From Oscillospiraceae bacterium (GTDB lineage Bacteria; Bacillota; Clostridia; Oscillospirales; Oscillospiraceae), in the NCBI GenBank assembly GCA_022799035.1, contig JAAWNQ010000002.1, forward strand, positions 1 through 64,000: a stretch of DNA of 64,000 nt, in the 5' to 3' direction. Positions 1-64,000 of this stretch are shown here, one piece after another. Position 1 is the stretch's first letter; each line of letters begins with the position of its first letter. Under the pieces are notes generated by a model. That model was not told the origin of the DNA. It was given only the letters and a program-made list of their open reading frames with translations, and did no database searches. Position numbers and translations under genes: made by a program.

Positions 1-74
1 TACGCCCGGAGGGACTCGAACCCCCAACATTCAGAACCGGAATCTGACGCTCTATCCAATTGAACTACGGACGC
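1..74 (-). tRNA. tRNA-Arg (anticodon CCG)
   Basis: The reverse strand folds into a full cloverleaf. The acceptor arm is GCGTCCG paired with CGGGCGT, followed by discriminator A. The anticodon stem TCAGA/TCTGA closes the loop TTCCGGT, giving anticodon CCG, and the T loop is TTCGAGT. It reads CGG arginine codons. The 3' end lies at the window edge, so an encoded CCA cannot be judged. Confidence 0.95.
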
Positions 75-93
75 ATCTCAAACGTGCTTATTG

Positions 94-122
94 ATTATAG
101 CAAATCAAAATCCATTTGTAAA
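94..122 (-). promoter_or_regulatory. Promoter of tRNA-Arg
   Basis: On the minus strand a TTTACA box (117-122) and a perfect TATAAT box (94-99) are separated by 17 bp. They lie about 20 bp upstream of the tRNA-Arg 5' end. Confidence 0.8.
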
Positions 123-142
123 GGGGTCCGTCCAATTTTTTC

Positions 143-180
143 AAAAAAAGGAGGGACAGCACTTTTGTACCGTCCCTCCC
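143..180 (-). terminator. Rho-independent terminator of rpoBC
   Basis: On the minus strand GGAGGGAC pairs with GTCCCTCC and is followed by a run of T. It lies just behind the rpoC stop and in front of the tRNA-Arg promoter. Confidence 0.85.
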
Positions 181-186
181 CTATTC

Positions 187-3100
187 TTACTCCTCGTCTT
201 CTTCCCCGGTAAAGGGCACCGACACCGGCGCATACTGGGGAGCCAACTCCTCGTCAGTGGCTACCACTACATCCTCCACCTTGTCAAACTGGCGATAAGG
301 CTCCAACCCGGAACCAGCGGGGATCAGCTTGCCGATGATCACGTTCTCCTTCAGGCCCAGCAGATGGTCCACCTTGCCCTTGATAGCGGCCTCGGTAAGC
401 ACCTTGGTAGTCTCCTGGAAGGAGGCGGCTGACAGGAATGAATCAGTGGCCAGAGAAGCCTTGGTGATACCCAACAGCAACCGGGAAGCCACAGGGAGCG
501 CCAGCTCCAGACCGTCCTCCCCCTTCTCCCCCGCATCAATGCGGGCCTGGACCGCCGCCTTGGCGTCCAGATACTCTGTAAGTTCCACAGTGGAGCCGCT
601 GAGCAGTTCAGATGCCCCGGCATCCTCCACCCGAACCTTTCGCATCATCTGACGGGCAATGACCTCAATGTGCTTGTCATTGATATCCACGCCTTGCTGG
701 CGGTAAGGTTTCTGGACTTCCTGGATCAGGTAGTCATACACCGCATGGATCCCACGGATATGGAGTACATCCTGGGGATAGAGAGCGCCCTCGCTGATCG
801 CCATACCCTTCTCCACCACATCACCGCTTTGGACCTTAACGCCAGCGGAATGGGGCAGAGTATAGAGCACAGTCTCTCCATCGTCAGCCACAATGGTAAT
901 ATTATAGAGGCTGCCGCCCTTCTTGGCGTCCTCCACCGTAACCTTACCGGAGATCTCGGCCAACTGGGCCATCTTCTTGGGCCGACGGGACTCAAACAGC
1001 TCCTCCACACGGGGAAGACCCTGGGTAATATCTCCGCCGGCAACACCGCCGGTGTGGAAGGTACGCATGGTAAGCTGGGTACCTGGTTCGCCGATGGACT
1101 GGGCGGCGATAATACCCACCGCTTCACCCGGACCGACAGGCTCACCGATAGCCAGGTTCATTCCGTAGCACTTGGTACACACTCCGGTGCGGGATTCACA
1201 GGTCAGCACCGAGCGGATCTTCACCTCATGGATACCATGGTCCTCCAGCAGCTTGGCTGTGGCGGCGGTCATCATGGTATCCTGGCTCACCAATACCTTG
1301 CCGGTCTTGGGATCCACCACATCCTCCACGGGATACCGGCCGTTGAGCCGCTCCCCGAAGGTCTCGATGACCTGTCCATTCTCGCTGATCTCGCTGACCA
1401 TGATACCGTCACATGTGCCGCAGTCGTGCTCCCGAACGATAACCTCCTGAGACACGTCCACCAGACGGCGGGTCAGATAACCCGAGTCAGCGGTACGCAG
1501 AGCGGTATCAGCCAGGCCCTTCCGGGCGCCTCTGGAGGCGATGAAGTACTCCAGAATGCTCAGGCCCTCACGATAGTTCGCCTTAATGGGGATCTCAATG
1601 GTGCGTCCAGAGGTATCGGCGATCAGGCCGCGCATACCGGCCAACTGGCGGATCTGACTCTCCGAACCACGGGCGCCGGAATCCGCCATCATCCAGATGG
1701 GATTGTATCGATCCAGGTTGCTCATCAGGGCCTTGGCTACATCCTTGGTGGTGCTTTCCCAGGCCTGGATAACCTGTCCCCGACGCTCTTCATTGGTAAG
1801 GAAGCCCATCCGGTACATCTGCTCGATCTCCAGCACCTTCTGCTCGGTCTCGGCAATCATCGCCGGCTTGGTGGGCGGTACCGTCATATCATAGATAGAA
1901 ACGGTAAGAGACCCCTGTGTGGAGTAATGATACCCTTTGGCCTTGATGGTGTCCAGAACCCCAGCGGCAACGGTGAATCCGTGCTTGTTGATGCACTTGT
2001 CCACAATCGGGCCAAGCTGCTTCTTGCCCACGATAAAGTTCACCTCGGGCTCAAATACCTGCTCCGGATCGTTCCGGTCCACAAAGCCCAAATCCTGGGG
2101 GATACCCTCATTGAAGATGAGCCGACCCACAGTGGTACGGACCATCTTATGACGCTCCTCCCCGTTGATGGTGGCGTAACGCCGGACCATAATGGGAGTG
2201 TGAAGGTCCAAGGTCCCCTCATCATAGGCCAGCCGGGCCTCGTTGTCGTTGGAGAAAGAACGAAGGATCTCTCTGGGAAGCTCGCCCTTCTTTGCCTCTG
2301 CCGCCACTCCCGCATAGGTGGGAATGTCATCCAGACTGTCGGGGTTCTTCACCCAAATATAACTATCCTCTATGATGCTCCCCTTCTTCAGAGCAGCCTT
2401 CACTGCCGCCACATCCGCGAAAGTCTCCTCCTCGGTGTGGTCGGGATACTTCTCATAGGTCAGGTAGTAGGAACCCAACACCATGTCCTGAGTGGGGACC
2501 GTAACAGGCCCGCCGTCCTGGGGCCGCAACAGATTGTTGGCCGACAGCATCAGTAGCCGGGCCTCGGTCTGCGCCTCAGCGGACAGGGGTACGTGGACCG
2601 CCATCTGGTCGCCGTCAAAGTCAGCGTTGAACGCGGTACACACCAGGGGATGGAGCTTGATAGCCCGTCCCTCTACCAGCACAGGCTCAAAGGCCTGGAT
2701 ACCCAGACGGTGCAGAGTGGGGGCCCGGTTCAGCATAACAGGGTGGTCTTTGATGACGAACTCCAGCGCATCCCACACCTTGGGGTCGCCCTTGTCCACC
2801 ATCTTCTTGGCCGCTTTGATATTGGCAGTCCCGTCCTCCACCAGCTTCTTCATCACGAAGGGCCGGAAAAGCTCAATGGCCATCTCTTTGGGCAGACCGC
2901 ACTGATAGATCTTCAACTCAGGGCCCACCACAATAACGGAACGGCCGGAGTAGTCCACACGCTTACCCAGCAGATTCTGACGGAACCGGCCCTGCTTACC
3001 CTTGAGCATATCACTCAGAGACTTCAGCGCCCGGTTATTGGCGCCTACTACCGCCCGTCCCCGGCGGCCATTGTCGATAAGGGCGTCCACCGCCTCCTGA

Positions 3101-3960
3101 AGCATCCGCTTCTCGTTGCGGACAATGATGTCGGGAGCGTTGAGCTGGATCAGCCGCTTCAGCCGGTTGTTCCGGTTGATAACACGGCGGTAGAGATCGT
3201 TCAGGTCACTGGTGGCGAACCGTCCGCCGTCCAACTGAACCATGGGGCGGATCTCAGGTGGGATCACGGGCAGCACGTCAATGACCATCCACTCCGGTTT
3301 ATTACCGGAGATCCGGAAGGCGTCCACCACCTCCAGCCGCTTGACAATCTTGGCCTTCTTCTGACCGCTGGCCTCCCGCAACTCTTCCCGAAGCTGCACG
3401 GAAAGCTCGTCAATATTCACCTGCTGAAGCAGTTTTTTGACCGCCTCGGCACCCATTCCGGCCTCGAAGTCATCCTCATACCGCTCCCGCATGTCCTGAT
3501 ATTCCTTCTCGGACAGGATCTGGTTCTTGCTCAAGGGAGTGTATCCGGGATCGGTAACAATATAGGAGGCAAAATAGAGCACCTTCTCCAGGATCCGAGG
3601 AGAAATGTCCAGCAGCATTCCCATCCGGGAGGGAATGCCCTTAAAATACCAGATATGGGACACAGGAGCGGCCAGGGTAATATGGCCCATCCGCTCCCGG
3701 CGAACCTTGGCCCGGGTGACCTCCACGCCGCAGCGGTCACAGACCTTGCCCTTATAGCGGATCTTCTTATACTTACCGCAGTGGCACTCCCAGTCCTTGG
3801 TGGGGCCAAAAATACGCTCGCAGAACAGGCCATCCCGCTCCGGCTTCAGGGTCCGGTAGTTAATGGTCTCGGGCTTCTTCACCTCACCGTGGGACCACTG
3901 AAGGATCTGCTCAGGGGAGGCCATTCCAATGCGGATCGCGTCAAACTCAGCGTAACTCAT
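187..3960 (-). CDS. rpoC: DNA-directed RNA polymerase subunit beta'
   Basis: This is the beta' subunit (1257 aa), which carries the catalytic magnesium of RNA polymerase. The N-terminal zinc-binding domain has Cys59, Cys61, Cys74 and Cys77. The invariant [12 protein letters not shown] loop lies near residue 443. The second zinc site uses the CGTCDG and [11 protein letters not shown] segments near residues 845-930. Length is as expected for Gram-positive RpoC. It follows rpoB by 18 bp with an AGGGAGG-type ribosome site, so both are made from one transcript that ends at the hairpin at 143-180. No damage is seen. Confidence 0.99.
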
Positions 3961-3978
3961 GTTCTTGTCCTCCCTTTC

Positions 3979-6900
3979 TTATTCGTCGTCGCCCAGGTCA
4001 TCGCCCAGGTCACTGAAATCATCCTCGTCGCTATCCTCATCTCCAGCCAACAGCAGATCGTCCTCATCGCTGTTCTCCTTCAAGGTATAGCCACCGACAG
4101 AAGCGAACTCATTCTCATCCCGGTACTGGTAGAACGCATCATCCTCCCGGACACGGTCAGGCGGATAGGTATCCTCATCGTCCTCTTTCAGCTCGATGAT
4201 CTCTCCACCCCGGCCCAACACCTGAATGTCCAGGCACAGGGCCTGCAATTCCTTCACCAGAACCTTAAAGGCCTCCGGCACACCGGGGGAAGGCACATTA
4301 TGTCCCTTCACGATAGCCTCGTAGGTCTTGACACGGCCGGTAACGTCGTCGGACTTCACCGTCAGCATCTCCCGCAGGGTATAGGCGGCGCCATAGGCCT
4401 CCAACGCCCACATTTCCATCTCGCCAAACCGCTGACCGCCAAACTGGGCCTTGCCGCCCAAAGGCTGCTGGGTCACCAGGGAGTAGGGGCCGGTGGAACG
4501 GGCGTGGATCTTATCATCCACCAGATGGTGGAGCTTCAGGAAGTAGACATAGCCGGTGGTCACCCGATTGTCGAACTTCTCACCGGTGCGGCCGTCGTAC
4601 ATGTCGCTCTTTCCGTCCTCAGACAGGCCGGCCTCTTTCAGCAGATCCTGAATATCCTTCTCATTGGCGCCGTTAAAGATGGGGGTAGCCACCTTCCAGC
4701 CCAAAGTCTTGGCCGCATAGCCAAGGTGGACCTCAAGCACCTGTCCGATATTCATACGGGAAGGTACGCCCAAGGGATTCAGTACGATATCCAGAGGGGT
4801 ACCATCGGGCAGGAAGGGCATATCCTCCTGGGGCAGGATGCGGGACACAACGCCCTTATTGCCGTGACGACCGGCCATCTTATCGCCCACGGAGATCTTC
4901 CGCTTCTGAGCGATATAGATCCGGACGGTCATGTTGACACCGGGGTTCAATTCGTCCCCGTTTTCCCGGGTGAACACGTCTACATTGACAATGATGCCGC
5001 TCTCGCCGTGGGGGACCTTCAAGGAGGTATCCCGGACCTCACGGGCCTTCTCGCCAAAGATGGCCCGGAGCAGCCGCTCCTCCGCGGTCAGGTCGGTCTC
5101 GCCCTTGGGGGTGACCTTACCCACCAGAATGTCGCCGGGACGAACCTCGGCGCCCACCCGGATGATGCCACGCTCGTCCAGATCCTTCAGGGCGTCCTCG
5201 CCCACGTTGGGGATATCCCGGGTGATCTCCTCAGGCCCCAGCTTGGTGTCCCGGGCCTCGGTCTCATACTCCTCAATGTGAATGGAGGTAAAGACATCGT
5301 CTTTTACCATCCGCTCATTCAGAAGGATAGCGTCCTCGTAGTTATAGCCCTCCCAGGTCATAAAGCCCATAAGGATGTTCTTACCCAAGGCGATCTCCCC
5401 GTGGTCGGTGGAGGGTCCATCCACCAGTACATCCCCCTTCTCCACCCGGTCACCCACATTGACAATGGGCCGCTGGTTGATACAGGTGGTGTGGTTGGAC
5501 CGCATGAACTTGGTCAGCTTGTAGTCCACCACCCGGCCATCGTCATAGCGGATGGTGATAAAGTCGGCAGAGACCCGGGTAACTTCACCGGCATCCTCGG
5601 CCAAAATAACGATCTCAGAGTCAATACAGTTCTTATACTCCTGGCCAGTGGCCACAATGGGGGCCTCAGTGGTCAGCAGAGGCACAGCTTGCCGCTGCAT
5701 GTTGGCGCCCATCAGGGCCCGGTTGGCGTCGTCGTTCTCCAGGAAGGGGATCATGGCCGTGGCGATGGACACCATCATCTTGGGGCTCACGTCCACATAG
5801 TCCACCCGCTCCCGGTCCACCTCCACGATCTCGTTGCGGTGACGGCAAGTGATACGGGCATTGGTGAGGCAGCCGTTGGCGTCAGTGGGCTCGGTGGCCT
5901 GGGCCACGATATACTGGTCCTCCACATCGGCAGTCATATACTCTACCTCGTCACTGATCCTGCCCGTGGCCTTATCCACCTTCCGGTAGGGAGTCTCAAT
6001 AAAGCCATACCGGTTCACCTTGGCGTAGGAGGCCAAGTAGGAGATCAGGCCAATGTTGGGGCCTTCGGGGGTCTCAATGGGGCACAGCCGTCCGTAGTGA
6101 GAGTAATGGATATCACGAACGTCAAAGGAAGCCCGGTCCCGGCTCAGACCGCCGGGGCCCAAAGCGGAAACACGGCGCTTATGGGTCAACTCGGCCAGGG
6201 GGTTGGTCTGGTCCATGAACTGGCTCAGGGGGGAGGACCCAAAGAACTCCTTGATAGCCGCAGTGACAGGCCGGATGTTGATAAGGGACTGGGGGGTAAC
6301 GATGTCCAGATCCTGAATTGTCATCCGCTCCCGGATCACCCGCTCCATCCGGCTGAAGCCGATGCGGAACTGGTTCTGGAGCAGCTCGCCCACACAGCGC
6401 AGACGCCGATTACCCAGATGGTCAATATCGTCGGGAGTACCCACCCCGTTAGCCAGACAGTTAAGGTAGTTGATGGAGGCCATCATATCGTCCACAATGA
6501 TGTGCTTGGGCACCAACTCATCCCGGTTTTCATTGATCAGTTCCTTCAGGGTCTCCTCGTCCCCGCCGGCCTTGGCCAGCAGATCCATAAGGACGCTGTA
6601 ACGGACATACTCGGTGATGCCGCACTCCTCCGGATCAAAGGATACAAAGCCCTTCATATCCACCATGTGGTTGGAGAAGACCTTTACCTGCCGTCCCTCC
6701 ACCTCCAGCACAGCCTCATTGACGCCTTTGGCCTGGAGCTCCCACGCCTTATCATGAGTGATGACTTCCCCTGCGTCAGCCAGGATCTCACCGGTTGCGG
6801 GATCGGTAATGGGCAGGGCCAGGGTCTGTCCGCTCAAACGGGGCGCGATAGCCATCTTCTTATTAAACTTGTACCGGCCCACCGAGGAGAGATCGTAGCG

Positions 6901-7686
6901 CCGGGGATCAAAAAACAGAGCGTTCAGCAGACTCTCAGCGGAATCCACCGTGGGAGGCTCGCCGGGACGGAGCTTCCGGTAAATCTCCAGCAGAGACTCC
7001 TCATAGGTCCGGCAGGTGTCCTTCTCCATGGTGGACACGATCCGGGGATCCTCGCCAAACATGTCCAAGATCTCCGCGTCGGTCCGGGGGCCCACGGCCC
7101 GGATCAAACAGGTCACAGGGATCTTCCGGTTTTTGTCGATGCGGACCCAGAACACGTCGCTGAGATCGGTCTCATACTCCAGCCAGGCGCCCCGGCCGGG
7201 GATGACGGTAGTCGAGTAAGTCAGATTCTCCGCCTTATCCGCCATCCGGGCATAGTACATACCGGGAGAACGGACGATCTGGGAGACGATGACCCGCTCC
7301 GCGCCGTTGATAACAAAGGTCCCCGCCTTGGTCATCAGGGGAAAATCCCCCATGAAGATCTCCTGCTCCTTAATCTCCTCGGTCTCCTTGTTGCGCAGGC
7401 GCACCTTCACCTTGATGGGGGCGGCGTAGGTGGCGTCCCGGGCCTTGCACTCTTCCACCGAGTACTTAGGCTCCTCATCCATGGAGTAGTCCACAAAAGA
7501 CAGCTCCAGGTTTCCGGCATAGTCGGCAATGGAGGCCACATCCCGAAACACCTCCCGCAGTCCCTTATCCAGGAACCACTGGTAGGAGTTCTTCTGGATC
7601 TCCAGAAGGTTGGGCATCTGCAGAGGCTCCAAGTGTCGAGCGAAGCTCTTGCGGAGGGTCTTGCCGTAATAAACGTCCTTGACCAT
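3979..7686 (-). CDS. rpoB: DNA-directed RNA polymerase subunit beta
   Basis: This is the beta subunit (1235 aa). I chose the ATG at 7686 ([18 protein letters not shown]) because GAGGTG lies about 10 bp upstream and the N-terminus then matches the family. The ATG at 7704 (MRCDFY) is the alternative. The rifampicin-binding loop [11 protein letters not shown] continues to THKRR near residues 482-505; it has Pro where E. coli Gln510 stands. The C-terminus is a long acidic tail rich in Asp and Glu. The reading frame stays open for about 85 codons upstream of the start, through the leader. The gene is not preceded by rplJ-rplL; a divergent cyclase gene lies there instead. Confidence 0.98.
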
Positions 7687-7931
7687 GTAGAAATCACACC
7701 TCATTTTCTGGTATTTCCGGCGAGAAAAGGAGCTCTCCTCCCCACTTTCCCACCCTTTCCCTGGGTCTTTCTTGTAAATTCGCACAAAGGGGATCCATTT
7801 TTTGCTTTTGATACGCTCGGTAACGTTGCAAAAAGAATCGTCTTTCTTCTTGTCAATCGGCCCATCCGGTGGTAAACTATCACCAGGATGGGTGATTAGA
7901 ACCTTATCCCCCTTATACATAGTAGCATTCA
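7687..7931 (-). promoter_or_regulatory. Long structured leader of rpoBC
   Basis: About 240 nt separate the predicted transcription start (near 7925) from the rpoB ATG. At 7861-7892 the minus strand forms a strong hairpin: CCCATCC pairs with GGATGGG and, after one bulged base, GGTG pairs with CACC. It has no T-run, so it is not a simple terminator. The leader has no stop codon in the rpoB frame. I see no known riboswitch or ribosomal-protein leader motif. Confidence 0.5.
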
Positions 7932-7960
7932 AGTATACCATGCCTGTTTCTGGAAGTCAA
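7932..7960 (-). promoter_or_regulatory. Promoter of rpoBC
   Basis: TTGACT (7955-7960) and TATACT (7932-7937) on the minus strand are spaced by exactly 17 bp, a near-consensus housekeeping promoter reading into rpoB. Confidence 0.85.
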
Positions 7961-8017
7961 CAAAAAATCTACGGATCATCCATAATTTTTTGAACAGGAA
8001 GAAAGGGGCTCTGCTTT

Positions 8018-8707
8018 ATGGAACCGGTATATGAACTCAATGGTTTGCGTGTGGTAGACTTGACCAAGACTCTGGACCCGGCCACCGAATCCCGCCGCTG
8101 TCACCTGATCCGCTACAACACCGGTGGCCCCATCCCTGATTTTCATACCGCCCTGGATCTTACCAGCCATCTGGGAACTCATTGCGAGTGTCCCTATCAT
8201 CACGACGATAACTGGCCCAGTGTAGCTGAGCTGCCCCTTACCACCTTCATGGGTCGGGCCCGGTATGTGACCATTGAGCATATGGCTCCCAATACCCACA
8301 TCATGCCCGCCGACCTGGACAAGGTCCTGGGGGATAAGATCCAGGAGAGGGACATCATCATTTTGGATTCCCCCTACAAGATCCCCCCCTTCACTCCCTT
8401 AACCAACACTCCCGAGGACAAGCGGCTTTACATCTGCAAGGAGAGCGCCGAGTGGTTCCGGGATCACAAAGTAAAGTGCGTGGGCTTTGGCGACGGCGTC
8501 TCCATTGAAAATTGCGAGGCGGATGTAAAACCCTTCCATGACATTCTCATGGTGGAGAATATCGTCTTTTTGGAGGTTTTGAAGAACCTGGAACAGCTCA
8601 AGAGCCAAACCTTCTTCATGTCCTACGCCCCTCTCCCCATTGTGGGCGCCGACTCCTGCCCCGTCCGGGCTTACGCCATCGAGGGCCTTCCCGGTTTCTG
8701 CGAGTAA
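8018..8707 (+). CDS. Cyclase-family (kynurenine-formamidase-like) metal hydrolase
   Basis: This 229-aa protein belongs to the cyclase / KynB-like fold (PF04199). These are metal-dependent hydrolases that open amide or lactone bonds. The metal-site signature HxGTHxDxPxH appears at residues about 51-61 as HLGTHCECPYH, with Glu in place of the usual Asp. AAAGGGG precedes the ATG. It is transcribed divergently from rpoBC and is followed after 26 bp by a glycosyltransferase gene that may be co-transcribed. The substrate cannot be named from sequence. Confidence 0.8.
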   Translation: MEPVYELNGLRVVDLTKTLDPATESRRCHLIRYNTGGPIPDFHTALDLTSHLGTHCECPYHHDDNWPSVAELPLTTFMGRARYVTIEHMAPNTHIMPADLDKVLGDKIQERDIIILDSPYKIPPFTPLTNTPEDKRLYICKESAEWFRDHKVKCVGFGDGVSIENCEADVKPFHDILMVENIVFLEVLKNLEQLKSQTFFMSYAPLPIVGADSCPVRAYAIEGLPGFCE

Positions 8708-8733
8708 GCCGCCCTCCCCAAGGAGGTTATCCC

Positions 8734-10074
8734 ATGTCCCGTCTTTCCGCCAGACCCGCCTTCCTCACCGGAGTCGGTCTTCTGCTTTTAACTCTATTCA
8801 AAGCCTTGGGCCTGTCCCAAGGCAGCCCCACCGCCCGATTGGCGGTGGGGCTTTGCTTGTTGTCTCTGGCCGGTCTGGCTCTCTGGCTGCTCCATAGGGA
8901 GGGGGTTCCCCGGAGCAGTCTCCTCCCCCTTCTCCTTCCCATCGCCCTGGCCCTCTTTCTCCGGGTCCTCCTCCTGGATCACGTTACCTTGGATTATCAG
9001 GATTTCCTCTCCCGATGGGTGGAACACTTTCGGCAAAACGGCGGCTTTGCCGCTCTGAAGGATCCGGTAGGCAACTATAACGTTCCCTACCTCTATCTGT
9101 TGGCCGGCCTCTCCTACCTCCCCTTCCCCGACCTATACGGGATCAAACTCTTTTCCATCCTTTTTGATATTCTTCTCGCCTGGGGCGGCATGCGTCTGGC
9201 AAAGGCTCTGACTCGGGATAGCCGTGTCTCCCCTCTCCCCTTTCTCCTCCCACTCCTTCTGCCTACCGTCCTCCTAAACGGCGCTTGCTGGGGGCAGTGT
9301 GACAGTGTGTGGGCCGCTCTCTGCCTCCACGCTCTGTCCTGTGCTTTGGAGGACCGGCCCACCCCCTCCCTGACCCTGTTGGCCCTGGCCTTCTCCTTCA
9401 AGCTCCAGGCCATCTTCCTCATCCCCCTGTGGTGTGCTCTCTTATTCTGCCGCCGGGTAAAACTCCGTCACCTGCCGGTTTTCCCCATTGTCTTTGCCCT
9501 CTCCATGCTCCCAGCCCTCCTGGCTGGAAAGCCTGTGATGGATATCCTCAGCGTCTATCTGAACCAGGCGGGGGACAGCGTCTCCTGGCAGACCGTCAAC
9601 TATAACTCCCCCTCCGTTTTCTCCCTGTTCCCCTATCGGTTCCAGCCCGCCCCTTGGATCCCCAAGGCCGCTATCCTCCTGGCCTTCCTTTTTATGACAG
9701 TCATTCTGGCTCTCCTTTTCCGCCGCCGGCATACCCTGGACAACGCCACCCTTGTCTTGGCCGGGGCCGCCCTTTCTCTGGGCATCCCCTTTCTTCTGCC
9801 CTATATGCACGAACGGTATTTCTTTTTGGGCGGCATCCTTCTGGTAGTCCTGGCCTGTGTCCAACCCACCCTCCTCCCCGCCGCCACAGGGGCGGAGTTG
9901 GCTTCCCTTGGCGGCTACCACGCCTATCTGATGAAACGGTATGTGATGGTCCTCCCCCTTTTCGGCATGACCTGGACCCAGCTTATTGAGGGATCCCTGA
10001 TGCTCTTCGCCCTCTGCTCCACCCTCTATCTCCTTCAAAAACATCTCTCTCCAGGGCAGTCCTCTAGGGAATGA
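8734..10074 (+). CDS. GT-C type integral membrane glycosyltransferase
   Basis: This 446-aa protein has roughly ten hydrophobic segments. An acidic loop DYQDFLSRW lies near residues 87-95 after the first membrane helices, and a WGQCDSVWA motif lies near 186-194. That layout is typical of GT-C mannosyl/glucosyltransferases that use lipid-linked sugars on the outer membrane face. The start has a perfect AAGGAGG site. A 12-bp hairpin (AGCCCCACCGCC, loop, GGCGGTGGGGCT) followed by a T-rich stretch sits inside the coding region at 8824-8852. Acceptor and donor are unknown. Confidence 0.75.
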   Translation: MSRLSARPAFLTGVGLLLLTLFKALGLSQGSPTARLAVGLCLLSLAGLALWLLHREGVPRSSLLPLLLPIALALFLRVLLLDHVTLDYQDFLSRWVEHFRQNGGFAALKDPVGNYNVPYLYLLAGLSYLPFPDLYGIKLFSILFDILLAWGGMRLAKALTRDSRVSPLPFLLPLLLPTVLLNGACWGQCDSVWAALCLHALSCALEDRPTPSLTLLALAFSFKLQAIFLIPLWCALLFCRRVKLRHLPVFPIVFALSMLPALLAGKPVMDILSVYLNQAGDSVSWQTVNYNSPSVFSLFPYRFQPAPWIPKAAILLAFLFMTVILALLFRRRHTLDNATLVLAGAALSLGIPFLLPYMHERYFFLGGILLVVLACVQPTLLPAATGAELASLGGYHAYLMKRYVMVLPLFGMTWTQLIEGSLMLFALCSTLYLLQKHLSPGQSSRE

Positions 10075-10102
10075 CCGCTCTAAACTTTCACATTTCCACA
10101 AG

Positions 10103-10138
10103 AAAAACGGCAGCTTGGTTTCCCAAGCTGCCGTTTTT
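10103..10138. terminator. Bidirectional terminator
   Basis: A 16-bp perfect stem, AAAAACGGCAGCTTGG with CCAAGCTGCCGTTTTT, lies between the convergent glycosyltransferase and guaB genes. It ends in A/T runs on both strands. Confidence 0.95.
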
Positions 10139-10148
10139 GTCTCATTGA

Positions 10149-11657
<1,509 letters not shown>

Positions 11658-11659
11658 CT

Positions 11660-11688
11660 ATTCTAATCTCCCCGAGACAATTTGTCAA
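11660..11688 (-). promoter_or_regulatory. Promoter of guaB
   Basis: On the minus strand TTGACA (11683-11688) and TAGAAT (11660-11665) are 17 bp apart. The -10 box overlaps the stop codon of the thioesterase gene, so guaB can be transcribed independently. Confidence 0.8.
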
Positions 11689-12412
11689 GGGTCAAAATTC
11701 CATCAAACCGGTCGCTCCCATCCAGCCCCTCTCCCCGAACGCAGAACCCCTCCTCATCCTGCCCTGTGAGAAGACGGATGGTCTCCCCCGCCATACACTC
11801 CGCCAGATAGCAAAGCTGAAGCCGGGAGACAAACCTCCCCTTTGCCAGCGTCTCCAACTCCAGAGCATCACAGAGAAAATCAGCATAGCGGGTGTTGTTC
11901 ACATGGCCGTTGATATCGGTATCCGAGTAACCCAGCCGCCGCTCCCCTGCCATCCCCAGCTCCTGGGGCAGCCGGAGCTTGCGGAGTACCTCTCCCCGGC
12001 AAAGGGAGCCCCCACTGGTGTCACCGATCTCCCCCACCCCATCCAGGTGGAGGATCTTATGGCTGTCCAGCCCCGCCAGCACCCAGGCGGAGACTGCCTG
12101 CCCCACCGGCTCCTCCCCTACCGAGATATCGAATTCCCGGTACATCACCGCCGCCTTGCCTCCCCGATGCCAGGTCTTGATGGTCACCAGCTCATCCCAC
12201 CGGAGGGGCCGCTTTAACTCATAGCGGATCCGGGCCAGCATCCAAAAGGCATTGTACCGGTCCCGCACCTGTGGCCCCGAGAGCCCCAGTTCCCCAGCAG
12301 CTTGGGTGGCCGCCTCCTGAAGAAGCCCCAGTACCGCCGAGGGGCGGCAGTGACCGAAAAGGTCCATATCCCGGGAGTCCACCCGGTAGCTGTGTTCATA
12401 GAAAACGTCCAT
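11663..12412 (-). CDS. Acyl-ACP thioesterase
   Basis: This 249-aa double hot-dog protein of the bacterial acyl-ACP thioesterase family (PF01643) releases fatty acids from acyl carrier protein. The motif DINGHVNNTRYADFL near residue 165 holds the Asn and His of the active site. The ATG at 12412 (MDVFYEHSY) is preferred over an in-frame TTG at 12433 because GGGAAGG lies just upstream. The start overlaps the end of the upstream zinc-ribbon gene by 17 bp, which suggests translational coupling. Acyl-chain specificity cannot be read from the sequence. Confidence 0.88.
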   Translation of the reverse strand: MDVFYEHSYRVDSRDMDLFGHCRPSAVLGLLQEAATQAAGELGLSGPQVRDRYNAFWMLARIRYELKRPLRWDELVTIKTWHRGGKAAVMYREFDISVGEEPVGQAVSAWVLAGLDSHKILHLDGVGEIGDTSGGSLCRGEVLRKLRLPQELGMAGERRLGYSDTDINGHVNNTRYADFLCDALELETLAKGRFVSRLQLCYLAECMAGETIRLLTGQDEEGFCVRGEGLDGSDRFDGILTLDKLSRGD

Positions 12413-13022
12413 CAAACCTTCCCTTCCCGCCAATAGTCAGGATATACCGGCAGCACAGGTCCTCCAGATCCTCCCCCGTAGCGGCGGGAAGCCGCAGCTT
12501 AGCATGGCACTGGGCGCACTCCAGCTCCACAGAGCTATAAAGTATTTTTACTTTATAATCTTTGGACCCACAGGAACAGGAAATACCCCCTCTGGCCGCG
12601 ATATCCTTCAATTCTCCCAGGATCTCGGTCATAATGGTCTCGTTCAGAAAATTCTTTTCTTCTCCCGGCTTCTCCGTCAATTGCGCGGTCGCTTCCTCCA
12701 AACGGCGAAGCGCCCGCAGGACCGCATTCTCCTCCCCAACATACAGACAGTCAAGGCCGGTCGCCTTACAGGAAAAGGCCAAGGCATTCTCATGGAGGAA
12801 GGCATGGGCGGGACAGCGGACCTGGTGCTCTCCCCCGCAGTAGGCGCAGGGCACCGTAAGATCCACATGGTCCGCCTCCATCTCCACCTGAAGGGCCGAT
12901 CCACCGCAGGGGCAGGGCAGCTTGTCCGGCGCGGCGGCCAGACGAAAGACGGAGCGTTCCACCATCACGGTCTGCTTACATTTGGGGCAGAGGTAAGCCA
13001 GGGTGCGTTTGGGTTCTTCCAT
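12396..13022 (-). CDS. Zinc-ribbon protein of unknown function
   Basis: This 208-aa protein is not a family I recognise. It carries paired cysteines typical of zinc ribbons: CPKCK near residue 12, CPCGG near 37, CAYCGG near 59, CSCGS near 150 and CAQCH near 168. The middle part is helical. GGAG precedes the ATG. It sits 48 bp behind a GNAT gene and overlaps the thioesterase gene downstream, so the three probably share a transcript. Confidence 0.7.
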   Translation of the reverse strand: MEEPKRTLAYLCPKCKQTVMVERSVFRLAAAPDKLPCPCGGSALQVEMEADHVDLTVPCAYCGGEHQVRCPAHAFLHENALAFSCKATGLDCLYVGEENAVLRALRRLEEATAQLTEKPGEEKNFLNETIMTEILGELKDIAARGGISCSCGSKDYKVKILYSSVELECAQCHAKLRLPAATGEDLEDLCCRYILTIGGKGRFDGRFL

Positions 13023-13070
13023 AGCAGAGTCTCCTTTTTCAACGAGTCAAAGATATGTCCTGAAGGGTCA

Positions 13071-13559
13071 TCATATCCGGGCAAGATACTCATAAGCCAG
13101 ACGAGGCGTCCCGTCATCGGTATAAATGATGCCCCGGTATGTAAACCCATGCTTCTCCAACAGATGCTGCATCGTTTTGTTGTCCCTGTGGGTATCAGCC
13201 CGGATGTGGGAGATGGTGCCCTTGCAGAACTCCAGGCATCGCGCAAAGACCCCTCCCATGACCCCGTCACTTCCCAGACGGTGAATGGTGCCGTAGGGCT
13301 CGGAGCTTGTCCAGCTCCCTTCCTCAATGAGGGTATAGGTGGGATCCTCCCCAAACGCAAAAACAAAGGCGGCGTGGATGATCCCCCCCTCATCACAGAG
13401 AACATAAAGCTGCTCCCTCCTGATGTCTCCCTCCAAAACACAGTCGGGATACCCTTCCTCCCATTGGGTGGGATTGCCCGTCCTCACCATGTAATCCTTG
13501 GCCGCCCTGTATACGGCCCGGATCCTTTCCAGGTCCGCCGTTTCCGCCCTTCGTATCAT
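13071..13559 (-). CDS. GNAT-family N-acetyltransferase
   Basis: This 162-aa protein has the GNAT layout: N-terminal MIRRAETADLERIRAVY, a central beta strand (LYVLCDEGGIIHAAFVF), and a C-terminal segment with IRADTHRDNKTMQHLLEKHG and FTYRGIIY that is typical of acetyl-CoA-binding GNATs of this type. The acceptor substrate is unknown. It has a clear promoter at 13590-13618 and leads the zinc-ribbon / thioesterase gene group. Confidence 0.82.
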   Translation of the reverse strand: MIRRAETADLERIRAVYRAAKDYMVRTGNPTQWEEGYPDCVLEGDIRREQLYVLCDEGGIIHAAFVFAFGEDPTYTLIEEGSWTSSEPYGTIHRLGSDGVMGGVFARCLEFCKGTISHIRADTHRDNKTMQHLLEKHGFTYRGIIYTDDGTPRLAYEYLARI

Positions 13560-13589
13560 ATGTTCTTCCCCGTTTCCACCGTTTTCCTT

Positions 13590-13618
13590 AGTGTAACACA
13601 GCTTGTCCCGGGTGTAAA
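13590..13618 (-). promoter_or_regulatory. Promoter of the GNAT / zinc-ribbon / thioesterase group
   Basis: TTTACA (13613-13618) and TACACT (13590-13595) on the minus strand are 17 bp apart, about 30 bp upstream of the GNAT start. Confidence 0.75.
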
Positions 13619-13713
13619 CGTCTGGGATGACGAAAAATCCCGGTCCCCGCGTTTATTTTCTTTCCCTTCCGCTCAAACTAAGGTCACTTCCACAGAAAGC
13701 GCAGGTGACTGCT

Positions 13714-14727
13714 ATGCCCAACAAAAAACTGGGCCGCCAGACGGTGGCCTTTGCCAACCCGCCCGCCATCATCGGCCATGCCAACGTGGTGGGTAAGAAG
13801 GAGGGGGACGGGCCCCTCCGGGACAGCTTCGACCACATTGAACAGGATGATACCTTTGGGGAAAAGACCTGGGAGAAGGCGGAGACCGCCATGCAGAAGA
13901 TGGCCTTCGCCGCCGCCCTGGACAAGGCGGGACAGGCCGCCTCCAACCTGGACTACCTGTTCGCCGGGGATCTTTTGAACCAGTGTATCGGCTCCGGTTT
14001 TGCCGTCCGGGGACAGGACGTGCCCTTCTTCGGGCTCTACGGGGCCTGCTCCACCATGGGGGAGAGCCTTTCCCTGGCAGCCATGAGTATCGACGGAGGC
14101 TTCGCCCAGTTTGCCGGGGCGGTGACCTCCTCCCACTTCTGCTCCGCCGAACGGCAGTACCGCACCCCTCTGGAGTACGGCGGGCAGAGGACCCCCACCG
14201 CCCAGTGGACGGTAACGGGTTCCGGGGCGGTGATCCTGGCCCGGGAGGGTCCGGGACCCTATGTCACCCATATCACCACCGGGAAGGTGGTGGACAAGGG
14301 GATCAAGGACGCCAACAACATGGGGGCGGCCATGGCTCCCGCGGCTTATGACACCCTGACCGCCCACTTCAAGGACACCGGCCGCCAGCCCTCCTTCTAC
14401 GATCTGATCGTCACCGGAGACTTGGGAAAACTGGGCAAGGATATTGTTCGGGATTTCTTTGCCAAGGACGGCGTGGAGCTTTCCAATTATGATGACTGCG
14501 GTACCATGATCTTTGACCTGAAAAAACAGGACGTCCATTGCGGCGGCTCCGGATGTGGATGCTCCGCCACGGTGTTGACCGGATATCTCCTTAACGGGAT
14601 GCGGGAAGGCAAGTGGAATCGCATTCTATTTTGTCCCACCGGCGCCCTTCTCTCCCCCACCTCCACCCAGCAGGGAGAGTCCATTCCCTGCATCTGCCAT
14701 GCGGTGGCAATCTCCATGTCAAAGTAA
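13714..14727 (+). CDS. spoVAD: Stage V sporulation protein AD
   Basis: This 337-aa SpoVAD has a thiolase-like fold and binds dipicolinic acid for its uptake into the forespore. The family pattern is clear: GRQTVAFANPPAIIGHANVV at the N-terminus, GLYGACSTMGESLSLAA in the middle and HCGGSGCGCSA near the end. The ATG at 13714 follows AGGTGAC. The gene is expected to be forespore-specific (sigma G), but I could not define a sigma-G promoter in the 154 bp upstream. spoVAC, normally just upstream, is absent here. Confidence 0.96.
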   Translation: MPNKKLGRQTVAFANPPAIIGHANVVGKKEGDGPLRDSFDHIEQDDTFGEKTWEKAETAMQKMAFAAALDKAGQAASNLDYLFAGDLLNQCIGSGFAVRGQDVPFFGLYGACSTMGESLSLAAMSIDGGFAQFAGAVTSSHFCSAERQYRTPLEYGGQRTPTAQWTVTGSGAVILAREGPGPYVTHITTGKVVDKGIKDANNMGAAMAPAAYDTLTAHFKDTGRQPSFYDLIVTGDLGKLGKDIVRDFFAKDGVELSNYDDCGTMIFDLKKQDVHCGGSGCGCSATVLTGYLLNGMREGKWNRILFCPTGALLSPTSTQQGESIPCICHAVAISMSK

Positions 14728-14856
14728 AAGTTAAAAGGGAAAATGAAAAAGCTATTGTCCCGTGTCCGCATAGGCGGCCTATTAAAAAATCCGGATCCGC
14801 CGGATCCCGGTATATTCAGCTTTTTCACTTTTAACTTTTCATTTTTCATTTTTTAA
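14724..14856. repeat. AT-rich inverted-repeat element between spoVAD and spoVAE
   Basis: The left arm (14724-14752) and right arm (14818-14856) are near-perfect inverted copies built on AAAGTTAAAAG(T/G)GAAAA and its complement. About 65 bp of GC-rich sequence lies between them. Related arms occur at 60428-60468, 60671-60700 and 63663-63687. It contains no gene and may be a small miniature transposable element or a dispersed palindrome. Confidence 0.6.
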
Positions 14857-14868
14857 GGATGTGTTTTT

Positions 14869-15237
14869 ATGGAAATGGTTTCTGAATATCTCCGCGCCTT
14901 TCTCTGTGGGGGCATCATCTGCCTCATCGGGCAGATCCTCATCGACAAAACCTCTCTGACCCCCGCTCGTATCCTGGTGACCTATGTGGTCTCCGGTGTA
15001 ATACTGGGAGGCTTCGGGCTCTACAAATACGTGGTGGAGTTTGGCGGAGCCGGGGCTACAGTCCCCTTGACCGGATTTGGCTTTCTTCTGGCCAAGGGGG
15101 TACAGAAGGCGGTGGCGGAAAAGGGCCTGCTGGGAGCGCTGAGCGGCGGCGTCACCGCCGCCGCCGCGGGGATCACCGCCTCCATCTTTTTCGGATACCT
15201 CATCGCCCTGATCTGCAAGCCCAAATCTAAATCGTAA
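14869..15237 (+). CDS. spoVAE: Stage V sporulation protein AE
   Basis: This 122-aa membrane protein has about four hydrophobic helices and matches SpoVAE (SpoVAEb type): GGIICLIGQILIDKT near the N-terminus and GGVTAAAAGITASIFFGYL near the end. It is part of the SpoVA channel that moves dipicolinic acid into the spore and releases it in germination. AAGGAT precedes the ATG. It lies 141 bp behind spoVAD, separated by the AT-rich repeat element. Confidence 0.93.
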   Translation: MEMVSEYLRAFLCGGIICLIGQILIDKTSLTPARILVTYVVSGVILGGFGLYKYVVEFGGAGATVPLTGFGFLLAKGVQKAVAEKGLLGALSGGVTAAAAGITASIFFGYLIALICKPKSKS

Positions 15238-15247
15238 AAACGCCCCG

Positions 15248-15772
15248 TCAACGCACAGGATAGTAGCTCTCCAGAAGTCCGGTCAGGACCTTGATGTGGA
15301 GCTCCTCATCCTCAATGATCCGAAGAAGGTTGGCCGCCACATTCATGTCCTTGATCCAAAGCGCCTGCTGGCGATATTTTTGTACGGTGGCCTTCTCCTC
15401 CTCAATGGAATAGCGCAGGATCTGCTCTAACCCCTGGGGATAGCGAAGATATTCCGGGGTCCAATATCGTCTTCTCCCCCGAAAAGGGGCCCAGAGCCGC
15501 GGATCCTCCCCTAACTGTCGGGCCAGCTGGGAGAAAATAGACAGGTGGTGCATCTCCACCATGGCGATCCGCTCCAAACACTCAGCCACCTCAGGGCGGC
15601 CCTCCTGGGTGAAGCCGCTGTACAGATAGCGGGCCACCGCCCCCATCTCAGAAACGCCGCCCCCCACATTGGATAAAATGGTTTGCCCATACTGTCGATT
15701 TCTTCCCTCCACCCGGATCTCCGGATAGGGCCCCTCCGCCTGATAGCTTGGCGCGCAAGAGATATCTTCCAT
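15248..15772 (-). CDS. Ferritin-like di-iron domain protein
   Basis: This 174-aa four-helix protein has the paired metal-ligand pattern of ferritin-like / rubrerythrin relatives: VEMHHLSIF near residue 75 and EDEELHIKVL near residue 160, each giving ExxH, plus Glu in SEMGAVARYLY. No rubredoxin domain is present. Similar proteins occur in spore coats and in oxygen protection; which applies is not shown. GGGAGGG precedes the ATG. It converges with spoVAE and is divergent from the HlyIII gene. Confidence 0.72.
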   Translation of the reverse strand: MEDISCAPSYQAEGPYPEIRVEGRNRQYGQTILSNVGGGVSEMGAVARYLYSGFTQEGRPEVAECLERIAMVEMHHLSIFSQLARQLGEDPRLWAPFRGRRRYWTPEYLRYPQGLEQILRYSIEEEKATVQKYRQQALWIKDMNVAANLLRIIEDEELHIKVLTGLLESYYPVR

Positions 15773-15875
15773 GAAACGCCCTCCCTGCTTTACAAGTTCC
15801 GTTCAGCCTATGCGGGGAGAGCGTTGTCCTATTCAATCTCAAATCTAATTTTTAATATTATATCTCATATTTCTA

Positions 15876-15904
15876 TTGATTTCATCACAAGGTTGTGGTA
15901 TCCT
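15876..15904 (+). promoter_or_regulatory. Promoter of the HlyIII-family gene
   Basis: TTGATT (15876-15881) and TATCCT (15899-15904) are 17 bp apart and lie 34 bp upstream of the ATG at 15938. Confidence 0.7.
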
Positions 15905-15937
15905 GTTTGTATCCCAAACAGAAATCAGGTGACAGCT

Positions 15938-16666
15938 ATGGAATATGTCGGCACATGGGCTAACGATCCCCCCTCCCCCAAAAAGCCGATCCACGGAGAG
16001 CAGGGCCGGGATCCCTACGACGGACTCCGCCCCTGGTCAGCCCTCACCCATGGAGCGGGGGCGGTCCTGGCGGTATTGGGAACCGTTTTTCTGCTGACCC
16101 GCTCGGCCCTGTTGGGCGATATCTGGCGCACCGTCTCCCTCGCCATCTACGGCGTCTCTATGATCTGTCTCTACACCGCCAGCGCCCTCTACCACTATCT
16201 CAATGTACCGGTGGCGGGACGGCTGGCCCTGCGGAAATTGGACCACTGCTCCATCAGCCTCCTCATCGCGGGGAGCTACACCCCCATCTGTCTCACCGTC
16301 CTCCGGGAGCAGGGGGCCTGGGGCTGGTCCGTGTTCGGGGTGGTGTGGGCCATGGCCCTGGCCTCCTGCTGCCTGTCCCTGGTTTGGATCAACTCCCCCC
16401 GGTGGCTCACTTCAGGGGTATATCTGCTTATGGGCTGGGTGGCGGTGTTTGCCCTCTATCCTCTGTCCAAGGTCCTCCCGGCGGAGGGATTTCTCTGGCT
16501 GGTGCTGGGGGGCCTGCTCTACACGGTTGGGGGCGTACTGTACGCAGTCAAATGGCCCGGACGAAATAACCCCCGCTTTGGCTGTCACGAGGTATTCCAC
16601 CTGTTCATCCTGGCCGGAAGCCTGTGCCACTTTGTCCTGATGTACCGAATCATATGTATCCCATAA
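15938..16666 (+). CDS. Hemolysin III / PAQR-family membrane protein
   Basis: This 242-aa protein has seven hydrophobic helices and the family's conserved sites: GAGAVLAVLG after SALTH, SALYHYL, LRKLDHCSISLLIAGSYTP and GCHEVFHLFILAGS. The His and Asp residues in those motifs form the membrane metal site in the PAQR / HlyIII fold. Its role in bacteria is not settled; hemolysis should not be assumed. AGGTGA precedes the ATG at 15938. Confidence 0.9.
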   Translation: MEYVGTWANDPPSPKKPIHGEQGRDPYDGLRPWSALTHGAGAVLAVLGTVFLLTRSALLGDIWRTVSLAIYGVSMICLYTASALYHYLNVPVAGRLALRKLDHCSISLLIAGSYTPICLTVLREQGAWGWSVFGVVWAMALASCCLSLVWINSPRWLTSGVYLLMGWVAVFALYPLSKVLPAEGFLWLVLGGLLYTVGGVLYAVKWPGRNNPRFGCHEVFHLFILAGSLCHFVLMYRIICIP

Positions 16667-16698
16667 CAAACGCCTTCCCTCTCCGGGAAGGCGTTTGT
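16666..16698. terminator. Bidirectional terminator
   Basis: ACAAACGCCTTCCC pairs with GGGAAGGCGTTTGT between two convergent genes, the HlyIII-family gene and tspO. Confidence 0.9.
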
Positions 16699-16699
16699 C

Positions 16700-17170
16700 T
16701 CAGTTCAGCAGATAGACCCCAAAGTTCAGGTATCCGGCAAAGGAGACCCAGCCCAGATAGGGCAGCAGAAGAAGCCCCGCCCCAGGACGCAGCCGGTAAA
16801 ATTGAAGCAGAGTCCCCAAAACCATAGCCCAGAGAAGGATCAGCCAGAAAAAGGCCGCCAGCCACAGCTGGGCCCGGAAGAAGAGCAGAGGCCAGAGGAA
16901 GTTGGTCAGCAGCTGGGCGGTGTAGGCCCAGAGGGCGGAGCGCTTTCCCCGCCGGCGGCTCTGGGCCGTCCAGACCAGGTAGGAGGCCAGGCCCATCAAA
17001 AGGTAGAGAACCGTCCACACCACAGGGAATACCCAAGCGGGCGGGGTGAGGGGCGGCTGGCGGAGAAGGGCAAACTCCCCCATAGCCTCCCTGGTTAGGA
17101 GGGCGGCCGCGCCGCCCACAGCAAGAGGAGCTCCCAGACAGAGCAACAGGGCTTTCCATTGTATTCTCAA
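16700..17170 (-). CDS. tspO: TspO/MBR family protein (tryptophan-rich sensory protein)
   Basis: This 156-aa protein has five membrane helices and the TspO signature QPPLTPPAWVFPVVWTVLY followed by LMGLASYLVW. TspO proteins bind tetrapyrroles and cholesterol-like ligands and are linked to stress responses. It is separated by a terminator hairpin from the SLH-protein gene upstream and has no clear promoter of its own that I can define. Confidence 0.92.
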   Translation of the reverse strand: MRIQWKALLLCLGAPLAVGGAAALLTREAMGEFALLRQPPLTPPAWVFPVVWTVLYLLMGLASYLVWTAQSRRRGKRSALWAYTAQLLTNFLWPLLFFRAQLWLAAFFWLILLWAMVLGTLLQFYRLRPGAGLLLLPYLGWVSFAGYLNFGVYLLN

Positions 17171-17174
17171 AACA

Positions 17175-17212
17175 AATCACTCCCGCCGTATTTTAGGACA
17201 GCGGGAGTGATT
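17175..17212 (-). terminator. Terminator behind the SLH-domain gene
   Basis: AATCACTCCCGC and GCGGGAGTGATT form a 12-bp perfect stem followed on the minus strand by TTGTTTTG. Confidence 0.75.
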
Positions 17213-17238
17213 TTATACATGGAGCCTTTTTGACCTGC

Positions 17239-18417
17239 CTATTCCTGGACTAACCGCCAGACCATAAGGATGGCCTGCTCGGTGGTACAGAAGCTCTTGG
17301 GGGACAGCCGGGTCTCGGAGATCCCCTTCATCACCCCCCAGCTCAGAAGGGCGGAGATCCCCTCCCGAGCCCAGTCTGAGACCTGGTCAAGATCCGTGTA
17401 TCCCGTGGGAAAGGGGGCGTTCTCTCCCCAGCCCGGCTCCACCAGGGTCATGGTCTGGCAGAGCATGGTGGCCATTTGCTCCCGGGTCACCACCTTATCC
17501 GGGTTAAAGTTCCCATCCCCTGCCCCCAGGACGATCCCGGCGGCGTGGGCCTTTTCAATATACCCATCCTGGGTATCGGCGAAGGGATGCTCCTCCGGCA
17601 GAGTCAGCTCCTCCCCCAGTTTTTCCTCGGTGAACCGCACCAGCAGGGCGGCCATCTGGGCGCGGGTGATCTCAAAGGTATAGTAACCCCGGCATCGCCC
17701 GGGAACCAGCCCGGCAGCCAGGGCGGCGGTCACCTCGGGCTCCGCCCAATCGCTGACGAGCTCCTTTTTCATCGGGTTTTTCATCAAACCGCAGCGCCCA
17801 TCTTCAACAATACTGCTGTAATCGGTGTCCTCATCAAACCAGACGTTGTATTTCTGATAATCCACAAGCATCCTTCCGTCCTCTGCCATTACCCCATAGA
17901 GAAAACGCTGATGGAAGCCGGAGGGCTCCCCACTGGGATCACACTCGGGATCCAGGATAGAAACCTGCTTCGGAAACTCAGAGTAGGTATAACCCGGCGG
18001 CGTAAGGCCCACCTGGGCCCAGGCCTCCTCCTTTGTTTCAAAGGCCAGAGGGACCACGGTGTTCCCCTCTCTGTCATATAGGCCGAAGCCCTTTTGGTAG
18101 GCTCCGCCTAAAATATAGCCCCCATAAAAGCCATCCTCCCCCAAGTACACACCGTTCAACCCCGGGATCACCTCGCCATTCAAGTCCATAATGGTCTTGA
18201 TATGTCCCCTTAGACCTCCTTTTTCCTGCATGATGTAGGCTCTTCTTGCCTCCACCACACCCTCTCCCAAATAGACCGCCGAATCATAGTCCCCGTCCAG
18301 CCAGAGGACCGTGGGTGGCTCCTCTGTAGCCTCCGCACCCCAGGCCCCCACCGGGATCAAGGCCAGTACGGCCAGAAGGGCGACCGTCCGGCAGAGCTCT
18401 CTCCGTTTCCTTCCCAT
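17239..18417 (-). CDS. Secreted protein with C-terminal SLH repeats
   Basis: This 392-aa protein starts with a signal peptide (MGRKRRELCRT, a hydrophobic stretch, then GAWGAEA). The middle has a WG-repeat-like segment (GFGLYDREGNTVVPLAFE). The last 190 residues contain three S-layer-homology repeats, for example ITRAQMAALLVRFTEE, FNPDKVVTREQMATMLCQ and ALLSWGVMKG. SLH repeats bind cell-wall polymers, so it is probably held on the cell surface. The ATG at 18417 is chosen for its GGAG site and signal peptide; the open frame extends further upstream. Function of the middle part is unknown. Confidence 0.85.
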   Translation of the reverse strand: MGRKRRELCRTVALLAVLALIPVGAWGAEATEEPPTVLWLDGDYDSAVYLGEGVVEARRAYIMQEKGGLRGHIKTIMDLNGEVIPGLNGVYLGEDGFYGGYILGGAYQKGFGLYDREGNTVVPLAFETKEEAWAQVGLTPPGYTYSEFPKQVSILDPECDPSGEPSGFHQRFLYGVMAEDGRMLVDYQKYNVWFDEDTDYSSIVEDGRCGLMKNPMKKELVSDWAEPEVTAALAAGLVPGRCRGYYTFEITRAQMAALLVRFTEEKLGEELTLPEEHPFADTQDGYIEKAHAAGIVLGAGDGNFNPDKVVTREQMATMLCQTMTLVEPGWGENAPFPTGYTDLDQVSDWAREGISALLSWGVMKGISETRLSPKSFCTTEQAILMVWRLVQE

Positions 18418-18450
18418 AAAAGCTCCGCTCCCTTTCCCATGTATAAAATC

Positions 18451-18481
18451 AGAAGGGCCGTCGCCTTTGGACGGCCCTTCT
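18451..18481 (-). terminator. Terminator behind the small exported protein gene
   Basis: AGAAGGGCCGTC pairs with GACGGCCCTTCT; on the minus strand it is followed by GATTTTAT. Confidence 0.75.
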
Positions 18482-18488
18482 GTCAATC

Positions 18489-18956
18489 CTATTTTACAGT
18501 GTAGCTCCCCTGCACCATAGCGGAACCCTTCTCGGAGAAGGTCACCTTCAGCTTGTCCCCCGTGGCTATATAAAGGTGATTCAGGGACAGCTCCCCCCAC
18601 ACCGCCTCCCCGGTGGTCAGGTCGATAAGCCCGTCGGCGCAGTGAGCGACCCCCGAGCGAAGAAGGAGCTGAGACCCTGCGGCCAGCGTTACCGTTTTAT
18701 CCTTCCCCGCCTCCACGCTCTGGAAGACCGCCTTCTGGCTCTCCTCCAGAGTCTTCTCCAACTCCTTCGTCCTCTCCGCCACCTTCCTGTCCACCTGCTC
18801 CAATATCTCGGGAAGGACCTTCTCATTCAGGTACTCCAGGGTCACCAGGGGATTATCCTGAGTTCCCTGACTCCCGGCGGCCGCCACAGCCACCACCAGG
18901 GTTGCCAGGATCAGGGCGCCGCACAAAAGGCGGGTAGTCCATCTGTTCCGCTTCAT
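18489..18956 (-). CDS. Exported protein of unknown function with coiled coil
   Basis: This 155-aa protein begins with MKRNRWTTRLLCGALILATL, a signal sequence or membrane anchor. A charged helical stretch with heptad character follows (residues about 45-75, rich in Glu and Lys), then a beta-rich C-terminal half. The ATG at 18956 has a perfect AGGAGG. I do not recognise a family. It lies between mazF and the SLH protein, with terminator hairpins on its 3' side. Confidence 0.7.
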   Translation of the reverse strand: MKRNRWTTRLLCGALILATLVVAVAAAGSQGTQDNPLVTLEYLNEKVLPEILEQVDRKVAERTKELEKTLEESQKAVFQSVEAGKDKTVTLAAGSQLLLRSGVAHCADGLIDLTTGEAVWGELSLNHLYIATGDKLKVTFSEKGSAMVQGSYTVK

Positions 18957-19041
18957 GGGGTTCCTCCTATGTATCTGTTTTCTCTGTCCGGCCGGGTCGG
19001 CCCGGCCCATGGGCCGGGTCCGCTTCCCGCGCCGTTTCTTC

Positions 19042-19407
19042 TTATACCAACTGCCGGGGCCGAAGGCCAAAGCTCACCGCGATGGCCCCATCCACCTTTT
19101 GCATCTGCTCCTCGTCCAGCCGGCCCATATACTCTCTCAGCCGCTTCTTGTCCAGGGTTCGGATCTGCTCCAACAGCACCACGGAATCCTTGGGCAAGCC
19201 GTAGGTGTTGGCTGAAAGGTCAATGTGGGTGGGCAGCCGGGCCTTGCCGGTCTGGGAGGTGATGGCGGCGGCAATAACGGTGGGACTGTGGCGGTTGCCC
19301 GTATCGTTCTGGATGATCAGAACGGGCCGCACGCCCCCCTGCTCGCTGCCCACCACCGGGCTCAGATCGGCATAAAAAATATCTCCACGTTTCACGCTGC
19401 TGTCCAC
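19042..19407 (-). CDS. mazF: MazF/PemK-family endoribonuclease toxin
   Basis: This protein of about 121 aa matches the EndoA/NdoA type of Maz[40 protein letters not shown] and [13 protein letters not shown]. It cleaves single-stranded mRNA at short motifs. Two GTG starts are possible: 19407, with GGAG about 10 bp upstream, which I prefer, and 19416. It lies behind alr as in Bacillus, but the usual small antitoxin gene between them is not visible in the 196 bp gap. Confidence 0.93.
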
Positions 19408-19603
19408 AAGACTCACTCTCCGCGGTTCAAAGTCACCGCCGTCACCGGGCCGAAGCCCCGTCCTCAGCGGTCACTATGATTTTCCCACGGGTGGACGGGA
19501 TTTATACCCACCACTTCCGGTTCCTGCCGGAAATTTAGGTCCTCCCCCGTCCCTTGGCGTTGACCTCCCCGGGCCATTTTACGCTGGAGGAAGGTCCGTT
19601 GTG

Positions 19604-20746
19604 TCAGCTTTGGCAATTCCGGGTATAGACCCGGGATACTCTCCTGCTCACATTGCACAGCAGCTCATACTGGATGGTCCCCGCCAGCTCCGCGGCGTCC
19701 TCCACAGGAACGTGGGGGCCGTAGATCTCCGCCACGTCACCGCTCTTCACGTTGGGAAGATCGGTCACGTCCACCATGCACAGGTCCATACAGATCCGTC
19801 CTACCACGGTGGCATAGCCGCCTCCGACCCAGACCCGTAGCCTGTCCGAGCAGGCCCGGGGCAGGCCGTCGCCGTAGCCAATCCCCAGCACCGCCAGCCG
19901 GGTCTCCCGGTCCAGGGTATGGGTCCGGCCATAGCTCACCGCTGTGCCGGCGGGCAGCGTCTTCACCGAGACCACCCTTGTCTTCAGGGTCATCAAAGGC
20001 TCCAGCCCCGGCCCGTCCAGCCCCTGACAAGAGGGATCGGGATAGTGCCCATAAAAGGCGATGCCGGGACGGACCATATCCAGATAGGAACAGGGATAGT
20101 TTAACACAGCCGCGCTGGCGGCGCAATGGCGAATTTCAAAGGAGGCTCCCCGCTCCTCCAGCCCTTTCAAAAGGTCCAGAAACCTTGTGAACTGGAGCAT
20201 GGTGTACTCCTCACTGCCGTCGGCGTGGGAGAAATGGGTAAAAATACCTTCCCAGCGAAGGCCGGGCAAGGCGTACATCCGCGCCATGGTCTCTATCGTC
20301 CCCTCCAGATCCCCCTCATCGCAGAGAAGCCCCAACCGTGACATACCCGTGTCCGCTTTCATGTGGACGGTGAGGCTTTTGCCCTCCCTCACCGCCGCCT
20401 GGGACAGGGCCCGGGCCGTCTCCTCGTCAAAGACCCCCTGGGTCAGATTGTGCTCCAGAAGCTCCCCGACCCAAGCCGGATCGGTGTAGCCCAGAATCAG
20501 AACAGGGGTCTTCACCCCGGCCCTTCGCAGCTCCACCCCCTCGTCCAGGGAGGCCACCGCCAGATAGTCCACCCCCAGCTCCTCCAGCTTTTTCGCCACA
20601 GGGACCGCCCCGTGACCGTAGGCGTCCGCCTTCACCGGGGCCAGCAGCCTACAATCCCGGGGCAGCATAGCCCGGAGGGTATGATAATTGTGCGCCAAGG
20701 CCCCAAGGTCGATTTCCGCCCAGGTCCGCCTCATGTCTCGTTCCAT
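19604..20746 (-). CDS. alr: Alanine racemase
   Basis: This 380-aa PLP enzyme makes D-alanine for peptidoglycan. The PLP lysine is in VKADAYGHG near residue 39. The catalytic Tyr region appears as AVSYGRTHTL and GRICMDLCMVDVTD. The ATG at 20746 (MERDMRRTWAEIDLGAL) follows GAGGGG. It has a promoter at 20781-20809, back to back with that of the SUFU-domain gene, and probably also drives mazF. Confidence 0.97.
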   Translation of the reverse strand: MERDMRRTWAEIDLGALAHNYHTLRAMLPRDCRLLAPVKADAYGHGAVPVAKKLEELGVDYLAVASLDEGVELRRAGVKTPVLILGYTDPAWVGELLEHNLTQGVFDEETARALSQAAVREGKSLTVHMKADTGMSRLGLLCDEGDLEGTIETMARMYALPGLRWEGIFTHFSHADGSEEYTMLQFTRFLDLLKGLEERGASFEIRHCAASAAVLNYPCSYLDMVRPGIAFYGHYPDPSCQGLDGPGLEPLMTLKTRVVSVKTLPAGTAVSYGRTHTLDRETRLAVLGIGYGDGLPRACSDRLRVWVGGGYATVVGRICMDLCMVDVTDLPNVKSGDVAEIYGPHVPVEDAAELAGTIQYELLCNVSRRVSRVYTRNCQS

Positions 20747-20780
20747 CCCGATCCCCTCTTTTTCTCCGTTTTCTGCCCCT

Positions 20781-20809
20781 ATTTTAGCCCAAACTCCGGC
20801 CCAGGTCAA
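20781..20809 (-). promoter_or_regulatory. Promoter of alr
   Basis: TTGACC (20804-20809) and TAAAAT (20781-20786) on the minus strand are 17 bp apart. Confidence 0.8.
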
Positions 20810-20821
20810 GAGAGCCCCGCC

Positions 20822-20850
20822 TTGACAGGAGACCTTCCCCTCTGTAAAAT
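20822..20850 (+). promoter_or_regulatory. Promoter of the SUFU-domain gene
   Basis: TTGACA (20822-20827) and TAAAAT (20845-20850) are 17 bp apart. It lies only about 12 bp from the divergent alr promoter, so the two may compete. Confidence 0.8.
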
Positions 20851-20882
20851 AGAGCCTGGATCAAGAAGAAGGAGGCCTTTCC

Positions 20883-21650
20883 ATGGGATTTTTGGATAAA
20901 TTGTTTGGCAAAAAGCGGGAGGTCACCCCCGGCGGCTCTCCCATCTATCGCTACGAGACTCCTGAGGACCAGGGGCTTCGGACTCCCAAGGAGTCAGGGG
21001 TCTACGCCCGGGAGGTGGAGGCCCACTTTGAGTCTCTCTTTCCCGGCCGGGAGAGGCGGGTCCTCCACGAGATCGTAAGCGACCTGGTCCACATTGACGT
21101 CCATGTTATGTGGCCCACCCAGGAGCAAAACTTTTTCGTTCTCTACACCACCGGTATGAGCGATCTTTCCATGACCCCCGATCCCAGCATCCCTCCGGAG
21201 GACAGGAAGGCCCTGGAGCTTGCCGAGCTTTTTCTCTTTCTCCCTGGCGACTGGCCCTTGAGTAAGGAGGGTATGCCTCCGAGGGAGGCCTACTGGCCCA
21301 TCCAGATGATGAAGGTCATGGCCCGTTTCCCCCACCAGTACCACACCTGGCTGGGCTATGGCCACACCATGCCCAACGGGCCGGGCTACACCCCTCTGGA
21401 TGACAGCGTAGGCTTCGGCGGCGTAGTCTTTTCCGGCGGCGACGGCCCCCTGGGCCGTCTGGACACGGAGGACGGCCGCCGGCTGAGCCTGCTCCACCTG
21501 ATCCCCGCCTACAAAGAGGAGATCGAGTTCAAGCTGAAATACGGTATGGGAGAGCTGATGAAGCGCTTTCAGGAAAAGGGTATCTCTCTGATCCTGGATC
21601 CCAGCCGTCCCAACCTCTGCGCCGATTTCACGGAGGTCCTGGACAGTTAA
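20883..21650 (+). CDS. Suppressor-of-fused (SUFU) domain protein
   Basis: This 255-aa cytoplasmic protein resembles bacterial SUFU-domain proteins (PF05076): HIDVHVMWPTQEQNFFVLYT, then a middle segment on assigned levels (AELFLFLPGDWPL, PREAYWPIQMMKVMARFP), then a C-terminal LLHLIPAYKEEIEFKLKYG. In bacteria this domain is a common immunity or anti-toxin-type module, but no toxin gene is next to it. AAGGAGG precedes the ATG. Function is not established. Confidence 0.78.
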   Translation: MGFLDKLFGKKREVTPGGSPIYRYETPEDQGLRTPKESGVYAREVEAHFESLFPGRERRVLHEIVSDLVHIDVHVMWPTQEQNFFVLYTTGMSDLSMTPDPSIPPEDRKALELAELFLFLPGDWPLSKEGMPPREAYWPIQMMKVMARFPHQYHTWLGYGHTMPNGPGYTPLDDSVGFGGVVFSGGDGPLGRLDTEDGRRLSLLHLIPAYKEEIEFKLKYGMGELMKRFQEKGISLILDPSRPNLCADFTEVLDS

Positions 21651-21688
21651 AAACCACGCCCGGCGGCTATTACCGCCGGGCGTGGTTT
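21651..21688. terminator. Bidirectional terminator
   Basis: A 16-bp perfect stem, AAACCACGCCCGGCGG with CCGCCGGGCGTGGTTT, lies between two convergent genes. Confidence 0.95.
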
Positions 21689-22292
21689 ATTGCTCAGAGG
21701 AAAGGGTCATGGCAAAGTTGGATATCTCACATTGGATCACCGTAAAGCCCTCCTCGCTGATCTCTCCCCTCAGCAGAGCCCCCGTCTCCGGAGAAAACCA
21801 GAGTTCCCCCTCCGTCCCCTCCCCCGGCTGAGTCTCCGGATCCCGGCAGATCAGGTGGAGAGTGGGGCTCTCCCCCTCCTCCAGGGTACACTCCGCCATA
21901 AATCCCTCCCGGGCATAGGCCAGCAGGGCCGGAATGGCGTCGATGGGGGACAGCCCCGCCAGGTTCAGGGGCCCGGTCTCCACCATGACCCCGTCGTACT
22001 CCAACACGGTCTCCCCCGCCGAGATGTGGGCGGTGGTACCCGCCACGTTCTCCGGGGCGGTGAGGGTGAGAAGGGTCTCCCCCTCCCTACGCCAGGTGAA
22101 GTCCACCCCATAGGTGTAGACCCGCTGGCCGTAGTCGGCTGTGAAGTCGGCGTGGCCCGAGCAGGCGCTCATCTCCAGATATTGGCCCCGGATCCCGGCC
22201 AGGGCCTCCTCGGCCTCGTTCCCTCCCCCACCGCCGCAGGCGGCCAGGAGCAAAACAAGGGCTATCATTGGCGCGCAAAGGCGCTTTTTCAA
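21687..22292 (-). CDS. Membrane lipoprotein
   Basis: This 201-aa protein has a lipoprotein signal peptide with lipobox LLAAC, lipidated Cys near residue 19 and a Gly-rich spacer. The mature part is beta-rich and resembles the LolA-like lipoproteins often encoded next to nnr and alr in Clostridia; some of these act in germination. That link is by context only. It starts 4 bp after the nnr stop, so the two are one operon. It ends at the bidirectional hairpin at 21651-21688. Confidence 0.78.
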   Translation of the reverse strand: MKKRLCAPMIALVLLLAACGGGGGNEAEEALAGIRGQYLEMSACSGHADFTADYGQRVYTYGVDFTWRREGETLLTLTAPENVAGTTAHISAGETVLEYDGVMVETGPLNLAGLSPIDAIPALLAYAREGFMAECTLEEGESPTLHLICRDPETQPGEGTEGELWFSPETGALLRGEISEEGFTVIQCEISNFAMTLSSEQ

Positions 22293-22296
22293 AGAT

Positions 22297-23886
22297 CTAT
22301 TCCTCCTCGCACTCTTTCATAGCATAGGGGATGGCCTCGATCAGGTCGGTGACCGTCATGCCCCGCTCCCCCTTCTCCGCCGCCGCCAGATCCCCCGCCC
22401 GGCCGTGAAGCCAGATGGCGGCGAGGATGTCATCCACCTCCTTCTGGGCACAGAGGGAGGCCAGAAACCCCGCAAGGGCGTCCCCGCTGCCCCCCTGGGC
22501 CATGCCGGGGTTTCCGGTGGTGTTGATAAAGCACCGGGTATGCCCCTGACCGCCGGAGGCCGCCGTGATGGTACGGTGGCCCTTCAGAACCAGGACACAG
22601 CGGTGCCTTTCCACAAACTCCCGGGCGGCGGCCAAACGGTCATGGATGGGCAGCTCACAGCCCGTCAGCCGGGCAAACTCCCCGTCGTGGGGGGTGAGGA
22701 CCGTGGGGGCGGAGCGTTTGTCCAACACATCTATATGCCGGGAGATGATATTTAGACCGTCGGCGTCCAAAACAATGGGGCAAGTGATTTCCCTTAACAG
22801 AGAGAGGGCGCACTCCTCCGTCTCCCTGCTCTGCCCCAGACCGGGGCCTATGAGGACAATATCGGCGGTTTTGGCCTTTTCCAAAAGCTCCTCACAGGAA
22901 TCGGGGATCGGCCAGACCATGGCCTCGTCACAGCATTTTGCGGCTACGATGGGGTAGATATCCCCGGTCACCGCCACCGTCACAAGGCCCGCCCCGCTCC
23001 GGACAGCGGCCCGGGCGGCCAGACAGGGAGCTCCGGTGAAACCCCGGCTTCCCGCAAGGATAAACACTTTACCAAAGTCCCCCTTATGGGCCTCCCGCCG
23101 CCGGGGAGAGAGGACGGGTTTTTCCACCGTTGTCACGGGAAAAGCCTCCTCGTCATTGTAAAGATCCCGGGGGATGCCGATATCAGCCACCACCACTCTC
23201 CCGCTGTGGACAGCACCCTCCCCCACGAAAAGGCCCCTTTTGGCCAGGGTGAAGGTGACGGTCAGGTCAGCCTTCACCGCCCTGCCCAATATCTCCCCCG
23301 TGTCGGCGTGGATCCCGCTGGGCACATCCACCGCCACCGTCCACCAGGCCGAGGCCATAGCGCGTACCGCCTCCACAGCGTCGGGACGAAGGTCGGAGTT
23401 CAGCCCTACCCCGAAGATGGCGTCCACCGCCACGTCAAAGCCCCGGTAGTCCGCCCAGTTTTCGGGGCAAAAATCCTCCAATACTCCCCCAGTCTCAATG
23501 AGGCGGCGCTCCATCCCCCGGCTGTCCGGGGTCATTTTTTCCCGGTTTCCCACCAGCAGACATTTCACCCGCCAACCCTCCCCCAGCAGCAGCCGGGCCA
23601 CAGCAAGGCCGTCTCCCCCGTTGTTGCCGGGGCCGCAGAAAATGATGGCGGAACGCTGGCGGGAGGCCCAAAAAGCGGCCTGCTCCTCCCCGGAGGGCTC
23701 CCGCCCATCCCTTGTGACATAGGCGATGGCTTGCCTGTGCCTCTTCGGGCCGGGGATGGACAGGGCCAGGATCTCCCCCACCACGGCTTTGGCGGCGTTC
23801 TCCATCAGCTCCAGGGAGGATATCCCCCTCTCCTCAATGGCGATCCGGTCGATCTCCTTCATCTGGGCGGCGGTGGCAAGATACAT
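22297..23886 (-). CDS. nnr: Bifunctional NAD(P)H-hydrate repair enzyme (epimerase and dehydratase)
   Basis: This 529-aa fusion has an N-terminal NnrE epimerase domain (residues about 1-215, with CGPGNNGGDGLAVARLL) and a C-terminal ADP/ATP-dependent dehydratase domain (residues about 235-529, with VLIGPGLGQS, LDADGLNI, VLTPHDGEFARLTG and NPGMAQGGSGDALAG). It repairs hydrated, damaged NADH and NADPH. AAGGAGG precedes the ATG. A 10-bp hairpin lies between it and the gene upstream. Confidence 0.97.
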   Translation of the reverse strand: MYLATAAQMKEIDRIAIEERGISSLELMENAAKAVVGEILALSIPGPKRHRQAIAYVTRDGREPSGEEQAAFWASRQRSAIIFCGPGNNGGDGLAVARLLLGEGWRVKCLLVGNREKMTPDSRGMERRLIETGGVLEDFCPENWADYRGFDVAVDAIFGVGLNSDLRPDAVEAVRAMASAWWTVAVDVPSGIHADTGEILGRAVKADLTVTFTLAKRGLFVGEGAVHSGRVVVADIGIPRDLYNDEEAFPVTTVEKPVLSPRRREAHKGDFGKVFILAGSRGFTGAPCLAARAAVRSGAGLVTVAVTGDIYPIVAAKCCDEAMVWPIPDSCEELLEKAKTADIVLIGPGLGQSRETEECALSLLREITCPIVLDADGLNIISRHIDVLDKRSAPTVLTPHDGEFARLTGCELPIHDRLAAAREFVERHRCVLVLKGHRTITAASGGQGHTRCFINTTGNPGMAQGGSGDALAGFLASLCAQKEVDDILAAIWLHGRAGDLAAAEKGERGMTVTDLIEAIPYAMKECEEE

Positions 23887-23903
23887 GGGATCCCCTCCTT
23901 ACA

Positions 23904-23930
23904 GGCGGTTATCCGTCACAGATAACCGCC
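23904..23930 (-). terminator. Hairpin between the AT-rich hydrolase gene and nnr
   Basis: GGCGGTTATC pairs with GATAACCGCC. There is no T-run, so it may stabilise the 3' end or be a weak terminator. Confidence 0.45.
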
Positions 23931-23937
23931 CTATACA

Positions 23938-24681
23938 TCAGTTTTGCAGATACTCAATCAGCTTCCTTGCATATTCATCACTGTGCTCATGTAAATATTG
24001 CCCATGCCCCATACCTTTGATCTCTACATCTATTACGCCGGGCAAATATTTCTTTAACAGGGCAACGCTCTTCCTTGGATATTTCTCATTTGACCCTCGC
24101 CAGAACAAAACTGTTCCCTTGTAATTTCTTATATTTTCAGGAATGCTGTACCGATACACAAATTCACATACGCGCTCTATGGTATTTGGGGTAATGCCTT
24201 GATAAAGCATCTCTATGATACTGTTGTTGTCCTTACCCATAACCGCATCCATCATAAATTGGGGAATCACCTTTCCGTTTTGAATCCGCTTGATCGCTTT
24301 GCAGAACAAGGATTCATAAGGCTTTGTCAGCAGGCCCATCTTTGTCAGGAACGCTGCGTCCAAGTGCGTTTTCGCAACATTGATATTGCTTCGACCTATG
24401 ATCTCCACGGCCATTGTCCCTCCCATAGAAAACCCGGACAGGCAGTACAAATCGCCGGATAGATGATCCAGTACATACTTTTCTATCTCATCACAGGCAT
24501 TTTCAATGCTGACAAGCTCCCCTGCTCTCTCGCTGTGGCCGTCCACTTCCGCCAATATCACATAATAGTCCGGCAGCATTTTCAAAATAGGCTCATAGCA
24601 AAGCAGCGCTGTGGAAGCCATTCCATGTATCAATAGGATCGATTTGTTGCGTTTATCTCCAAAACACAGGAAATTCATCAT
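23938..24681 (-). CDS. Alpha/beta hydrolase
   Basis: This 247-aa protein has the alpha/beta-hydrolase marks: oxyanion segment SILLIHGMAST near residue 14, nucleophile elbow LSGFSMGGTMA near residue 83, and a late His in IKGMGHGQYLHEH. The acid is probably Asp in DVEIKGMG or upstream. The ATG at 24681 follows GGAGAGAAGC; an in-frame GTG lies four codons upstream. The gene is clearly AT-richer than its neighbours, which suggests recent acquisition. Substrate unknown. Confidence 0.8.
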   Translation of the reverse strand: MMNFLCFGDKRNKSILLIHGMASTALLCYEPILKMLPDYYVILAEVDGHSERAGELVSIENACDEIEKYVLDHLSGDLYCLSGFSMGGTMAVEIIGRSNINVAKTHLDAAFLTKMGLLTKPYESLFCKAIKRIQNGKVIPQFMMDAVMGKDNNSIIEMLYQGITPNTIERVCEFVYRYSIPENIRNYKGTVLFWRGSNEKYPRKSVALLKKYLPGVIDVEIKGMGHGQYLHEHSDEYARKLIEYLQN

Positions 24682-24713
24682 GCTTCTCTCCACAAATTTT
24701 GACTGTTGTTTTT

Positions 24714-24742
24714 ATTATATCACGGCCAACGTTCCGCTTCAA
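24714..24742 (-). promoter_or_regulatory. Promoter of the AT-rich hydrolase gene
   Basis: TTGAAG (24737-24742) and a perfect TATAAT (24714-24719) on the minus strand are 17 bp apart. Confidence 0.8.
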
Positions 24743-24813
24743 GCCGCGATCCGTGAAAGCGCCGGTATTGAGACAGTAACACGAAACGCAAGGGGAAAAT
24801 CGGGATTTTCCTC

Positions 24814-24842
24814 TTGCATTTCAACCATTTCTGTGATACATT
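24814..24842 (+). promoter_or_regulatory. Promoter of the pheST T-box operon
   Basis: TTGCAT (24814-24819) and TACATT (24837-24842) are 17 bp apart, just ahead of the T-box leader. Confidence 0.6.
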
Positions 24843-24849
24843 AAGCGAT

Positions 24850-25087
24850 AGCGATAAGGCTTTGAACAGGAAAATAGCGTGCTTGCGTTCCACTTAGAGA
24901 GGGCTGGCCACCGGCTGAAAGCCGGCCCGGAGCGTGTCGCTTGGTTCGCCTGGGAGCCGCCGCGGGGAAAGACGCGGACGGAGGCCCTCCGTTATCGGGG
25001 CAAGAGTGCGCGCGGCAACGCGCGAATGCGGGTGGTACCGCGGAAGGAATGCCTTTCGTCCCTGGTTTTGGGGCGGGGGCTTTTTTG
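24850..25087 (+). ncRNA. T-box leader (Phe) of the ybjQ-pheS-pheT operon
   Basis: This is a tRNA-sensing T-box leader. The antiterminator core GGGTGGTACCGCGG lies at 25030-25043. The AGAGAGG stem-I motif lies near 24896. A terminator stem (25051-25080, one bulge, several G-T pairs) is followed by TTTTTT. Aligning stem I with the ilvB T-box in this window puts the specifier at TTC (24945-24947), a Phe codon. Uncharged tRNA-Phe should favour read-through into ybjQ, pheS and pheT. Confidence 0.9.
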
Positions 25088-25160
25088 TTGCCCTTTTGTA
25101 ACCTTTCGCAGCCTTTTGTAACCACCTTTGGGGCTGATTTTGAGGAAAAGAGGTGTCTTT

Positions 25161-25487
25161 ATGCTTATCACCACGACCCCCAATCTGGAGGGGATGCGGA
25201 TCGTCTGCTACCTCAATATCGTATACGGGGAGGTCATTATGGCCACCGACGTGGGCCAGGACTTTATGGCCGGCTTCAGCAATTTCTTCGGCGGCCGCTC
25301 CGGGGTCTATGAGGAGGCCCTGGCCGAGGCCCGGCAGAACGCCATTGAGGAGATGAAGAAGCGGGCCGAGGACATGGGGGCCAACGCCATCGTAGGGGTG
25401 GACGTGGACTACGAGTCCCACGCCCAGATGCTCATGGTCATCGCCAGCGGCACCGCCGTAGTTGTAGAATCTTCTGAAAAGGAGTAA
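25161..25487 (+). CDS. YbjQ-family (UPF0145) putative metal-binding protein
   Basis: This 108-aa protein matches the YbjQ / UPF0145 family: MLITTTPNLEGMRI, GEVIMATDVGQDF, a helix of alternating charge (EARQNAIEEMKKRAEDMGAN) and AIVGVDVDYES. The family forms pentamer-like rings and is described as heavy-metal-binding by similarity. The ATG at 25161 follows AGAGGTG. It sits between the Phe T-box and pheS with a 5 bp gap to pheS, so it is under the same control. Confidence 0.9.
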   Translation: MLITTTPNLEGMRIVCYLNIVYGEVIMATDVGQDFMAGFSNFFGGRSGVYEEALAEARQNAIEEMKKRAEDMGANAIVGVDVDYESHAQMLMVIASGTAVVVESSEKE

Positions 25488-25492
25488 GGGAT

Positions 25493-26518
25493 ATGAAAGA
25501 ACAGATCGCGAAAATCAAGGCCGAGGCCCTGGCCGCCTTTGAGGGCACTCAGGCCGCGGCCGACCTGGACGCCCTCCGGGTGAAGTACCTGGGCAAGAAG
25601 GGGGAGCTTACGGGCCTGCTGAAGCAGATGGGCTCCCTGTCCGCCGAGGAGCGGCCCCAGATGGGGCAGCTTGTCAACGAGGTGAAGGCCAGCCTGGAGG
25701 CCGCCATTGAGGCCCAGGGCAAAAAGCTGGAGGCCGCCGCCCTGGAGCACCGGCTGAAGCGGGAGGCGGTGGACGTGACCATCCCCGGCAACACTCCCGC
25801 CCTGGGTCATAAACACCCCATGTACCTGGCCCTGGATGAGATCAAGGACATCTTTATCGGCATGGGCTTCACCGTGCTGGACGGGCCCGAGATTGAGCTT
25901 GCCGAGCTGAACTTTGACCGGCTCAACGCCGAGGAGGGCCACCCCAGCCGGGACTGGTCGGATACCTTCTATTTCGACGAGGACAGCCGGGTGATGCTCC
26001 GGAGCCAGACCTCCCCCATGCAAGTCCGGGCCATGGACACTATGGAGCTGCCCATCCGGATCATCGCCCCCGGGCGGGTCTACCGGAAGGACGAGGTGGA
26101 CGCCACCCACTCCCCCATGTTCCACCAGGTGGAGGGGATGGTCATTGACAAGAACGTGACCATGGCCGATTTGAAGGGCACCCTGAACACCCTGGCCGAG
26201 CAGCTTTTCGGCAAGGGCACCGTCACCCGGTTCCGCCCCCACCACTTCCCCTTCACCGAGCCCTCCTGTGAGATGGACGTCCAGTGCCACAAGTGCGGCG
26301 GCGTGGGCTGCCCCACCTGCAAGGGGGAGGGCTGGATCGAGATCCTGGGGGCCGGCATGATCCACCCCCGGGTGCTGGAGATGGCTGGCATCGACCCGGA
26401 GAAGTGGTCGGGCTGGGCCTTCGGCATGGGTCTGGAGCGCACCGCCATGGGCCGGTTCAAGATCTCCGATCTGCGGCTTATTTTTGAGAACGACGTCCGG
26501 TTCCTGGAGCAGTTCTGA
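25493..26518 (+). CDS. pheS: Phenylalanine--tRNA ligase alpha subunit
   Basis: This 341-aa catalytic subunit charges tRNA-Phe. It has an N-terminal coiled coil, then the class II core: HPSRD-type motif (EEGHPSRDWSDTFYF), the motif-2 region (LRSQTSPMQVRAMDT, IAPGRVYRKDE) and motif 3 (FGMGLERTAMGRFKISDLR). A Gram-positive type Cys cluster is present (CHKCGGVGCPTCKGEGW). Its start lies 5 bp after ybjQ. Confidence 0.98.
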   Translation: MKEQIAKIKAEALAAFEGTQAAADLDALRVKYLGKKGELTGLLKQMGSLSAEERPQMGQLVNEVKASLEAAIEAQGKKLEAAALEHRLKREAVDVTIPGNTPALGHKHPMYLALDEIKDIFIGMGFTVLDGPEIELAELNFDRLNAEEGHPSRDWSDTFYFDEDSRVMLRSQTSPMQVRAMDTMELPIRIIAPGRVYRKDEVDATHSPMFHQVEGMVIDKNVTMADLKGTLNTLAEQLFGKGTVTRFRPHHFPFTEPSCEMDVQCHKCGGVGCPTCKGEGWIEILGAGMIHPRVLEMAGIDPEKWSGWAFGMGLERTAMGRFKISDLRLIFENDVRFLEQF

Positions 26519-26525
26519 CCGTGGC

Positions 26526-26657
26526 CGGGCGGGTTTGGAACCCGTCCCTACCGAGTGCGCCGGACGGCGGGGGCAAGCCCCCGCCCTACGTCCCATGAGG
26601 GACAGCCCACGTTTTGACGGGCAAGTCCGTTTTCCGGCGGGGGCAAGCCCCGCCCTA
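26526..26657. repeat. Three GC-rich REP-like palindromes in the pheS-pheT gap
   Basis: Three hairpins follow each other: GGGCGGGTT with AACCCGTCC (26526-26549), GGCGGGGGC with GCCCCCGCC (26566-26585) and GGCGGGG with CCCCGCC (26637-26655). Each is followed by CCTA. The same design (stem, then CCTACG) recurs at 56147-56170 and 60524-60547. They fill most of the 172 bp between pheS and pheT. Confidence 0.7.
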
Positions 26658-26690
26658 TGAAATCCGATCAACGAATGAGAGGTCTTATCT

Positions 26691-29396
26691 ATGAATCTTT
26701 CCCGTGAATGGCTCAATGAGTTTGTCACTGTGACGGCCTCCGACAAGGAATTTGCCGAGGCCATGACCCTGTCGGGCTCCAAGGTGGAGACCTATACCGA
26801 CCTGGGCGCCGAGATCAAGAACGTGGTGGTGGGGCGCATCCTCTCTATGGAGCGGCACCCCAACTCCGACCATATGTGGATCTGCCAGATCGATGTGGGC
26901 CAGGCCGAGCCGGTGCAGATCGTCACCGGAGCCTGGAACATCCACGAGGGGGATCTTGTCCCCGTTGCCAAGGACAACTCCTGGCTTCCCGGGGGCGTCC
27001 ACATCTCCCGGGGAAACCTGCGGGGGGTGAAGTCCAAGGGAATGCTCTGTTCCCTGCCCGAACTGGGGCTGGACGAGCGGGACTTCCCTTACGCCGCCAT
27101 CACCCCCGCCGCCATTCTAGGGGACTATCATCCCCTGGATCCGGAAAAGCCCTCCATCTCCGCCGACATCCAGCCCGGGGACAAGATCTACGGGCCGGTG
27201 GTCTGCGCCGGGGTGGGAGCGGTGGCCCTCACGGAAGACGGGCGCTGGTCCTGCGGCCTGATGTGGAAGGAGAACGGAGAGCCTGTGGGTACCACGGTGG
27301 AGACCGTCTGCCCCAACCTTCACTCCATGGATCTGGTGGCCTTCAACACCAAGACCCGGACCATCTGCACCCTGGAAGATCTCCACGCCCAGCAGGCCGA
27401 GTTCCCCAACTGCCGGCCCAGCGGTATCTTCGTCCTCCAGGAGGACTGCAAGCCCGGGGACGATATCAAGGAGGTCATCGGGGTCAACGACACCCTGGTG
27501 GAGTTTGAGATCACCCCCAACCGCCCCGACTGCCTCAGTGTCATCGGTCTGGCCCGGGAGGCCGCCGCCACCTTTGACAAGCCCTGCTACTTCCATACCC
27601 CTGAGGTAAAGGGTGGGGCCCAGGGAGTGCTCCCTGAGCTGCTGGATGTGGAGACCCCGGCAGCCGACCTGGTGCCCCGGTACACCGCCCGGATGGTGCG
27701 GAATGTGAAGATCGGCCCCTCCCCCAAGTGGATGCGCCGGCGGCTCCGGGCCATGGGGGTGCGGCCCATCAACAATATCGTGGATATCACCAACTACGTG
27801 ATGCTGGAGTACGGCCAGCCCATGCACGCCTTTGACTACCGCTATGTGCAGGGCGGCAAGATCATCGTCCGCCGGGCCACCGAGGGGGAGGAGCTGACCA
27901 CCCTGGACGGCCAGGTGCGGAAGCTGAACGCCAACCATTTGGTCATCGCCGATGAGACAAGGGCGGTGGGCCTTGCGGGCATCATGGGAGGCATGAACTC
28001 CGAGATCGTGGCCGACACCACAGACGTGGTGTTTGAGTCGGCCTGCTTTGACGGCACCTGCATCCGCAAGGGCGCCCTGGCCTTGGGTATGCGGACCGAG
28101 GCCAGCGCCAAATTTGAGAAGGGTCTGGATCCCATGAACACCCTCCCCGCCGTGGAGCGGGCCTGTGAACTGGTGGAAATGCTGAGGGCCGGAGAGGTGG
28201 TGGACGGGGTCATCGACATTCTCAACCACGTCCCCCATCCCACCCTTTTGAAGCTGGAGCCGGAGAAGATCAACGCCCTGCTGGGCACCGATGTGGCGGA
28301 GAATGTGATGTATACCTACCTCCAGCGGCTGGGCTTTGAGACCACCGAGGAGCGGGGCGTGATCAAAGTCCCCTCCTGGCGGGGGGACGTGAAGCGGATG
28401 GCGGATCTGGCCGAGGAGGTAGCCCGGTTCTACGGCTACAACAACATTCCCACCACCCTTATGCGGGGCCAGACTACCCAGGGAGGCTACTCTCCTACCC
28501 AGCAGGTGGAGCGGACCCTGGGGGCGGCCTGCCGGGCCATGGGTTACGATGAGATTATCACCTACTCCTTCATCTCCCCCACCTACTATGACAAGATCGG
28601 CTGGACGGCGGAGGACCCCCGGCGGGAGTCCTTCCGGATCCTGAACCCCCTGGGGGAGGACACCTCCATCATGCGTACCACCACCCTGCCCTCCATGCTG
28701 GAGATCCTGACCCGGAACTACAACTACCGGAACAAAAACGCCCGGCTTTACGAGGTGGGGCGGATCTATCTCCCCGGTGGGGAGGATGGGCTTGCCGACG
28801 AAAAGAAGGTGCTGTCCATGGGTGCTTACGGCAGCGAGATGGATTTCTTCTCCCTAAAGGGGGCTGTGGAGGCCATCCTGAAGGAGCTGCGGGTGGAGGG
28901 GGTATCCTTCCAGGCCGTCAGCGACAACCCCTCCTACCACCCCGGCCGCTGCGCCCAGGTGCTTGCGGGGGACCGGGTCTTAGGCGTTTTTGGTCAGATC
29001 CACCCCCTGGTGGCCCAGAACTATGGGGTGGACGCCGAGCTTTACTGCGCCGAGCTCAGCTTCCAGGCCCTGCTGTCCGTCAAGGGCTCCGACCCGGTCT
29101 ACACTCCCCTGCCCAAATTCCCCTCGGTCACCCGGGACATTGCGGTGGTCTGCGAGGAGGCGGTCACCGTGGGAGACCTGGAGGCCGTGATCCGCAAGGG
29201 GGCCAAGGGCCTTTTGAAGGAGGTCTCCCTCTTCGACATCTACCGGGGCAAGGGTGTGGACGAGGGCAAAAAGTCGGTGGCCTTCAACCTGGTTCTCCGG
29301 GCGGAGGACCGCTCCCTCACCAGCGAGGAGGCCGACGAGGATGTAAAGAGCATCCTGTCCGCCCTGGAGAAAGAGCTTGGGGCCGTGCTGCGGTAA
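26691..29396 (+). CDS. pheT: Phenylalanine--tRNA ligase beta subunit, with an unusual insertion
   Basis: This 901-aa subunit handles tRNA binding and editing. The domains are: N-terminal MNLSREWLNEFV, tRNA-binding OB fold (GRILSMERHPNSDHMWIC), B3/B4 editing domain (TPNRPDCLSVIGLAREAA, PINNIVDITNYVMLEYGQP), B5 domain, catalytic-like core and C-terminal anticodon-binding domain (TPLPKFPSVTRDIAVV). It is about 100 aa longer than usual. The extra block lies at about residues 135-244, between MLCSLPELGLDERDFPY and SGIFVLQEDCKPG, inside the OB-fold region. The reading frame is intact. GAGAGGTC precedes the ATG. Confidence 0.97.
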   Translation: MNLSREWLNEFVTVTASDKEFAEAMTLSGSKVETYTDLGAEIKNVVVGRILSMERHPNSDHMWICQIDVGQAEPVQIVTGAWNIHEGDLVPVAKDNSWLPGGVHISRGNLRGVKSKGMLCSLPELGLDERDFPYAAITPAAILGDYHPLDPEKPSISADIQPGDKIYGPVVCAGVGAVALTEDGRWSCGLMWKENGEPVGTTVETVCPNLHSMDLVAFNTKTRTICTLEDLHAQQAEFPNCRPSGIFVLQEDCKPGDDIKEVIGVNDTLVEFEITPNRPDCLSVIGLAREAAATFDKPCYFHTPEVKGGAQGVLPELLDVETPAADLVPRYTARMVRNVKIGPSPKWMRRRLRAMGVRPINNIVDITNYVMLEYGQPMHAFDYRYVQGGKIIVRRATEGEELTTLDGQVRKLNANHLVIADETRAVGLAGIMGGMNSEIVADTTDVVFESACFDGTCIRKGALALGMRTEASAKFEKGLDPMNTLPAVERACELVEMLRAGEVVDGVIDILNHVPHPTLLKLEPEKINALLGTDVAENVMYTYLQRLGFETTEERGVIKVPSWRGDVKRMADLAEEVARFYGYNNIPTTLMRGQTTQGGYSPTQQVERTLGAACRAMGYDEIITYSFISPTYYDKIGWTAEDPRRESFRILNPLGEDTSIMRTTTLPSMLEILTRNYNYRNKNARLYEVGRIYLPGGEDGLADEKKVLSMGAYGSEMDFFSLKGAVEAILKELRVEGVSFQAVSDNPSYHPGRCAQVLAGDRVLGVFGQIHPLVAQNYGVDAELYCAELSFQALLSVKGSDPVYTPLPKFPSVTRDIAVVCEEAVTVGDLEAVIRKGAKGLLKEVSLFDIYRGKGVDEGKKSVAFNLVLRAEDRSLTSEEADEDVKSILSALEKELGAVLR

Positions 29397-29438
29397 GCCT
29401 TGTAATATTAAAGAAAGATAAATTTTTCATGTTTTCTC

Positions 29439-29467
29439 TTTACACCGACCGCATTTTTTAGTACAAT
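29439..29467 (+). promoter_or_regulatory. Promoter of ireB
   Basis: TTTACA (29439-29444) and TACAAT (29462-29467) are 17 bp apart, 29 bp upstream of the ireB ATG. Confidence 0.8.
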
Positions 29468-29496
29468 CTGTCTATACCCAACGGGAGGTGTCCGCC

Positions 29497-29748
29497 ATGG
29501 AAGATATGGACTTCACCAGGAAATTCAATATCCGCTATGAGAAGGACCAGGAGATCAAGGCCATTTTGACCTCGGTCTACGACTCTCTCAAGCAGAAGGG
29601 GTATGACCCCATCAACCAGATCGTGGGCTATATCCTCTCAGAGGATCCCACCTATATCACCAACTTCAACAACGCCCGCTCCCTCATCCGCAAGCTGGAC
29701 CGGGACGAGCTGCTACAGGAGCTGGTGAAGCAGTATCTCTCTGAGTAA
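29497..29748 (+). CDS. ireB: IreB-family regulatory phosphoprotein
   Basis: This 83-aa protein matches IreB / UPF0297 (YrzL): [40 protein letters not shown] and [19 protein letters not shown]. In Enterococcus IreB is phosphorylated by the kinase IreK and affects cephalosporin tolerance. The ATG at 29497 follows GGGAGGTG; a GTG three codons earlier is in frame but lies inside the ribosome site. ireB often precedes ruvX (yqgF), but that gene is not here; a terminator follows. Confidence 0.93.
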
Positions 29749-29765
29749 GTCCTGTTGTCTGCCGC

Positions 29766-29800
29766 AAAAAACCGCACTCTTTTCGGAGTGCGGTTTTTTT
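29766..29800 (+). terminator. Terminator behind ireB
   Basis: CCGCACTC pairs with GAGTGCGG, flanked by A6 and T7 runs. Confidence 0.95.
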
Positions 29801-29859
29801 GTTCCCTCTCCGTATGACCCCCCTCCCCCCTTGGCTATACTTGGGGTGAGGTGATTTTC

Positions 29860-30012
29860 ATGTCAACAGTAGCCCCCTCCATCCGGGACAAGTTCGATTC
29901 CATGCCCCCCGAGCTCCAGCAGGCCGTTCTCCAGTTGGACGCCAAGATCGAGAATGTCTCCGATCTCATGTCCTGTCTGGAACGGATTATCGCCCAGGGG
30001 GAGAAGGAGTAA
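29860..30012 (+). CDS. Small protein of 50 aa, unknown
   Basis: This short frame begins MSTVAPSIRDKFDSM, continues through PPELQQAVLQLDAKIENVSD and ends IIAQGEKE. GAGGTG lies 8 bp upstream of the ATG and a strong terminator follows the stop directly, so it looks like a real single-gene unit. It is predicted to be a helical, Cys-poor cytoplasmic peptide. I do not recognise a family. Confidence 0.7.
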   Translation: MSTVAPSIRDKFDSMPPELQQAVLQLDAKIENVSDLMSCLERIIAQGEKE

Positions 30013-30056
30013 AAGGGAGGGATCTTCCGGTTTGGAAGATCCCTCCCTTTTATTTT
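30011..30056. terminator. Bidirectional terminator
   Basis: AAAAGGGAGGGATCTTCC pairs with GGAAGATCCCTCCCTTTT over 18 bp between the small ORF and the convergent DUF1905 gene. Confidence 0.95.
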
Positions 30057-30059
30057 TCC

Positions 30060-30341
30060 TTACCTCTTTTCCACCACCACATGGACAGGGTCCCCATCCC
30101 CCTTCCCCAACTCCTTTCGGATGGCTTTCAGAAGGCCGATGATATAAAGGATATTCCCCTGTTCATCCTTCAGGCCCATGTTGACGATACTGCCCTCATA
30201 GGGGATCCCGTCAAAGAGGACCCGGACCTTTACCCGCCCGGACCCGAACTCTTTCCTGATGTCCCAGGGGAAAACCACGTAGGCTCCCCCGTTGTCCCTC
30301 ATCTCATGGATCACGCCGTCGAACTCGTATCTATCCCTCAT
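30060..30341 (-). CDS. DUF1905-domain protein
   Basis: This 93-aa protein has the DUF1905 pattern: YEFDGVIHEMRDNGGAYVVF, PWDIRKEFGSGRVKVRVLFD and GIPYEGSIVNMG. The domain forms a small beta barrel, often found alone or fused to a YdeI-type domain. No function is assigned to it. It lies 39 bp behind the hydrolase gene and may be co-transcribed with it. Confidence 0.85.
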   Translation of the reverse strand: MRDRYEFDGVIHEMRDNGGAYVVFPWDIRKEFGSGRVKVRVLFDGIPYEGSIVNMGLKDEQGNILYIIGLLKAIRKELGKGDGDPVHVVVEKR

Positions 30342-30380
30342 GCTTTTCCGCCCCCCGCGCCGAAAAATCCCCTCCGGCCT

Positions 30381-31292
30381 TTACCCCAGATGCCCCTCCA
30401 GCCAGGCCAGGGCGTCGGCGTAGACCTCCTCCCTGTTGGTCTCGTTGAGCATCTCGTGGCGGCCGCCGGGGTAGAGCTTTACCGTCACGTCCTTCACTCC
30501 GGCCTCCCTGAACCAGCGGGCCACCTTCTCCACTCCCTTGCCCCTGGCTCCCACGGGGTCTTGGTCCCCGGCGAAGAAGTAAACGGGGGTGTCCTTATCC
30601 ATTTTGTCCAGGTTTTCCTTTTTCGCCACGTACTGGAGCCCCGTCATCATGGCGTGGTTCATCCCCGCCGTGGTCTGGAAGTTACATAGGGGGTCGGCCA
30701 GGTAGGCGTCCACCACCGCCTCGTCCCGGCAGATCCAGTCCGCCGGGGTGCGGCTGGGGGCAAACTGTTTGTTATAGGCCCCGATGGACAGTTTGTAGAA
30801 CAGTTTATTGACCTTATGGGGATCCCCCAGGCCGGTGAGGAGCTTCCCCGCCGCCACGGTGAGAGCCGGCTCCTGCCCTGTCCCCGAGAGGATGCATCCC
30901 GTCAGGGTCCCCGGGTAGTCAATGAGGAAGGTCCGGGCCACAAAGGAGCCCATGGAATGGCCCAGAAGGAAATAGGGCTGGGTGGGATAGGTCTCCTTCA
31001 CCTTGAGTTGGAGAAGGCGGACGTCCTGGACCAGATCCCGCCAGCGGCTGAAATAGCCATACTCCTCAGGTCCTTTGGCGGTAAGGCCGTGGCCCAGGTG
31101 ATCGTGTCCCACCACGGCGAAACCGTGACCGCTGAGATATTGGGCGAAGGGATCGTAGCGCAAAGCGTACTCGCAGATCCCGTGGACAAGCTGGATCACC
31201 CCACGGGGCTCCCCCTGGGGGAGCCAGAGGACGGCGTGGACCTGGTGAACTCCGTCGCTGGAGGGAAAGGTAAATTCTTTTCTGGTTCCCAT
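30381..31292 (-). CDS. Alpha/beta hydrolase, lysophospholipase / monoacylglycerol-lipase type
   Basis: This 303-aa protein belongs to the serine aminopeptidase S33 / Hydrolase_4 group: LVHGICEYALRYDPFAQYLS, DHLGHGLTAKGPEEYGYF, nucleophile elbow FLLGHSMGSFVAR, acid in AGDQDPVG and His in GGRHEMLNETNR. The group usually splits monoacylglycerols or lysolipids. The ATG at 31292 follows a perfect AGGAGG. No signal peptide is seen. Confidence 0.88.
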   Translation of the reverse strand: MGTRKEFTFPSSDGVHQVHAVLWLPQGEPRGVIQLVHGICEYALRYDPFAQYLSGHGFAVVGHDHLGHGLTAKGPEEYGYFSRWRDLVQDVRLLQLKVKETYPTQPYFLLGHSMGSFVARTFLIDYPGTLTGCILSGTGQEPALTVAAGKLLTGLGDPHKVNKLFYKLSIGAYNKQFAPSRTPADWICRDEAVVDAYLADPLCNFQTTAGMNHAMMTGLQYVAKKENLDKMDKDTPVYFFAGDQDPVGARGKGVEKVARWFREAGVKDVTVKLYPGGRHEMLNETNREEVYADALAWLEGHLG

Positions 31293-31329
31293 GGTAAAAT
31301 CCTCCTGAATATGATATACTTTTGTGTAT

Positions 31330-31358
31330 AGTTTAGCGGCTCCCTCCTCCCCCGTCAA
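31330..31358 (-). promoter_or_regulatory. Promoter of the lysophospholipase-like gene
   Basis: TTGACG (31353-31358) and TAAACT (31330-31335) on the minus strand are 17 bp apart. On the opposite strand an extended -10 box (TGATATACT, 31312-31320) could serve pepT. Confidence 0.55.
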
Positions 31359-31395
31359 GGGAGATTTGGGAATTCAACGAAGGAAGTGGATAAAA

Positions 31396-32610
31396 ATGAC
31401 TGTTCTGGAGCGTTTTTTGAAGTATATCTCCTATGATACCCAATCTGACGCCTATTCCGGTCAGCACCCCTCCACCCCCAAGCAGAAGCTTCTGGGGGAG
31501 TCGTTGGCGGCGGAGCTGTCCCAGATGGGGCTTCTGGACGCCCATATGGATGAGTTCGGCTATGTCTACGGCTGGCTCCCCGCCACACCCGGCCAGGAGG
31601 AGGTGCCCTGCATGGGGCTTATCGCCCACATGGACACAGCCCCCTCCTTCTCGGGAGCCGATGTGAAGGCCCGGATCCTCCGCTACGAGGGGGGCGACAT
31701 TGAGCAGAGCCCCGGCATCGTTATGAGGGCCGCCGAGCACGAGAGCCTGAAGCAGTATATCGGCCAGGAGCTGATTATCACCGACGGCACCACCCTGCTG
31801 GGGGCCGACGACAAGGCGGGGGTGGCCGAGATCTTCTCCGCCGTGGAATATCTCATCGCCCACCCGGAGATCCCCCACGGACGGATCGCCGTGGGCATCA
31901 CCCCCGACGAGGAGATCGGCGAGGGGGCCGACCATTTTGACATCCCCGGCTTTGGCGCGGAGGTGGCCTACACGGTGGACGGCGGCGAGCTGGGGGAGCT
32001 GGAGTATGAGAACTTCAACGCCGCCGGAGCCAAGGTCACGGTCCACGGGCTGAACATTCATCCCGGCTCGGCCAAGAATAAGATGAAAAATGCCCTGCTC
32101 ATGGCAATGGAGTTCAACGGCCTGCTCCCCCCGGCGGAGATCCCCGCCCACACCGAGGGGTATGAGGGCTTCTACCACCTCCAGCGCATGGAGGGGGATG
32201 AGACCACCGCCACCCTGGAGTATATCGTCCGGGACCACAGCGAGGCCAAGTTCCAAGCCCGGAAGACCACCATGGAGCGGACCGCCGCCTACCTCAATGA
32301 AAAGTACGGCGCAGGCACGGTGGTTCTGGAGCTCCAGGACCAGTATTTCAATATGAAGGCCCAGATCGAACCCCACATGTACCTGATCCACCGGGCCAAG
32401 GCCGCCTTCCGCAAGGCGGGGGTGGAGCCCCGGGAGGTGGCCATCCGGGGGGGCACCGACGGGGCCCGGCTTTCCTACGAAGGACTTCCCTGCCCCAATC
32501 TGTCCACCGGCGGGATCAACTTCCATGGTCCTCAGGAGTATATCCCCGTCCAGTCCCTGGAAAAGATGGTGGAGGTCCTGGTCCATCTGGTCCGGACGGA
32601 GGAAGATTGA
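31396..32610 (+). CDS. pepT: Peptidase T (tripeptide aminopeptidase)
   Basis: This 404-aa zinc enzyme removes the N-terminal residue of tripeptides. M20-family metal sites are visible: GLIAHMDTAPS, GADDKAGVAEI, ITPDEEIGEGADHFD and VDGGELGELEYENFNAA. RGGTDGARLSYEGLPCPNL and the late His in INFHGPQEYIP complete the set. AGGAAG precedes the ATG. cutC follows after 3 bp. Confidence 0.96.
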   Translation: MTVLERFLKYISYDTQSDAYSGQHPSTPKQKLLGESLAAELSQMGLLDAHMDEFGYVYGWLPATPGQEEVPCMGLIAHMDTAPSFSGADVKARILRYEGGDIEQSPGIVMRAAEHESLKQYIGQELIITDGTTLLGADDKAGVAEIFSAVEYLIAHPEIPHGRIAVGITPDEEIGEGADHFDIPGFGAEVAYTVDGGELGELEYENFNAAGAKVTVHGLNIHPGSAKNKMKNALLMAMEFNGLLPPAEIPAHTEGYEGFYHLQRMEGDETTATLEYIVRDHSEAKFQARKTTMERTAAYLNEKYGAGTVVLELQDQYFNMKAQIEPHMYLIHRAKAAFRKAGVEPREVAIRGGTDGARLSYEGLPCPNLSTGGINFHGPQEYIPVQSLEKMVEVLVHLVRTEED

Positions 32611-32613
32611 GCC

Positions 32614-33381
32614 ATGGGGCGGGAAATCAATCTGCCCCTTCTTGAGGGGTGTGTGGACTCCTACGTCTCCGCCGCAGCCGCCGTGGCCGGAGGGGCGGAC
32701 AGACTGGAGCTCTGCGCGAACCTTGCCATCGGCGGCACCACCCCCTCCCCCTTCCTGTTTGAGCAGATCCACAGGGAGTTTGACCTGCCCATCAACGTCC
32801 TCATCCGGCCCCGGTTCAGAGATTTTCTCTATGACCGCCAGGAGATGGAGGAGATGGCCCAGTCGGTCCGGATGTTCCGGGAGATGGGGGCCAATGGGGT
32901 GGTCATCGGCTGCCTGACTCCGGAGGGGGCTTTGGATCAAGATAGGATGAAAGCTCTGATGGATCAGGCCGGGGATATGGAGGTCACCCTCCACCGGGCT
33001 TTCGACATGACCCGGGATCCTCTGGAGGCTTTGGAGACCGCGGTCACCCTGGGCTGCCGCACCATCCTCACCTCGGGGCAGGCCCAGAACGCCCTGGCCG
33101 GAAAGGAGACCCTTCGGCAGGTCTTTCAGCAGGCGGCGGGCCGCATTGACATTATGGCGGGTAGCGGGGTCAAGAAGGAGAACATCCGGGAGATCTACCA
33201 ATACACCGGCATCCGGATCTTCCACACCACAGGCCGCGGAACCGCGGTTGACAGCGGGATGCGCTACCGGAAGGAGACGGTATCCATGGGCCTTCCCTCC
33301 CTTTCGGAATACGAACTCTGGCGGACCGACCATGGGGAGCTTCACGCCTGCGTCCAGTTGGTACACTCTCTGGGTCAGTAA
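32614..33381 (+). CDS. cutC: CutC-family protein
   Basis: This 255-aa TIM-barrel protein matches CutC: LLEGCVDSYVSAAAAVAGGA, RLELCANLAIGGTTPS, VLIRPRFRDFLYDRQE, VTLHRAFDMTRDPLEALE and ILTSGQAQNALAG. The family is named for copper homeostasis, though a direct copper role is doubtful. It starts 3 bp after pepT and is surely in the same transcript. Confidence 0.94.
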   Translation: MGREINLPLLEGCVDSYVSAAAAVAGGADRLELCANLAIGGTTPSPFLFEQIHREFDLPINVLIRPRFRDFLYDRQEMEEMAQSVRMFREMGANGVVIGCLTPEGALDQDRMKALMDQAGDMEVTLHRAFDMTRDPLEALETAVTLGCRTILTSGQAQNALAGKETLRQVFQQAAGRIDIMAGSGVKKENIREIYQYTGIRIFHTTGRGTAVDSGMRYRKETVSMGLPSLSEYELWRTDHGELHACVQLVHSLGQ

Positions 33382-33417
33382 AAATAACGCCTCTCCACAG
33401 GCGGAGGAGACGGAGCT

Positions 33418-34749
33418 ATGAACACACAAAAGAAGCACAGACAATTTACCAGCAGTTGGGGCTTTGTCCTCTCAGCGGTGGGCTCCGCTGTGGGCATGGC
33501 CAACGTTTGGGGGTTCCCCTCCAAGCTGGGCAGCTACGGCGGCGGAGCCTTCCTGGTGGCCTACCTCTTTTTCATTCTCCTGTTTGGCACGGTGGGCCTC
33601 TCCGCGGAGTACGCCGTGGGCCGCCGGGCCCGTACAGGGACTCTGGGCTCCTACCAGATGGCCTGGACCAGCCGGAAGGAGGAGCTGGGCAAGGCTGGGG
33701 GAACCCTGGGTTGGCTTCCTCTGGCGGGATCCATGTGCATCGCCATCGGCTACGCCGTCATCATCTCCTACGTGCTGAAGGCCTTTTTTACCTCGGCCAC
33801 CGGTTCCCTGATGAGCCTGGATACCCAGGTCTGGTTTGAGTCCTTCTCCCTCAGCGACTATTCCGTGGTTCCCTTCCATATCATCGTGGTGGTGGGTACC
33901 CTTCTGACCCTGTTGTTGGGAGCCAAAAGCATTGAAAAGAGCAACAAAGTGATGATGCCCCTGTTCTTTATCATTTTCGCTGTTCTCGCGGTGCGGGTAG
34001 CCTTTCTCCCCGGGGCCACCGAGGGGTACCGCTATATGTTCACCTGCCGGTGGGAGGAGCTGCTGGACCCCATGGTATGGATCTGGGCCATGGGACAAGC
34101 CTTCTTCTCTCTGTCTATCACGGGCAGCGGCATGATCGTCTATGGGGCCTACCTCCAGCCTGAGGAGGATGTGGCCTCCCTTGCCAAGCGAACCGCCTTC
34201 TTTGACACCATTGCCGCCCTGGTGGCCGCCCTGGTCATCATCCCCGCCTGCTTTGCCTATGGCCTGGATGTGGGGGCGGGACCCTCCCTCCTGTTTGTCA
34301 CCCTGCCACGGATCCTCCAGGATATCCCCCTGGGCCGGATGTTCGCCATCATCCTGTATACCGCTATGGTCTTTGCCGGGGTCAGTTCCCTGCAGAATAT
34401 GTTTGAGGCGGTGGGCGAATCCCTCCTCCACCGCTTTCCCAAGCTGAGCCGGAAGCTGGTGCTGGTCATCCTCTGCGCGGTGTGCCTGGGTGTGGGCCTC
34501 CACATGGAGCCCATCTTCAAGTGGGGTCCCTGGATGGATATCGTCTCCATCTATATCATCCCCATCGGCGCCACCCTGGGAGCCCTGTCCTGGTTCTGGA
34601 TCATGCGGCGGGAGGACCTGATGGACGAGGTGGGCCGGGGGGCAAAAAAAGTCCCCGGCAGCCTGTGGTACAGCCTGGGCCGGTATCTCTATGTGCCCTG
34701 CGCCATGATCCTCTGCGGGGTGGCCTTGGTCCTGAAGGTCGCTTTTTGA
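33418..34749 (+). CDS. Sodium-dependent (NSS/SNF-family) transporter
   Basis: This 443-aa protein with about eleven membrane helices belongs to the neurotransmitter:sodium symporter family, which imports amino acids with Na+. The first helix reads GFVLSAVGSAVGMANVWGFP, then KLGSYGGGAFLVAY. Helix 6 carries GQAFFSLSITGSGMIVYGAY. The family's gating Arg in the NxxRFP motif is replaced by Gly (NVWGFP). GGAGGAG precedes the ATG. The substrate is unknown. Confidence 0.92.
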   Translation: MNTQKKHRQFTSSWGFVLSAVGSAVGMANVWGFPSKLGSYGGGAFLVAYLFFILLFGTVGLSAEYAVGRRARTGTLGSYQMAWTSRKEELGKAGGTLGWLPLAGSMCIAIGYAVIISYVLKAFFTSATGSLMSLDTQVWFESFSLSDYSVVPFHIIVVVGTLLTLLLGAKSIEKSNKVMMPLFFIIFAVLAVRVAFLPGATEGYRYMFTCRWEELLDPMVWIWAMGQAFFSLSITGSGMIVYGAYLQPEEDVASLAKRTAFFDTIAALVAALVIIPACFAYGLDVGAGPSLLFVTLPRILQDIPLGRMFAIILYTAMVFAGVSSLQNMFEAVGESLLHRFPKLSRKLVLVILCAVCLGVGLHMEPIFKWGPWMDIVSIYIIPIGATLGALSWFWIMRREDLMDEVGRGAKKVPGSLWYSLGRYLYVPCAMILCGVALVLKVAF

Positions 34750-34755
34750 TGGAAT

Positions 34756-34794
34756 AAAAAGAGGGACGCTTCCTGTGGAGGCGTCCCTCTTTTT
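34756..34794. terminator. Bidirectional terminator
   Basis: AAAAAGAGGGACGC pairs with GCGTCCCTCTTTTT between the transporter and the convergent aldo/keto reductase gene. Confidence 0.93.
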
Positions 34795-34800
34795 ATCTTG

Positions 34801-35949
34801 TCATCTTCCAAACAGCCTGGCAGTCTCCCCCATCCGTTGGGCGATCTTCACCCCAAAGGGACAGCGGCCCTCGCAGCTATGGCAGCCGATACACTCCCCC
34901 GCCTGATGGCCCAGAGCCAGATAGTGGGCCTTCACCGTGGGAGGGACCTCCTCCTGCATGAGAGCCAGGTCGTAATACTTGTTCACCATGGCGATGTCGA
35001 TATCCACCGGGCAGGGCTTGCAGTGGCCGCAGTAGGTGCACTCCCCCTGGGCAAAGGTGTGGCGGGGAGCGCCGGCCAGGACTCCGGCATAGTTTTTTTC
35101 CTCCTCAGAGGCCGTCTCATAGGCCACCGCCGCCTCCACCTGCTCCGGGGTATCATACCCCGCCATCACCGCCGCCACGGCGGGCCGGGTCAGACAGTAG
35201 TGGATACACTGGACCGGGGTGAGGGCCACCCCAAAGGGGGAGCGCTTCCCGTCGAAAAGCCGTCCTCCCGCATAGGGCTTCATCACGGTAAGCCCCACGT
35301 CCGCCCCCTCACAGAGCCGGTAAAGGGTCGCCCGCTCCGGGTCGATACCTCCCAGCTCCGCCTGGTACTCCTCCGCAAAATAATGGTTCAGATCGTCGGT
35401 GGGAGGCAAAAGGTCAAAGGCGGGGTTTACGCTGAACAGCAGCATCTCCACCAGCCCACTCTCCACCGCCCGCTTAGCCATAGCGGGATTATGGGTGGAC
35501 ATACCGATGTGGCGGATGACCCCGCTCTCCTTCAGCTCCCTCACATAGTCCAGGAAGGGACTGTGAAAGGCCCCCTCCCAGTCCTCTTCGGTGTCCACAA
35601 AGTGGATCATACCCAAATCGATATAGTCGGTCTGGAGCCTATCCAGCAGATCCTGAAAGGCCTCCCGGCATTTCTCCAGATCCCGGGTACGGACATACTG
35701 TCCATTTTGCCAGGTGGAGCCGATATGCCCCTGAATGTACCATTTATCCCGGCGGCCCACCAGGGCCTTGCCGATGTTGGAGCGGACGTTGGGCTCGCTC
35801 ATCCAGCAGTCCAGAATGTTGATCCCCAGCTCCTCCGCCCGGCGGATCACCGCCGCGCATTCCTCCGTACTGTGCCGCTCCAGCCACTCGCCCCCCAGGC
35901 CGATCTCGCTGACCATCAGCCCGGTCTTTCCCAATCTGCGGTAATTCAT
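34801..35949 (-). CDS. Aldo/keto reductase fused to a 2x[4Fe-4S] ferredoxin domain
   Basis: This 382-aa protein has an aldo/keto-reductase barrel (MNYRRLGKTGLMVSEIGLGG, then DYIDLGMIHFVDTEED) and a C-terminal ferredoxin-like part with CTYCGHCKPCP and CIGCHSCEGRCPFG. The usual catalytic Tyr after the DTA motif and the TK Lys are not visible (DCWMSEPNV; YIQGHIGS), while the His of the tetrad remains (IHFVD). It may use the clusters for electron transfer rather than act as a normal NADPH reductase. GGGGAG precedes the ATG at 35949. Confidence 0.85.
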   Translation of the reverse strand: MNYRRLGKTGLMVSEIGLGGEWLERHSTEECAAVIRRAEELGINILDCWMSEPNVRSNIGKALVGRRDKWYIQGHIGSTWQNGQYVRTRDLEKCREAFQDLLDRLQTDYIDLGMIHFVDTEEDWEGAFHSPFLDYVRELKESGVIRHIGMSTHNPAMAKRAVESGLVEMLLFSVNPAFDLLPPTDDLNHYFAEEYQAELGGIDPERATLYRLCEGADVGLTVMKPYAGGRLFDGKRSPFGVALTPVQCIHYCLTRPAVAAVMAGYDTPEQVEAAVAYETASEEEKNYAGVLAGAPRHTFAQGECTYCGHCKPCPVDIDIAMVNKYYDLALMQEEVPPTVKAHYLALGHQAGECIGCHSCEGRCPFGVKIAQRMGETARLFGR

Positions 35950-36010
35950 AAACCGTCTCCCCTTTCTCTTTAATAATAATGAGTCCTTGCCTTTGCCCCT
36001 GCCCTTGACT

Positions 36011-36217
36011 CCGCCCGAAGCCGCCCTCCGCTTCGGGCGGAAAACGAAAAAATTCCCATCATAGCGCAGTTTTCGGCAAAGCCGAAAAGGTCGCGGTGAT
36101 GGAATGCCTTTATGTGGCCCCCACAAAAGCGGTCCTCAGCTTTTGTGGGGAAGCGAAGAAATTCCCATCATAGTGCAGTTTTCGCCGCAGGCGGAAACGG
36201 AACGGTGATGGGAATTT
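36011..36217. repeat. Duplicated hairpin-plus-core repeat unit next to tRNA-Leu
   Basis: Two tandem units, 109 bp apart, each have a GC- or AT-stem hairpin (36011-36040; 36119-36150) followed by a core that begins AAATTCCCATCATAG(C/T)GCAG, contains a small stem and ends in GGTGATGG (36050-36108; 36159-36217). In the second unit the ends are a perfect 12-bp inverted repeat, AAATTCCCATCA with TGATGGGAATTT. The 274-bp gap between the reductase and tRNA-Leu contains nothing else that I can support. Confidence 0.65.
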
Positions 36218-36223
36218 CTGAGC

Positions 36224-36311
36224 TGGTGCCGGTGGTGGGACTCGAACCCACACGGGGGATTAGCCCAACGGATTTTGAGTCCGTCACGTCTACCAATTCC
36301 ATCACACCGGC
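36224..36311 (-). tRNA. tRNA-Leu (anticodon CAA)
   Basis: The minus strand folds into a class II tRNA with a long variable arm. The acceptor is GCCGGTG paired with CACCGGC, then A and an encoded CCA. The anticodon stem ACGGA/TCCGT encloses CTCAAAA, giving CAA, which reads UUG Leu codons. Confidence 0.96.
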
Positions 36312-36332
36312 ATATTCTCTTGTCGGGTTATT

Positions 36333-36361
36333 ATTATACAGGGTTTCCCTCCTTTTGGCAA
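36333..36361 (-). promoter_or_regulatory. Promoter of tRNA-Leu
   Basis: TTGCCA (36356-36361) and a perfect TATAAT (36333-36338) on the minus strand are 17 bp apart. Confidence 0.8.
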
Positions 36362-36396
36362 GAGTAATTTTTCTTCCCCCAGAAAAAGGTTTCCCC

Positions 36397-36425
36397 TTGA
36401 CAACAGTCACAAAATATTGTATCAT
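36397..36425 (+). promoter_or_regulatory. Promoter of the ylxM-ffh-rpsP-trmD operon
   Basis: A perfect TTGACA (36397-36402) and TATCAT (36420-36425) are 17 bp apart, 55 bp upstream of the ylxM start. Confidence 0.88.
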
Positions 36426-36480
36426 ATTATCGTTGTAAAGTTATTTGACTTTACAATTTATCCTGTAAGGAGGGGATCCG

Positions 36481-36849
36481 GTGAAAAGCCAGGCTTACCG
36501 TATGGCGCTGCTGTTCGATTTCTATGGCGATACACTGACCGATCGGCAGAAAGAATTCTATGACCTCTATTATAACGAGGACCTCTCCCTCTCCGAGATC
36601 GCGGAGAACTACGGCATTTCCCGCCAGGGGGTCCGGGACGTGATCGTCCGGGCCGAGGCCACCCTCACCGAGCTGGAGGACAAGACGGGCATCATCCGCC
36701 GCTTCCATGTGATGCAGGATCAACTCAAGGGTGTCCAGGCCGATATTGACGCCATTGCCGCCCGGAACGCCCAGTTTTATCAGGACAATGAACTGGAGAC
36801 CCTCACCACCCGGATCAGCGGCGTGCTGGACAAGCTGAAACAGGAGTAA
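36481..36849 (+). CDS. ylxM: YlxM / p13-family signal-recognition-particle-associated DNA-binding-like protein
   Basis: This 122-aa protein has a helix-turn-helix (SEIAENYGISRQGVRDVI) after YGDTLTDRQKEFYDLYYNED, the YlxM signature. It is regularly encoded directly before ffh and is thought to assist SRP. It starts with GTG, 7 bp behind a perfect AAGGAGG. ffh begins 4 bp after its stop. Confidence 0.93.
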   Translation: MKSQAYRMALLFDFYGDTLTDRQKEFYDLYYNEDLSLSEIAENYGISRQGVRDVIVRAEATLTELEDKTGIIRRFHVMQDQLKGVQADIDAIAARNAQFYQDNELETLTTRISGVLDKLKQE

Positions 36850-36853
36850 CCCC

Positions 36854-38230
36854 ATGGCCTTTGAGGGACTGACGGAAAAACTGAATAACGCATTCAAAAA
36901 GCTCCGGGGCAAGGGCCGGCTCACCGAGGCCGACGTAAAGGACTCCATGCGGGAGATCCGCATGGCCCTGCTGGAGGCCGACGTAAGCTACAAAGTCGTC
37001 AAGGACTTCGTAGCCAAGGTATCGGAGCGGGCAGTGGGCGCCGACGTGCTGGAGGCCCTCTCCCCCGCCCAGATGATCGTGAAGATCGTCAATGAGGAGC
37101 TTACCTCCCTTATGGGGGGCGAGGATTCCAAGCTGACCATCTCCCCCAAGCCCCCCACCGTCATCATGATGGTGGGACTTCAGGGCGCGGGCAAAACCAC
37201 CAACTCCGCCAAGCTGGCGGGACTGATGAAGAAGCAGGGCAAACGGCCCCTGTTGGCCGCCTGCGACGTCTACCGCCCCGCCGCCATCCAGCAGTTGGAG
37301 GTGGTGGGCTCCCAGTTGGACATTCCCGTGTTCCAGATGGGCCAGATCGACCCGGTGGACATCGCCAAGGCCGCCGTGGAACACGCCAAAAAGCACGGCA
37401 ACGACCTGGTGTTTTTGGATACCGCCGGACGGCTCCATGTGGACGAGGAGCTGATGACGGAGCTCCAGAATATCAAGGACGCGGTGGAGCCAGATGAGAT
37501 CCTCCTGGTGGTGGACGCCATGATCGGCCAGGACGCGGTGAACGCCGCCAAAGCCTTTGACGACGCTCTGGACCTCACCGGCGTGATGCTCACCAAGCTG
37601 GACGGCGACGCCCGGGGCGGCGCGGCCCTCTCCATTCGGGCGGTGACCGGAAAGCCCATCAAGTTTGCCGGTACCGGCGAAAAGCTGGACCAGGTGGAGA
37701 TCTTCCACCCCGACCGGATGGCGGGACGGATCCTGGGCATGGGGGACGTGCTCTCCCTCATCGAGAAGGCCCAGGAGAACTTCGACCAGCAGAAGGCCAT
37801 GGAGCTTCAGGAGAAGCTCCGCAAGAATAAATTCACGCTTACCGACCTCTACGACCAGTTGGTGCAGATGAAGAACATGGGCTCCCTGGCCGATATCGCC
37901 GGAATGCTCCCCGGGGTGGACGCAAAGGCTCTGGAGGGGGCCAGTATGGATAACAAGGCCCTGGACCGGACCGAGGCCATCATCCTCTCCATGACCCCCG
38001 CGGAGCGGGAGGAGCCCGATATCCTGAACAACAGCCGAAAGAAGCGGATCGCCGCCGGGGCGGGAGTTCAGGTGGTGGATGTGAACCGGCTTTTGAAGCA
38101 GTTTGACGCTATGCGCCAGCTCACCCGGCAAATGAACGACCCAAGGCTCCGGAAGCTGGCGAAAAAGGGCCGGCTGCCCGGTATGGGTATGGGGGGCGGC
38201 AGACCGCCCCGGAGGGGCTTCCCCTTCTGA
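36854..38230 (+). CDS. ffh: Signal recognition particle protein
   Basis: This 458-aa GTPase recognises signal sequences and, with 4.5S/6S RNA and FtsY, targets proteins to the membrane. The N domain spans residues 1-95. The G domain has [45 protein letters not shown] and [14 protein letters not shown]. The C-terminal M domain is Met-rich and ends in a Gly/Arg/Pro tail. Length and motifs are normal. Confidence 0.98.
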
Positions 38231-38327
38231 ACCGGACGGATTCAGTATCCGCCCCTATGAAATGTTGGCAAGCATCGGTTCCGATGTTTCCAGATATACC
38301 AATGAAATTCTTATGGAGGTGAAAATA

Positions 38328-38567
38328 ATGGTCAAAATTCGTCTGCGCCGTATGGGCGCCAAGAAGGCTCCCTTCTACCGCATCGTGGTGGCGGACTCCC
38401 GCTATCCCCGTGACGGCCGCTTCATCGAGGAGATCGGCACCTACGATCCCACCGCTGATTCCGCCCAGTTGAAGGTGGACGCCGAGCGCGCCCAGGCCTG
38501 GATCAAGACCGGCGCTCAGCCCACCGAGACGGTGAAGGCTCTGCTGAAAAAAGCCGGCGCTATCTGA
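38328..38567 (+). CDS. rpsP: 30S ribosomal protein S16
   Basis: This 79-aa protein matches bS16: [40 protein letters not shown] and [18 protein letters not shown] precedes the ATG. It lies in the usual ffh-rpsP-khpA-rimM-trmD order. Confidence 0.98.
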
Positions 38568-38584
38568 GAGGGAGGACGACACCA

Positions 38585-38815
38585 ATGAAAGAGCTCCTCA
38601 CCTACATCGCCCAAAACCTGGTGGACAACCCCGATCAGGTGGAGGTCACCGAGCGCGAGGGCGATGGCGAAGTCCTGCTGGAGCTGCGGGTGGCGAGCGA
38701 GGACATGGGCAAGGTGATCGGCCGTCAGGGCCGCATCGCCAAGTGGATCCGTGTGCTCATGCGCTCCGTGGGCCAGCGGAAGGGGACGCGCGTCTCCGTG
38801 GACATCACCGACTGA
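38585..38815 (+). CDS. khpA: KH-domain RNA-binding protein KhpA
   Basis: This 76-aa protein is a single KH domain with the GxxG loop in GKVIGRQGRIAKWIRVL. KhpA pairs with KhpB (EloR) and binds RNA; it affects cell elongation in pneumococci. It sits 17 bp behind rpsP with a GGGAGGA site. Confidence 0.95.
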   Translation: MKELLTYIAQNLVDNPDQVEVTEREGDGEVLLELRVASEDMGKVIGRQGRIAKWIRVLMRSVGQRKGTRVSVDITD

Positions 38816-38879
38816 ATGGAGGAAGCGGCGGGGTATGAGATCCCGCCGTTTTTTCTTATCCTGACCGGGAGGAACACAG

Positions 38880-39386
38880 ATGAAATCCCAATTCTTAGAG
38901 ACAGGCCAGATCGTCAATACCCATGGGGTGAAGGGCGAGGTAAAGGTGGTCCCCTGGGCCGACTCCCCCGAATACCTCAAGCAGTTCCACACCTTCTACC
39001 TGGAGGGTGGAACGCCCCTGAAGGCCCTCTCCGTCCGGGTGGACAAGACCAACGTCCTCATCCGCTTTGAGGGGGTGGACACGGTGGAGGCCGCCATGAA
39101 GCTGAAGGGCAAGACCCTTTCCGTTTCCCGCGCCGACGCCAAGCTCCCCGCTGGGCGGCACTTCCTGGCCGACCTCATGGGCCTGGAGGTACTGGACGCT
39201 GCCACCGGGGAACGACTGGGCGTGGTGGAGGACATCCTCACCCCCCCCGCCCACAACGTCTATGTGGTGGGGGGCGGAGAGAGGCGGTACATGATCCCCG
39301 CCGTCCCCGCCTTCATCGCCGAGACCAATGTGGAGGGCGGATATATCAAGGTAAATCTCATTGAGGGGTTGGAGACTGATGTATAG
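38880..39386 (+). CDS. rimM: 16S rRNA processing protein RimM
   Basis: This 168-aa protein helps assemble the 30S head near S19. It has the RimM N-domain (LETGQIVNTHGVKGEVKVVP) and a PRC-barrel C-domain (DLMGLEVLDAATGERLGVVE, MIPAVPAFI). trmD overlaps its end by 8 bp. A GGGAGG-type ribosome site precedes the ATG. Confidence 0.96.
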   Translation: MKSQFLETGQIVNTHGVKGEVKVVPWADSPEYLKQFHTFYLEGGTPLKALSVRVDKTNVLIRFEGVDTVEAAMKLKGKTLSVSRADAKLPAGRHFLADLMGLEVLDAATGERLGVVEDILTPPAHNVYVVGGGERRYMIPAVPAFIAETNVEGGYIKVNLIEGLETDV

Positions 39387-40134
39387 GATCGACATTCTCA
39401 CTCTTTTTGACATGACCGTGGGGGACGTACTCTCGGAATCCATCCTGGGCCGGGCCCAGGAGCGGGACTACCTCCGGATCGAGACCCACCAGATCCGGGA
39501 CTACACCCTCAACAAGCAGAAGCAGGTGGACGACTACCCCTACGGGGGCGGCCGGGGAGCGGTGATGCAGGCCGACCCCCTCTACCAGTGCTGGAAACAC
39601 GTAGTAGATTCCTTCGGCCCCGGCCACACCATCTACTTCTCCCCCGCCGGCGCCACCTTCACCCAGGCCCACGCCAAACGTCTGGCCGCCGACTACGACC
39701 ACCTGATCCTGGTCTGCGGCCACTACGAGGGCATCGACGAGCGGTTCATCGAGGAGTGCGTGGACGAGGAGATCTCCCTGGGGGACTTCGTCCTCACCGG
39801 CGGGGAGATCCCCGCCATGGCGGTGGCCGACGCGGTGAGCCGTCTGGTCCCCGGCGTTCTCCCCGACCCCGAGTGCTTCGAGAACGAGAGCCACTGGAAC
39901 GGCCTTCTGGAGTACCCCCAGTACTCCCGTCCCGAGGAGTGGCACGGCCGGAAGGTGCCCCCCATTCTCCTCTCGGGTAACCACGCCTTTGTGGAGAAAT
40001 GGCGGCGGAAGCAGGCCATCCTCCGCACCAAGCGGAGACGGCCCGATATGTATGAGAGGCTGGACCTCACCTCCAAGGAGGACCAGAAGCTGATGAAGGA
40101 GCTGCGGGAGGAGTACCCGGAGGATTTTTGCTGA
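39379..40134 (+). CDS. trmD: tRNA (guanine-37-N1)-methyltransferase
   Basis: This 251-aa SPOUT enzyme methylates G37 next to the anticodon. The trefoil-knot SAM site is clear: LVCGHYEGIDERFIEE, LTGGEIPAMAVADAVSRLVP and GRKVPPILLSGNH. The ATG at 39379 overlaps rimM by 8 bp, which implies translational coupling. rplS, which normally follows, is not present; an AT-rich unrelated gene comes next. Confidence 0.97.
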   Translation: MYRIDILTLFDMTVGDVLSESILGRAQERDYLRIETHQIRDYTLNKQKQVDDYPYGGGRGAVMQADPLYQCWKHVVDSFGPGHTIYFSPAGATFTQAHAKRLAADYDHLILVCGHYEGIDERFIEECVDEEISLGDFVLTGGEIPAMAVADAVSRLVPGVLPDPECFENESHWNGLLEYPQYSRPEEWHGRKVPPILLSGNHAFVEKWRRKQAILRTKRRRPDMYERLDLTSKEDQKLMKELREEYPEDFC

Positions 40135-40220
40135 TATCTTGATAGGAGGATCCAGCCCCCAAGAAACCGCCTGGATATAGCTTACGCCGCTAATATAATA
40201 ATCCAAATCGGGGTGAAGTG

Positions 40221-41054
40221 ATGGCATACATGCCTACCTTTGAAATAGCATCTCTTTCCATAAGGAGCCTGAAAGACTTTCAGGACACTAAGCTTGCAGA
40301 ACAGGTGTTTCAGGAGATCAACAAGGCGGGAAAAGATTTTATTCCTGACATTTATGGAGAAAGCGAACCTCTAAAACTAAAATATGATACAGTTGACCCT
40401 GCACCTCTCATCCGCCTTTGGGCGGATGAGAGGGATGGGACGGCTGATGCTCAGTGCTCTTTTGCAGGGGCTGAAATTCTTATGGAGAAGAGAAAAAAGC
40501 CAAAAACCAGCTATCAAATGTACTGGCAAAAAAGTCAACAAGCAAAATTTAACTTTTTCATTTTTACGGTTAGTATTGACTATCTGAGAGATGAAGAGAA
40601 CTTGCGGAGATTTATGGAGCTTGGTGATCGTCTGCTTATCCTTCTGGAGCCCGTGCAGTCTAATATTTGGAATAAGATGTTGCCCGAATGGAGTAGGCCG
40701 ATTAATTTTCGAGTACGGCATCCTGAGTTGGCGTGGATCAATTACTTTGGGAGGCCCTACATTGATTTGTTCGGTAGAGAAAAACTCCTGAGCGCACCGT
40801 GCTTCCGCACCTTTGAAATTGGCGAGGACCTAATTGGGCTACAGATGACAGAAGATCTGTTCCAGCCCATTCCTTCTGATGTAAGGGATGCCGTCAAAAA
40901 GCACTTGGGCGAGGATGCTTTTGTGGAAGAAGGCAAATGGTATCGTATGTATAAAACAGGGCGAGTTCCTGCGTTTGACTTTTCCAATGTGCTGTTTGAT
41001 CCTTCTAAACCCATTGAGGAGCCCCAGATCAGGATGAGACAGAAAAAGGAATAA
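40221..41054 (+). CDS. AT-rich gene, possible immunity-type protein
   Basis: This 277-aa protein is not firmly recognised. The segment HPELAWINYFGRPYIDLFG followed by a beta-rich tail resembles the W-x-N-(Y/F)-FG pattern of DUF3396 / Imm52-type immunity proteins, but I rate that only as a lead. It is much AT-richer than the flanking genes and stands where rplS is expected, so it is probably acquired. The ATG at 40221 follows GGGGTG; a GTG one codon earlier is possible. No signal peptide or toxin partner is visible. Confidence 0.6.
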   Translation: MAYMPTFEIASLSIRSLKDFQDTKLAEQVFQEINKAGKDFIPDIYGESEPLKLKYDTVDPAPLIRLWADERDGTADAQCSFAGAEILMEKRKKPKTSYQMYWQKSQQAKFNFFIFTVSIDYLRDEENLRRFMELGDRLLILLEPVQSNIWNKMLPEWSRPINFRVRHPELAWINYFGRPYIDLFGREKLLSAPCFRTFEIGEDLIGLQMTEDLFQPIPSDVRDAVKKHLGEDAFVEEGKWYRMYKTGRVPAFDFSNVLFDPSKPIEEPQIRMRQKKE

Positions 41055-41129
41055 GTAGCTTTTATCCTGCCGCCCAAAGCCAACAGCGGGACAAAGGGGC
41101 AAGAAATTTTCCACCTCCTCCGATTCCCC

Positions 41130-41158
41130 TTTACTTTTCCCCGCCAATATGGTATACT
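41130..41158 (+). promoter_or_regulatory. Promoter of the DegV-family gene
   Basis: TTTACT (41130-41135) and TATACT (41153-41158) are 17 bp apart, 41 bp upstream of the ATG. Confidence 0.8.
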
Positions 41159-41198
41159 TCAAATATAATTTTCAAAATTAGATTTGGAGGCCGCCATT

Positions 41199-42038
41199 AT
41201 GAGTTTTAAGATCATCGTGGATAGCTGCTGCGACCTTACCGCCAAGCAGCTTCTCCAAGGTCCCTTTCTCCGGGTCCCCCTCACCATCTCCCTGGCCGGG
41301 GAGGATATCGTGGACGACGAAACCTTTGACCAGACCCACCTGATCCTGCTCATGCGGGAGAACCAGGACCCTCCCAAAACCGCCTGCCCCTCCCCCGCCC
41401 AGTATCTGGATGCCTTTGAGAAGGCCGGAGCGGACGACATTTATGTCGTTACCCTCTCCGCGCTGTTGTCCGGCTCCCATAATGCGGCAGCCCAGGCCCG
41501 GGCCATCTGGCTGGAGGAACACCCGGAGGCCCATATCCATATATTCAACTCCTGTTCCGCCGCCGCGGGGGAGGTGTCCATCGCCCTGAAGCTGTTGGAT
41601 GTCGCCAACAGCGCCCAGGATTTCCAGACCGTGGTGGAGGAGGTCTCCCGGTATATCGCCTCCATGACCACCTATTTCGTGCTGGAGGATCTGGACCACC
41701 TGCGGAAGAACGGCCGCCTCACCGGCGCCCTGGCCCTGGTCACCGAGGCCCTGCGGATCAAGCTCCTCATGGGAGCCACCCCCGAGGGACAGATCAAAAA
41801 GGTGGGCCAGGCCCTGTCGGTGAAGCAGGCCCTGACCCGGATGGTGAGCCTGATGGCCGCCGACCCGGGCCACGTCGGAAAGCGTTTATCCATCGTCCAC
41901 TGCAACAACCCGGACCGGGCCTTCTTTGTCCGGGAGCTGGTCCAGAAGGCCTGTCAATTCAAGGACATCCTGATCTCCGAAGCCCGGGGCGTCACCACCG
42001 TCTACGCCAACGACGGCGGCATCGTGGTGGCTTACTGA
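41199..42038 (+). CDS. DegV-family fatty-acid-binding protein
   Basis: This 279-aa protein matches DegV: FKIIVDSCCDL at the N-terminus, KTACPSPAQYLDAFEKAGAD, VTLSALLSGSHNAA and LEDLDHLRKNGRLTGA. DegV/FakB proteins hold a fatty acid that FakA phosphorylates for lipid synthesis; no fakA is nearby. GGAGG precedes the ATG at 41199. A strong terminator follows. Confidence 0.93.
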   Translation: MSFKIIVDSCCDLTAKQLLQGPFLRVPLTISLAGEDIVDDETFDQTHLILLMRENQDPPKTACPSPAQYLDAFEKAGADDIYVVTLSALLSGSHNAAAQARAIWLEEHPEAHIHIFNSCSAAAGEVSIALKLLDVANSAQDFQTVVEEVSRYIASMTTYFVLEDLDHLRKNGRLTGALALVTEALRIKLLMGATPEGQIKKVGQALSVKQALTRMVSLMAADPGHVGKRLSIVHCNNPDRAFFVRELVQKACQFKDILISEARGVTTVYANDGGIVVAY

Positions 42039-42046
42039 AAAAACTT

Positions 42047-42090
42047 CAAAAAAGAGCTCCGGCGTCCTTGGACGCCGGAGTTCTTTTTTT
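42047..42090. terminator. Bidirectional terminator
   Basis: CTCCGGCGTCC pairs with GGACGCCGGAG, with A and T runs on both sides. It serves the DegV gene and the convergent rnf operon. Confidence 0.95.
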
Positions 42091-43207
42091 ATTCCGTTTT
42101 CTCTCCCCCTGCCAAAGCCCCGGCCGGAGTCTCCTCCTCAGGAGCCTCCTCTTTCTCCCCCAGGGCCTCCCCCACGGCGGCCACCGCCTGCTCAAAGGCT
42201 TTAAATGCCTCCTCCGACATTCTGGCCTTGTCCTCCCCCTTCTCCTCCCTCGTCTCAGCGGGGGCAGGGGGTACAACAGGCTCCTCCTTTTCCACGGAGG
42301 TCTCCTCCGGAGCGGCCACCTCCTCCGGCTCCTTCTCCGTGGGCGGGGCGGTCTCCCTCTCCTCCTCCACGGAGATCACTATCTCCTCCAGTATCTCAGA
42401 GGGGGGATCCAAGACCTCCTCCTTCTCCTCCGCCGGCTCCTCCATCTTCCCCTGAGGCGGGGTAGTCTTCCCCTTCTCCCTCTTCGGCTTCTTGGGCGCC
42501 TTGGGTTTCTTGGGGGGCTTGGGCGGTTTTTCCGGCTTGGGCTCCGGCTTGGGAGGCTCGGGCACCACCTCTTCCTGGATCAGATGCCGGGGGCATTTGG
42601 AAACGCAGAGCCCACAGGAATCGCACTTCTCATAGTCGATCCGGGCCAGTCCCTCCTTCACCGTGATAGCCTCCCTGGGGCACTCCTTGGCGCAGAGCCC
42701 ACACCCGATACAGCCGTTGGAGCAGAACTCCTCCACCGTCTCTCCCGTTTCTGAGGAGCTACAGGGAATGGACACATGGCGTTTGGGCCGGAAGGGCTCC
42801 AGGGCGATGAGCTTCCTGGGGCAGACCTCCGCGCACCGGCCGCAGCCGTCGCACCTGTCCCGGTCCACCACCGCCGCCCCTTGCGCTATGTGGATGGCCC
42901 CCTGGGGGCATACCTTGGCGCAGGAGCCCATGCCCAGGCATCCCTGCTCACAGCGCAGCGGTCCGCCCCCCGGCATCCGGGCGGCGGCCAGACAGTCCTC
43001 GATCCCCTCATAGCGGTACTTGGTAAATTCACTTCCACAGCCGGTGCAGTGGACCACCGCCGTAAGGCGGGACCCCTCCTCCCCTGTTTCCTTGGGGTCT
43101 CTCCCCGCCTCCTCCGGCTCCGGCCCACCAGCCCGCAGGACCTGCAGGAACCCAAAAAGCGCTCCCAACGCCGCCAGCACCGCCACCGCGATCAAGATCT
43201 TTATCAT
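42089..43207 (-). CDS. rnfB: Rnf complex subunit B, with a long charged C-terminal tail
   Basis: This 372-aa subunit has an N-terminal membrane helix (residues 1-24), a 4Fe-4S site (CTGCGSEFTKYRYEGIEDC) and further ferredoxin clusters: CDGCGRCAEVCP, CIGCGLCAKECP and CDSCGLCVSKCP. It passes electrons from ferredoxin into the Rnf pump. After about residue 225 the protein continues for some 150 residues as a Pro/Lys- then Glu-rich, low-complexity tail that ordinary RnfB lacks. It is the last gene of rnfCDGEAB and ends at the bidirectional terminator. Confidence 0.95.
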   Translation of the reverse strand: MIKILIAVAVLAALGALFGFLQVLRAGGPEPEEAGRDPKETGEEGSRLTAVVHCTGCGSEFTKYRYEGIEDCLAAARMPGGGPLRCEQGCLGMGSCAKVCPQGAIHIAQGAAVVDRDRCDGCGRCAEVCPRKLIALEPFRPKRHVSIPCSSSETGETVEEFCSNGCIGCGLCAKECPREAITVKEGLARIDYEKCDSCGLCVSKCPRHLIQEEVVPEPPKPEPKPEKPPKPPKKPKAPKKPKREKGKTTPPQGKMEEPAEEKEEVLDPPSEILEEIVISVEEERETAPPTEKEPEEVAAPEETSVEKEEPVVPPAPAETREEKGEDKARMSEEAFKAFEQAVAAVGEALGEKEEAPEEETPAGALAGGEKTE

Positions 43208-43220
43208 ATCTCACTCCCCC

Positions 43221-43814
43221 TTATCCAAAAAGGGTCAGATTGGAAAACCCGGAAAAACACAGGGCCATCAGCCCCGCCGTCACCAGGGCGATGGGGAATC
43301 CCCGGAACGCCTTGGGACAGTTTCCAAACTCCAGCCGTTCCCGCAAACTGGCAAAAAGGCAGATGACCAGCAAAAAGCCCAGTCCCCCCGCCACAGCATA
43401 GACCACACTCTCCCCAAAGCCATACCCGTTCTGCACGTTCTGCAATATCACGCCCATCACAGCGCAGTTGGCGATGAGGGCCAGGGTATCCTCTCCCCCC
43501 TTCCACCGAGTAGGAAAGAGTTTCCCCCCCAGCAACTCCAACCCCTCCACCAGAAGGGCCGCCACCAGCAGAAAGACCAGACTCTCCAAATGCCGCAGGC
43601 CGTTGGGCGCCAAGAGATACTCGTTGAGGGGCCAGCACACCGCCGCGGTAAGACCCATCACCAGGACCATGGCCGCCCCCATCCGGGCCGCCCGCCGGGT
43701 GGAGCCGGATCCCTCCAAGAAGGGACCCACTCCCAAAAGCTGGCTCAGAACCAGGTTGTTCACCAGGATGACCCCCAGGGCCATCCCAAAGAGAGACGTC
43801 ATCCTCTCGTTCAT
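43221..43814 (-). CDS. rnfA: Rnf complex subunit A
   Basis: This 197-aa protein has six membrane helices and matches RnfA: GVILVNNLVLSQLLGVGPFL, IANCAVMGVILQNV and GFGESVVYAVAGGLGFLLV. It forms the membrane core of the Rnf pump with RnfE. The start overlaps the rnfE stop by 4 bp (ATGA). Confidence 0.96.
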   Translation of the reverse strand: MNERMTSLFGMALGVILVNNLVLSQLLGVGPFLEGSGSTRRAARMGAAMVLVMGLTAAVCWPLNEYLLAPNGLRHLESLVFLLVAALLVEGLELLGGKLFPTRWKGGEDTLALIANCAVMGVILQNVQNGYGFGESVVYAVAGGLGFLLVICLFASLRERLEFGNCPKAFRGFPIALVTAGLMALCFSGFSNLTLFG

Positions 43815-44464
43815 CCCTTCGCCGCCCCCTTTCTCTTGCGGGGCCTCTCAGCCCGTTCCGCGCCGGCCCGGACCAGAGCCACCACGCAGGCCAGGGTCAG
43901 GAACCCGCCCACCGGCAGGATCATCCCCCCGGCGACGTACTGAGCGGAGAAGATCTGGATCCCCCGTCCCCCGTTGAGAAGGCCGCTTCCAAAGCAGCCC
44001 CGGCCCAGCAGCTCCCGTACCGTTCCCACCAGGGCCAGTACCAGGGTGTAGCCCACCCCCTGGCAGACTCCATCCACCAGGGAGGCCGCCGGCGGATTCT
44101 CCCACGCAAAGGCCCCGCCCCGGCTCAGCAGGATACAGATGACCCCCAGCAGGGGCAAAAACAGCCCCAGTTCCTCGGTAAGCCCGGGGAAAAAGGCCTG
44201 GACCACCAGGTCCCCCACCGCCCCCAGGGTGGCCATGATCAGCACCCCGCTGATCCTCTGGATGGGAGCCGGAATATACAGCCGAAGGGCGGAGATGATC
44301 CCGTCGGAGAGGGTCAGCACCATCAGAACGCACAGCCCCATCCCCAGTCCGCCCCGCAGGGTGGTGGTGACGGCCAAAGCCGCGCAGAGGCCCAAAAGCT
44401 GTACCGCCGCCGGGTTTCGGGTCAGGAGCCCCTCCTTGATCTGTTTTCTGAGATCCATGTTCAT
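43811..44464 (-). CDS. rnfE: Rnf complex subunit E
   Basis: This 217-aa protein has six membrane helices and matches RnfE: KEGLLTRNPAAVQLLGLCAAL, then SDGIISALRLYIPAPIQRISGV, and an AFAWENPP segment before the fifth helix. The C-terminus is basic and extended. It follows rnfG by 7 bp. Confidence 0.95.
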   Translation of the reverse strand: MNMDLRKQIKEGLLTRNPAAVQLLGLCAALAVTTTLRGGLGMGLCVLMVLTLSDGIISALRLYIPAPIQRISGVLIMATLGAVGDLVVQAFFPGLTEELGLFLPLLGVICILLSRGGAFAWENPPAASLVDGVCQGVGYTLVLALVGTVRELLGRGCFGSGLLNGGRGIQIFSAQYVAGGMILPVGGFLTLACVVALVRAGAERAERPRKRKGAAKG

Positions 44465-44471
44465 CCCCTCC

Positions 44472-45095
44472 TTAACCCACTTCCGCGGCGACGGCCAGGG
44501 CGGAGTTCACCGCCGCGCACACCGCCCGGGAAGTGATGGTAGCCCCGGAGATGGCGGCGATATCACCGCCGTCAGCCTCCACCCGGACCAGGCCCTTCTT
44601 GCCCACAAACTGCTCCCGGAATTCCGCCTCCCGGACCCGGTCTCCCAGGCCCTCCGTCTCCCCGGAGTTCACCACGGCCACGCCGGCCACCGTTCCGTCC
44701 TCATTGACCCCCACCATCACAGTGAGCTCCTTGCCAAAGCTTCCCGCCGGGGTGACCTGCACCGCGCAGCCCACCCCCTGGGCCCGGTAGACCTCCTCCA
44801 CCGTGGCGTCGCTTCCCGTATAGTTCACCTTATCGTACCGCTCTCCGTAGGGAAGGGCCTCCACCAGGGCTCCCAGGTCCCAGGCCTCCTGGTTGGCGGC
44901 GATCCGGTCCCGGGTCAGAAGGTCTGTGATCCCCAGTACCAGGGCGCAGGCCACACACACGCCGCACAGGATCCCCACTAGCAGGACCTGGGGAGGAACG
45001 CTCCTGGAGACCGCTTTCCCCTCCTCCTTGGAAAGCCGCTCTCCCGCGGGCTTCTCCTTGGCGGTGCCTTTTCCCAAATGGGCAGGTTTCTTCAT
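44472..45095 (-). CDS. rnfG: Rnf complex subunit G
   Basis: This 207-aa subunit has a cytoplasmic, Lys-rich N-terminus (about 35 residues), one membrane helix (about 36-58) and an outer FMN_bind domain. The covalent-FMN site reads ISGATITSRAV near residue 183. It moves electrons on the outer side of the membrane. The ATG at 45095 overlaps the rnfD stop by 4 bp. Confidence 0.95.
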   Translation of the reverse strand: MKKPAHLGKGTAKEKPAGERLSKEEGKAVSRSVPPQVLLVGILCGVCVACALVLGITDLLTRDRIAANQEAWDLGALVEALPYGERYDKVNYTGSDATVEEVYRAQGVGCAVQVTPAGSFGKELTVMVGVNEDGTVAGVAVVNSGETEGLGDRVREAEFREQFVGKKGLVRVEADGGDIAAISGATITSRAVCAAVNSALAVAAEVG

Positions 45096-46126
45096 GCCGT
45101 CTCGCCCCCCTTCCCCGTCTTCTTTCCATTTCTCTTTCTGCCATACTGTCCGGGCAGAGTATGTTTCTCCAGAACCGGCACACACAGGTTCATCAGCAGA
45201 ATGGCATAGCTGACCCCCTCCGGCCCTCCTCCAAAGCGGCGCAGGAACATGGTCAGCAGGCCGCAGCCCACCCCGAACAGCCACCCTCCCAAGGGGGTGC
45301 TGGGACTGGTCACATAGTCGGTAGCCATAAACAGGGCTCCCAACATCACCCCGCCTCCAAGAAGCTGGCAGAGCATCCAATCCACCGGGTCATTCCCCTG
45401 GGGGAACAGGAAGGCCAACGCCGCCACCGTCCCCAGGTAGGCCGTAGGGATCCGGGGATGGATCACCCCCCGGAAGATCAGGTAGGCTCCCCCCAGCAGA
45501 AGGGCCAGAGCGGATACCTCCCCGATACACCCTCCCACATTTCCGTAAAACATATCCCGCATACTGGCCTCGGAACTCCCCAGCCAGGGCAGTACCCCGC
45601 TCTGGAGGTCGGCCATGGGCGTGGCGGCGGAGACTACGTCAGCCCCCGTCTGTCCCAGTTCGATCCAGTATTTGGTCCCCGGCTTGACCCAGCCCGTCAG
45701 ACTGGAGGCATAGCTCAACGCCAGAAAGGCCCGCCCCGCCAAGGCCGGGTTCAAAAAGTTTTTCCCCAGCCCTCCGAAAAGCTGTTTTACCACCACCATG
45801 GCGAAGAAATCCCCCACCAGAACGGTCCAGAGGGGCATTCCCACCGGACAGACAAAGGCCAGCAGCAGCCCCGTAACAGCGGCGGACAGATCCCCCCCGC
45901 TCTGGGGCTTTTTCAGCAGGATCCGGTATCCCCCCTCAAAGACCTCACAGCCCAGAACGGAGACCGCCGTCAGGACCAAAGCCCGGGGGCCGAAGAAAAA
46001 CACCCCCATACACAGGGCCGGGACCAGAGCGATGAGCACATCCAGCATCAGCGCCCGCGTCCCCACAGGGGAACTTACATGGGGGGAGGAGGCCACCGTC
46101 AGCCGCAGATCCGCGTATTCCTTCAC
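45092..46126 (-). CDS. rnfD: Rnf complex subunit D
   Basis: This 344-aa protein has about nine membrane helices and matches RnfD: LRLTVASSPHVSSP, GGDLSAAVTGLLLAFVCPVG, QLFGGLGKNFLNPALAGRAF and, for the covalent flavin, VVSAATPMADL (the family usually shows SGATPL). NDPVDWMLCQLLGGGVMLGALFMATDYVTSP marks the C-terminal half. The start overlaps rnfC by 4 bp. Confidence 0.96.
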   Translation of the reverse strand: MKEYADLRLTVASSPHVSSPVGTRALMLDVLIALVPALCMGVFFFGPRALVLTAVSVLGCEVFEGGYRILLKKPQSGGDLSAAVTGLLLAFVCPVGMPLWTVLVGDFFAMVVVKQLFGGLGKNFLNPALAGRAFLALSYASSLTGWVKPGTKYWIELGQTGADVVSAATPMADLQSGVLPWLGSSEASMRDMFYGNVGGCIGEVSALALLLGGAYLIFRGVIHPRIPTAYLGTVAALAFLFPQGNDPVDWMLCQLLGGGVMLGALFMATDYVTSPSTPLGGWLFGVGCGLLTMFLRRFGGGPEGVSYAILLMNLCVPVLEKHTLPGQYGRKRNGKKTGKGGETA

Positions 46127-47454
46127 TGGTCCTTCCCCTCCTTTCTCTTTGCCGCCCTCTCCCGCAGGACGGACTTGGCCGTCCGGAAGGACTGGACCAG
46201 AGACAGTCGGGCAGGACAGATGTAGTTACAGCTTCCGCATTCGATACAATCCATCACATGGAGCTTCTCCGCCTGTTCCCAGCGGTACTGCTCCACATTC
46301 ATCCGCAGGAACAGGGGCGCCAGCTTCATGGGACAGACCTCCACGCATTTTCCACAGCGGATACAGGCCTGGGCCGGATCCCTCCGTCCCACCTCCTCCT
46401 TTGTGAGGCAGAGGACCCCGTTGGTGGACTTCATCACAGGGGCGTCCAGATCATAGAGGGGCGTCCCCATCATAGGCCCGCCCAGAAGGACCCGGTCCGG
46501 CTCCTCCTGGAAGCCCCCGGCCTGCTTGATCAGCCAGCTCACCGGCGTCCCCATGGGAACGATCACGTTCATAGGCTCCGCCACCGCTCCCCCTGTCAGG
46601 GTCACCCGCCGCCGGGTGAGGGCTTTGCCCTCTGCCACCGCCTCCCATACCGCGGCGGCAGTCCCCACGTTGCATACCAGACACTTCACATCCGCCGGCA
46701 GCTTCCCCGAGGGCACCTGCCGCCCCGTCAGACTCTGGATGAGCTGCTTCTCCGCCCCCTGGGGGTAGCGGACCTTCATCACATGGACCTGGATGTCCTC
46801 CCCCGCCAGGGCCTTCAGGTTCTCGATGGCGTCAGGCTTGTTGTTCTCCACGGCGATGAGTATCTTTTGGACCTTCACCGCCTTGGCCATCAGCCTGGCT
46901 CCCCCCACCACCGCTTCCCCCCGCTCCGCCATGAGCCGGTGGTCGGCGGTGATGTAGGGTTCGCACTCCGCCCCGTTGAGGATCAGGGTGTCCACCTTCC
47001 CCACCGCCCCGGACAGCTTCACATGGGTGGGGAACCCCGCCCCGCCCATGCCGGTGATCCCGGCCTTCTCCACGATGGAGAGGATCTCGGTCCCCGACAG
47101 TCCCGCGGGATTGCTCCTCCCCTTCCACTCCGGGCAGGGGGTATCCTGAAAGTCGTTGTCGATGACCACCGACAGCATTCTCCCACCCCCGCCGTAGGGC
47201 CGCTCCTCCACCGCGGCCACCTTCCCCGACACGCTGGCGTGGATGGCGGCCCCCAGCCCCTTGGGCTCTCCGATCAGCTGACCCACCGTCACCTGGTCCC
47301 CGGGAGCCACCGTGGGAACGCAGGGGGCGCCCACGTGCATGGCCATGGGAATGACCACCTGCCCCGGCGCCTCCCGCAGGGGAGCCGCGGCCTTGTGCTC
47401 CGTCAGATCCTTATGCTCCGCGGGGTGGACCCCGCCGAAAAACGGACGCTGCAT
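46123..47454 (-). CDS. rnfC: Rnf complex subunit C
   Basis: This 443-aa soluble subunit takes electrons to or from NAD. It has GMGGAGFPTHVKL (NADH site), the FMN region (LILNGAECEPYITADHRLM) and two 4Fe-4S motifs, CIRCGKCVEVCP and CIECGSCNYICP. It leads the operon and is transcribed divergently from the secreted flavoprotein. An extended -10 box lies 52 bp upstream of its start. Confidence 0.96.
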   Translation of the reverse strand: MQRPFFGGVHPAEHKDLTEHKAAAPLREAPGQVVIPMAMHVGAPCVPTVAPGDQVTVGQLIGEPKGLGAAIHASVSGKVAAVEERPYGGGGRMLSVVIDNDFQDTPCPEWKGRSNPAGLSGTEILSIVEKAGITGMGGAGFPTHVKLSGAVGKVDTLILNGAECEPYITADHRLMAERGEAVVGGARLMAKAVKVQKILIAVENNKPDAIENLKALAGEDIQVHVMKVRYPQGAEKQLIQSLTGRQVPSGKLPADVKCLVCNVGTAAAVWEAVAEGKALTRRRVTLTGGAVAEPMNVIVPMGTPVSWLIKQAGGFQEEPDRVLLGGPMMGTPLYDLDAPVMKSTNGVLCLTKEEVGRRDPAQACIRCGKCVEVCPMKLAPLFLRMNVEQYRWEQAEKLHVMDCIECGSCNYICPARLSLVQSFRTAKSVLRERAAKRKEGKDQ

Positions 47455-47505
47455 AGACTCACCTCAATTTACACGCCGCACCCGGGCGGCGCACATTCCA
47501 AATCT

Positions 47506-47515
47506 ATTATATCAT
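47506..47515 (-). promoter_or_regulatory. Extended -10 promoter of the rnf operon
   Basis: The minus strand carries TGATATAAT, an extended -10 box; no good -35 box is seen at 17 bp. It lies in the shared 197 bp between rnfC and the flavoprotein gene. Confidence 0.5.
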
Positions 47516-47565
47516 AGTGCATTTCGTCAAAAAAGTCCAGTCCCTTCCTTTTTTCGATTTTTCCA

Positions 47566-47596
47566 TTGACAGTAAAGCCCCTTTATCCTTTACACT
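47566..47596 (+). promoter_or_regulatory. Possible promoter of the secreted flavoprotein gene
   Basis: A perfect TTGACA (47566-47571) is followed by TACACT (47591-47596) at 19 bp, longer than ideal. TTACAC at 18 bp is an alternative -10 box. Confidence 0.45.
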
Positions 47597-47651
47597 TTTT
47601 TACAGGGCTCACGCCCAAAATCAAATCAAAAATGAAAGAGAGATGGTACGT

Positions 47652-49964
47652 ATGAAGAAACGGCTTCTGTCCCTGACCCTGGCCCTGGCCATCGTAACGG
47701 GATCGGTTGCCCTGGCAGCCGGTGTGGAGAAGACCATCACGGTCTCCCCCATGGCCCTGACCGTGGACGGTCAGGCCGTCACCCCCACCAAGTCCAACGG
47801 CGAGGCCGCCGAGGTCTTCGCCTACGACGGCGTCACCTACGCCCCCGTCCGCTACCTGTGCGACCTGCTGGGCATTGAGGTGGAGTGGGACAAGTCCAAC
47901 CCCAACACCACCAACCTGGTGGGGCTCTCCGACCCCCCCAAGGGCGGGAACTATCAGCCCGGCACCTATACCGCCGCCGCCCAGGGCTTCGGCGGTGAGG
48001 TCACCGTGGAGGTCACCGTCAGCGCCACCGCCATCACTGCTGTGAAGGCCTCCGGCGCCGGCGAGACCGCCGGCATCGGCAGCCGTGCCCTGGAGACCCT
48101 TCCCGATTCCTTCGTCCAGGCCAACAGCGCCGAGGTGGACAACGTCTCCGGCGCCACCTACACCAGTACCGCCCTGAAGGAGGCCCTCACCGCCGCCCTG
48201 GCCCAGGCCATGGGCCAGTCCACCGCCGGCGGCACCGTGGCCGACGGCCGCTACACCGTGAACATGATCGGCCACGAGGGCACCGTGGTGGTCTCCACCG
48301 TGTTCAAGGACGGCAAGATCCTCTCCGTCACCGTCCCCTCCAACAACGAGACCGTGGCCGTGGGCACCTACGCCGTGGAGCGGATCCCCGCCAGGATCGT
48401 GGAGAACCAGAGCATCAACGTGGAGGCCGTCTCCGGCGCCACCGTCACCTCCAACGTGATCAAGCAGGGCGTGGCCGAGGCCATCAAGCAGGCCGGTGGC
48501 AGCGTGGCCGACTTCAACAAGGAGATCAAGGCCCCCGTGAAGGAGCAGCAGGTGGAGGAGCACGTCCAGGTGGCCATCATGGGCGGTGGCACCGCCGGCC
48601 TGTTCACCGCCGCCCGCCTCCTGGAGGAGGGCGTGAAGGACATCATCATCTTTGAAAAGACCGACATCCCCGGCGGCTGTATGCCCCTGACCTACGGCGG
48701 CATCTTCAACACCGACTCCCAGGTCTACGCCAACTGGGCCATGGGCCGGGAGAAGGGCAGCACCCAGGGCGAGTGGGAAGCCCGCCGGGCCTCCCTGGCC
48801 AAGCGCATGGATCCCGAGGCCGTGGCCAAGGATCCCGAGCTGACCTGGCTCAAGCAGATGTACTACACCGCCGGCTGGATGACCGACTGGATGACCGAGA
48901 ACGGCGTAGGCATGATGACCCTGGGCGTGAAGCCCATGTACAACTACGCCTTCTTCGCCCCCGGCTGCTACTCCGGCGGCGCGGGCTTCGCCACCCAGTG
49001 GCTGGAGGACCGCATCACCTACCAGGGCGGCCGCATCATCTACGGCACCCCCGTCACCGACCTGATCCAGGATAACTCCGGCCGGATCACCGGCCTGGTG
49101 GCCGAGGGCCGGGACGGCACCACCTGGACCGTCCACGCCGACGCCGTGGTCCTGGCCGCCGGCTCCTTCGCCAAGGACGACGAGCTGGTCGCCAAGTACT
49201 TCCCCGAGATGGCGGGCAAATACCTCAACGCCCCCGCCTCCCTCACCGGCGACGGCCTGAAGCTGGGCATGAAGTACGGCGCGGGTATCGAGGATATGGG
49301 CTCCTACGTCCCCGGCTTCCTGGCCACCTACGACAGCCACTTCGAGCTGGCTTTCATGCACTACACCACCCCCGGCATCATCGTCAACATCAACGGCGAC
49401 CAGTTCGGCAACATCACCGCCGACAACCACGGCACCATGTCCCGGGCCAAGGCCGACCCCGCCAACGGCGACACCTTCTACTTCATCTTCGATGACGCCG
49501 GCGCCGCCCAGACCCGGAACTACGACGACTACCTGATGGATACCTACGAGGGCATCTTCGAGAAGGGGGAGGCCATCCGCTACGACAGCCTGGAGGAGGC
49601 CTCCGCCAAGCTGAACCTGCCCAACCTGGCCTCCACCATCGCCACCAACAACGCCCTGGCCCTCCAGGGCCCTGACGCCGCCGACGCCTGGGGCCGGAAG
49701 AGCCTGCCCTACATCGACACCAAGACCGGCGTCTGGGCCGTCCGGGTGGATCCCAACTACTATCTGCCCACCGGCGGCCTGTGCATCGACCACGATACCC
49801 ACGTCCTCACCCAGGAGGGCAAGGTCATCCCCGGCCTCTACGCCGCGGGCGACGTGGTGGGCTCCATCGAGCAGAAGCAGGGCAAGAACTACGGTGCGGG
49901 CTTCGTGGCCGCCATGTCCTTCGGCGCCATCTCCGCCCAGACCATCGCCGCCGAGATTAAGTGA
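47652..49964 (+). CDS. Secreted FMN/FAD-dependent reductase (flavocytochrome-c-like flavoprotein)
   Basis: This 770-aa protein starts with a signal peptide (MKKRLLSLTLALAIVTG, cleavage after ALAAG). Residues about 26-90 resemble a copper-amine-oxidase N-terminal-like domain. Two FMN_bind domains follow, with covalent-flavin sites SGATYTS (166-172) and SGATVTS (261-267). From about residue 305 a FAD_binding_2 / fumarate-reductase-type domain begins with VAIMGGGTAGLF and ends with PGLYAAGDVVGSIEQKQGKN. It should reduce an organic acceptor outside the membrane. The end segment differs from true fumarate reductases, so the substrate is open. GAGAG lies 9 bp before the ATG at 47652; 47643 is the alternative. 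Codon use is strongly biased, suggesting high expression. Confidence 0.88.
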   Translation: MKKRLLSLTLALAIVTGSVALAAGVEKTITVSPMALTVDGQAVTPTKSNGEAAEVFAYDGVTYAPVRYLCDLLGIEVEWDKSNPNTTNLVGLSDPPKGGNYQPGTYTAAAQGFGGEVTVEVTVSATAITAVKASGAGETAGIGSRALETLPDSFVQANSAEVDNVSGATYTSTALKEALTAALAQAMGQSTAGGTVADGRYTVNMIGHEGTVVVSTVFKDGKILSVTVPSNNETVAVGTYAVERIPARIVENQSINVEAVSGATVTSNVIKQGVAEAIKQAGGSVADFNKEIKAPVKEQQVEEHVQVAIMGGGTAGLFTAARLLEEGVKDIIIFEKTDIPGGCMPLTYGGIFNTDSQVYANWAMGREKGSTQGEWEARRASLAKRMDPEAVAKDPELTWLKQMYYTAGWMTDWMTENGVGMMTLGVKPMYNYAFFAPGCYSGGAGFATQWLEDRITYQGGRIIYGTPVTDLIQDNSGRITGLVAEGRDGTTWTVHADAVVLAAGSFAKDDELVAKYFPEMAGKYLNAPASLTGDGLKLGMKYGAGIEDMGSYVPGFLATYDSHFELAFMHYTTPGIIVNINGDQFGNITADNHGTMSRAKADPANGDTFYFIFDDAGAAQTRNYDDYLMDTYEGIFEKGEAIRYDSLEEASAKLNLPNLASTIATNNALALQGPDAADAWGRKSLPYIDTKTGVWAVRVDPNYYLPTGGLCIDHDTHVLTQEGKVIPGLYAAGDVVGSIEQKQGKNYGAGFVAAMSFGAISAQTIAAEIK

Positions 49965-49990
49965 TCTCCCCCATTCCAAGATAGGAAAAG

Positions 49991-50018
49991 AGAGCCGGCC
50001 ATATCTATGGCCGGCTCT
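49991..50018. terminator. Bidirectional terminator
   Basis: AGAGCCGGCCATA pairs with TATGGCCGGCTCT between the flavoprotein and the convergent MerR gene. Confidence 0.9.
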
Positions 50019-50022
50019 CCTT

Positions 50023-50823
50023 TTATTCCTCCACAGGAGCGTGGATCCGTACGATGTGGAGCATCCTCCCGTCGGACTCGGTATAGCTGAAATTGGGGAT
50101 CAGGTGGAGATCCCTCTGATACCGCAGCCCCTCCCTTTCGGCAAATTCCCGGAACTTAGGCTCCAGGCCCAGAAAGAACTCCGGCTCCTGCCGGTATATT
50201 GTGACCATCTCCACCGCCCGGCAGGCGGGCAGCTCCACGATATTCTCCGTCACCGGGAACCCGCTGGCCCTGGCCCCCTCCACATCCACCGTCAGCCCGA
50301 TCCGCCGTGGGGTCTGGAGGGAGATATCCTCCCACCGCAATGTCTCCAGCCCTAAGGCCGGATACATCCTCCCGTACCAGCGGATGATGTCCTCCCGGAT
50401 CCCCTTGTCGTTGACCAGCATCTCCACATTGTCAAAATAGAAGGCGTAGCGGACGGGCAGCTCCACCAGGAAGGGCCTGTCGTAGTTTCCCCTCTCCCTC
50501 AAAAAGGCCGTATCCTCCCGCAGCTTCTCCAGCAGCGCCGTCTGATACCGCAGCTCCTCCTCCTTGACCCGGATACTCTCCTCCAGCTTGTCAAACAGCC
50601 GCTCCCCGCTGTAATCGGTCATCAGGGCGGAGATCTCCTTCAGGGAAAAGCCGATGTTCTGCATCCGCCGGATCACCGCCATATTCTGCAGCTGCCGCTT
50701 TTCATAAAAGCGGTATCCGTTCTCCTCCCGCCGGGAGGGCATCACCCCCGAGCGCTCATAATACCGCAGGGTCTCCTTGGTCAGCCCGAAGGCTTTCGCC
50801 ACCTTTCCAATGGGATACTGCAT
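50023..50823 (-). CDS. MerR-family transcription regulator with effector-binding domain
   Basis: This 266-aa protein has an N-terminal MerR winged helix-turn-helix (MQYPIGKVAKAFGLTKETLRYYE, then ENGYRFYEKRQLQNM), a dimerisation coiled coil (residues about 80-110) and a C-terminal half that looks like a GyrI-type effector-binding domain. It lacks the Cys pattern of metal sensors, so an organic ligand is more likely. It converges with the flavoprotein gene and has its own promoter. Confidence 0.87.
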   Translation of the reverse strand: MQYPIGKVAKAFGLTKETLRYYERSGVMPSRREENGYRFYEKRQLQNMAVIRRMQNIGFSLKEISALMTDYSGERLFDKLEESIRVKEEELRYQTALLEKLREDTAFLRERGNYDRPFLVELPVRYAFYFDNVEMLVNDKGIREDIIRWYGRMYPALGLETLRWEDISLQTPRRIGLTVDVEGARASGFPVTENIVELPACRAVEMVTIYRQEPEFFLGLEPKFREFAEREGLRYQRDLHLIPNFSYTESDGRMLHIVRIHAPVEE

Positions 50824-50856
50824 AGGGCTTCCCCTCCCCCTCTGTCTTTTTCCGTT

Positions 50857-50885
50857 AGGATAGCATTCCGCCGCCTCAATGTCAA
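50857..50885 (-). promoter_or_regulatory. Promoter of the MerR gene
   Basis: A perfect TTGACA (50880-50885) and TATCCT (50857-50862) on the minus strand are 17 bp apart. Confidence 0.8.
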
Positions 50886-50916
50886 CAAAGTAACAGAATT
50901 TCCCGCCTTTTATGGA

Positions 50917-50945
50917 TTGACAAACGGCTGGGAAGATAGTATCAT
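50917..50945 (+). promoter_or_regulatory. Promoter of the ilvBN T-box operon
   Basis: A perfect TTGACA (50917-50922) and TATCAT (50940-50945) are 17 bp apart, directly ahead of the T-box leader. Confidence 0.85.
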
Positions 50946-50951
50946 AAAAAC

Positions 50952-51205
50952 CAATAATCCAAACGCCATGACCGGGCCAGTAGGCCCGCCCCGCAAGCCG
51001 AGAGAGGAAGCGGCCGGTGTAAGCTTCCGTGAGGGGCGGTGTTTGAACGTCACCCGCGAGCGGCCCGCTGAACGGCTTACAAGCCCGGTAGGCGGCGACG
51101 GCCTGCCCCCGTTACGGGCCAAAAGTGCGCGGGTCCTTCCGCGAATTTAGGTGGTACCACGGAGTAAACGGCTTCGTCCTATAGTAGGACGAAGCCGCTT
51201 TGTTT
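50952..51205 (+). ncRNA. T-box leader (Val) of the ilvB-ilvN operon
   Basis: This is a T-box leader with AGAGAGG in stem I (51001-51007), antiterminator core AGGTGGTACCACGG (51149-51162) and a terminator (stem CGGCTTCGTCCTA / TAGGACGAAGCCG, 51169-51197, then T-run). The triplet after GAAC is GTC (51049-51051), a Val codon at the position that aligns with TTC in the pheS T-box. Uncharged tRNA-Val should turn on valine synthesis. Confidence 0.92.
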
Positions 51206-51255
51206 TTTTCACGGCAACGCCCTTCCAAACCCCATTGAGCAAGGAGGCTGACAGT

Positions 51256-52965
51256 ATGAAAATGAAATGCGCCCAGATCATTATGGAGTGTCTGCTGGAG
51301 CAGGGGGTGGACACCGTCTTTGGCTACCCCGGCGGCACCATCCTCAACGTCTATGACGAGATGGAGCTCCACGGCTACAAGGACAAGATCCGCCATATCC
51401 TCACCGCCCACGAGCAGGGGGCCTCCCATGCCGCCGATGGCTACGCCCGCTCCACCGGCAAGGTGGGGGTCTGCTTCGCCACCTCCGGCCCCGGAGCCAC
51501 CAACCTTACCACCGGCATCGCCACCGCCTATATGGACTCCTCCCCCGTGGTTTTCATCACCTGCAACGTCAGCGAGAACCTCATCGGCAAGGACTCCTTC
51601 CAGGAGGTGGACATCACCGGTATCACCATGCCCATCACCAAATGCAACTACTTAGTGAAGGATCCCACCCAGCTTGCCGACATTATCCGGGAGGCCTTCG
51701 CCATCGCCCGCTCCGGCCGCCCCGGCCCTGTCCTCATCGACATCGCCAAGAACGTCACCGCCGCCGAGGTCAACTACGAATACCTCCCCGTGGAGCAGCA
51801 CGCCTCCCACGGCCGCCTGGGGGCCATGCTCCGCCGCTCCAGCCACGACCTGAAGACCCCCGAGCCCGACCTGGGGGACATCGCCAAGCTCCTGGGCATG
51901 ATCGAGGCCGCCCAAAAGCCCCTTATCCTGGTGGGAGGCGGCGTGATCCGCTCCAAGGGGGCGGTGCCCGAGTTCCGGAAATTCGTGGAGACCCTGAACG
52001 CCCCCGTGGCCTCCACCATCATGGGGGGCGGGGCCCTGCCCGGGAACCACCCCCTCTTCACCGGCATGATCGGGATGCACGGCTCCCACGCCTCCAACTA
52101 CGCCAGCGCGGAGTGCGATCTCCTCATCGCCGTGGGCTGCCGCTTCTCCGACCGGGTTGCCACCGATCCCTCCCTCTTCGCCCAGCAGGCCAAGGTGGTT
52201 CAGATCGACATTGACCGGGCGGAGATCGACAAGAACGTGAAGACCGACCACCACATCATCGGGGACGCCAGAAGGGTTCTCCAGCTCCTCAACGAGAAGC
52301 TGCCCTCCCACGACTACCCGGAGTGGAAACAGTGGGTCTTCTCCCACCCGGAGATCCCCCTTAAAAAGGACGATATCCTCCACCCCCACGAGATCCTGGA
52401 GACCATCCAGGACGTCACCCAAGGCCAGGCCATCATCGCCACCGACGTGGGCCAGCACCAGATGTGGTCGGCCCAGTACTACCACTTCTCCCGCCCCGGC
52501 CAGCTCATCACCTCCGGGGGCTTCGGCACCATGGGCTTCGGCGTGGGCGCCGCCATGGGCTCCAGCGTGGGCAACCCGGAGGTTCCCGTGGTGGCCTGCG
52601 TGGGGGACGGCGGCTTCCGTATGAACTGCAACGAGCTTGCCACCCTCCAGCACTACAATATCCCCGTGATCGTGGTCGTCTTCAATAACCATACCCTGGG
52701 CATGGTTCGCCAGTGGCAGCACCTCATCTACGGGGAGCGATACGCCCAGACCGACCTGGACCGTGGCCCCGACTTTGTGAAGCTGGCCCAGGCCTACGGC
52801 ATCCCCGGGGGCCGGGCGGCCCACCAGGAGGAGTTCGAGGCGGAGCTTCGCAAGGCGGTGGAGAGCAAAGGCCCCTATGTCATTGAGTGCCTCATCGACA
52901 AGGACGCCATGGTCCACCCCATGATCCCCGCCGGGGCTCCCGTCACCCAATTTCTGCTGGATTAA
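51256..52965 (+). CDS. ilvB: Acetolactate synthase large subunit
   Basis: This 569-aa TPP enzyme makes acetolactate or acetohydroxybutyrate for Val, Leu and Ile. Marks: FGYPGGTILNVYDEME, HEQGASHAADGYAR, SGPGATNLTTGIATAYMDS, and the TPP/Mg site VGDGGFRMNCNELATLQHYN ending in VVFNN. The ATG at 51256 follows a perfect AAGGAGG. ilvN starts 13 bp after its stop. Confidence 0.97.
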   Translation: MKMKCAQIIMECLLEQGVDTVFGYPGGTILNVYDEMELHGYKDKIRHILTAHEQGASHAADGYARSTGKVGVCFATSGPGATNLTTGIATAYMDSSPVVFITCNVSENLIGKDSFQEVDITGITMPITKCNYLVKDPTQLADIIREAFAIARSGRPGPVLIDIAKNVTAAEVNYEYLPVEQHASHGRLGAMLRRSSHDLKTPEPDLGDIAKLLGMIEAAQKPLILVGGGVIRSKGAVPEFRKFVETLNAPVASTIMGGGALPGNHPLFTGMIGMHGSHASNYASAECDLLIAVGCRFSDRVATDPSLFAQQAKVVQIDIDRAEIDKNVKTDHHIIGDARRVLQLLNEKLPSHDYPEWKQWVFSHPEIPLKKDDILHPHEILETIQDVTQGQAIIATDVGQHQMWSAQYYHFSRPGQLITSGGFGTMGFGVGAAMGSSVGNPEVPVVACVGDGGFRMNCNELATLQHYNIPVIVVVFNNHTLGMVRQWQHLIYGERYAQTDLDRGPDFVKLAQAYGIPGGRAAHQEEFEAELRKAVESKGPYVIECLIDKDAMVHPMIPAGAPVTQFLLD

Positions 52966-52978
52966 GGAGGGGAAGGAA

Positions 52979-53533
52979 ATGAAAAACGAATATACCCGCC
53001 ACACCCTGTCCGTCCTGGTGGAAAACTCCTCCGGCGTCCTCTCCCAGGTCTCCCGTCTCTTCTCCCGGAAGGGCTACAACATTGAGTCCCTGGCCGTGGG
53101 CACCACCGACGACCCCGCCGAGAGCCGCATCACCATCGAGGTCATGGGGGATGCCGCCATGATGGAGCAGCTCATGAACCAGCTGCGGAAGCTCTTCCCC
53201 GTCCACTCGGTGCAGGAGCTTCTCCCTGAACGCTCCATCCGCCGGGAGCTGGTAATGTTCAAGGTGAAGGCCGAGACCTCGGACGTGCGCAACGAGATCA
53301 TCCAGATTGCCAACATCTTCCGCTCCTCCATCATCGACGTGTCGGTGAAGTCCCTCACTCTGGCCCTCATCGGGGACGAGACCAAGGCCGCCGCCATGCA
53401 GGATCTCCTGGAGTCCTTCGGCATCCTGGAGCTGGTCCGCACCGGCATGGTAGCCCTGGAGCGGGGCGCATACACCATCAGCGACGAGAGCAAGGAAAAC
53501 ACCGAGTTCAACCTGGGCAAATCCACCCTGTAA
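52979..53533 (+). CDS. ilvN: Acetolactate synthase small (regulatory) subunit
   Basis: This 184-aa subunit has an N-terminal ACT domain (HTLSVLVENSSGVLSQVSRL, then RKGYNIESLAVG) that binds valine for feedback control, and the second conserved half (RRELVMFKVKAETSDVRNEI; LVRTGMVALERG). GGAAGG precedes the ATG. It is in one transcript with ilvB. Confidence 0.96.
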   Translation: MKNEYTRHTLSVLVENSSGVLSQVSRLFSRKGYNIESLAVGTTDDPAESRITIEVMGDAAMMEQLMNQLRKLFPVHSVQELLPERSIRRELVMFKVKAETSDVRNEIIQIANIFRSSIIDVSVKSLTLALIGDETKAAAMQDLLESFGILELVRTGMVALERGAYTISDESKENTEFNLGKSTL

Positions 53534-53605
53534 GGGGCAAAACCCCACAGAGCCTTCTGTGTTTATCATATATCATCATTTTCCTTTGAAAGGGGGAGGT
53601 CAGTT

Positions 53606-53659
53606 ATGAAACTGTACACGTCACGTCCGTCAACCGATCGGAGGGTGACTATGTGTTGA
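53606..53659 (+). CDS. Possible 17-aa leader peptide
   Basis: A short frame reads MKLYTSRPSTDRRVTMC and stops. GGGGGAGG lies 6 bp before the ATG, which is unusually good for a chance frame. The hairpin GGAGGGT / ACCCTCC (53640-53666) overlaps its end and stop. It precedes the GNAT gene by 25 bp. It may be a leader peptide or chance; no amino-acid run points to a specific control. Confidence 0.35.
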   Translation: MKLYTSRPSTDRRVTMC

Positions 53660-53684
53660 CCCTCCCCACATTTAAGGAGGAAAC

Positions 53685-54137
53685 ATGGATCACATTGCCC
53701 TGCAAAAAGTGGACGAGTCAAATTTTATCCCCTGCTTCAACCTGGAACTGAACGACTGGCAGGAGGAGTTCGTATCCCATCCCATCAGGAGCCTGGCCCA
53801 GGCGTATGTCTACTATAGCCAATGTACCCCCTTCGCCGTTTTCAGCGGCGGTGAGGTGGTGGGCTATCTCATGGTCATCTATGACTACGACGAGGAGACC
53901 TACAACATCTGGCACCTGATGATCGACCGGCGGCGCCAGGGAAAAGGCTTTGGGCGGGCCGCTATGGAGCTGGCGCTGGAGTACATCCGCACAAAGCCCT
54001 TCGGCGCCTCTGACCGCGTCCTGCTGACAGTCAGCCCGGAGAATACCGCCGCCTGTGCCCTCTACCGGTCCCTGGGCTTCACCCAGACCGGACGCTCCGA
54101 CGAGGACGAGGTGGAGTTGGGTCTGACCCTCAGCTGA
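53685..54137 (+). CDS. GNAT-family N-acetyltransferase
   Basis: This 150-aa protein is a GNAT related to spermidine/polyamine-type acetyltransferases: ALQKVDESNFIPCFNLEL, YLMVIYDYDEETYNIWHLMI, the acetyl-CoA loop RRRQGKGFGRAAME and ENTAACALYRSLGFTQTG. AAGGAGG precedes the ATG. It lies between ilvN and ilvC, where a GNAT is not expected by pathway logic. Confidence 0.88.
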   Translation: MDHIALQKVDESNFIPCFNLELNDWQEEFVSHPIRSLAQAYVYYSQCTPFAVFSGGEVVGYLMVIYDYDEETYNIWHLMIDRRRQGKGFGRAAMELALEYIRTKPFGASDRVLLTVSPENTAACALYRSLGFTQTGRSDEDEVELGLTLS

Positions 54138-54290
54138 CGCCCCCCTTTTTCCAGATTGTATCACACTTTACATTCTTTTGCCCCAAATACTGATATTCTG
54201 GTGAAAAACCTGGTTACACAGCGGAAACAAAAATAACAGTTCCATTACAATCGCCGTTCAGCGGCAAAAAAACCGAAGGAGTGTTTTAAA

Positions 54291-55310
54291 ATGGCCAAAA
54301 TGTATTACGAAAAGGACTGCGACATTTCCTATCTGGACGGCAAGAAGATCTCCATCATCGGCTACGGCTCCCAGGGCCACGCTCACGCCCTGAACCTGAA
54401 GGATTCGGGCTGCGACGTATGCGTCGGCCTGCGGGAGGGCTCCAAGCGCTGGGCCGAGGCGGAAAAGGCCGGACTCCGGGTCAAGACCGTGGCCGAGGCC
54501 GCCAAGTGGGGCGACATCGTGATGATGCTCATCAACGATGAAGTCCAGGCCGACGTTTATAGGAAGGACATCGCCCCCTATATGACTGAGGGCAAGGCCT
54601 TGGCCTTCGCCCACGGCTTCAATATCCGCTACCAACAGATCGTCCCTCCCGCCGGGGTGGACGTATTCATGGCCGCCCCCAAGGGCCCGGGCCACACCGT
54701 GCGCTCCACCTACGTGGGGGGCAAGGGGGTTCCCTGCCTGGTGGCGGTGGAGCAGAACGCCACGGGGAACGCCTACAAGATCGCCCTGGCCTACATCGCC
54801 GGCATCGGCGGCGCCCGGGCGGGAGTCATGGAGACCACCTTCCACGACGAGACCGAGACCGACCTCTTCGGTGAGCAGACCGTGCTGTGCGGCGGCGTGG
54901 TGGATCTGATGCGCTGCGGCTTCGAGGTACTGGTGGAGGCGGGCTATGAGCCGGAAAACGCCTATTTTGAGTGCATCCATGAGATGAAGCTCATCATCGA
55001 CCTGATCAACAAGGGCGGCGTGGCGGCTATGAACTACTCCATCTCCGACACTGCCGAGTTCGGCGAGTACGTCTCCGGCCCCCGTGTCCTCCCCGCCGAG
55101 GAGGTCAAGGCCAACATGCGAAAGGTCCTCTCCGATATCCAGGACGGCACCTTCGCCGGCCGGTGGATCGCCGAGAACAAGAATGGCCGCACCTTCTTCA
55201 ACTCCAAGCGGGCCCAGCTCAAGAAGCACCAGATGGAGATCGTGGGCGAGGAGCTTAGAAAGAACATGATCTGGGGTGGGGACACCGACCTGGATACCGC
55301 CTCCAACTAA
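54291..55310 (+). CDS. ilvC: Ketol-acid reductoisomerase
   Basis: This 339-aa class I enzyme converts acetolactate to dihydroxyisovalerate with NADPH. The nucleotide site is [15 protein letters not shown]; metal and substrate sites include [15 protein letters not shown] and [21 protein letters not shown] precedes the ATG. A 153-bp gap upstream holds AT-rich sequence but no promoter I am sure of. A terminator lies at 55403-55440. Confidence 0.97.
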
Positions 55311-55402
55311 AAGCAAGGTTTATCTCTGGACTTTGTAGGAAAATATCAAAGCGACCTTGTAAAATAGAAAAACAGGAAAAGATAGTTTTGGCTTATAAAA
55401 TG

Positions 55403-55440
55403 CGAGAGAGGAACACAATTTGCGTTCCTCTCTCGTTGTT
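55403..55440 (+). terminator. Terminator behind ilvC
   Basis: CGAGAGAGGAAC pairs with GTTCCTCTCTCG, followed by TTGTTTTTA. Confidence 0.88.
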
Positions 55441-55476
55441 TTTATCTTATAAGAAAAAGGAGCTGTCTCTGTTGTA

Positions 55477-56097
55477 TCATTTTGTATACCGTGATATGAC
55501 CGGTGCACAATGTGAGACAACATCGATCACATGGTTTTGTGTGTAGATCCCATAGTGTGTCCACTTGTCTGGATAGAAGGAGCCATCCTCCAACTGTTGA
55601 GCATCCGTAATTTCATTCAAGCGGGAAAGAAGCTTTGATTTTTCAAAGGTAATAAGATACTTTCCACAGCGAATTTCTTGTGGATCAAACGAGCTAAAGG
55701 ATTCGTTTCTTATTTGGTAGATAATATAATCGTGGAAACATATCTCAAACAATCTGCGTTCATTTATCTCTATTGGCTGTGTATCAGCCAGAATTTCTTG
55801 AAGAACCTCTCGGGTAGCTTCATTCACTTCTTCAAAATCCGGGATGTTTCCGCCCTCCGCTCCAACCTCTGCCGCAGCGATCACAATGTGAAGTTCTTCT
55901 TGCAACCCATCTGACAGCGATATTAAAAAGGGTGCATGGTTACCAAGTAGCAGGTCAAGTTTTTCAAAAGCAAGCGCATCCATCTTACCACCGGTCCTTG
56001 TCATAAGATATAACTTACAAACCGTAACGCAATAATTCCTTGCCCATTCCGCCAAATCAACATTGGCCTCCTTCCCCCGGAAAGCAGGCGGTTCCAT
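55477..56097 (-). CDS. AT-rich gene of unknown function
   Basis: This 206-aa protein is not recognised. It is cytoplasmic by appearance, Glu- and Ile-rich, with CFHDYIIYQIRNESF and a C-terminal WTHYGIYTQNHVIDVVSH segment. It is much AT-richer than its neighbours, like the gene at 40221. The N-terminal start is uncertain: the first codons are GC-rich and lack a good ribosome site, so the true start may lie further in, for example at the second Met (MTRTGGKMD). It may be an acquired immunity-like gene; that is a guess from composition and size. Confidence 0.5.
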   Translation of the reverse strand: MEPPAFRGKEANVDLAEWARNYCVTVCKLYLMTRTGGKMDALAFEKLDLLLGNHAPFLISLSDGLQEELHIVIAAAEVGAEGGNIPDFEEVNEATREVLQEILADTQPIEINERRLFEICFHDYIIYQIRNESFSSFDPQEIRCGKYLITFEKSKLLSRLNEITDAQQLEDGSFYPDKWTHYGIYTQNHVIDVVSHCAPVISRYTK

Positions 56098-56146
56098 ACA
56101 ACACCAGAGGGTAGCAGGCTGACTGTTCTTGGGAAATCCGTCAGAT

Positions 56147-56170
56147 GGCGGCCATAAAGGCCGCCCCTAC
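56147..56170. repeat. REP-like palindrome
   Basis: GGCGGCC pairs with GGCCGCC around ATAAA, followed by CCTACGG. It matches the design of the palindromes at 26526-26657 and 60524-60547. Confidence 0.6.
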
Positions 56171-56175
56171 GGGAT

Positions 56176-56239
56176 GGGTCAGGGGTAGACCTTTGGCGGG
56201 CAGTGTGGGACTGTGGGGCAGGGGCAGATCCTTGGCCGC
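56176..56239. repeat. Imperfect direct repeat of about 25 bp
   Basis: GGGTCAGGGGTAGACCTTTG (56176) and GGGGCAGGGGCAGATCCTTG (56215) are two diverged copies in the otherwise empty 179 bp between genes. Confidence 0.4.
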
Positions 56240-56276
56240 CGGGGCGTCGTAATCTGCGGGGTGAGGGGTTTTCCTC

Positions 56277-56531
56277 CTATTTCAGGCTGTCGCTGAACTC
56301 CCGCAGCTCTGCCTGCTTCTCCTTTGGCAGGCAGTTGTATTCGGTTTGGGTGACGGCCCCCTCAAGGCAGTAGAGGTGGACCAGGCAGACCTTGGGATAG
56401 AGGGCCTTCAACCTTCGGTAGGCCTCTTTGGCCCCCACCGCCATCAGCTCTTCGGCGCAGTGGATCCCTACGGAGCGGAGCTTCCGGTCCATCTCTTTTC
56501 CCAGATTCATCATGCTTGCCAGCTCTGCCAT
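56277..56531 (-). CDS. TfoX C-terminal-domain protein
   Basis: This 84-aa protein is a lone TfoX_C domain (PF04994): MNLGKEMDRKLRSVGIHCAE, ELMAVGAKEAYRRLKALYP and VCLVHLYCLEGA. Full TfoX drives competence in some bacteria; the lone domain is common in Firmicutes with unknown role. AGGAGG precedes the ATG and it starts 12 bp after the MFS gene, so they share a transcript. Confidence 0.88.
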   Translation of the reverse strand: MAELASMMNLGKEMDRKLRSVGIHCAEELMAVGAKEAYRRLKALYPKVCLVHLYCLEGAVTQTEYNCLPKEKQAELREFSDSLK

Positions 56532-56543
56532 GGCCTTTCCTCC

Positions 56544-57701
56544 TTATCTTCTTTCCTCTCCCCCGCTCATCCGGCCCATCAGTCCCAGGGAGGCCAGACT
56601 CAGGGCCCCGCCCAGCAGGAAGGCGGCGGGGAGACTTATCTCGGACAGGCAGCCCAGAAGGAAGGTGGCCGAAATGGTCACGCCGTTGAGCAGCACCGCC
56701 TGGGCGCTGAGGGCGGTGGCCCGGTCCTCCGTCTTGACGCTCCGGTTCTGGATGGTGGCCTGCAGAGGCTGGTACAGGTTGAAGCCCACCCGGAACAGGG
56801 CCACCGCCAGCACCGAGAGGATCATACTTCCCGTCAGGGCCAGGGTAAGGCAGCACAGGGCCGAGAGCAGGGGCAGCAGGATCAGGGCACGCCGTTCCCC
56901 GATCCTCTCCGTCAGCCGGGCGGAATACCCTCCCAACAGGCCGCACAGGGTCATAAAAGCGTAGGCCGCCCCCATGGCGGCGGCGGACATGCCCAGCCGC
57001 TGATACTGGGCCTGGCTGTAAAAGACGGTGACCATCTGCTGGGCCGCGCCCAAAAGGGCGGCGCCGGAGAGAAACAGCAGGAGTCTTCTCTGGCCCAGGG
57101 TCTCCCGGAGGATCCTCCCAAAGCGGGTCAGGGCCTCCCGCCCCCCGCGGCGGTCGGGGGAGCGCACCTCCCGGAGGCCCAGGGACAGTATGGCCGCGGT
57201 GGCGTAGCTCACCGCCGTGAGAAGCCCTGCCAGACGGTAGTTCTCCCCAATCAGGAAGGTGTAGACCCCTGTGGCCGCCAGCAGGCCCAGGATGGTCATG
57301 TTATTGTAAACCCCAAACACACGGTGGGCCTCCCCCTCCGGGCAGGACAGGTACAGGATCCCCGTGTCAATGCCGGAGAGGCCGGCGGCCACCACCCCCA
57401 GCAGGATCCGCTCCAGGAGGAAGCCCCCAAAGCCGGCGGCCCGCCAGAAGATCAGCTTGGTGACAAAGTACAGCCCGGAGCACAGAACCATGGTCCGCCG
57501 GTAGCCCAGCCGCTCCGCCAGAAGGCCCCAGGGAAGCTCCAGGGCCACCGCCAGGGTCAGGCAGACCCCCTCCATAAGGGCGATCTGGCCCAGGCCCACC
57601 CCCACCGCCTGACGGTAGAGGGTGGCGATGGGGCCGTAGAACACCATGCCCTGGAGAAGGGCCATGGCGTATAAAATGCCAATATTCCTTTTTTCAGGCA
57701 T
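56544..57701 (-). CDS. Major facilitator superfamily transporter
   Basis: This 385-aa protein has about eleven to twelve membrane helices and MFS marks: the loop 2-3 motif GLLAERLGYRRTMV and a helix rich in Gly (GLSGIDTGILYL). It looks like a drug- or metabolite-efflux type. Its ATG at 57701 is directly preceded by a very long leader hairpin whose 3' arm holds the ribosome site and a T5 run. Substrate unknown. Confidence 0.88.
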   Translation of the reverse strand: MPEKRNIGILYAMALLQGMVFYGPIATLYRQAVGVGLGQIALMEGVCLTLAVALELPWGLLAERLGYRRTMVLCSGLYFVTKLIFWRAAGFGGFLLERILLGVVAAGLSGIDTGILYLSCPEGEAHRVFGVYNNMTILGLLAATGVYTFLIGENYRLAGLLTAVSYATAAILSLGLREVRSPDRRGGREALTRFGRILRETLGQRRLLLFLSGAALLGAAQQMVTVFYSQAQYQRLGMSAAAMGAAYAFMTLCGLLGGYSARLTERIGERRALILLPLLSALCCLTLALTGSMILSVLAVALFRVGFNLYQPLQATIQNRSVKTEDRATALSAQAVLLNGVTISATFLLGCLSEISLPAAFLLGGALSLASLGLMGRMSGGEERR

Positions 57702-57801
57702 AAAAATACCGTCCCTTTCCTTGAATTCAACATAGCCATCGGACGCTCCGGAGGAGCGTCTGTGATCCGGGCTATGGGCGATGAATTCAAATGGGACGGT
57801 A
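57702..57801 (-). promoter_or_regulatory. Very large leader hairpin in front of the MFS gene
   Basis: Four stacked helices form one long structure: TACCGTCCC/GGGACGGTA (57707-57715, 57793-57801), TTGAATTCA/TGAATTCAA (57721-57729, 57782-57790), CATAGCC/GGCTATG (57731-57737, 57770-57776) and GACGCTCC/GGAGCGTC (57742-57749, 57753-57760). On the minus strand the last arm ends in TTTTT right at the ATG and covers the AAGGAAAGGG ribosome site. It could stop transcription, block translation or both. I know no family that matches. Confidence 0.7.
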
Positions 57802-57834
57802 CATAAAGCATATCTCCTTTTTGTGGATGGCTTT

Positions 57835-57864
57835 ACCTTATCATAGAGAGCGGCCCCTTGTCAA
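57835..57864 (-). promoter_or_regulatory. Promoter of the MFS-tfoX-C pair
   Basis: A perfect TTGACA (57859-57864) and TAAGGT (57835-57840) on the minus strand are 18 bp apart. Transcription would start about 30 bp before the hairpin. Confidence 0.55.
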
Positions 57865-57866
57865 GC

Positions 57867-58622
57867 TCACCGGTGCTTCCAGGCCGTCCACAGCATGGGG
57901 GCGAAGAAGCCCAGGCAGAAGAAAAGGGTCAGGATCAGCATCGCCATGGAGGGCAGAAAGGCCCGCCCCACCCAGAAGACGGGCGGCCAGAGGACCGAGG
58001 TTCCCAGGAGCCACCCCCGGCCCACCTTGATGATATGGGGCCAGTTGCTGTTGTTGATGGGGATCATCCCCAGGTTCATGCGAAAAAAGCGGTCGGAGTA
58101 GACGTAAACTTTATTCTCATCATAATAGGCGGGCAGAATCTCCTTGGCAAAAAAGCAGAAGTAAGCCCCAAAGCCCAGGGTCAGGCCCTCCACCAGAAGG
58201 AGGAAATCCCACAGCTCCACCGCGGAAAGCTGGTTCCCGGCGATGAGGGCCGTGGTCTCCAACGCCGCCAGAGCGGCGCAGACCACCCAGGCCTTCCGCC
58301 AAAAGCGGCTCTTTTTTGCCCTTCTTCCCCGCTCCTCCTCAGAGAGCTGAACGGCTTTATTGACAAGGTCTTTTACTTCACTGTTTTCCAGGGTCTCCCC
58401 CGTCAGCCGCTCCCCCTTGAGAAGCTCGGCCACACTGACCTCCAGGAGCTGGGCCAGAGGGGTCAAAAGGCTGATATCCGGAAGGCTCTGGCCCCGCTCC
58501 CACTTGCTCACCGCCTTGTTGGAGACAAAGAGCCTGTCGGCCACCTCCTGTTGTGTAAAGCCTTTCTCCTTGCGAAGTTGTAATAAAAAGGCGCCAAACT
58601 TTTCCCGGTCTATGGATTCCAT
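57867..58622 (-). CDS. Membrane-anchored XRE-type helix-turn-helix protein
   Basis: This 251-aa protein has an N-terminal XRE helix-turn-helix (FGAFLLQLRKEKGFTQQEVA, then NKAVSKWERGQSLPD) and a C-terminal part with about four membrane helices after residue 110. Such membrane-bound HTH proteins are common in Firmicutes; some act as local repressors that respond to envelope signals. Its target is unknown. The MFS gene follows it. Confidence 0.85.
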   Translation of the reverse strand: MESIDREKFGAFLLQLRKEKGFTQQEVADRLFVSNKAVSKWERGQSLPDISLLTPLAQLLEVSVAELLKGERLTGETLENSEVKDLVNKAVQLSEEERGRRAKKSRFWRKAWVVCAALAALETTALIAGNQLSAVELWDFLLLVEGLTLGFGAYFCFFAKEILPAYYDENKVYVYSDRFFRMNLGMIPINNSNWPHIIKVGRGWLLGTSVLWPPVFWVGRAFLPSMAMLILTLFFCLGFFAPMLWTAWKHR

Positions 58623-58644
58623 GGTCTTCCCTCCTTGCCCTCAA

Positions 58645-58673
58645 AGCATAGCATTTTCCCTTCTTTCCGTCAA
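58645..58673 (-). promoter_or_regulatory. Promoter of the membrane HTH gene
   Basis: TTGACG (58668-58673) and TATGCT (58645-58650) on the minus strand are 17 bp apart, facing away from the ilvD promoter 30 bp off. Confidence 0.75.
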
Positions 58674-58702
58674 TCCACGGCTGGTAGAATGGGGGATTTT
58701 CC

Positions 58703-58731
58703 TTGACGGACAGGGCGCGGGAGAGTAAAAT
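58703..58731 (+). promoter_or_regulatory. Promoter of ilvD
   Basis: TTGACG (58703-58708) and TAAAAT (58726-58731) are 17 bp apart, 35 bp upstream of the ilvD ATG. No T-box is present here. Confidence 0.78.
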
Positions 58732-58765
58732 AAATTCAAATTCTCCCCGTAAGGAGGTCCTTTCT

Positions 58766-60427
58766 ATGAGAAGCGACAATGTGACGAAGGGGGTAGACCG
58801 GGCACCCAACCGCTCCCTTTTCTATGCTCTGGGCTACACCAAGGAGGAGTTGGAGCGGCCCCTGATCGGGGTGGTCTGCTCCTACAATGAGATCGTCCCG
58901 GGGCATATGAACCTGGACAAGATCGCCGAGGCGGTGAAGGCCGGCGTACGGGCGGCGGGAGGCACCCCGGTGGAGTTCCCCGCCATCGCCGTGTGCGACG
59001 GCATCGCCATGGGGCATACCGGCATGAAGTACTCCCTGGTGAGCCGGGATCTCATCGCCGACTCCACCGAGGCCATGGCTATGGCCCACCAGTTCGACGG
59101 GCTGGTGATGATCCCCAACTGCGACAAGAACGTGCCCGGGCTTCTCATGGCGGCGGCGCGGGTCAACATCCCCACCATCTTCTGCTCCGGCGGGCCCATG
59201 CTGGCGGGGCGACTGGAGGACGGACGGAGGACCTGCCTTTCCCACATGTTCGAGGCGGTGGGGGGCTACTATGCCGGGACTCTGGATGAGGCGGGGGTGG
59301 AGGATTATGAGAACAACGCCTGCCCCACCTGCGGGTCCTGCTCGGGAATGTACACCGCCAACTCCATGAACTGCCTTACCGAGGTACTGGGCATGGGGCT
59401 GCGGGGCAACGGCACCATCCCGGCGGTGTGGTCGGCCCGGCTGCGGCTGGCCAAGCACGCGGGAATGCAGGTGATGGAGCTGGTGAAGAAGAACATCCGG
59501 CCCCGGGATATCATGACCCCCGCCGCCTTCCACAACGCGGAGACGGTGGATATGGCCCTGGGCTGCTCCACCAACACCATGCTCCACCTCCCCGCCATCG
59601 CCCACGAGTGCGGCATTGAGCTGGATTTTGATATGGCAAACGAGATCTCCGGAAAGACCCCCAACCTCTGCCACCTTGCCCCCGCCGGGGACACCTATAT
59701 GGAGGACCTGGAGGGAGCCGGCGGAGTGTACGCCGTGATGAAGGAGCTGACCAAGAAGGGACTTTTGGACACCGGCGTCCTCACCTGCACGGGAAAAACC
59801 CTGGAGGAGAATCTGGAGGGTGTGGTGAACCGGGATCCGGAGCTGATCCGGCCCATCGACTCCCCCTACTCCCCCGACGGGGGCATCGCCGTGCTGAAGG
59901 GCAACCTGGCCCCCGAGGGCTGTGTGGTAAAGCGGTCCGCCGTGGCCCCCGAGATGATGACCCACTCCGGCCCCGCCCGGGTGTTCAACTCCGAGGAGGA
60001 GGCCATTGAGGCCATCTACGGCGGGAGGATCCAAAAGGGGGATGTGGTGGTCATCCGCTATGAGGGGCCTAAGGGAGGCCCCGGGATGCGGGAGATGCTG
60101 AACCCCACCTCCGCCATCTGCGGCATGGGACTGGGGGAATCTGTGGGCCTGATCACCGACGGGCGGTTCTCCGGCGCCACCCGGGGGGCGGCCATCGGCC
60201 ATGTGTGTCCCGAGGCGGCCCAGGGCGGGCCTATCGCTCTGGTGGAGGAGGGAGATCTCATCTCCATCGACATCCCCGCCTGCTCCATCACCCTGGATGT
60301 AGATGAGGAGACCCTGGCGGCCCGGCGGGCCAAGTGGGTATGCCCCGAGCCCAAGGTCAAGACCGGGTATCTGTCGCGGTATGCCAAGCTGGTCTCCTCG
60401 GCGGCCAGGGGAGCGGTGCTGGAGTGA
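58766..60427 (+). CDS. ilvD: Dihydroxy-acid dehydratase
   Basis: This 553-aa Fe-S enzyme makes the 2-keto acids of Val and Ile. The cluster cysteines lie in [20 protein letters not shown] and [19 protein letters not shown]. Further marks are [15 protein letters not shown] and [19 protein letters not shown]. The ATG at 58766 follows AAGGAGG; the open frame reaches further upstream into the promoter. It is separated from ilvBN and ilvC by several unrelated genes. Confidence 0.97.
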
Positions 60428-60468
60428 GTGAAAAGTAAAAAGTTATTAGAGAAAAAGTTAAAAGTGAA

Positions 60469-60505
60469 GGGCCACGCTGTACTGGGTATGGCGTGGCCCT
60501 TTTTT
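60469..60505 (+). terminator. Terminator behind ilvD
   Basis: GGGCCACGC pairs with GCGTGGCCC, followed by TTTTTT. Confidence 0.92.
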
Positions 60506-60610
60506 GTTTGAAATCGTCCGGCCGGGCGGGTCGGTGACCCGCCCCTACGAAGACCAGTGGGGGATTGTGGGGGGGGGGGACGCTTGCATTGATTGATCCA
60601 TTCGTCCCTC

Positions 60611-60639
60611 TTGACTTATATCGAATATCGACATATAAT
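60611..60639 (+). promoter_or_regulatory. Promoter of the padR-DUF2812 operon
   Basis: TTGACT (60611-60616) and a perfect TATAAT (60634-60639) are 17 bp apart. Confidence 0.85.
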
Positions 60640-60661
60640 AGTTATAGCGATATTCGATATA
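60617..60661 (+). promoter_or_regulatory. PadR operator: 14-bp perfect inverted repeat over the promoter
   Basis: TATATCGAATATCG (60617-60630) lies between the -35 and -10 boxes. Its exact complement CGATATTCGATATA (60648-60661) lies just past the start site. The spacing is 17 bp. This is what is expected of an autorepressor site for the PadR protein encoded 55 bp downstream. Confidence 0.75.
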
Positions 60662-60715
60662 ACTTTCTCCTTTTCACTTTTCATTTTTAACTTTTAACTT
60701 CCGGGAGGTGGGGGC

Positions 60716-61042
60716 GTGGCGCGGAAAAGGCTGGAGACTTTGACCGAGCAGATGTATTATGTGCTGCTGGCCCTGACCGGGGAGAGCCGGCATGGGTATG
60801 AGATCATGCAGGTGGTGAGCCAGCTCACCGGGGGCCGGGTGGTTTTGGGGGCGGGGACGTTGTACGCCCTGCTCTCCCGGTTTGAGGAGGAGGGGTATAT
60901 CTTTCTCTGCGATACCCGGGAGCGGCGGAAGTATTACGCCCTCAGCTCCGCCGGAAAGGCGGCGCTGAGGGCGGAGTATGGACGGCTCCGGCAGCTGGTG
61001 GCGGACGGGGCGGAGGCGCTGGAACAGGAGGGGTCAAAATGA
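60716..61042 (+). CDS. PadR-family transcription regulator
   Basis: This 108-aa protein is a short PadR winged helix: LTEQMYYVLLALTGESRHGY, EIMQVVSQLTGGRVVLGAGT and LYALLSRFEEEGYI. It starts with GTG after GGGAGG. The next gene overlaps its stop by 4 bp. PadR proteins usually repress their own operon until a ligand binds; the palindrome over the promoter fits. Confidence 0.93.
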   Translation: MARKRLETLTEQMYYVLLALTGESRHGYEIMQVVSQLTGGRVVLGAGTLYALLSRFEEEGYIFLCDTRERRKYYALSSAGKAALRAEYGRLRQLVADGAEALEQEGSK

Positions 61043-62214
61043 GATACAGCTTGGGATTTTTCCCCTACGAGGCCATGAACTACAAGGCGGGACAGGGGTA
61101 TCTGGACCGGAGGGCGGAGAGGGGCTGGGGGCTGAGGCACATCTATCTGGGGTGTATGGCCCTTTTTGAGAGGGAGAAAGCGCCCCGGCATTTTGTGGAT
61201 CTGGACGTGCGGCAGTTTATGGACGAGGGGCCGGATGAGGACTATATTCAGCTCTGCGCCGACGCGGGATGGAAGCATATCCAGACCCTGCGGGGGATGC
61301 TGTTTTTCCGCTCGGCCCAGGGGGCGGAGCCGGCGCCGATCCAGACGGACGCCGGGATGGAGTGGGAGCGGTTTTGGCGGAGGTACGCCCGGAGGAACCT
61401 GATCACCACCCTGGTGGTGCTGCTGCTTTCGGCGGCTTTCGTGGCCTTTGTGCTGACGGCCACCCCGGGGCCGGGGCGGTCGGTGGCGGCCTTTGTGGCC
61501 TCCAACAGCGCCCTTGTGTACCTGCTCTCCCTGGGGATGGGGCTGGTGAGCATTCTTCTGAGCTTCGTGGGGGTCCCCCTCTATCTCCTGCGGTGCAGAA
61601 GGTCAGGGCGGGTGGAGACCCCGGGACAGGTATGGGCCTGGGTCCAGGACGCTCCCTTCCGGCTGTTCAAGCCGCTGTATGTGCTGGCCGCCCTGCTGGC
61701 CCTTTTGGAGATTTTCAGGGTGGTGGGGACCACGGTGGACCTGGGGTGGTCCCATTACAATCAGGAGTATACCGCCACAGTGGAAGCCTGCCGGGAGTGG
61801 CCGGTGGTGATGGCCTCCGCCCTGGGGCTACGGGACAGCGAGGACAGCCGACACCTGGAGGGACACCGGTCTCCCCTGGGGGAGTTTCTGGAGTACAGAG
61901 AACTCACCGAGGGGGACGGGCCGGAGGACCCCCTCTATATCCTCACCACCGAGCGGTACGAGTGCGCCGGGGAGTGGCTGGCCCGGTGGGTCTTTGACCT
62001 GCGGGCCCGGGAGACCCGGGGCGGGGTCTTCCTGTGGGGGGAGCTGGAGTGGGAGCCCTCCCCCGGGCTGGGGTTTGAGGAGAGCTATGTCTGCTGGGAT
62101 GGGGAGTATCTGCTCCTCCGGCAGGGCAATATCGTGGCCCTGGTGGGGTGCCGGGGGCTGGACCTGACTACGCCGGAGCGGCTGGACGTTGTGCGGGAGC
62201 GGTTGGGAATTTAG
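61039..62214 (+). CDS. DUF2812 membrane protein (first copy)
   Basis: This 391-aa protein has the N-terminal DUF2812 domain (YKAGQGYLDRRAERGWGLRH, then EDYIQLCADAGWKHIQTLRG) and two to four membrane helices (about residues 120-235). The C-terminal 150 residues are soluble and look extracytoplasmic. The DUF2812-PadR pair is widespread in Firmicutes without a known function. It overlaps padR by 4 bp. Confidence 0.88.
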   Translation: MRYSLGFFPYEAMNYKAGQGYLDRRAERGWGLRHIYLGCMALFEREKAPRHFVDLDVRQFMDEGPDEDYIQLCADAGWKHIQTLRGMLFFRSAQGAEPAPIQTDAGMEWERFWRRYARRNLITTLVVLLLSAAFVAFVLTATPGPGRSVAAFVASNSALVYLLSLGMGLVSILLSFVGVPLYLLRCRRSGRVETPGQVWAWVQDAPFRLFKPLYVLAALLALLEIFRVVGTTVDLGWSHYNQEYTATVEACREWPVVMASALGLRDSEDSRHLEGHRSPLGEFLEYRELTEGDGPEDPLYILTTERYECAGEWLARWVFDLRARETRGGVFLWGELEWEPSPGLGFEESYVCWDGEYLLLRQGNIVALVGCRGLDLTTPERLDVVRERLGI

Positions 62215-62282
62215 AGGGAGTGGCCCGCCGGGTTCGGCGAAGCCGATGCCGGAGGGAACCCCGCGAGTGCAGAGAGCGGGGC

Positions 62283-62365
62283 GTCGGGCCCCACGGTTGA
62301 ATCCTTTTTCGTCGGGGCCACAGTTGGACCCCTTGCCGTCGGGGCCTACAGTTGAACCCCTTATA
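62283..62365 (+). repeat. Three tandem copies of a 27-28-bp repeat
   Basis: Copies start at 62283, 62311 and 62338, each built on GTCGGG(G)CC followed by ACGGTTGAA or ACAGTTG(A/G)A and ending CCCCTT. They fill the gap between the two DUF2812 genes, upstream of the second gene's ribosome site. Confidence 0.7.
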
Positions 62366-62380
62366 GGAGGTGCAGAATCA

Positions 62381-63613
62381 ATGAAAAATACCTGTTGGAA
62401 GCTGTTTTCCTACCTGTCTATCGACCGGGAGGCCGCCCTGGATATGCTGAACGGCATGGCGAACCGGGGCTGGGAGCTGGATAAGCTGTTTCCGGGCCGG
62501 GTGGCCCGGTTCCGGCGGACGGGCCGGGAGGATCTGCGGTATTTTCTGGACTGGGCCGACCCCAAGGACGAGGAGGAGCCGGACTACCTTCAGCTCTGTG
62601 AGGACGCGGGGTGGGATCTTCTCCGCAAGGTGGGGTACTGGAACCTCTATGCCTCCCGGCCTGGGACCTCCCCCTCCCCTATTCAGACCGATCCGGAGAC
62701 GGAGTACGGCCGGTTCCGGGGAAAGGCTTTGCGGCGGATGGCCATTGGGGGCGGGATCACTTTGGCGGTCCTGGGGTTCTATGCCCTGGCCCTGGTGGAG
62801 GCCCTGACCCGGCCCTGGGCATATTGGGATCAGGGTCTGTTTACCAATCTTTTCTACTTGGAGAGCATCTCCGCTCCCCTTCTCCTCCTCTCCCTTCCCC
62901 TCCTGCTGGTTGGGGAGGGGGCCCATCTGCTCCGAATGGCCGGTTGGCTCTGGGAATGGAAGCGGGCCCTCCTGACCGGGCAGGATCCACCCAGGTCCAG
63001 AGCCCCGGAGGTTTGGAAGGTGCTGTCGGCCCTGTGCTTTCTCTACGTGGTCCTTATTTGGCTTTTGCTGGCGGCGGACTGCCTGATCAACGATTTTGGA
63101 AACTGGGGCCTCCCGGTGGGGATCCTGCTGGGAGGGGCTATCGCATGGAGCACCACCTCCGACCGGGACAGGCGGCGGCAGGGCCTTTTGTATATGGGAA
63201 TGGGCTGTCTGGTCCTCCTGGCCATGGCCTCCCACGATCCCTTCCGCTCGGTGTTCCCCGGGCGGCTGCCCCCGGCTTCCTTGGGGGATGACCGGTATAT
63301 AGAGGCCCAAGTCCGTACCGACGGACTCTGGGGAAGCTCCGCCGATTGGTTTGAGCGGAGGTCCCCGGAGAACTCCTACCAGGTCTCCGCCCGGACCTAT
63401 GTCACCCCCGCCCTGGCGGAGGAGGCGGTGGAGGGGGAGATTCAGAGAAAGGGCCTAATCCCGGTGGAGGGACGGGAGGGCGTGTGGTACGGGGAGCGGA
63501 AAAACATCTATCTACTCTTCCGGGGCAACAGCTACCTTGTGATCTTTGACAGCGCGGAGGAGCCTGATACCCTGCTGGACACAGCCTGGGCCTGGATGGA
63601 GAAAATCAAATAG
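62381..63613 (+). CDS. DUF2812 membrane protein (second copy)
   Basis: This 410-aa protein shares the design of the gene before it: DUF2812 domain at residues 1-110 (DREAALDMLNGMANRGWELD, then DYLQLCEDAGWDLLRKVGYW), four to five membrane helices up to about residue 290 and a soluble C-terminal region. A perfect AGGAGGTG precedes the ATG at 62381; the open frame upstream of it is only the repeat region. It is probably a diverged duplicate in the PadR operon. Confidence 0.87.
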   Translation: MKNTCWKLFSYLSIDREAALDMLNGMANRGWELDKLFPGRVARFRRTGREDLRYFLDWADPKDEEEPDYLQLCEDAGWDLLRKVGYWNLYASRPGTSPSPIQTDPETEYGRFRGKALRRMAIGGGITLAVLGFYALALVEALTRPWAYWDQGLFTNLFYLESISAPLLLLSLPLLLVGEGAHLLRMAGWLWEWKRALLTGQDPPRSRAPEVWKVLSALCFLYVVLIWLLLAADCLINDFGNWGLPVGILLGGAIAWSTTSDRDRRRQGLLYMGMGCLVLLAMASHDPFRSVFPGRLPPASLGDDRYIEAQVRTDGLWGSSADWFERRSPENSYQVSARTYVTPALAEEAVEGEIQRKGLIPVEGREGVWYGERKNIYLLFRGNSYLVIFDSAEEPDTLLDTAWAWMEKIK

Positions 63614-63616
63614 CAG

Positions 63617-63650
63617 AAAAGGCTATCCTTTTACAAAGGATAGCCTTTTT
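63617..63650. terminator. Bidirectional terminator
   Basis: AAAAGGCTATCCTTT pairs with AAAGGATAGCCTTTTT between the second DUF2812 gene and the convergent DUF975 gene. Confidence 0.93.
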
Positions 63651-63662
63651 GTTTTTCTCAAC

Positions 63663-63687
63663 AGCTTTTTCACTTTTCACTTAAAAG
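63663..63687. repeat. AT-rich repeat arm
   Basis: AGCTTTTTCACTTTTCACTT matches the right arm of the element at 14818-14856; no inverted partner is seen inside the window. Confidence 0.5.
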
Positions 63688-63998
63688 GGCTGTGGGCCGT
63701 CGTTGGCATGGTAGTCGTAATCGGGGCCGGCGGGGCTTCCGCTGGACTGGGCGGCGCCGGTGACACTGTCGTAGAAGTTGGCCCGGGCCGCGCTCTGATA
63801 GGGCATCAACCAGATCTGCACCAGCGTCACCCCCAGCAAAATGGCGGGGATGACGGCCAAGGAGCTGAAATTCCGGAAGAGAAGCAGGCCGCCGTACAGC
63901 CCCACGAATCCGAACAGGATCCCCATCAGCACGGAGAGAAGCTCCCAGCCCAGGAAGGACAGGTCCAGGAGGAATAGGGTCCACTTCCGGCCCCGCAT
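63681..63998 (-). CDS. DUF975-family membrane protein, C-terminal part (runs off the window)
   Basis: The visible 105 residues have the end of a DUF975 protein: FLLDLSFLGWELLSVLMGIL, membrane helices and PYQSAARANFYDSVTG. The Met at 63998 lies at the window edge and is probably internal, so the gene starts beyond the window. DUF975 proteins are integral membrane proteins of unknown function. The last 20 residues are polar. Confidence 0.75.
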   Translation of the reverse strand: MRGRKWTLFLLDLSFLGWELLSVLMGILFGFVGLYGGLLLFRNFSSLAVIPAILLGVTLVQIWLMPYQSAARANFYDSVTGAAQSSGSPAGPDYDYHANDGPQPF

Positions 63999-64000
63999 GG

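What the first reader, a model, noticed from the sequence alone, without database searches (positions are those of the whole stretch)
57702..57864. A roughly 95-nt four-helix hairpin sits between promoter and start of an MFS transporter gene
The arms (9+9+7+8 bp) match almost perfectly; the outer arm ends in a T5 run and covers the ribosome site. A transcript from the promoter at 57835-57864 must pass through it. This is the shape of an attenuator or RNA switch that opens under some signal, perhaps a compound the transporter exports. I know no RNA family that fits.
Basis: partly seen in the sequence, partly recalled or inferred. Interest (0 to 1): 0.6.

Follow-up and report, generated by a model that had tools for sequence, protein, structure and literature searches.

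The report
Five-codon leader peptide controls efflux pump
The hairpin is real and is half of a ribosome-operated switch: a tiny five-codon gene (Met-Tyr-Arg-Pro-Ile-stop) is written into one strand of the hairpin that hides the ribosome site of a membrane-pump gene, and the same mini-gene, always ending in proline plus one more residue, stands before this pump in about 90 other gut Clostridia and relatives, which suggests the pump is switched on when something stalls ribosomes.

Summary
The hairpin (57706-57802, minus strand) is real: -57.1 kcal/mol for 57690-57840, z -6.6. The same SD-led mini-ORF ending Pro-x-stop lies upstream of this MFS pump in 81 of 105 homologous loci; dinucleotide shuffles give 0.7, at most 4. 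It survives at least 25 changes among the four Pro codons and 17 among the three stop codons, so the peptide itself is under selection. The uORF pairs with the pump's SD: the helix covaries (82% paired, slid controls 28-51%, 0 of 500 shuffles), and a simulated ribosome on the uORF raises exposure of the SD core from 0.10 to 0.49, against 0.13 for a control mask.

Best explanation: a ribosome-mediated translation attenuator, like those of ermC, cat, vmlR and cplR, with a leader-peptide class (M-x-x-P-[I/T]-stop) that I found in no held paper and not in Rfam. A stalled ribosome opens the hairpin and the pump is made. Stalling, and a ribosome-targeting drug as its cause (possibly a macrolide-like xPx staller), are inferred. 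It is not a riboswitch, terminator or mobile repeat.

The parts
57859..57864 (-). -35-like TTGACA; the -10 region 17 nt on is poor (ATAAGG)
   Evidence: Sequence; scan finds no full sigma-70 match; better promoters in relatives read
57814..57819 (-). SD1 (AAGGAG) of the leader ORF, not in the hairpin
   Evidence: Sequence; unpaired from P1-P4 in the fold; pattern SD+MxxP[I/T]stop is unique in the 2.27 Mb genome
57787..57804 (-). Leader ORF ATG TAC CGT CCC ATT TGA = MYRPI*
   Evidence: Conserved as SD-led P-x-stop uORF in 81/105 loci vs 0.7 in shuffles; >=25 Pro-codon and 17 stop-codon changes on the tree
57793..57802 (-). 5' strand of P1 (GUACCGUCCC), overlaps leader codons 1-4; anti-SD
   Evidence: Fold; covariation; P(Pro-codon CC pairs with SD GG) 0.9998 here
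57706..57715 (-). 3' strand of P1 (GGGACGGUAU), contains the core of SD2
   Evidence: Fold, covariation
57782..57791 (-). 5' strand of P2 (UUUGAAUUCA), holds the last bases of the Ile codon and the leader stop codon
   Evidence: Fold; weaker covariation
57720..57729 (-). 3' strand of P2 (UGAAUUCAAG)
   Evidence: Fold
57731..57776 (-). Upper hairpin P3/P4 (CAUAGCC/GGCUAUG and GACGCUCC/GGAGCGUC); shape kept, sequence not
   Evidence: Fold; different sequences but same place in L017, L018
57712..57718 (-). SD2 (AAAGGGA) of the MFS gene, sequestered by P1
   Evidence: Sequence; SD core unpaired 0.0002 free, 0.70 with ribosome at leader stop codon
56544..57701 (-). MFS transporter, 385 aa (start ATG 57701), the regulated gene
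   Evidence: Pfam MFS_1 3.5e-33; N-terminus conserved in homologues

Best explanation
This is a ribosome-mediated translation attenuator. The transcript starts upstream of SD1. Ribosomes translate a five-codon leader ORF (MYRPI*), finish and leave quickly, and the RNA folds so that the leader codons CGU CCC base-pair with the SD of the MFS gene, which keeps the pump off. [quoted passage not shown] The inducer is most likely a ribosome-targeting inhibitor that the pump exports. Shown here: the ORF, its conservation at peptide level, the anti-SD pairing and its covariation. Inferred: stalling, induction, the identity of the inducer, and the pump's substrate.
For: Orthologue leaders at 94% and 76% protein identity keep MYRPI*/MKNRPI* and a hairpin of different sequence. 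SD-led uORF ending P-x-stop: 81/105 loci against 0.7 in shuffles, and the -2 residue of any SD-led 5-8 codon uORF is Pro in 75 of 82 loci. In 68 non-redundant leaders: Pro codons CCC33/CCG19/CCA13/CCT3; last residue Ile39/Thr21/Ser3/Val2/other3; stops TGA40/TAA20/TAG8; length 5 codons in 52. On a protein tree there are at least 25 Pro-codon, 17 stop-codon and 17 last-residue changes. The uORF:SD2 helix P1 is 82% paired against 28-51% when slid, with 45 compensatory cells against 21 in shuffles, 0/500 reaching; the antiparallel diagonal is the best of all. Folded one by one, 41 of 66 leaders pair the Pro-codon CC with the SD GG at P>0.5; a ribosome mask on the uORF raises SD-core exposure 0.10 to 0.49, control mask 0.13. 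The motif is unique in the own genome, and in 400 family genomes the hits outside MFS leaders that I examined fall inside genes or have no matching leader. Out-of-sample check: a Roseburia plasmid homologue has AAAGGA..ATG AAT CGT CCC ATT TAA = MNRPI* before the pump, unannotated. Precedents: msrDL (MYLIFM, arrested at the stop codon by macrolides; PMC10314930), vmlR uORF MIN (PMC9226507), cplR uORF MR[I/M] in Clostridia (PMC10201436), and xPx as a macrolide stalling motif (PMC13410324, PMC13148051).
Against: No expression, ribosome-profiling or drug data. Part of the Pro conservation could come from anti-SD pairing (UCC with GGA), although G-U wobble variants would be allowed by pairing and occur only in L090 (MNNLI*) and L109 (MSGSI*). 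A sister clade of the pump (L036, L038-L041) lacks Pro-x-stop and has other short uORFs, so the peptide is not needed for every member. No antibiotic-resistance assignment exists for this MFS family: best NCBIfam score is far below its cut-off, and there are no close solved structures. P2 covariation is weak (56% paired). Promoter in the window is weak by consensus.
Confidence: 0.78

Rival explanations
1. Translation attenuator in which stalling at the START of the leader ORF (tetracycline, lincosamide, pleuromutilin type) is the signal and the peptide sequence matters little; Pro-x-stop reflects only the anti-SD sequence UCCNA read in a frame with a stop.
For: A ribosome at the leader start codon frees SD2 as well as one at the stop (0.51 vs 0.49). 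Three-codon uORFs of vmlR and cplR work this way; [quoted passage not shown]
Against: The first base of the last codon is A in most leaders though it lies in the internal loop; Pro is kept through 25 or more synonymous changes; the start moves (5, 6, 8, 12-13 codons) while Pro-x-stop stays.
Confidence: 0.3
2. Metabolite-binding riboswitch for a compound exported by the pump.
For: Stable structured leader with SD sequestration before an exporter.
Against: No Rfam match; helices P2-P4 and loops differ completely between orthologues; the only conserved sequence is SD1, the mini-ORF and SD2.
Confidence: 0.04
3. Transcription attenuator: the long hairpin plus T5 is an intrinsic terminator, and the leader ribosome prevents it.
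For: T5 after the outer arm here; a sister clade (L036, L038-L041) has GC hairpin + T5 directly after its short uORF (sequences); known systems combine both modes.
Against: Terminator scan finds none on this strand; T-run broken in L017; the pairing that covaries is anti-SD.
Confidence: 0.1
4. Palindromic mobile repeat (MITE or REP) inserted between the SD and the gene; TACCGTCCC...GGGACGGTA would be its inverted repeats and TTTATG its target duplication.
For: Near-perfect ends and a TTTATG direct repeat flank the hairpin (sequence).
Against: Single copy in the genome, no DNA relatives in 400 family genomes beyond short chance matches, and orthologues have a homologous leader, not an empty site.
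Confidence: 0.01

Closest known systems
cplR leader of Clostridioides difficile (ABC-F; uORF MR[I/M]; PMC10201436)
   Same: Very short SD-led uORF, anti-SD pairing, class Clostridia, translational attenuation shown with reporters there
   Different: Regulated gene is an ABC-F, not an MFS pump; 3-codon uORF without Pro; it also has an intrinsic terminator; stalled by drugs with little sequence preference
vmlR leader of Bacillus subtilis (uORF MIN; PMC9226507)
   Same: Short uORF and SD-sequestering hairpin
   Different: Several stem-loops, antiterminator switch, terminator, different peptide and gene
msrDL (MYLIFM) in mefA/msrD elements (PMC10314930)
   Same: Hexapeptide leader, arrest at its own stop codon, resistance gene downstream
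   Different: Transcription attenuation, no Pro, UAA favoured; here all three stops are used
Classical translation attenuators ermC and cat-86, and tet(L) leader regulation (own knowledge)
   Same: Leader ORF overlaps the strand that sequesters the main SD
   Different: Longer leader peptides (9-20 aa) and other stalling motifs
toiL-topAI of Escherichia coli (PMC12121999)
   Same: uORF within an SD-occluding structure that responds to several inhibitor classes
   Different: Longer uORF, toxin-antitoxin target, Rho-linked

Membership tests
uORF-based translation attenuator | Short ORF with its own SD in the leader, between promoter and gene | tested here: met
   MYRPI* with AAGGAG; unique in genome; 81/105 homologous loci vs 0.7 expected
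uORF-based translation attenuator | uORF strand pairs with and hides the main gene's SD | tested here: met
   Fold, covariation 0/500 shuffles, P>0.5 in 41/66 single-sequence folds
uORF-based translation attenuator | A ribosome halted on the uORF exposes the SD | tested here: met
   In silico only: 0.10 to 0.49 exposure vs 0.13 control
uORF-based translation attenuator | Leader is translated and ribosomes stall in response to an inducer | not testable with these tools
   Needs toeprinting, Ribo-seq or reporters
cplR / vmlR / msrDL leader families | Their leader peptide consensus (MR[I/M], MIN, MYLIFM) | tested here: not met
   Consensus here is M-x-x-P-[I/T]-stop; literature consensus
Known RNA families (Rfam 15), riboswitches | Match to a family model | tested here: not met
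Intrinsic terminator | GC stem followed by conserved U-run | tested here: not met
   No site on this strand; U-run interrupted in L017
MITE / REP | Multiple copies, empty sites in relatives | tested here: not met

The most novel reading that the evidence does not exclude
M-x-x-Pro-[Ile/Thr]-stop is a new minimal arrest-peptide class: five residues suffice to make ribosomes sense a specific tunnel- or PTC-binding compound met by gut Clostridia, and the associated MFS subfamily is a widespread, unrecognised inducible pump for that compound.
Probability: 0.4. Interest if true: 0.8.

Novelty: new variant of a known kind. Interest (0 to 1): 0.62.

Why it matters
It turns an anonymous hairpin into a testable regulatory system found in many gut Clostridia (Oscillospiraceae, Lachnospiraceae), in Erysipelotrichaceae, Collinsella, Desulfosporosinus and on a Roseburia plasmid. 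In known systems of this architecture the downstream gene defends against the drug that stalls the leader, so the leader peptide gives a direct handle on the substrate of an uncharacterised pump family. A five-residue leader whose only fixed letters are Pro-[Ile/Thr]-stop would be among the shortest context-dependent sensors of ribosome inhibitors.

Tried and rejected
Mobile repeat (MITE/REP): rejected by copy number and by orthologues. The pattern TACCGTCCC..GGGACGGTA in viral contigs gave 5 loci that I did not pursue. Riboswitch: no Rfam match. Terminator. Looked for the same leader before other genes (ABC-F, methyltransferases) in 400 genomes: the hits examined lie inside genes or have no such leader; hits without a fetched locus were only partly checked. 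Genomic neighbours of the pump are not conserved (kinase, glycosyltransferase-like, deaminase, zinc transporter...), so context does not reveal the substrate. PDB and family libraries give only generic MFS matches. Literature searches for the peptide strings found nothing relevant. First accessibility test, using a 5-nt SD that included loop bases, was diluted; repeated with the GGA core. One of the 68 leaders (L109) was picked on a likely wrong uORF; it is left out of the covariation, folding and tree counts but not of the codon table.

Full report
WHAT IS THERE. On the minus strand the RNA of 57690-57840 has an MFE of -57.1 kcal/mol, z -6.6, none of 200 shuffles as stable. The arms are P1 10 bp, P2 10 bp, P3 7 (+3) bp and P4 8 bp. 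The outer 3' arm holds AAAGGGA, the Shine-Dalgarno of the MFS gene whose start codon is at 57701 (385 aa, Pfam MFS_1 3.5e-33).

WHAT WAS MISSED. Directly before the hairpin is a second SD, AAGGAG (57814-57819). It is followed by ATG TAC CGT CCC ATT TGA (57804-57787), a five-codon ORF, MYRPI*. Its codons 1-4 form the 5' strand of P1, and the last bases of its Ile codon plus its stop codon lie in P2. The codons CGU CCC are the anti-SD.

CONSERVATION. In the two nearest orthologues, G401 (94% protein identity) and G337 (76%), the leader is homologous but the hairpin is rewritten: MYRPI* and MKNRPI*, with compensating arms. A family search and a scan of one genome per species gave 105 loci with a usable upstream sequence. 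In 81 of these an SD-led uORF of 5-13 codons ends in Pro-x-stop; dinucleotide shuffles give 0.7 on average and 4 at most. If Pro is not asked for, the residue at -2 in SD-led 5-8 codon uORFs is Pro in 75 of 82 loci. In 68 non-redundant leaders the Pro codon is CCC 33, CCG 19, CCA 13, CCT 3; the last residue is Ile 39, Thr 21, Ser 3, Val 2 and His, Leu, Phe one each; the stop is TGA 40, TAA 20, TAG 8; and 52 are exactly five codons long. On a tree of the pumps this needs at least 25 changes of Pro codon, 17 of stop codon and 17 of the last residue. Synonymous freedom of this kind argues for selection on the peptide. A Roseburia plasmid outside the sample shows MNRPI* in the expected place, with no CDS annotated there in that gene table. 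In the window's own genome the SD + MxxP[I/T]stop pattern occurs once, here. In 400 family genomes the hits outside pump leaders that I examined lie inside genes or lack such a leader.

PAIRING. With the 5' block anchored on the stop codon and the 3' block on the SD, and no use of structure, the antiparallel register that pairs NNU-CC with GGA-NN scores best of all diagonals. P1 is paired in 82% of cells against 28-51% when slid; compensatory cells number 45 against 21 in shuffles; 0 of 500 shuffles reach either value. These shuffles do not keep relatedness; the slid controls do. P2 (end of the last codon plus stop codon against UCAGA) is weaker, at 56%. Folded singly, 41 of 66 leaders pair the Pro-codon CC with the SD GG at P>0.5. 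Masking the ribosome footprint at the leader stop codon raises exposure of the SD core from 0.10 to 0.49 (own leader 0.0002 to 0.70), against 0.13 for an equal mask in the upper hairpin. A mask at the start codon or the Pro codon does as much (0.51, 0.52), so folding alone cannot tell where the ribosome must stop.

MECHANISM. The arrangement is that of translation attenuators such as ermC and cat (own knowledge) and of recent short-uORF systems: vmlR MIN (PMC9226507), cplR MR[I/M] (PMC10201436), msrDL MYLIFM, arrested at its stop codon by macrolides (PMC10314930), and toiL (PMC12121999). [quoted passage not shown] xPx is a reported macrolide stalling motif, which makes macrolide-like tunnel ligands a reasonable first guess but no more. 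All three stop codons are used, so the signal is not tied to one release factor. That the pump exports the inducer is inferred from the analogous systems.

AGAINST. Nothing here shows translation, stalling or induction. Pairing of UCC with GGA explains part of the Pro conservation. A sister clade of the pump uses other mini-ORFs (MALLA*, MKSLS*, MKLSA*, MAFRS*, MSFDLN*) followed by terminator-like hairpins (sequences), so regulatory mode and peptide have changed in the family. Gene neighbours are not conserved and give no hint of substrate.

VERDICT. Real and more interesting than reported: a new leader-peptide class within a known kind of regulation, found in many species and, as far as the held papers and Rfam show, undescribed.

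Noticed in passing
L036, L038, L039, L040, L041 (leaders upstream of the pump): Sister clade of the pump carries other SD-led 5-6 codon uORFs (MSFDLN*, MALLA*, MKSLS*, MKLSA*, MAFRS*) directly followed by a GC hairpin CCACGG..CCGTGG with a T5 tail, i.e. a terminator-like version.
   Followed up: partly
L073, L079, L089, L097: One lineage has longer leaders (12-13 codons, e.g. MNNHSISNLNNPT*, MKTHSFFNPYNPT*) that still end in Asn/Asp-Pro-Thr-TAG with codons CCC ACG TAG.
   Followed up: partly
L169:2375-2392: Roseburia sp. 831b plasmid (NZ_CP135163.1) carries a 48% identical pump with the leader MNRPI*, not listed as a CDS.
   Followed up: yes
window 57867-58622 (-): HTH_3 regulator with a membrane-like C-terminal part directly upstream of the pump; homologous DNA also lies upstream of the pump in G401, G337 and G405 (L017-L019).
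   Followed up: no
window 56277-56531 (-): Stand-alone TfoX C-terminal domain protein (84 aa) right after the pump gene.
   Followed up: no
L161 (G226:C3:79211-79239): SD + MPTPI* mini-ORF in an intergenic-looking place with no ORF over 80 aa in the next 200 nt; function unknown, may be chance.
   Followed up: partly
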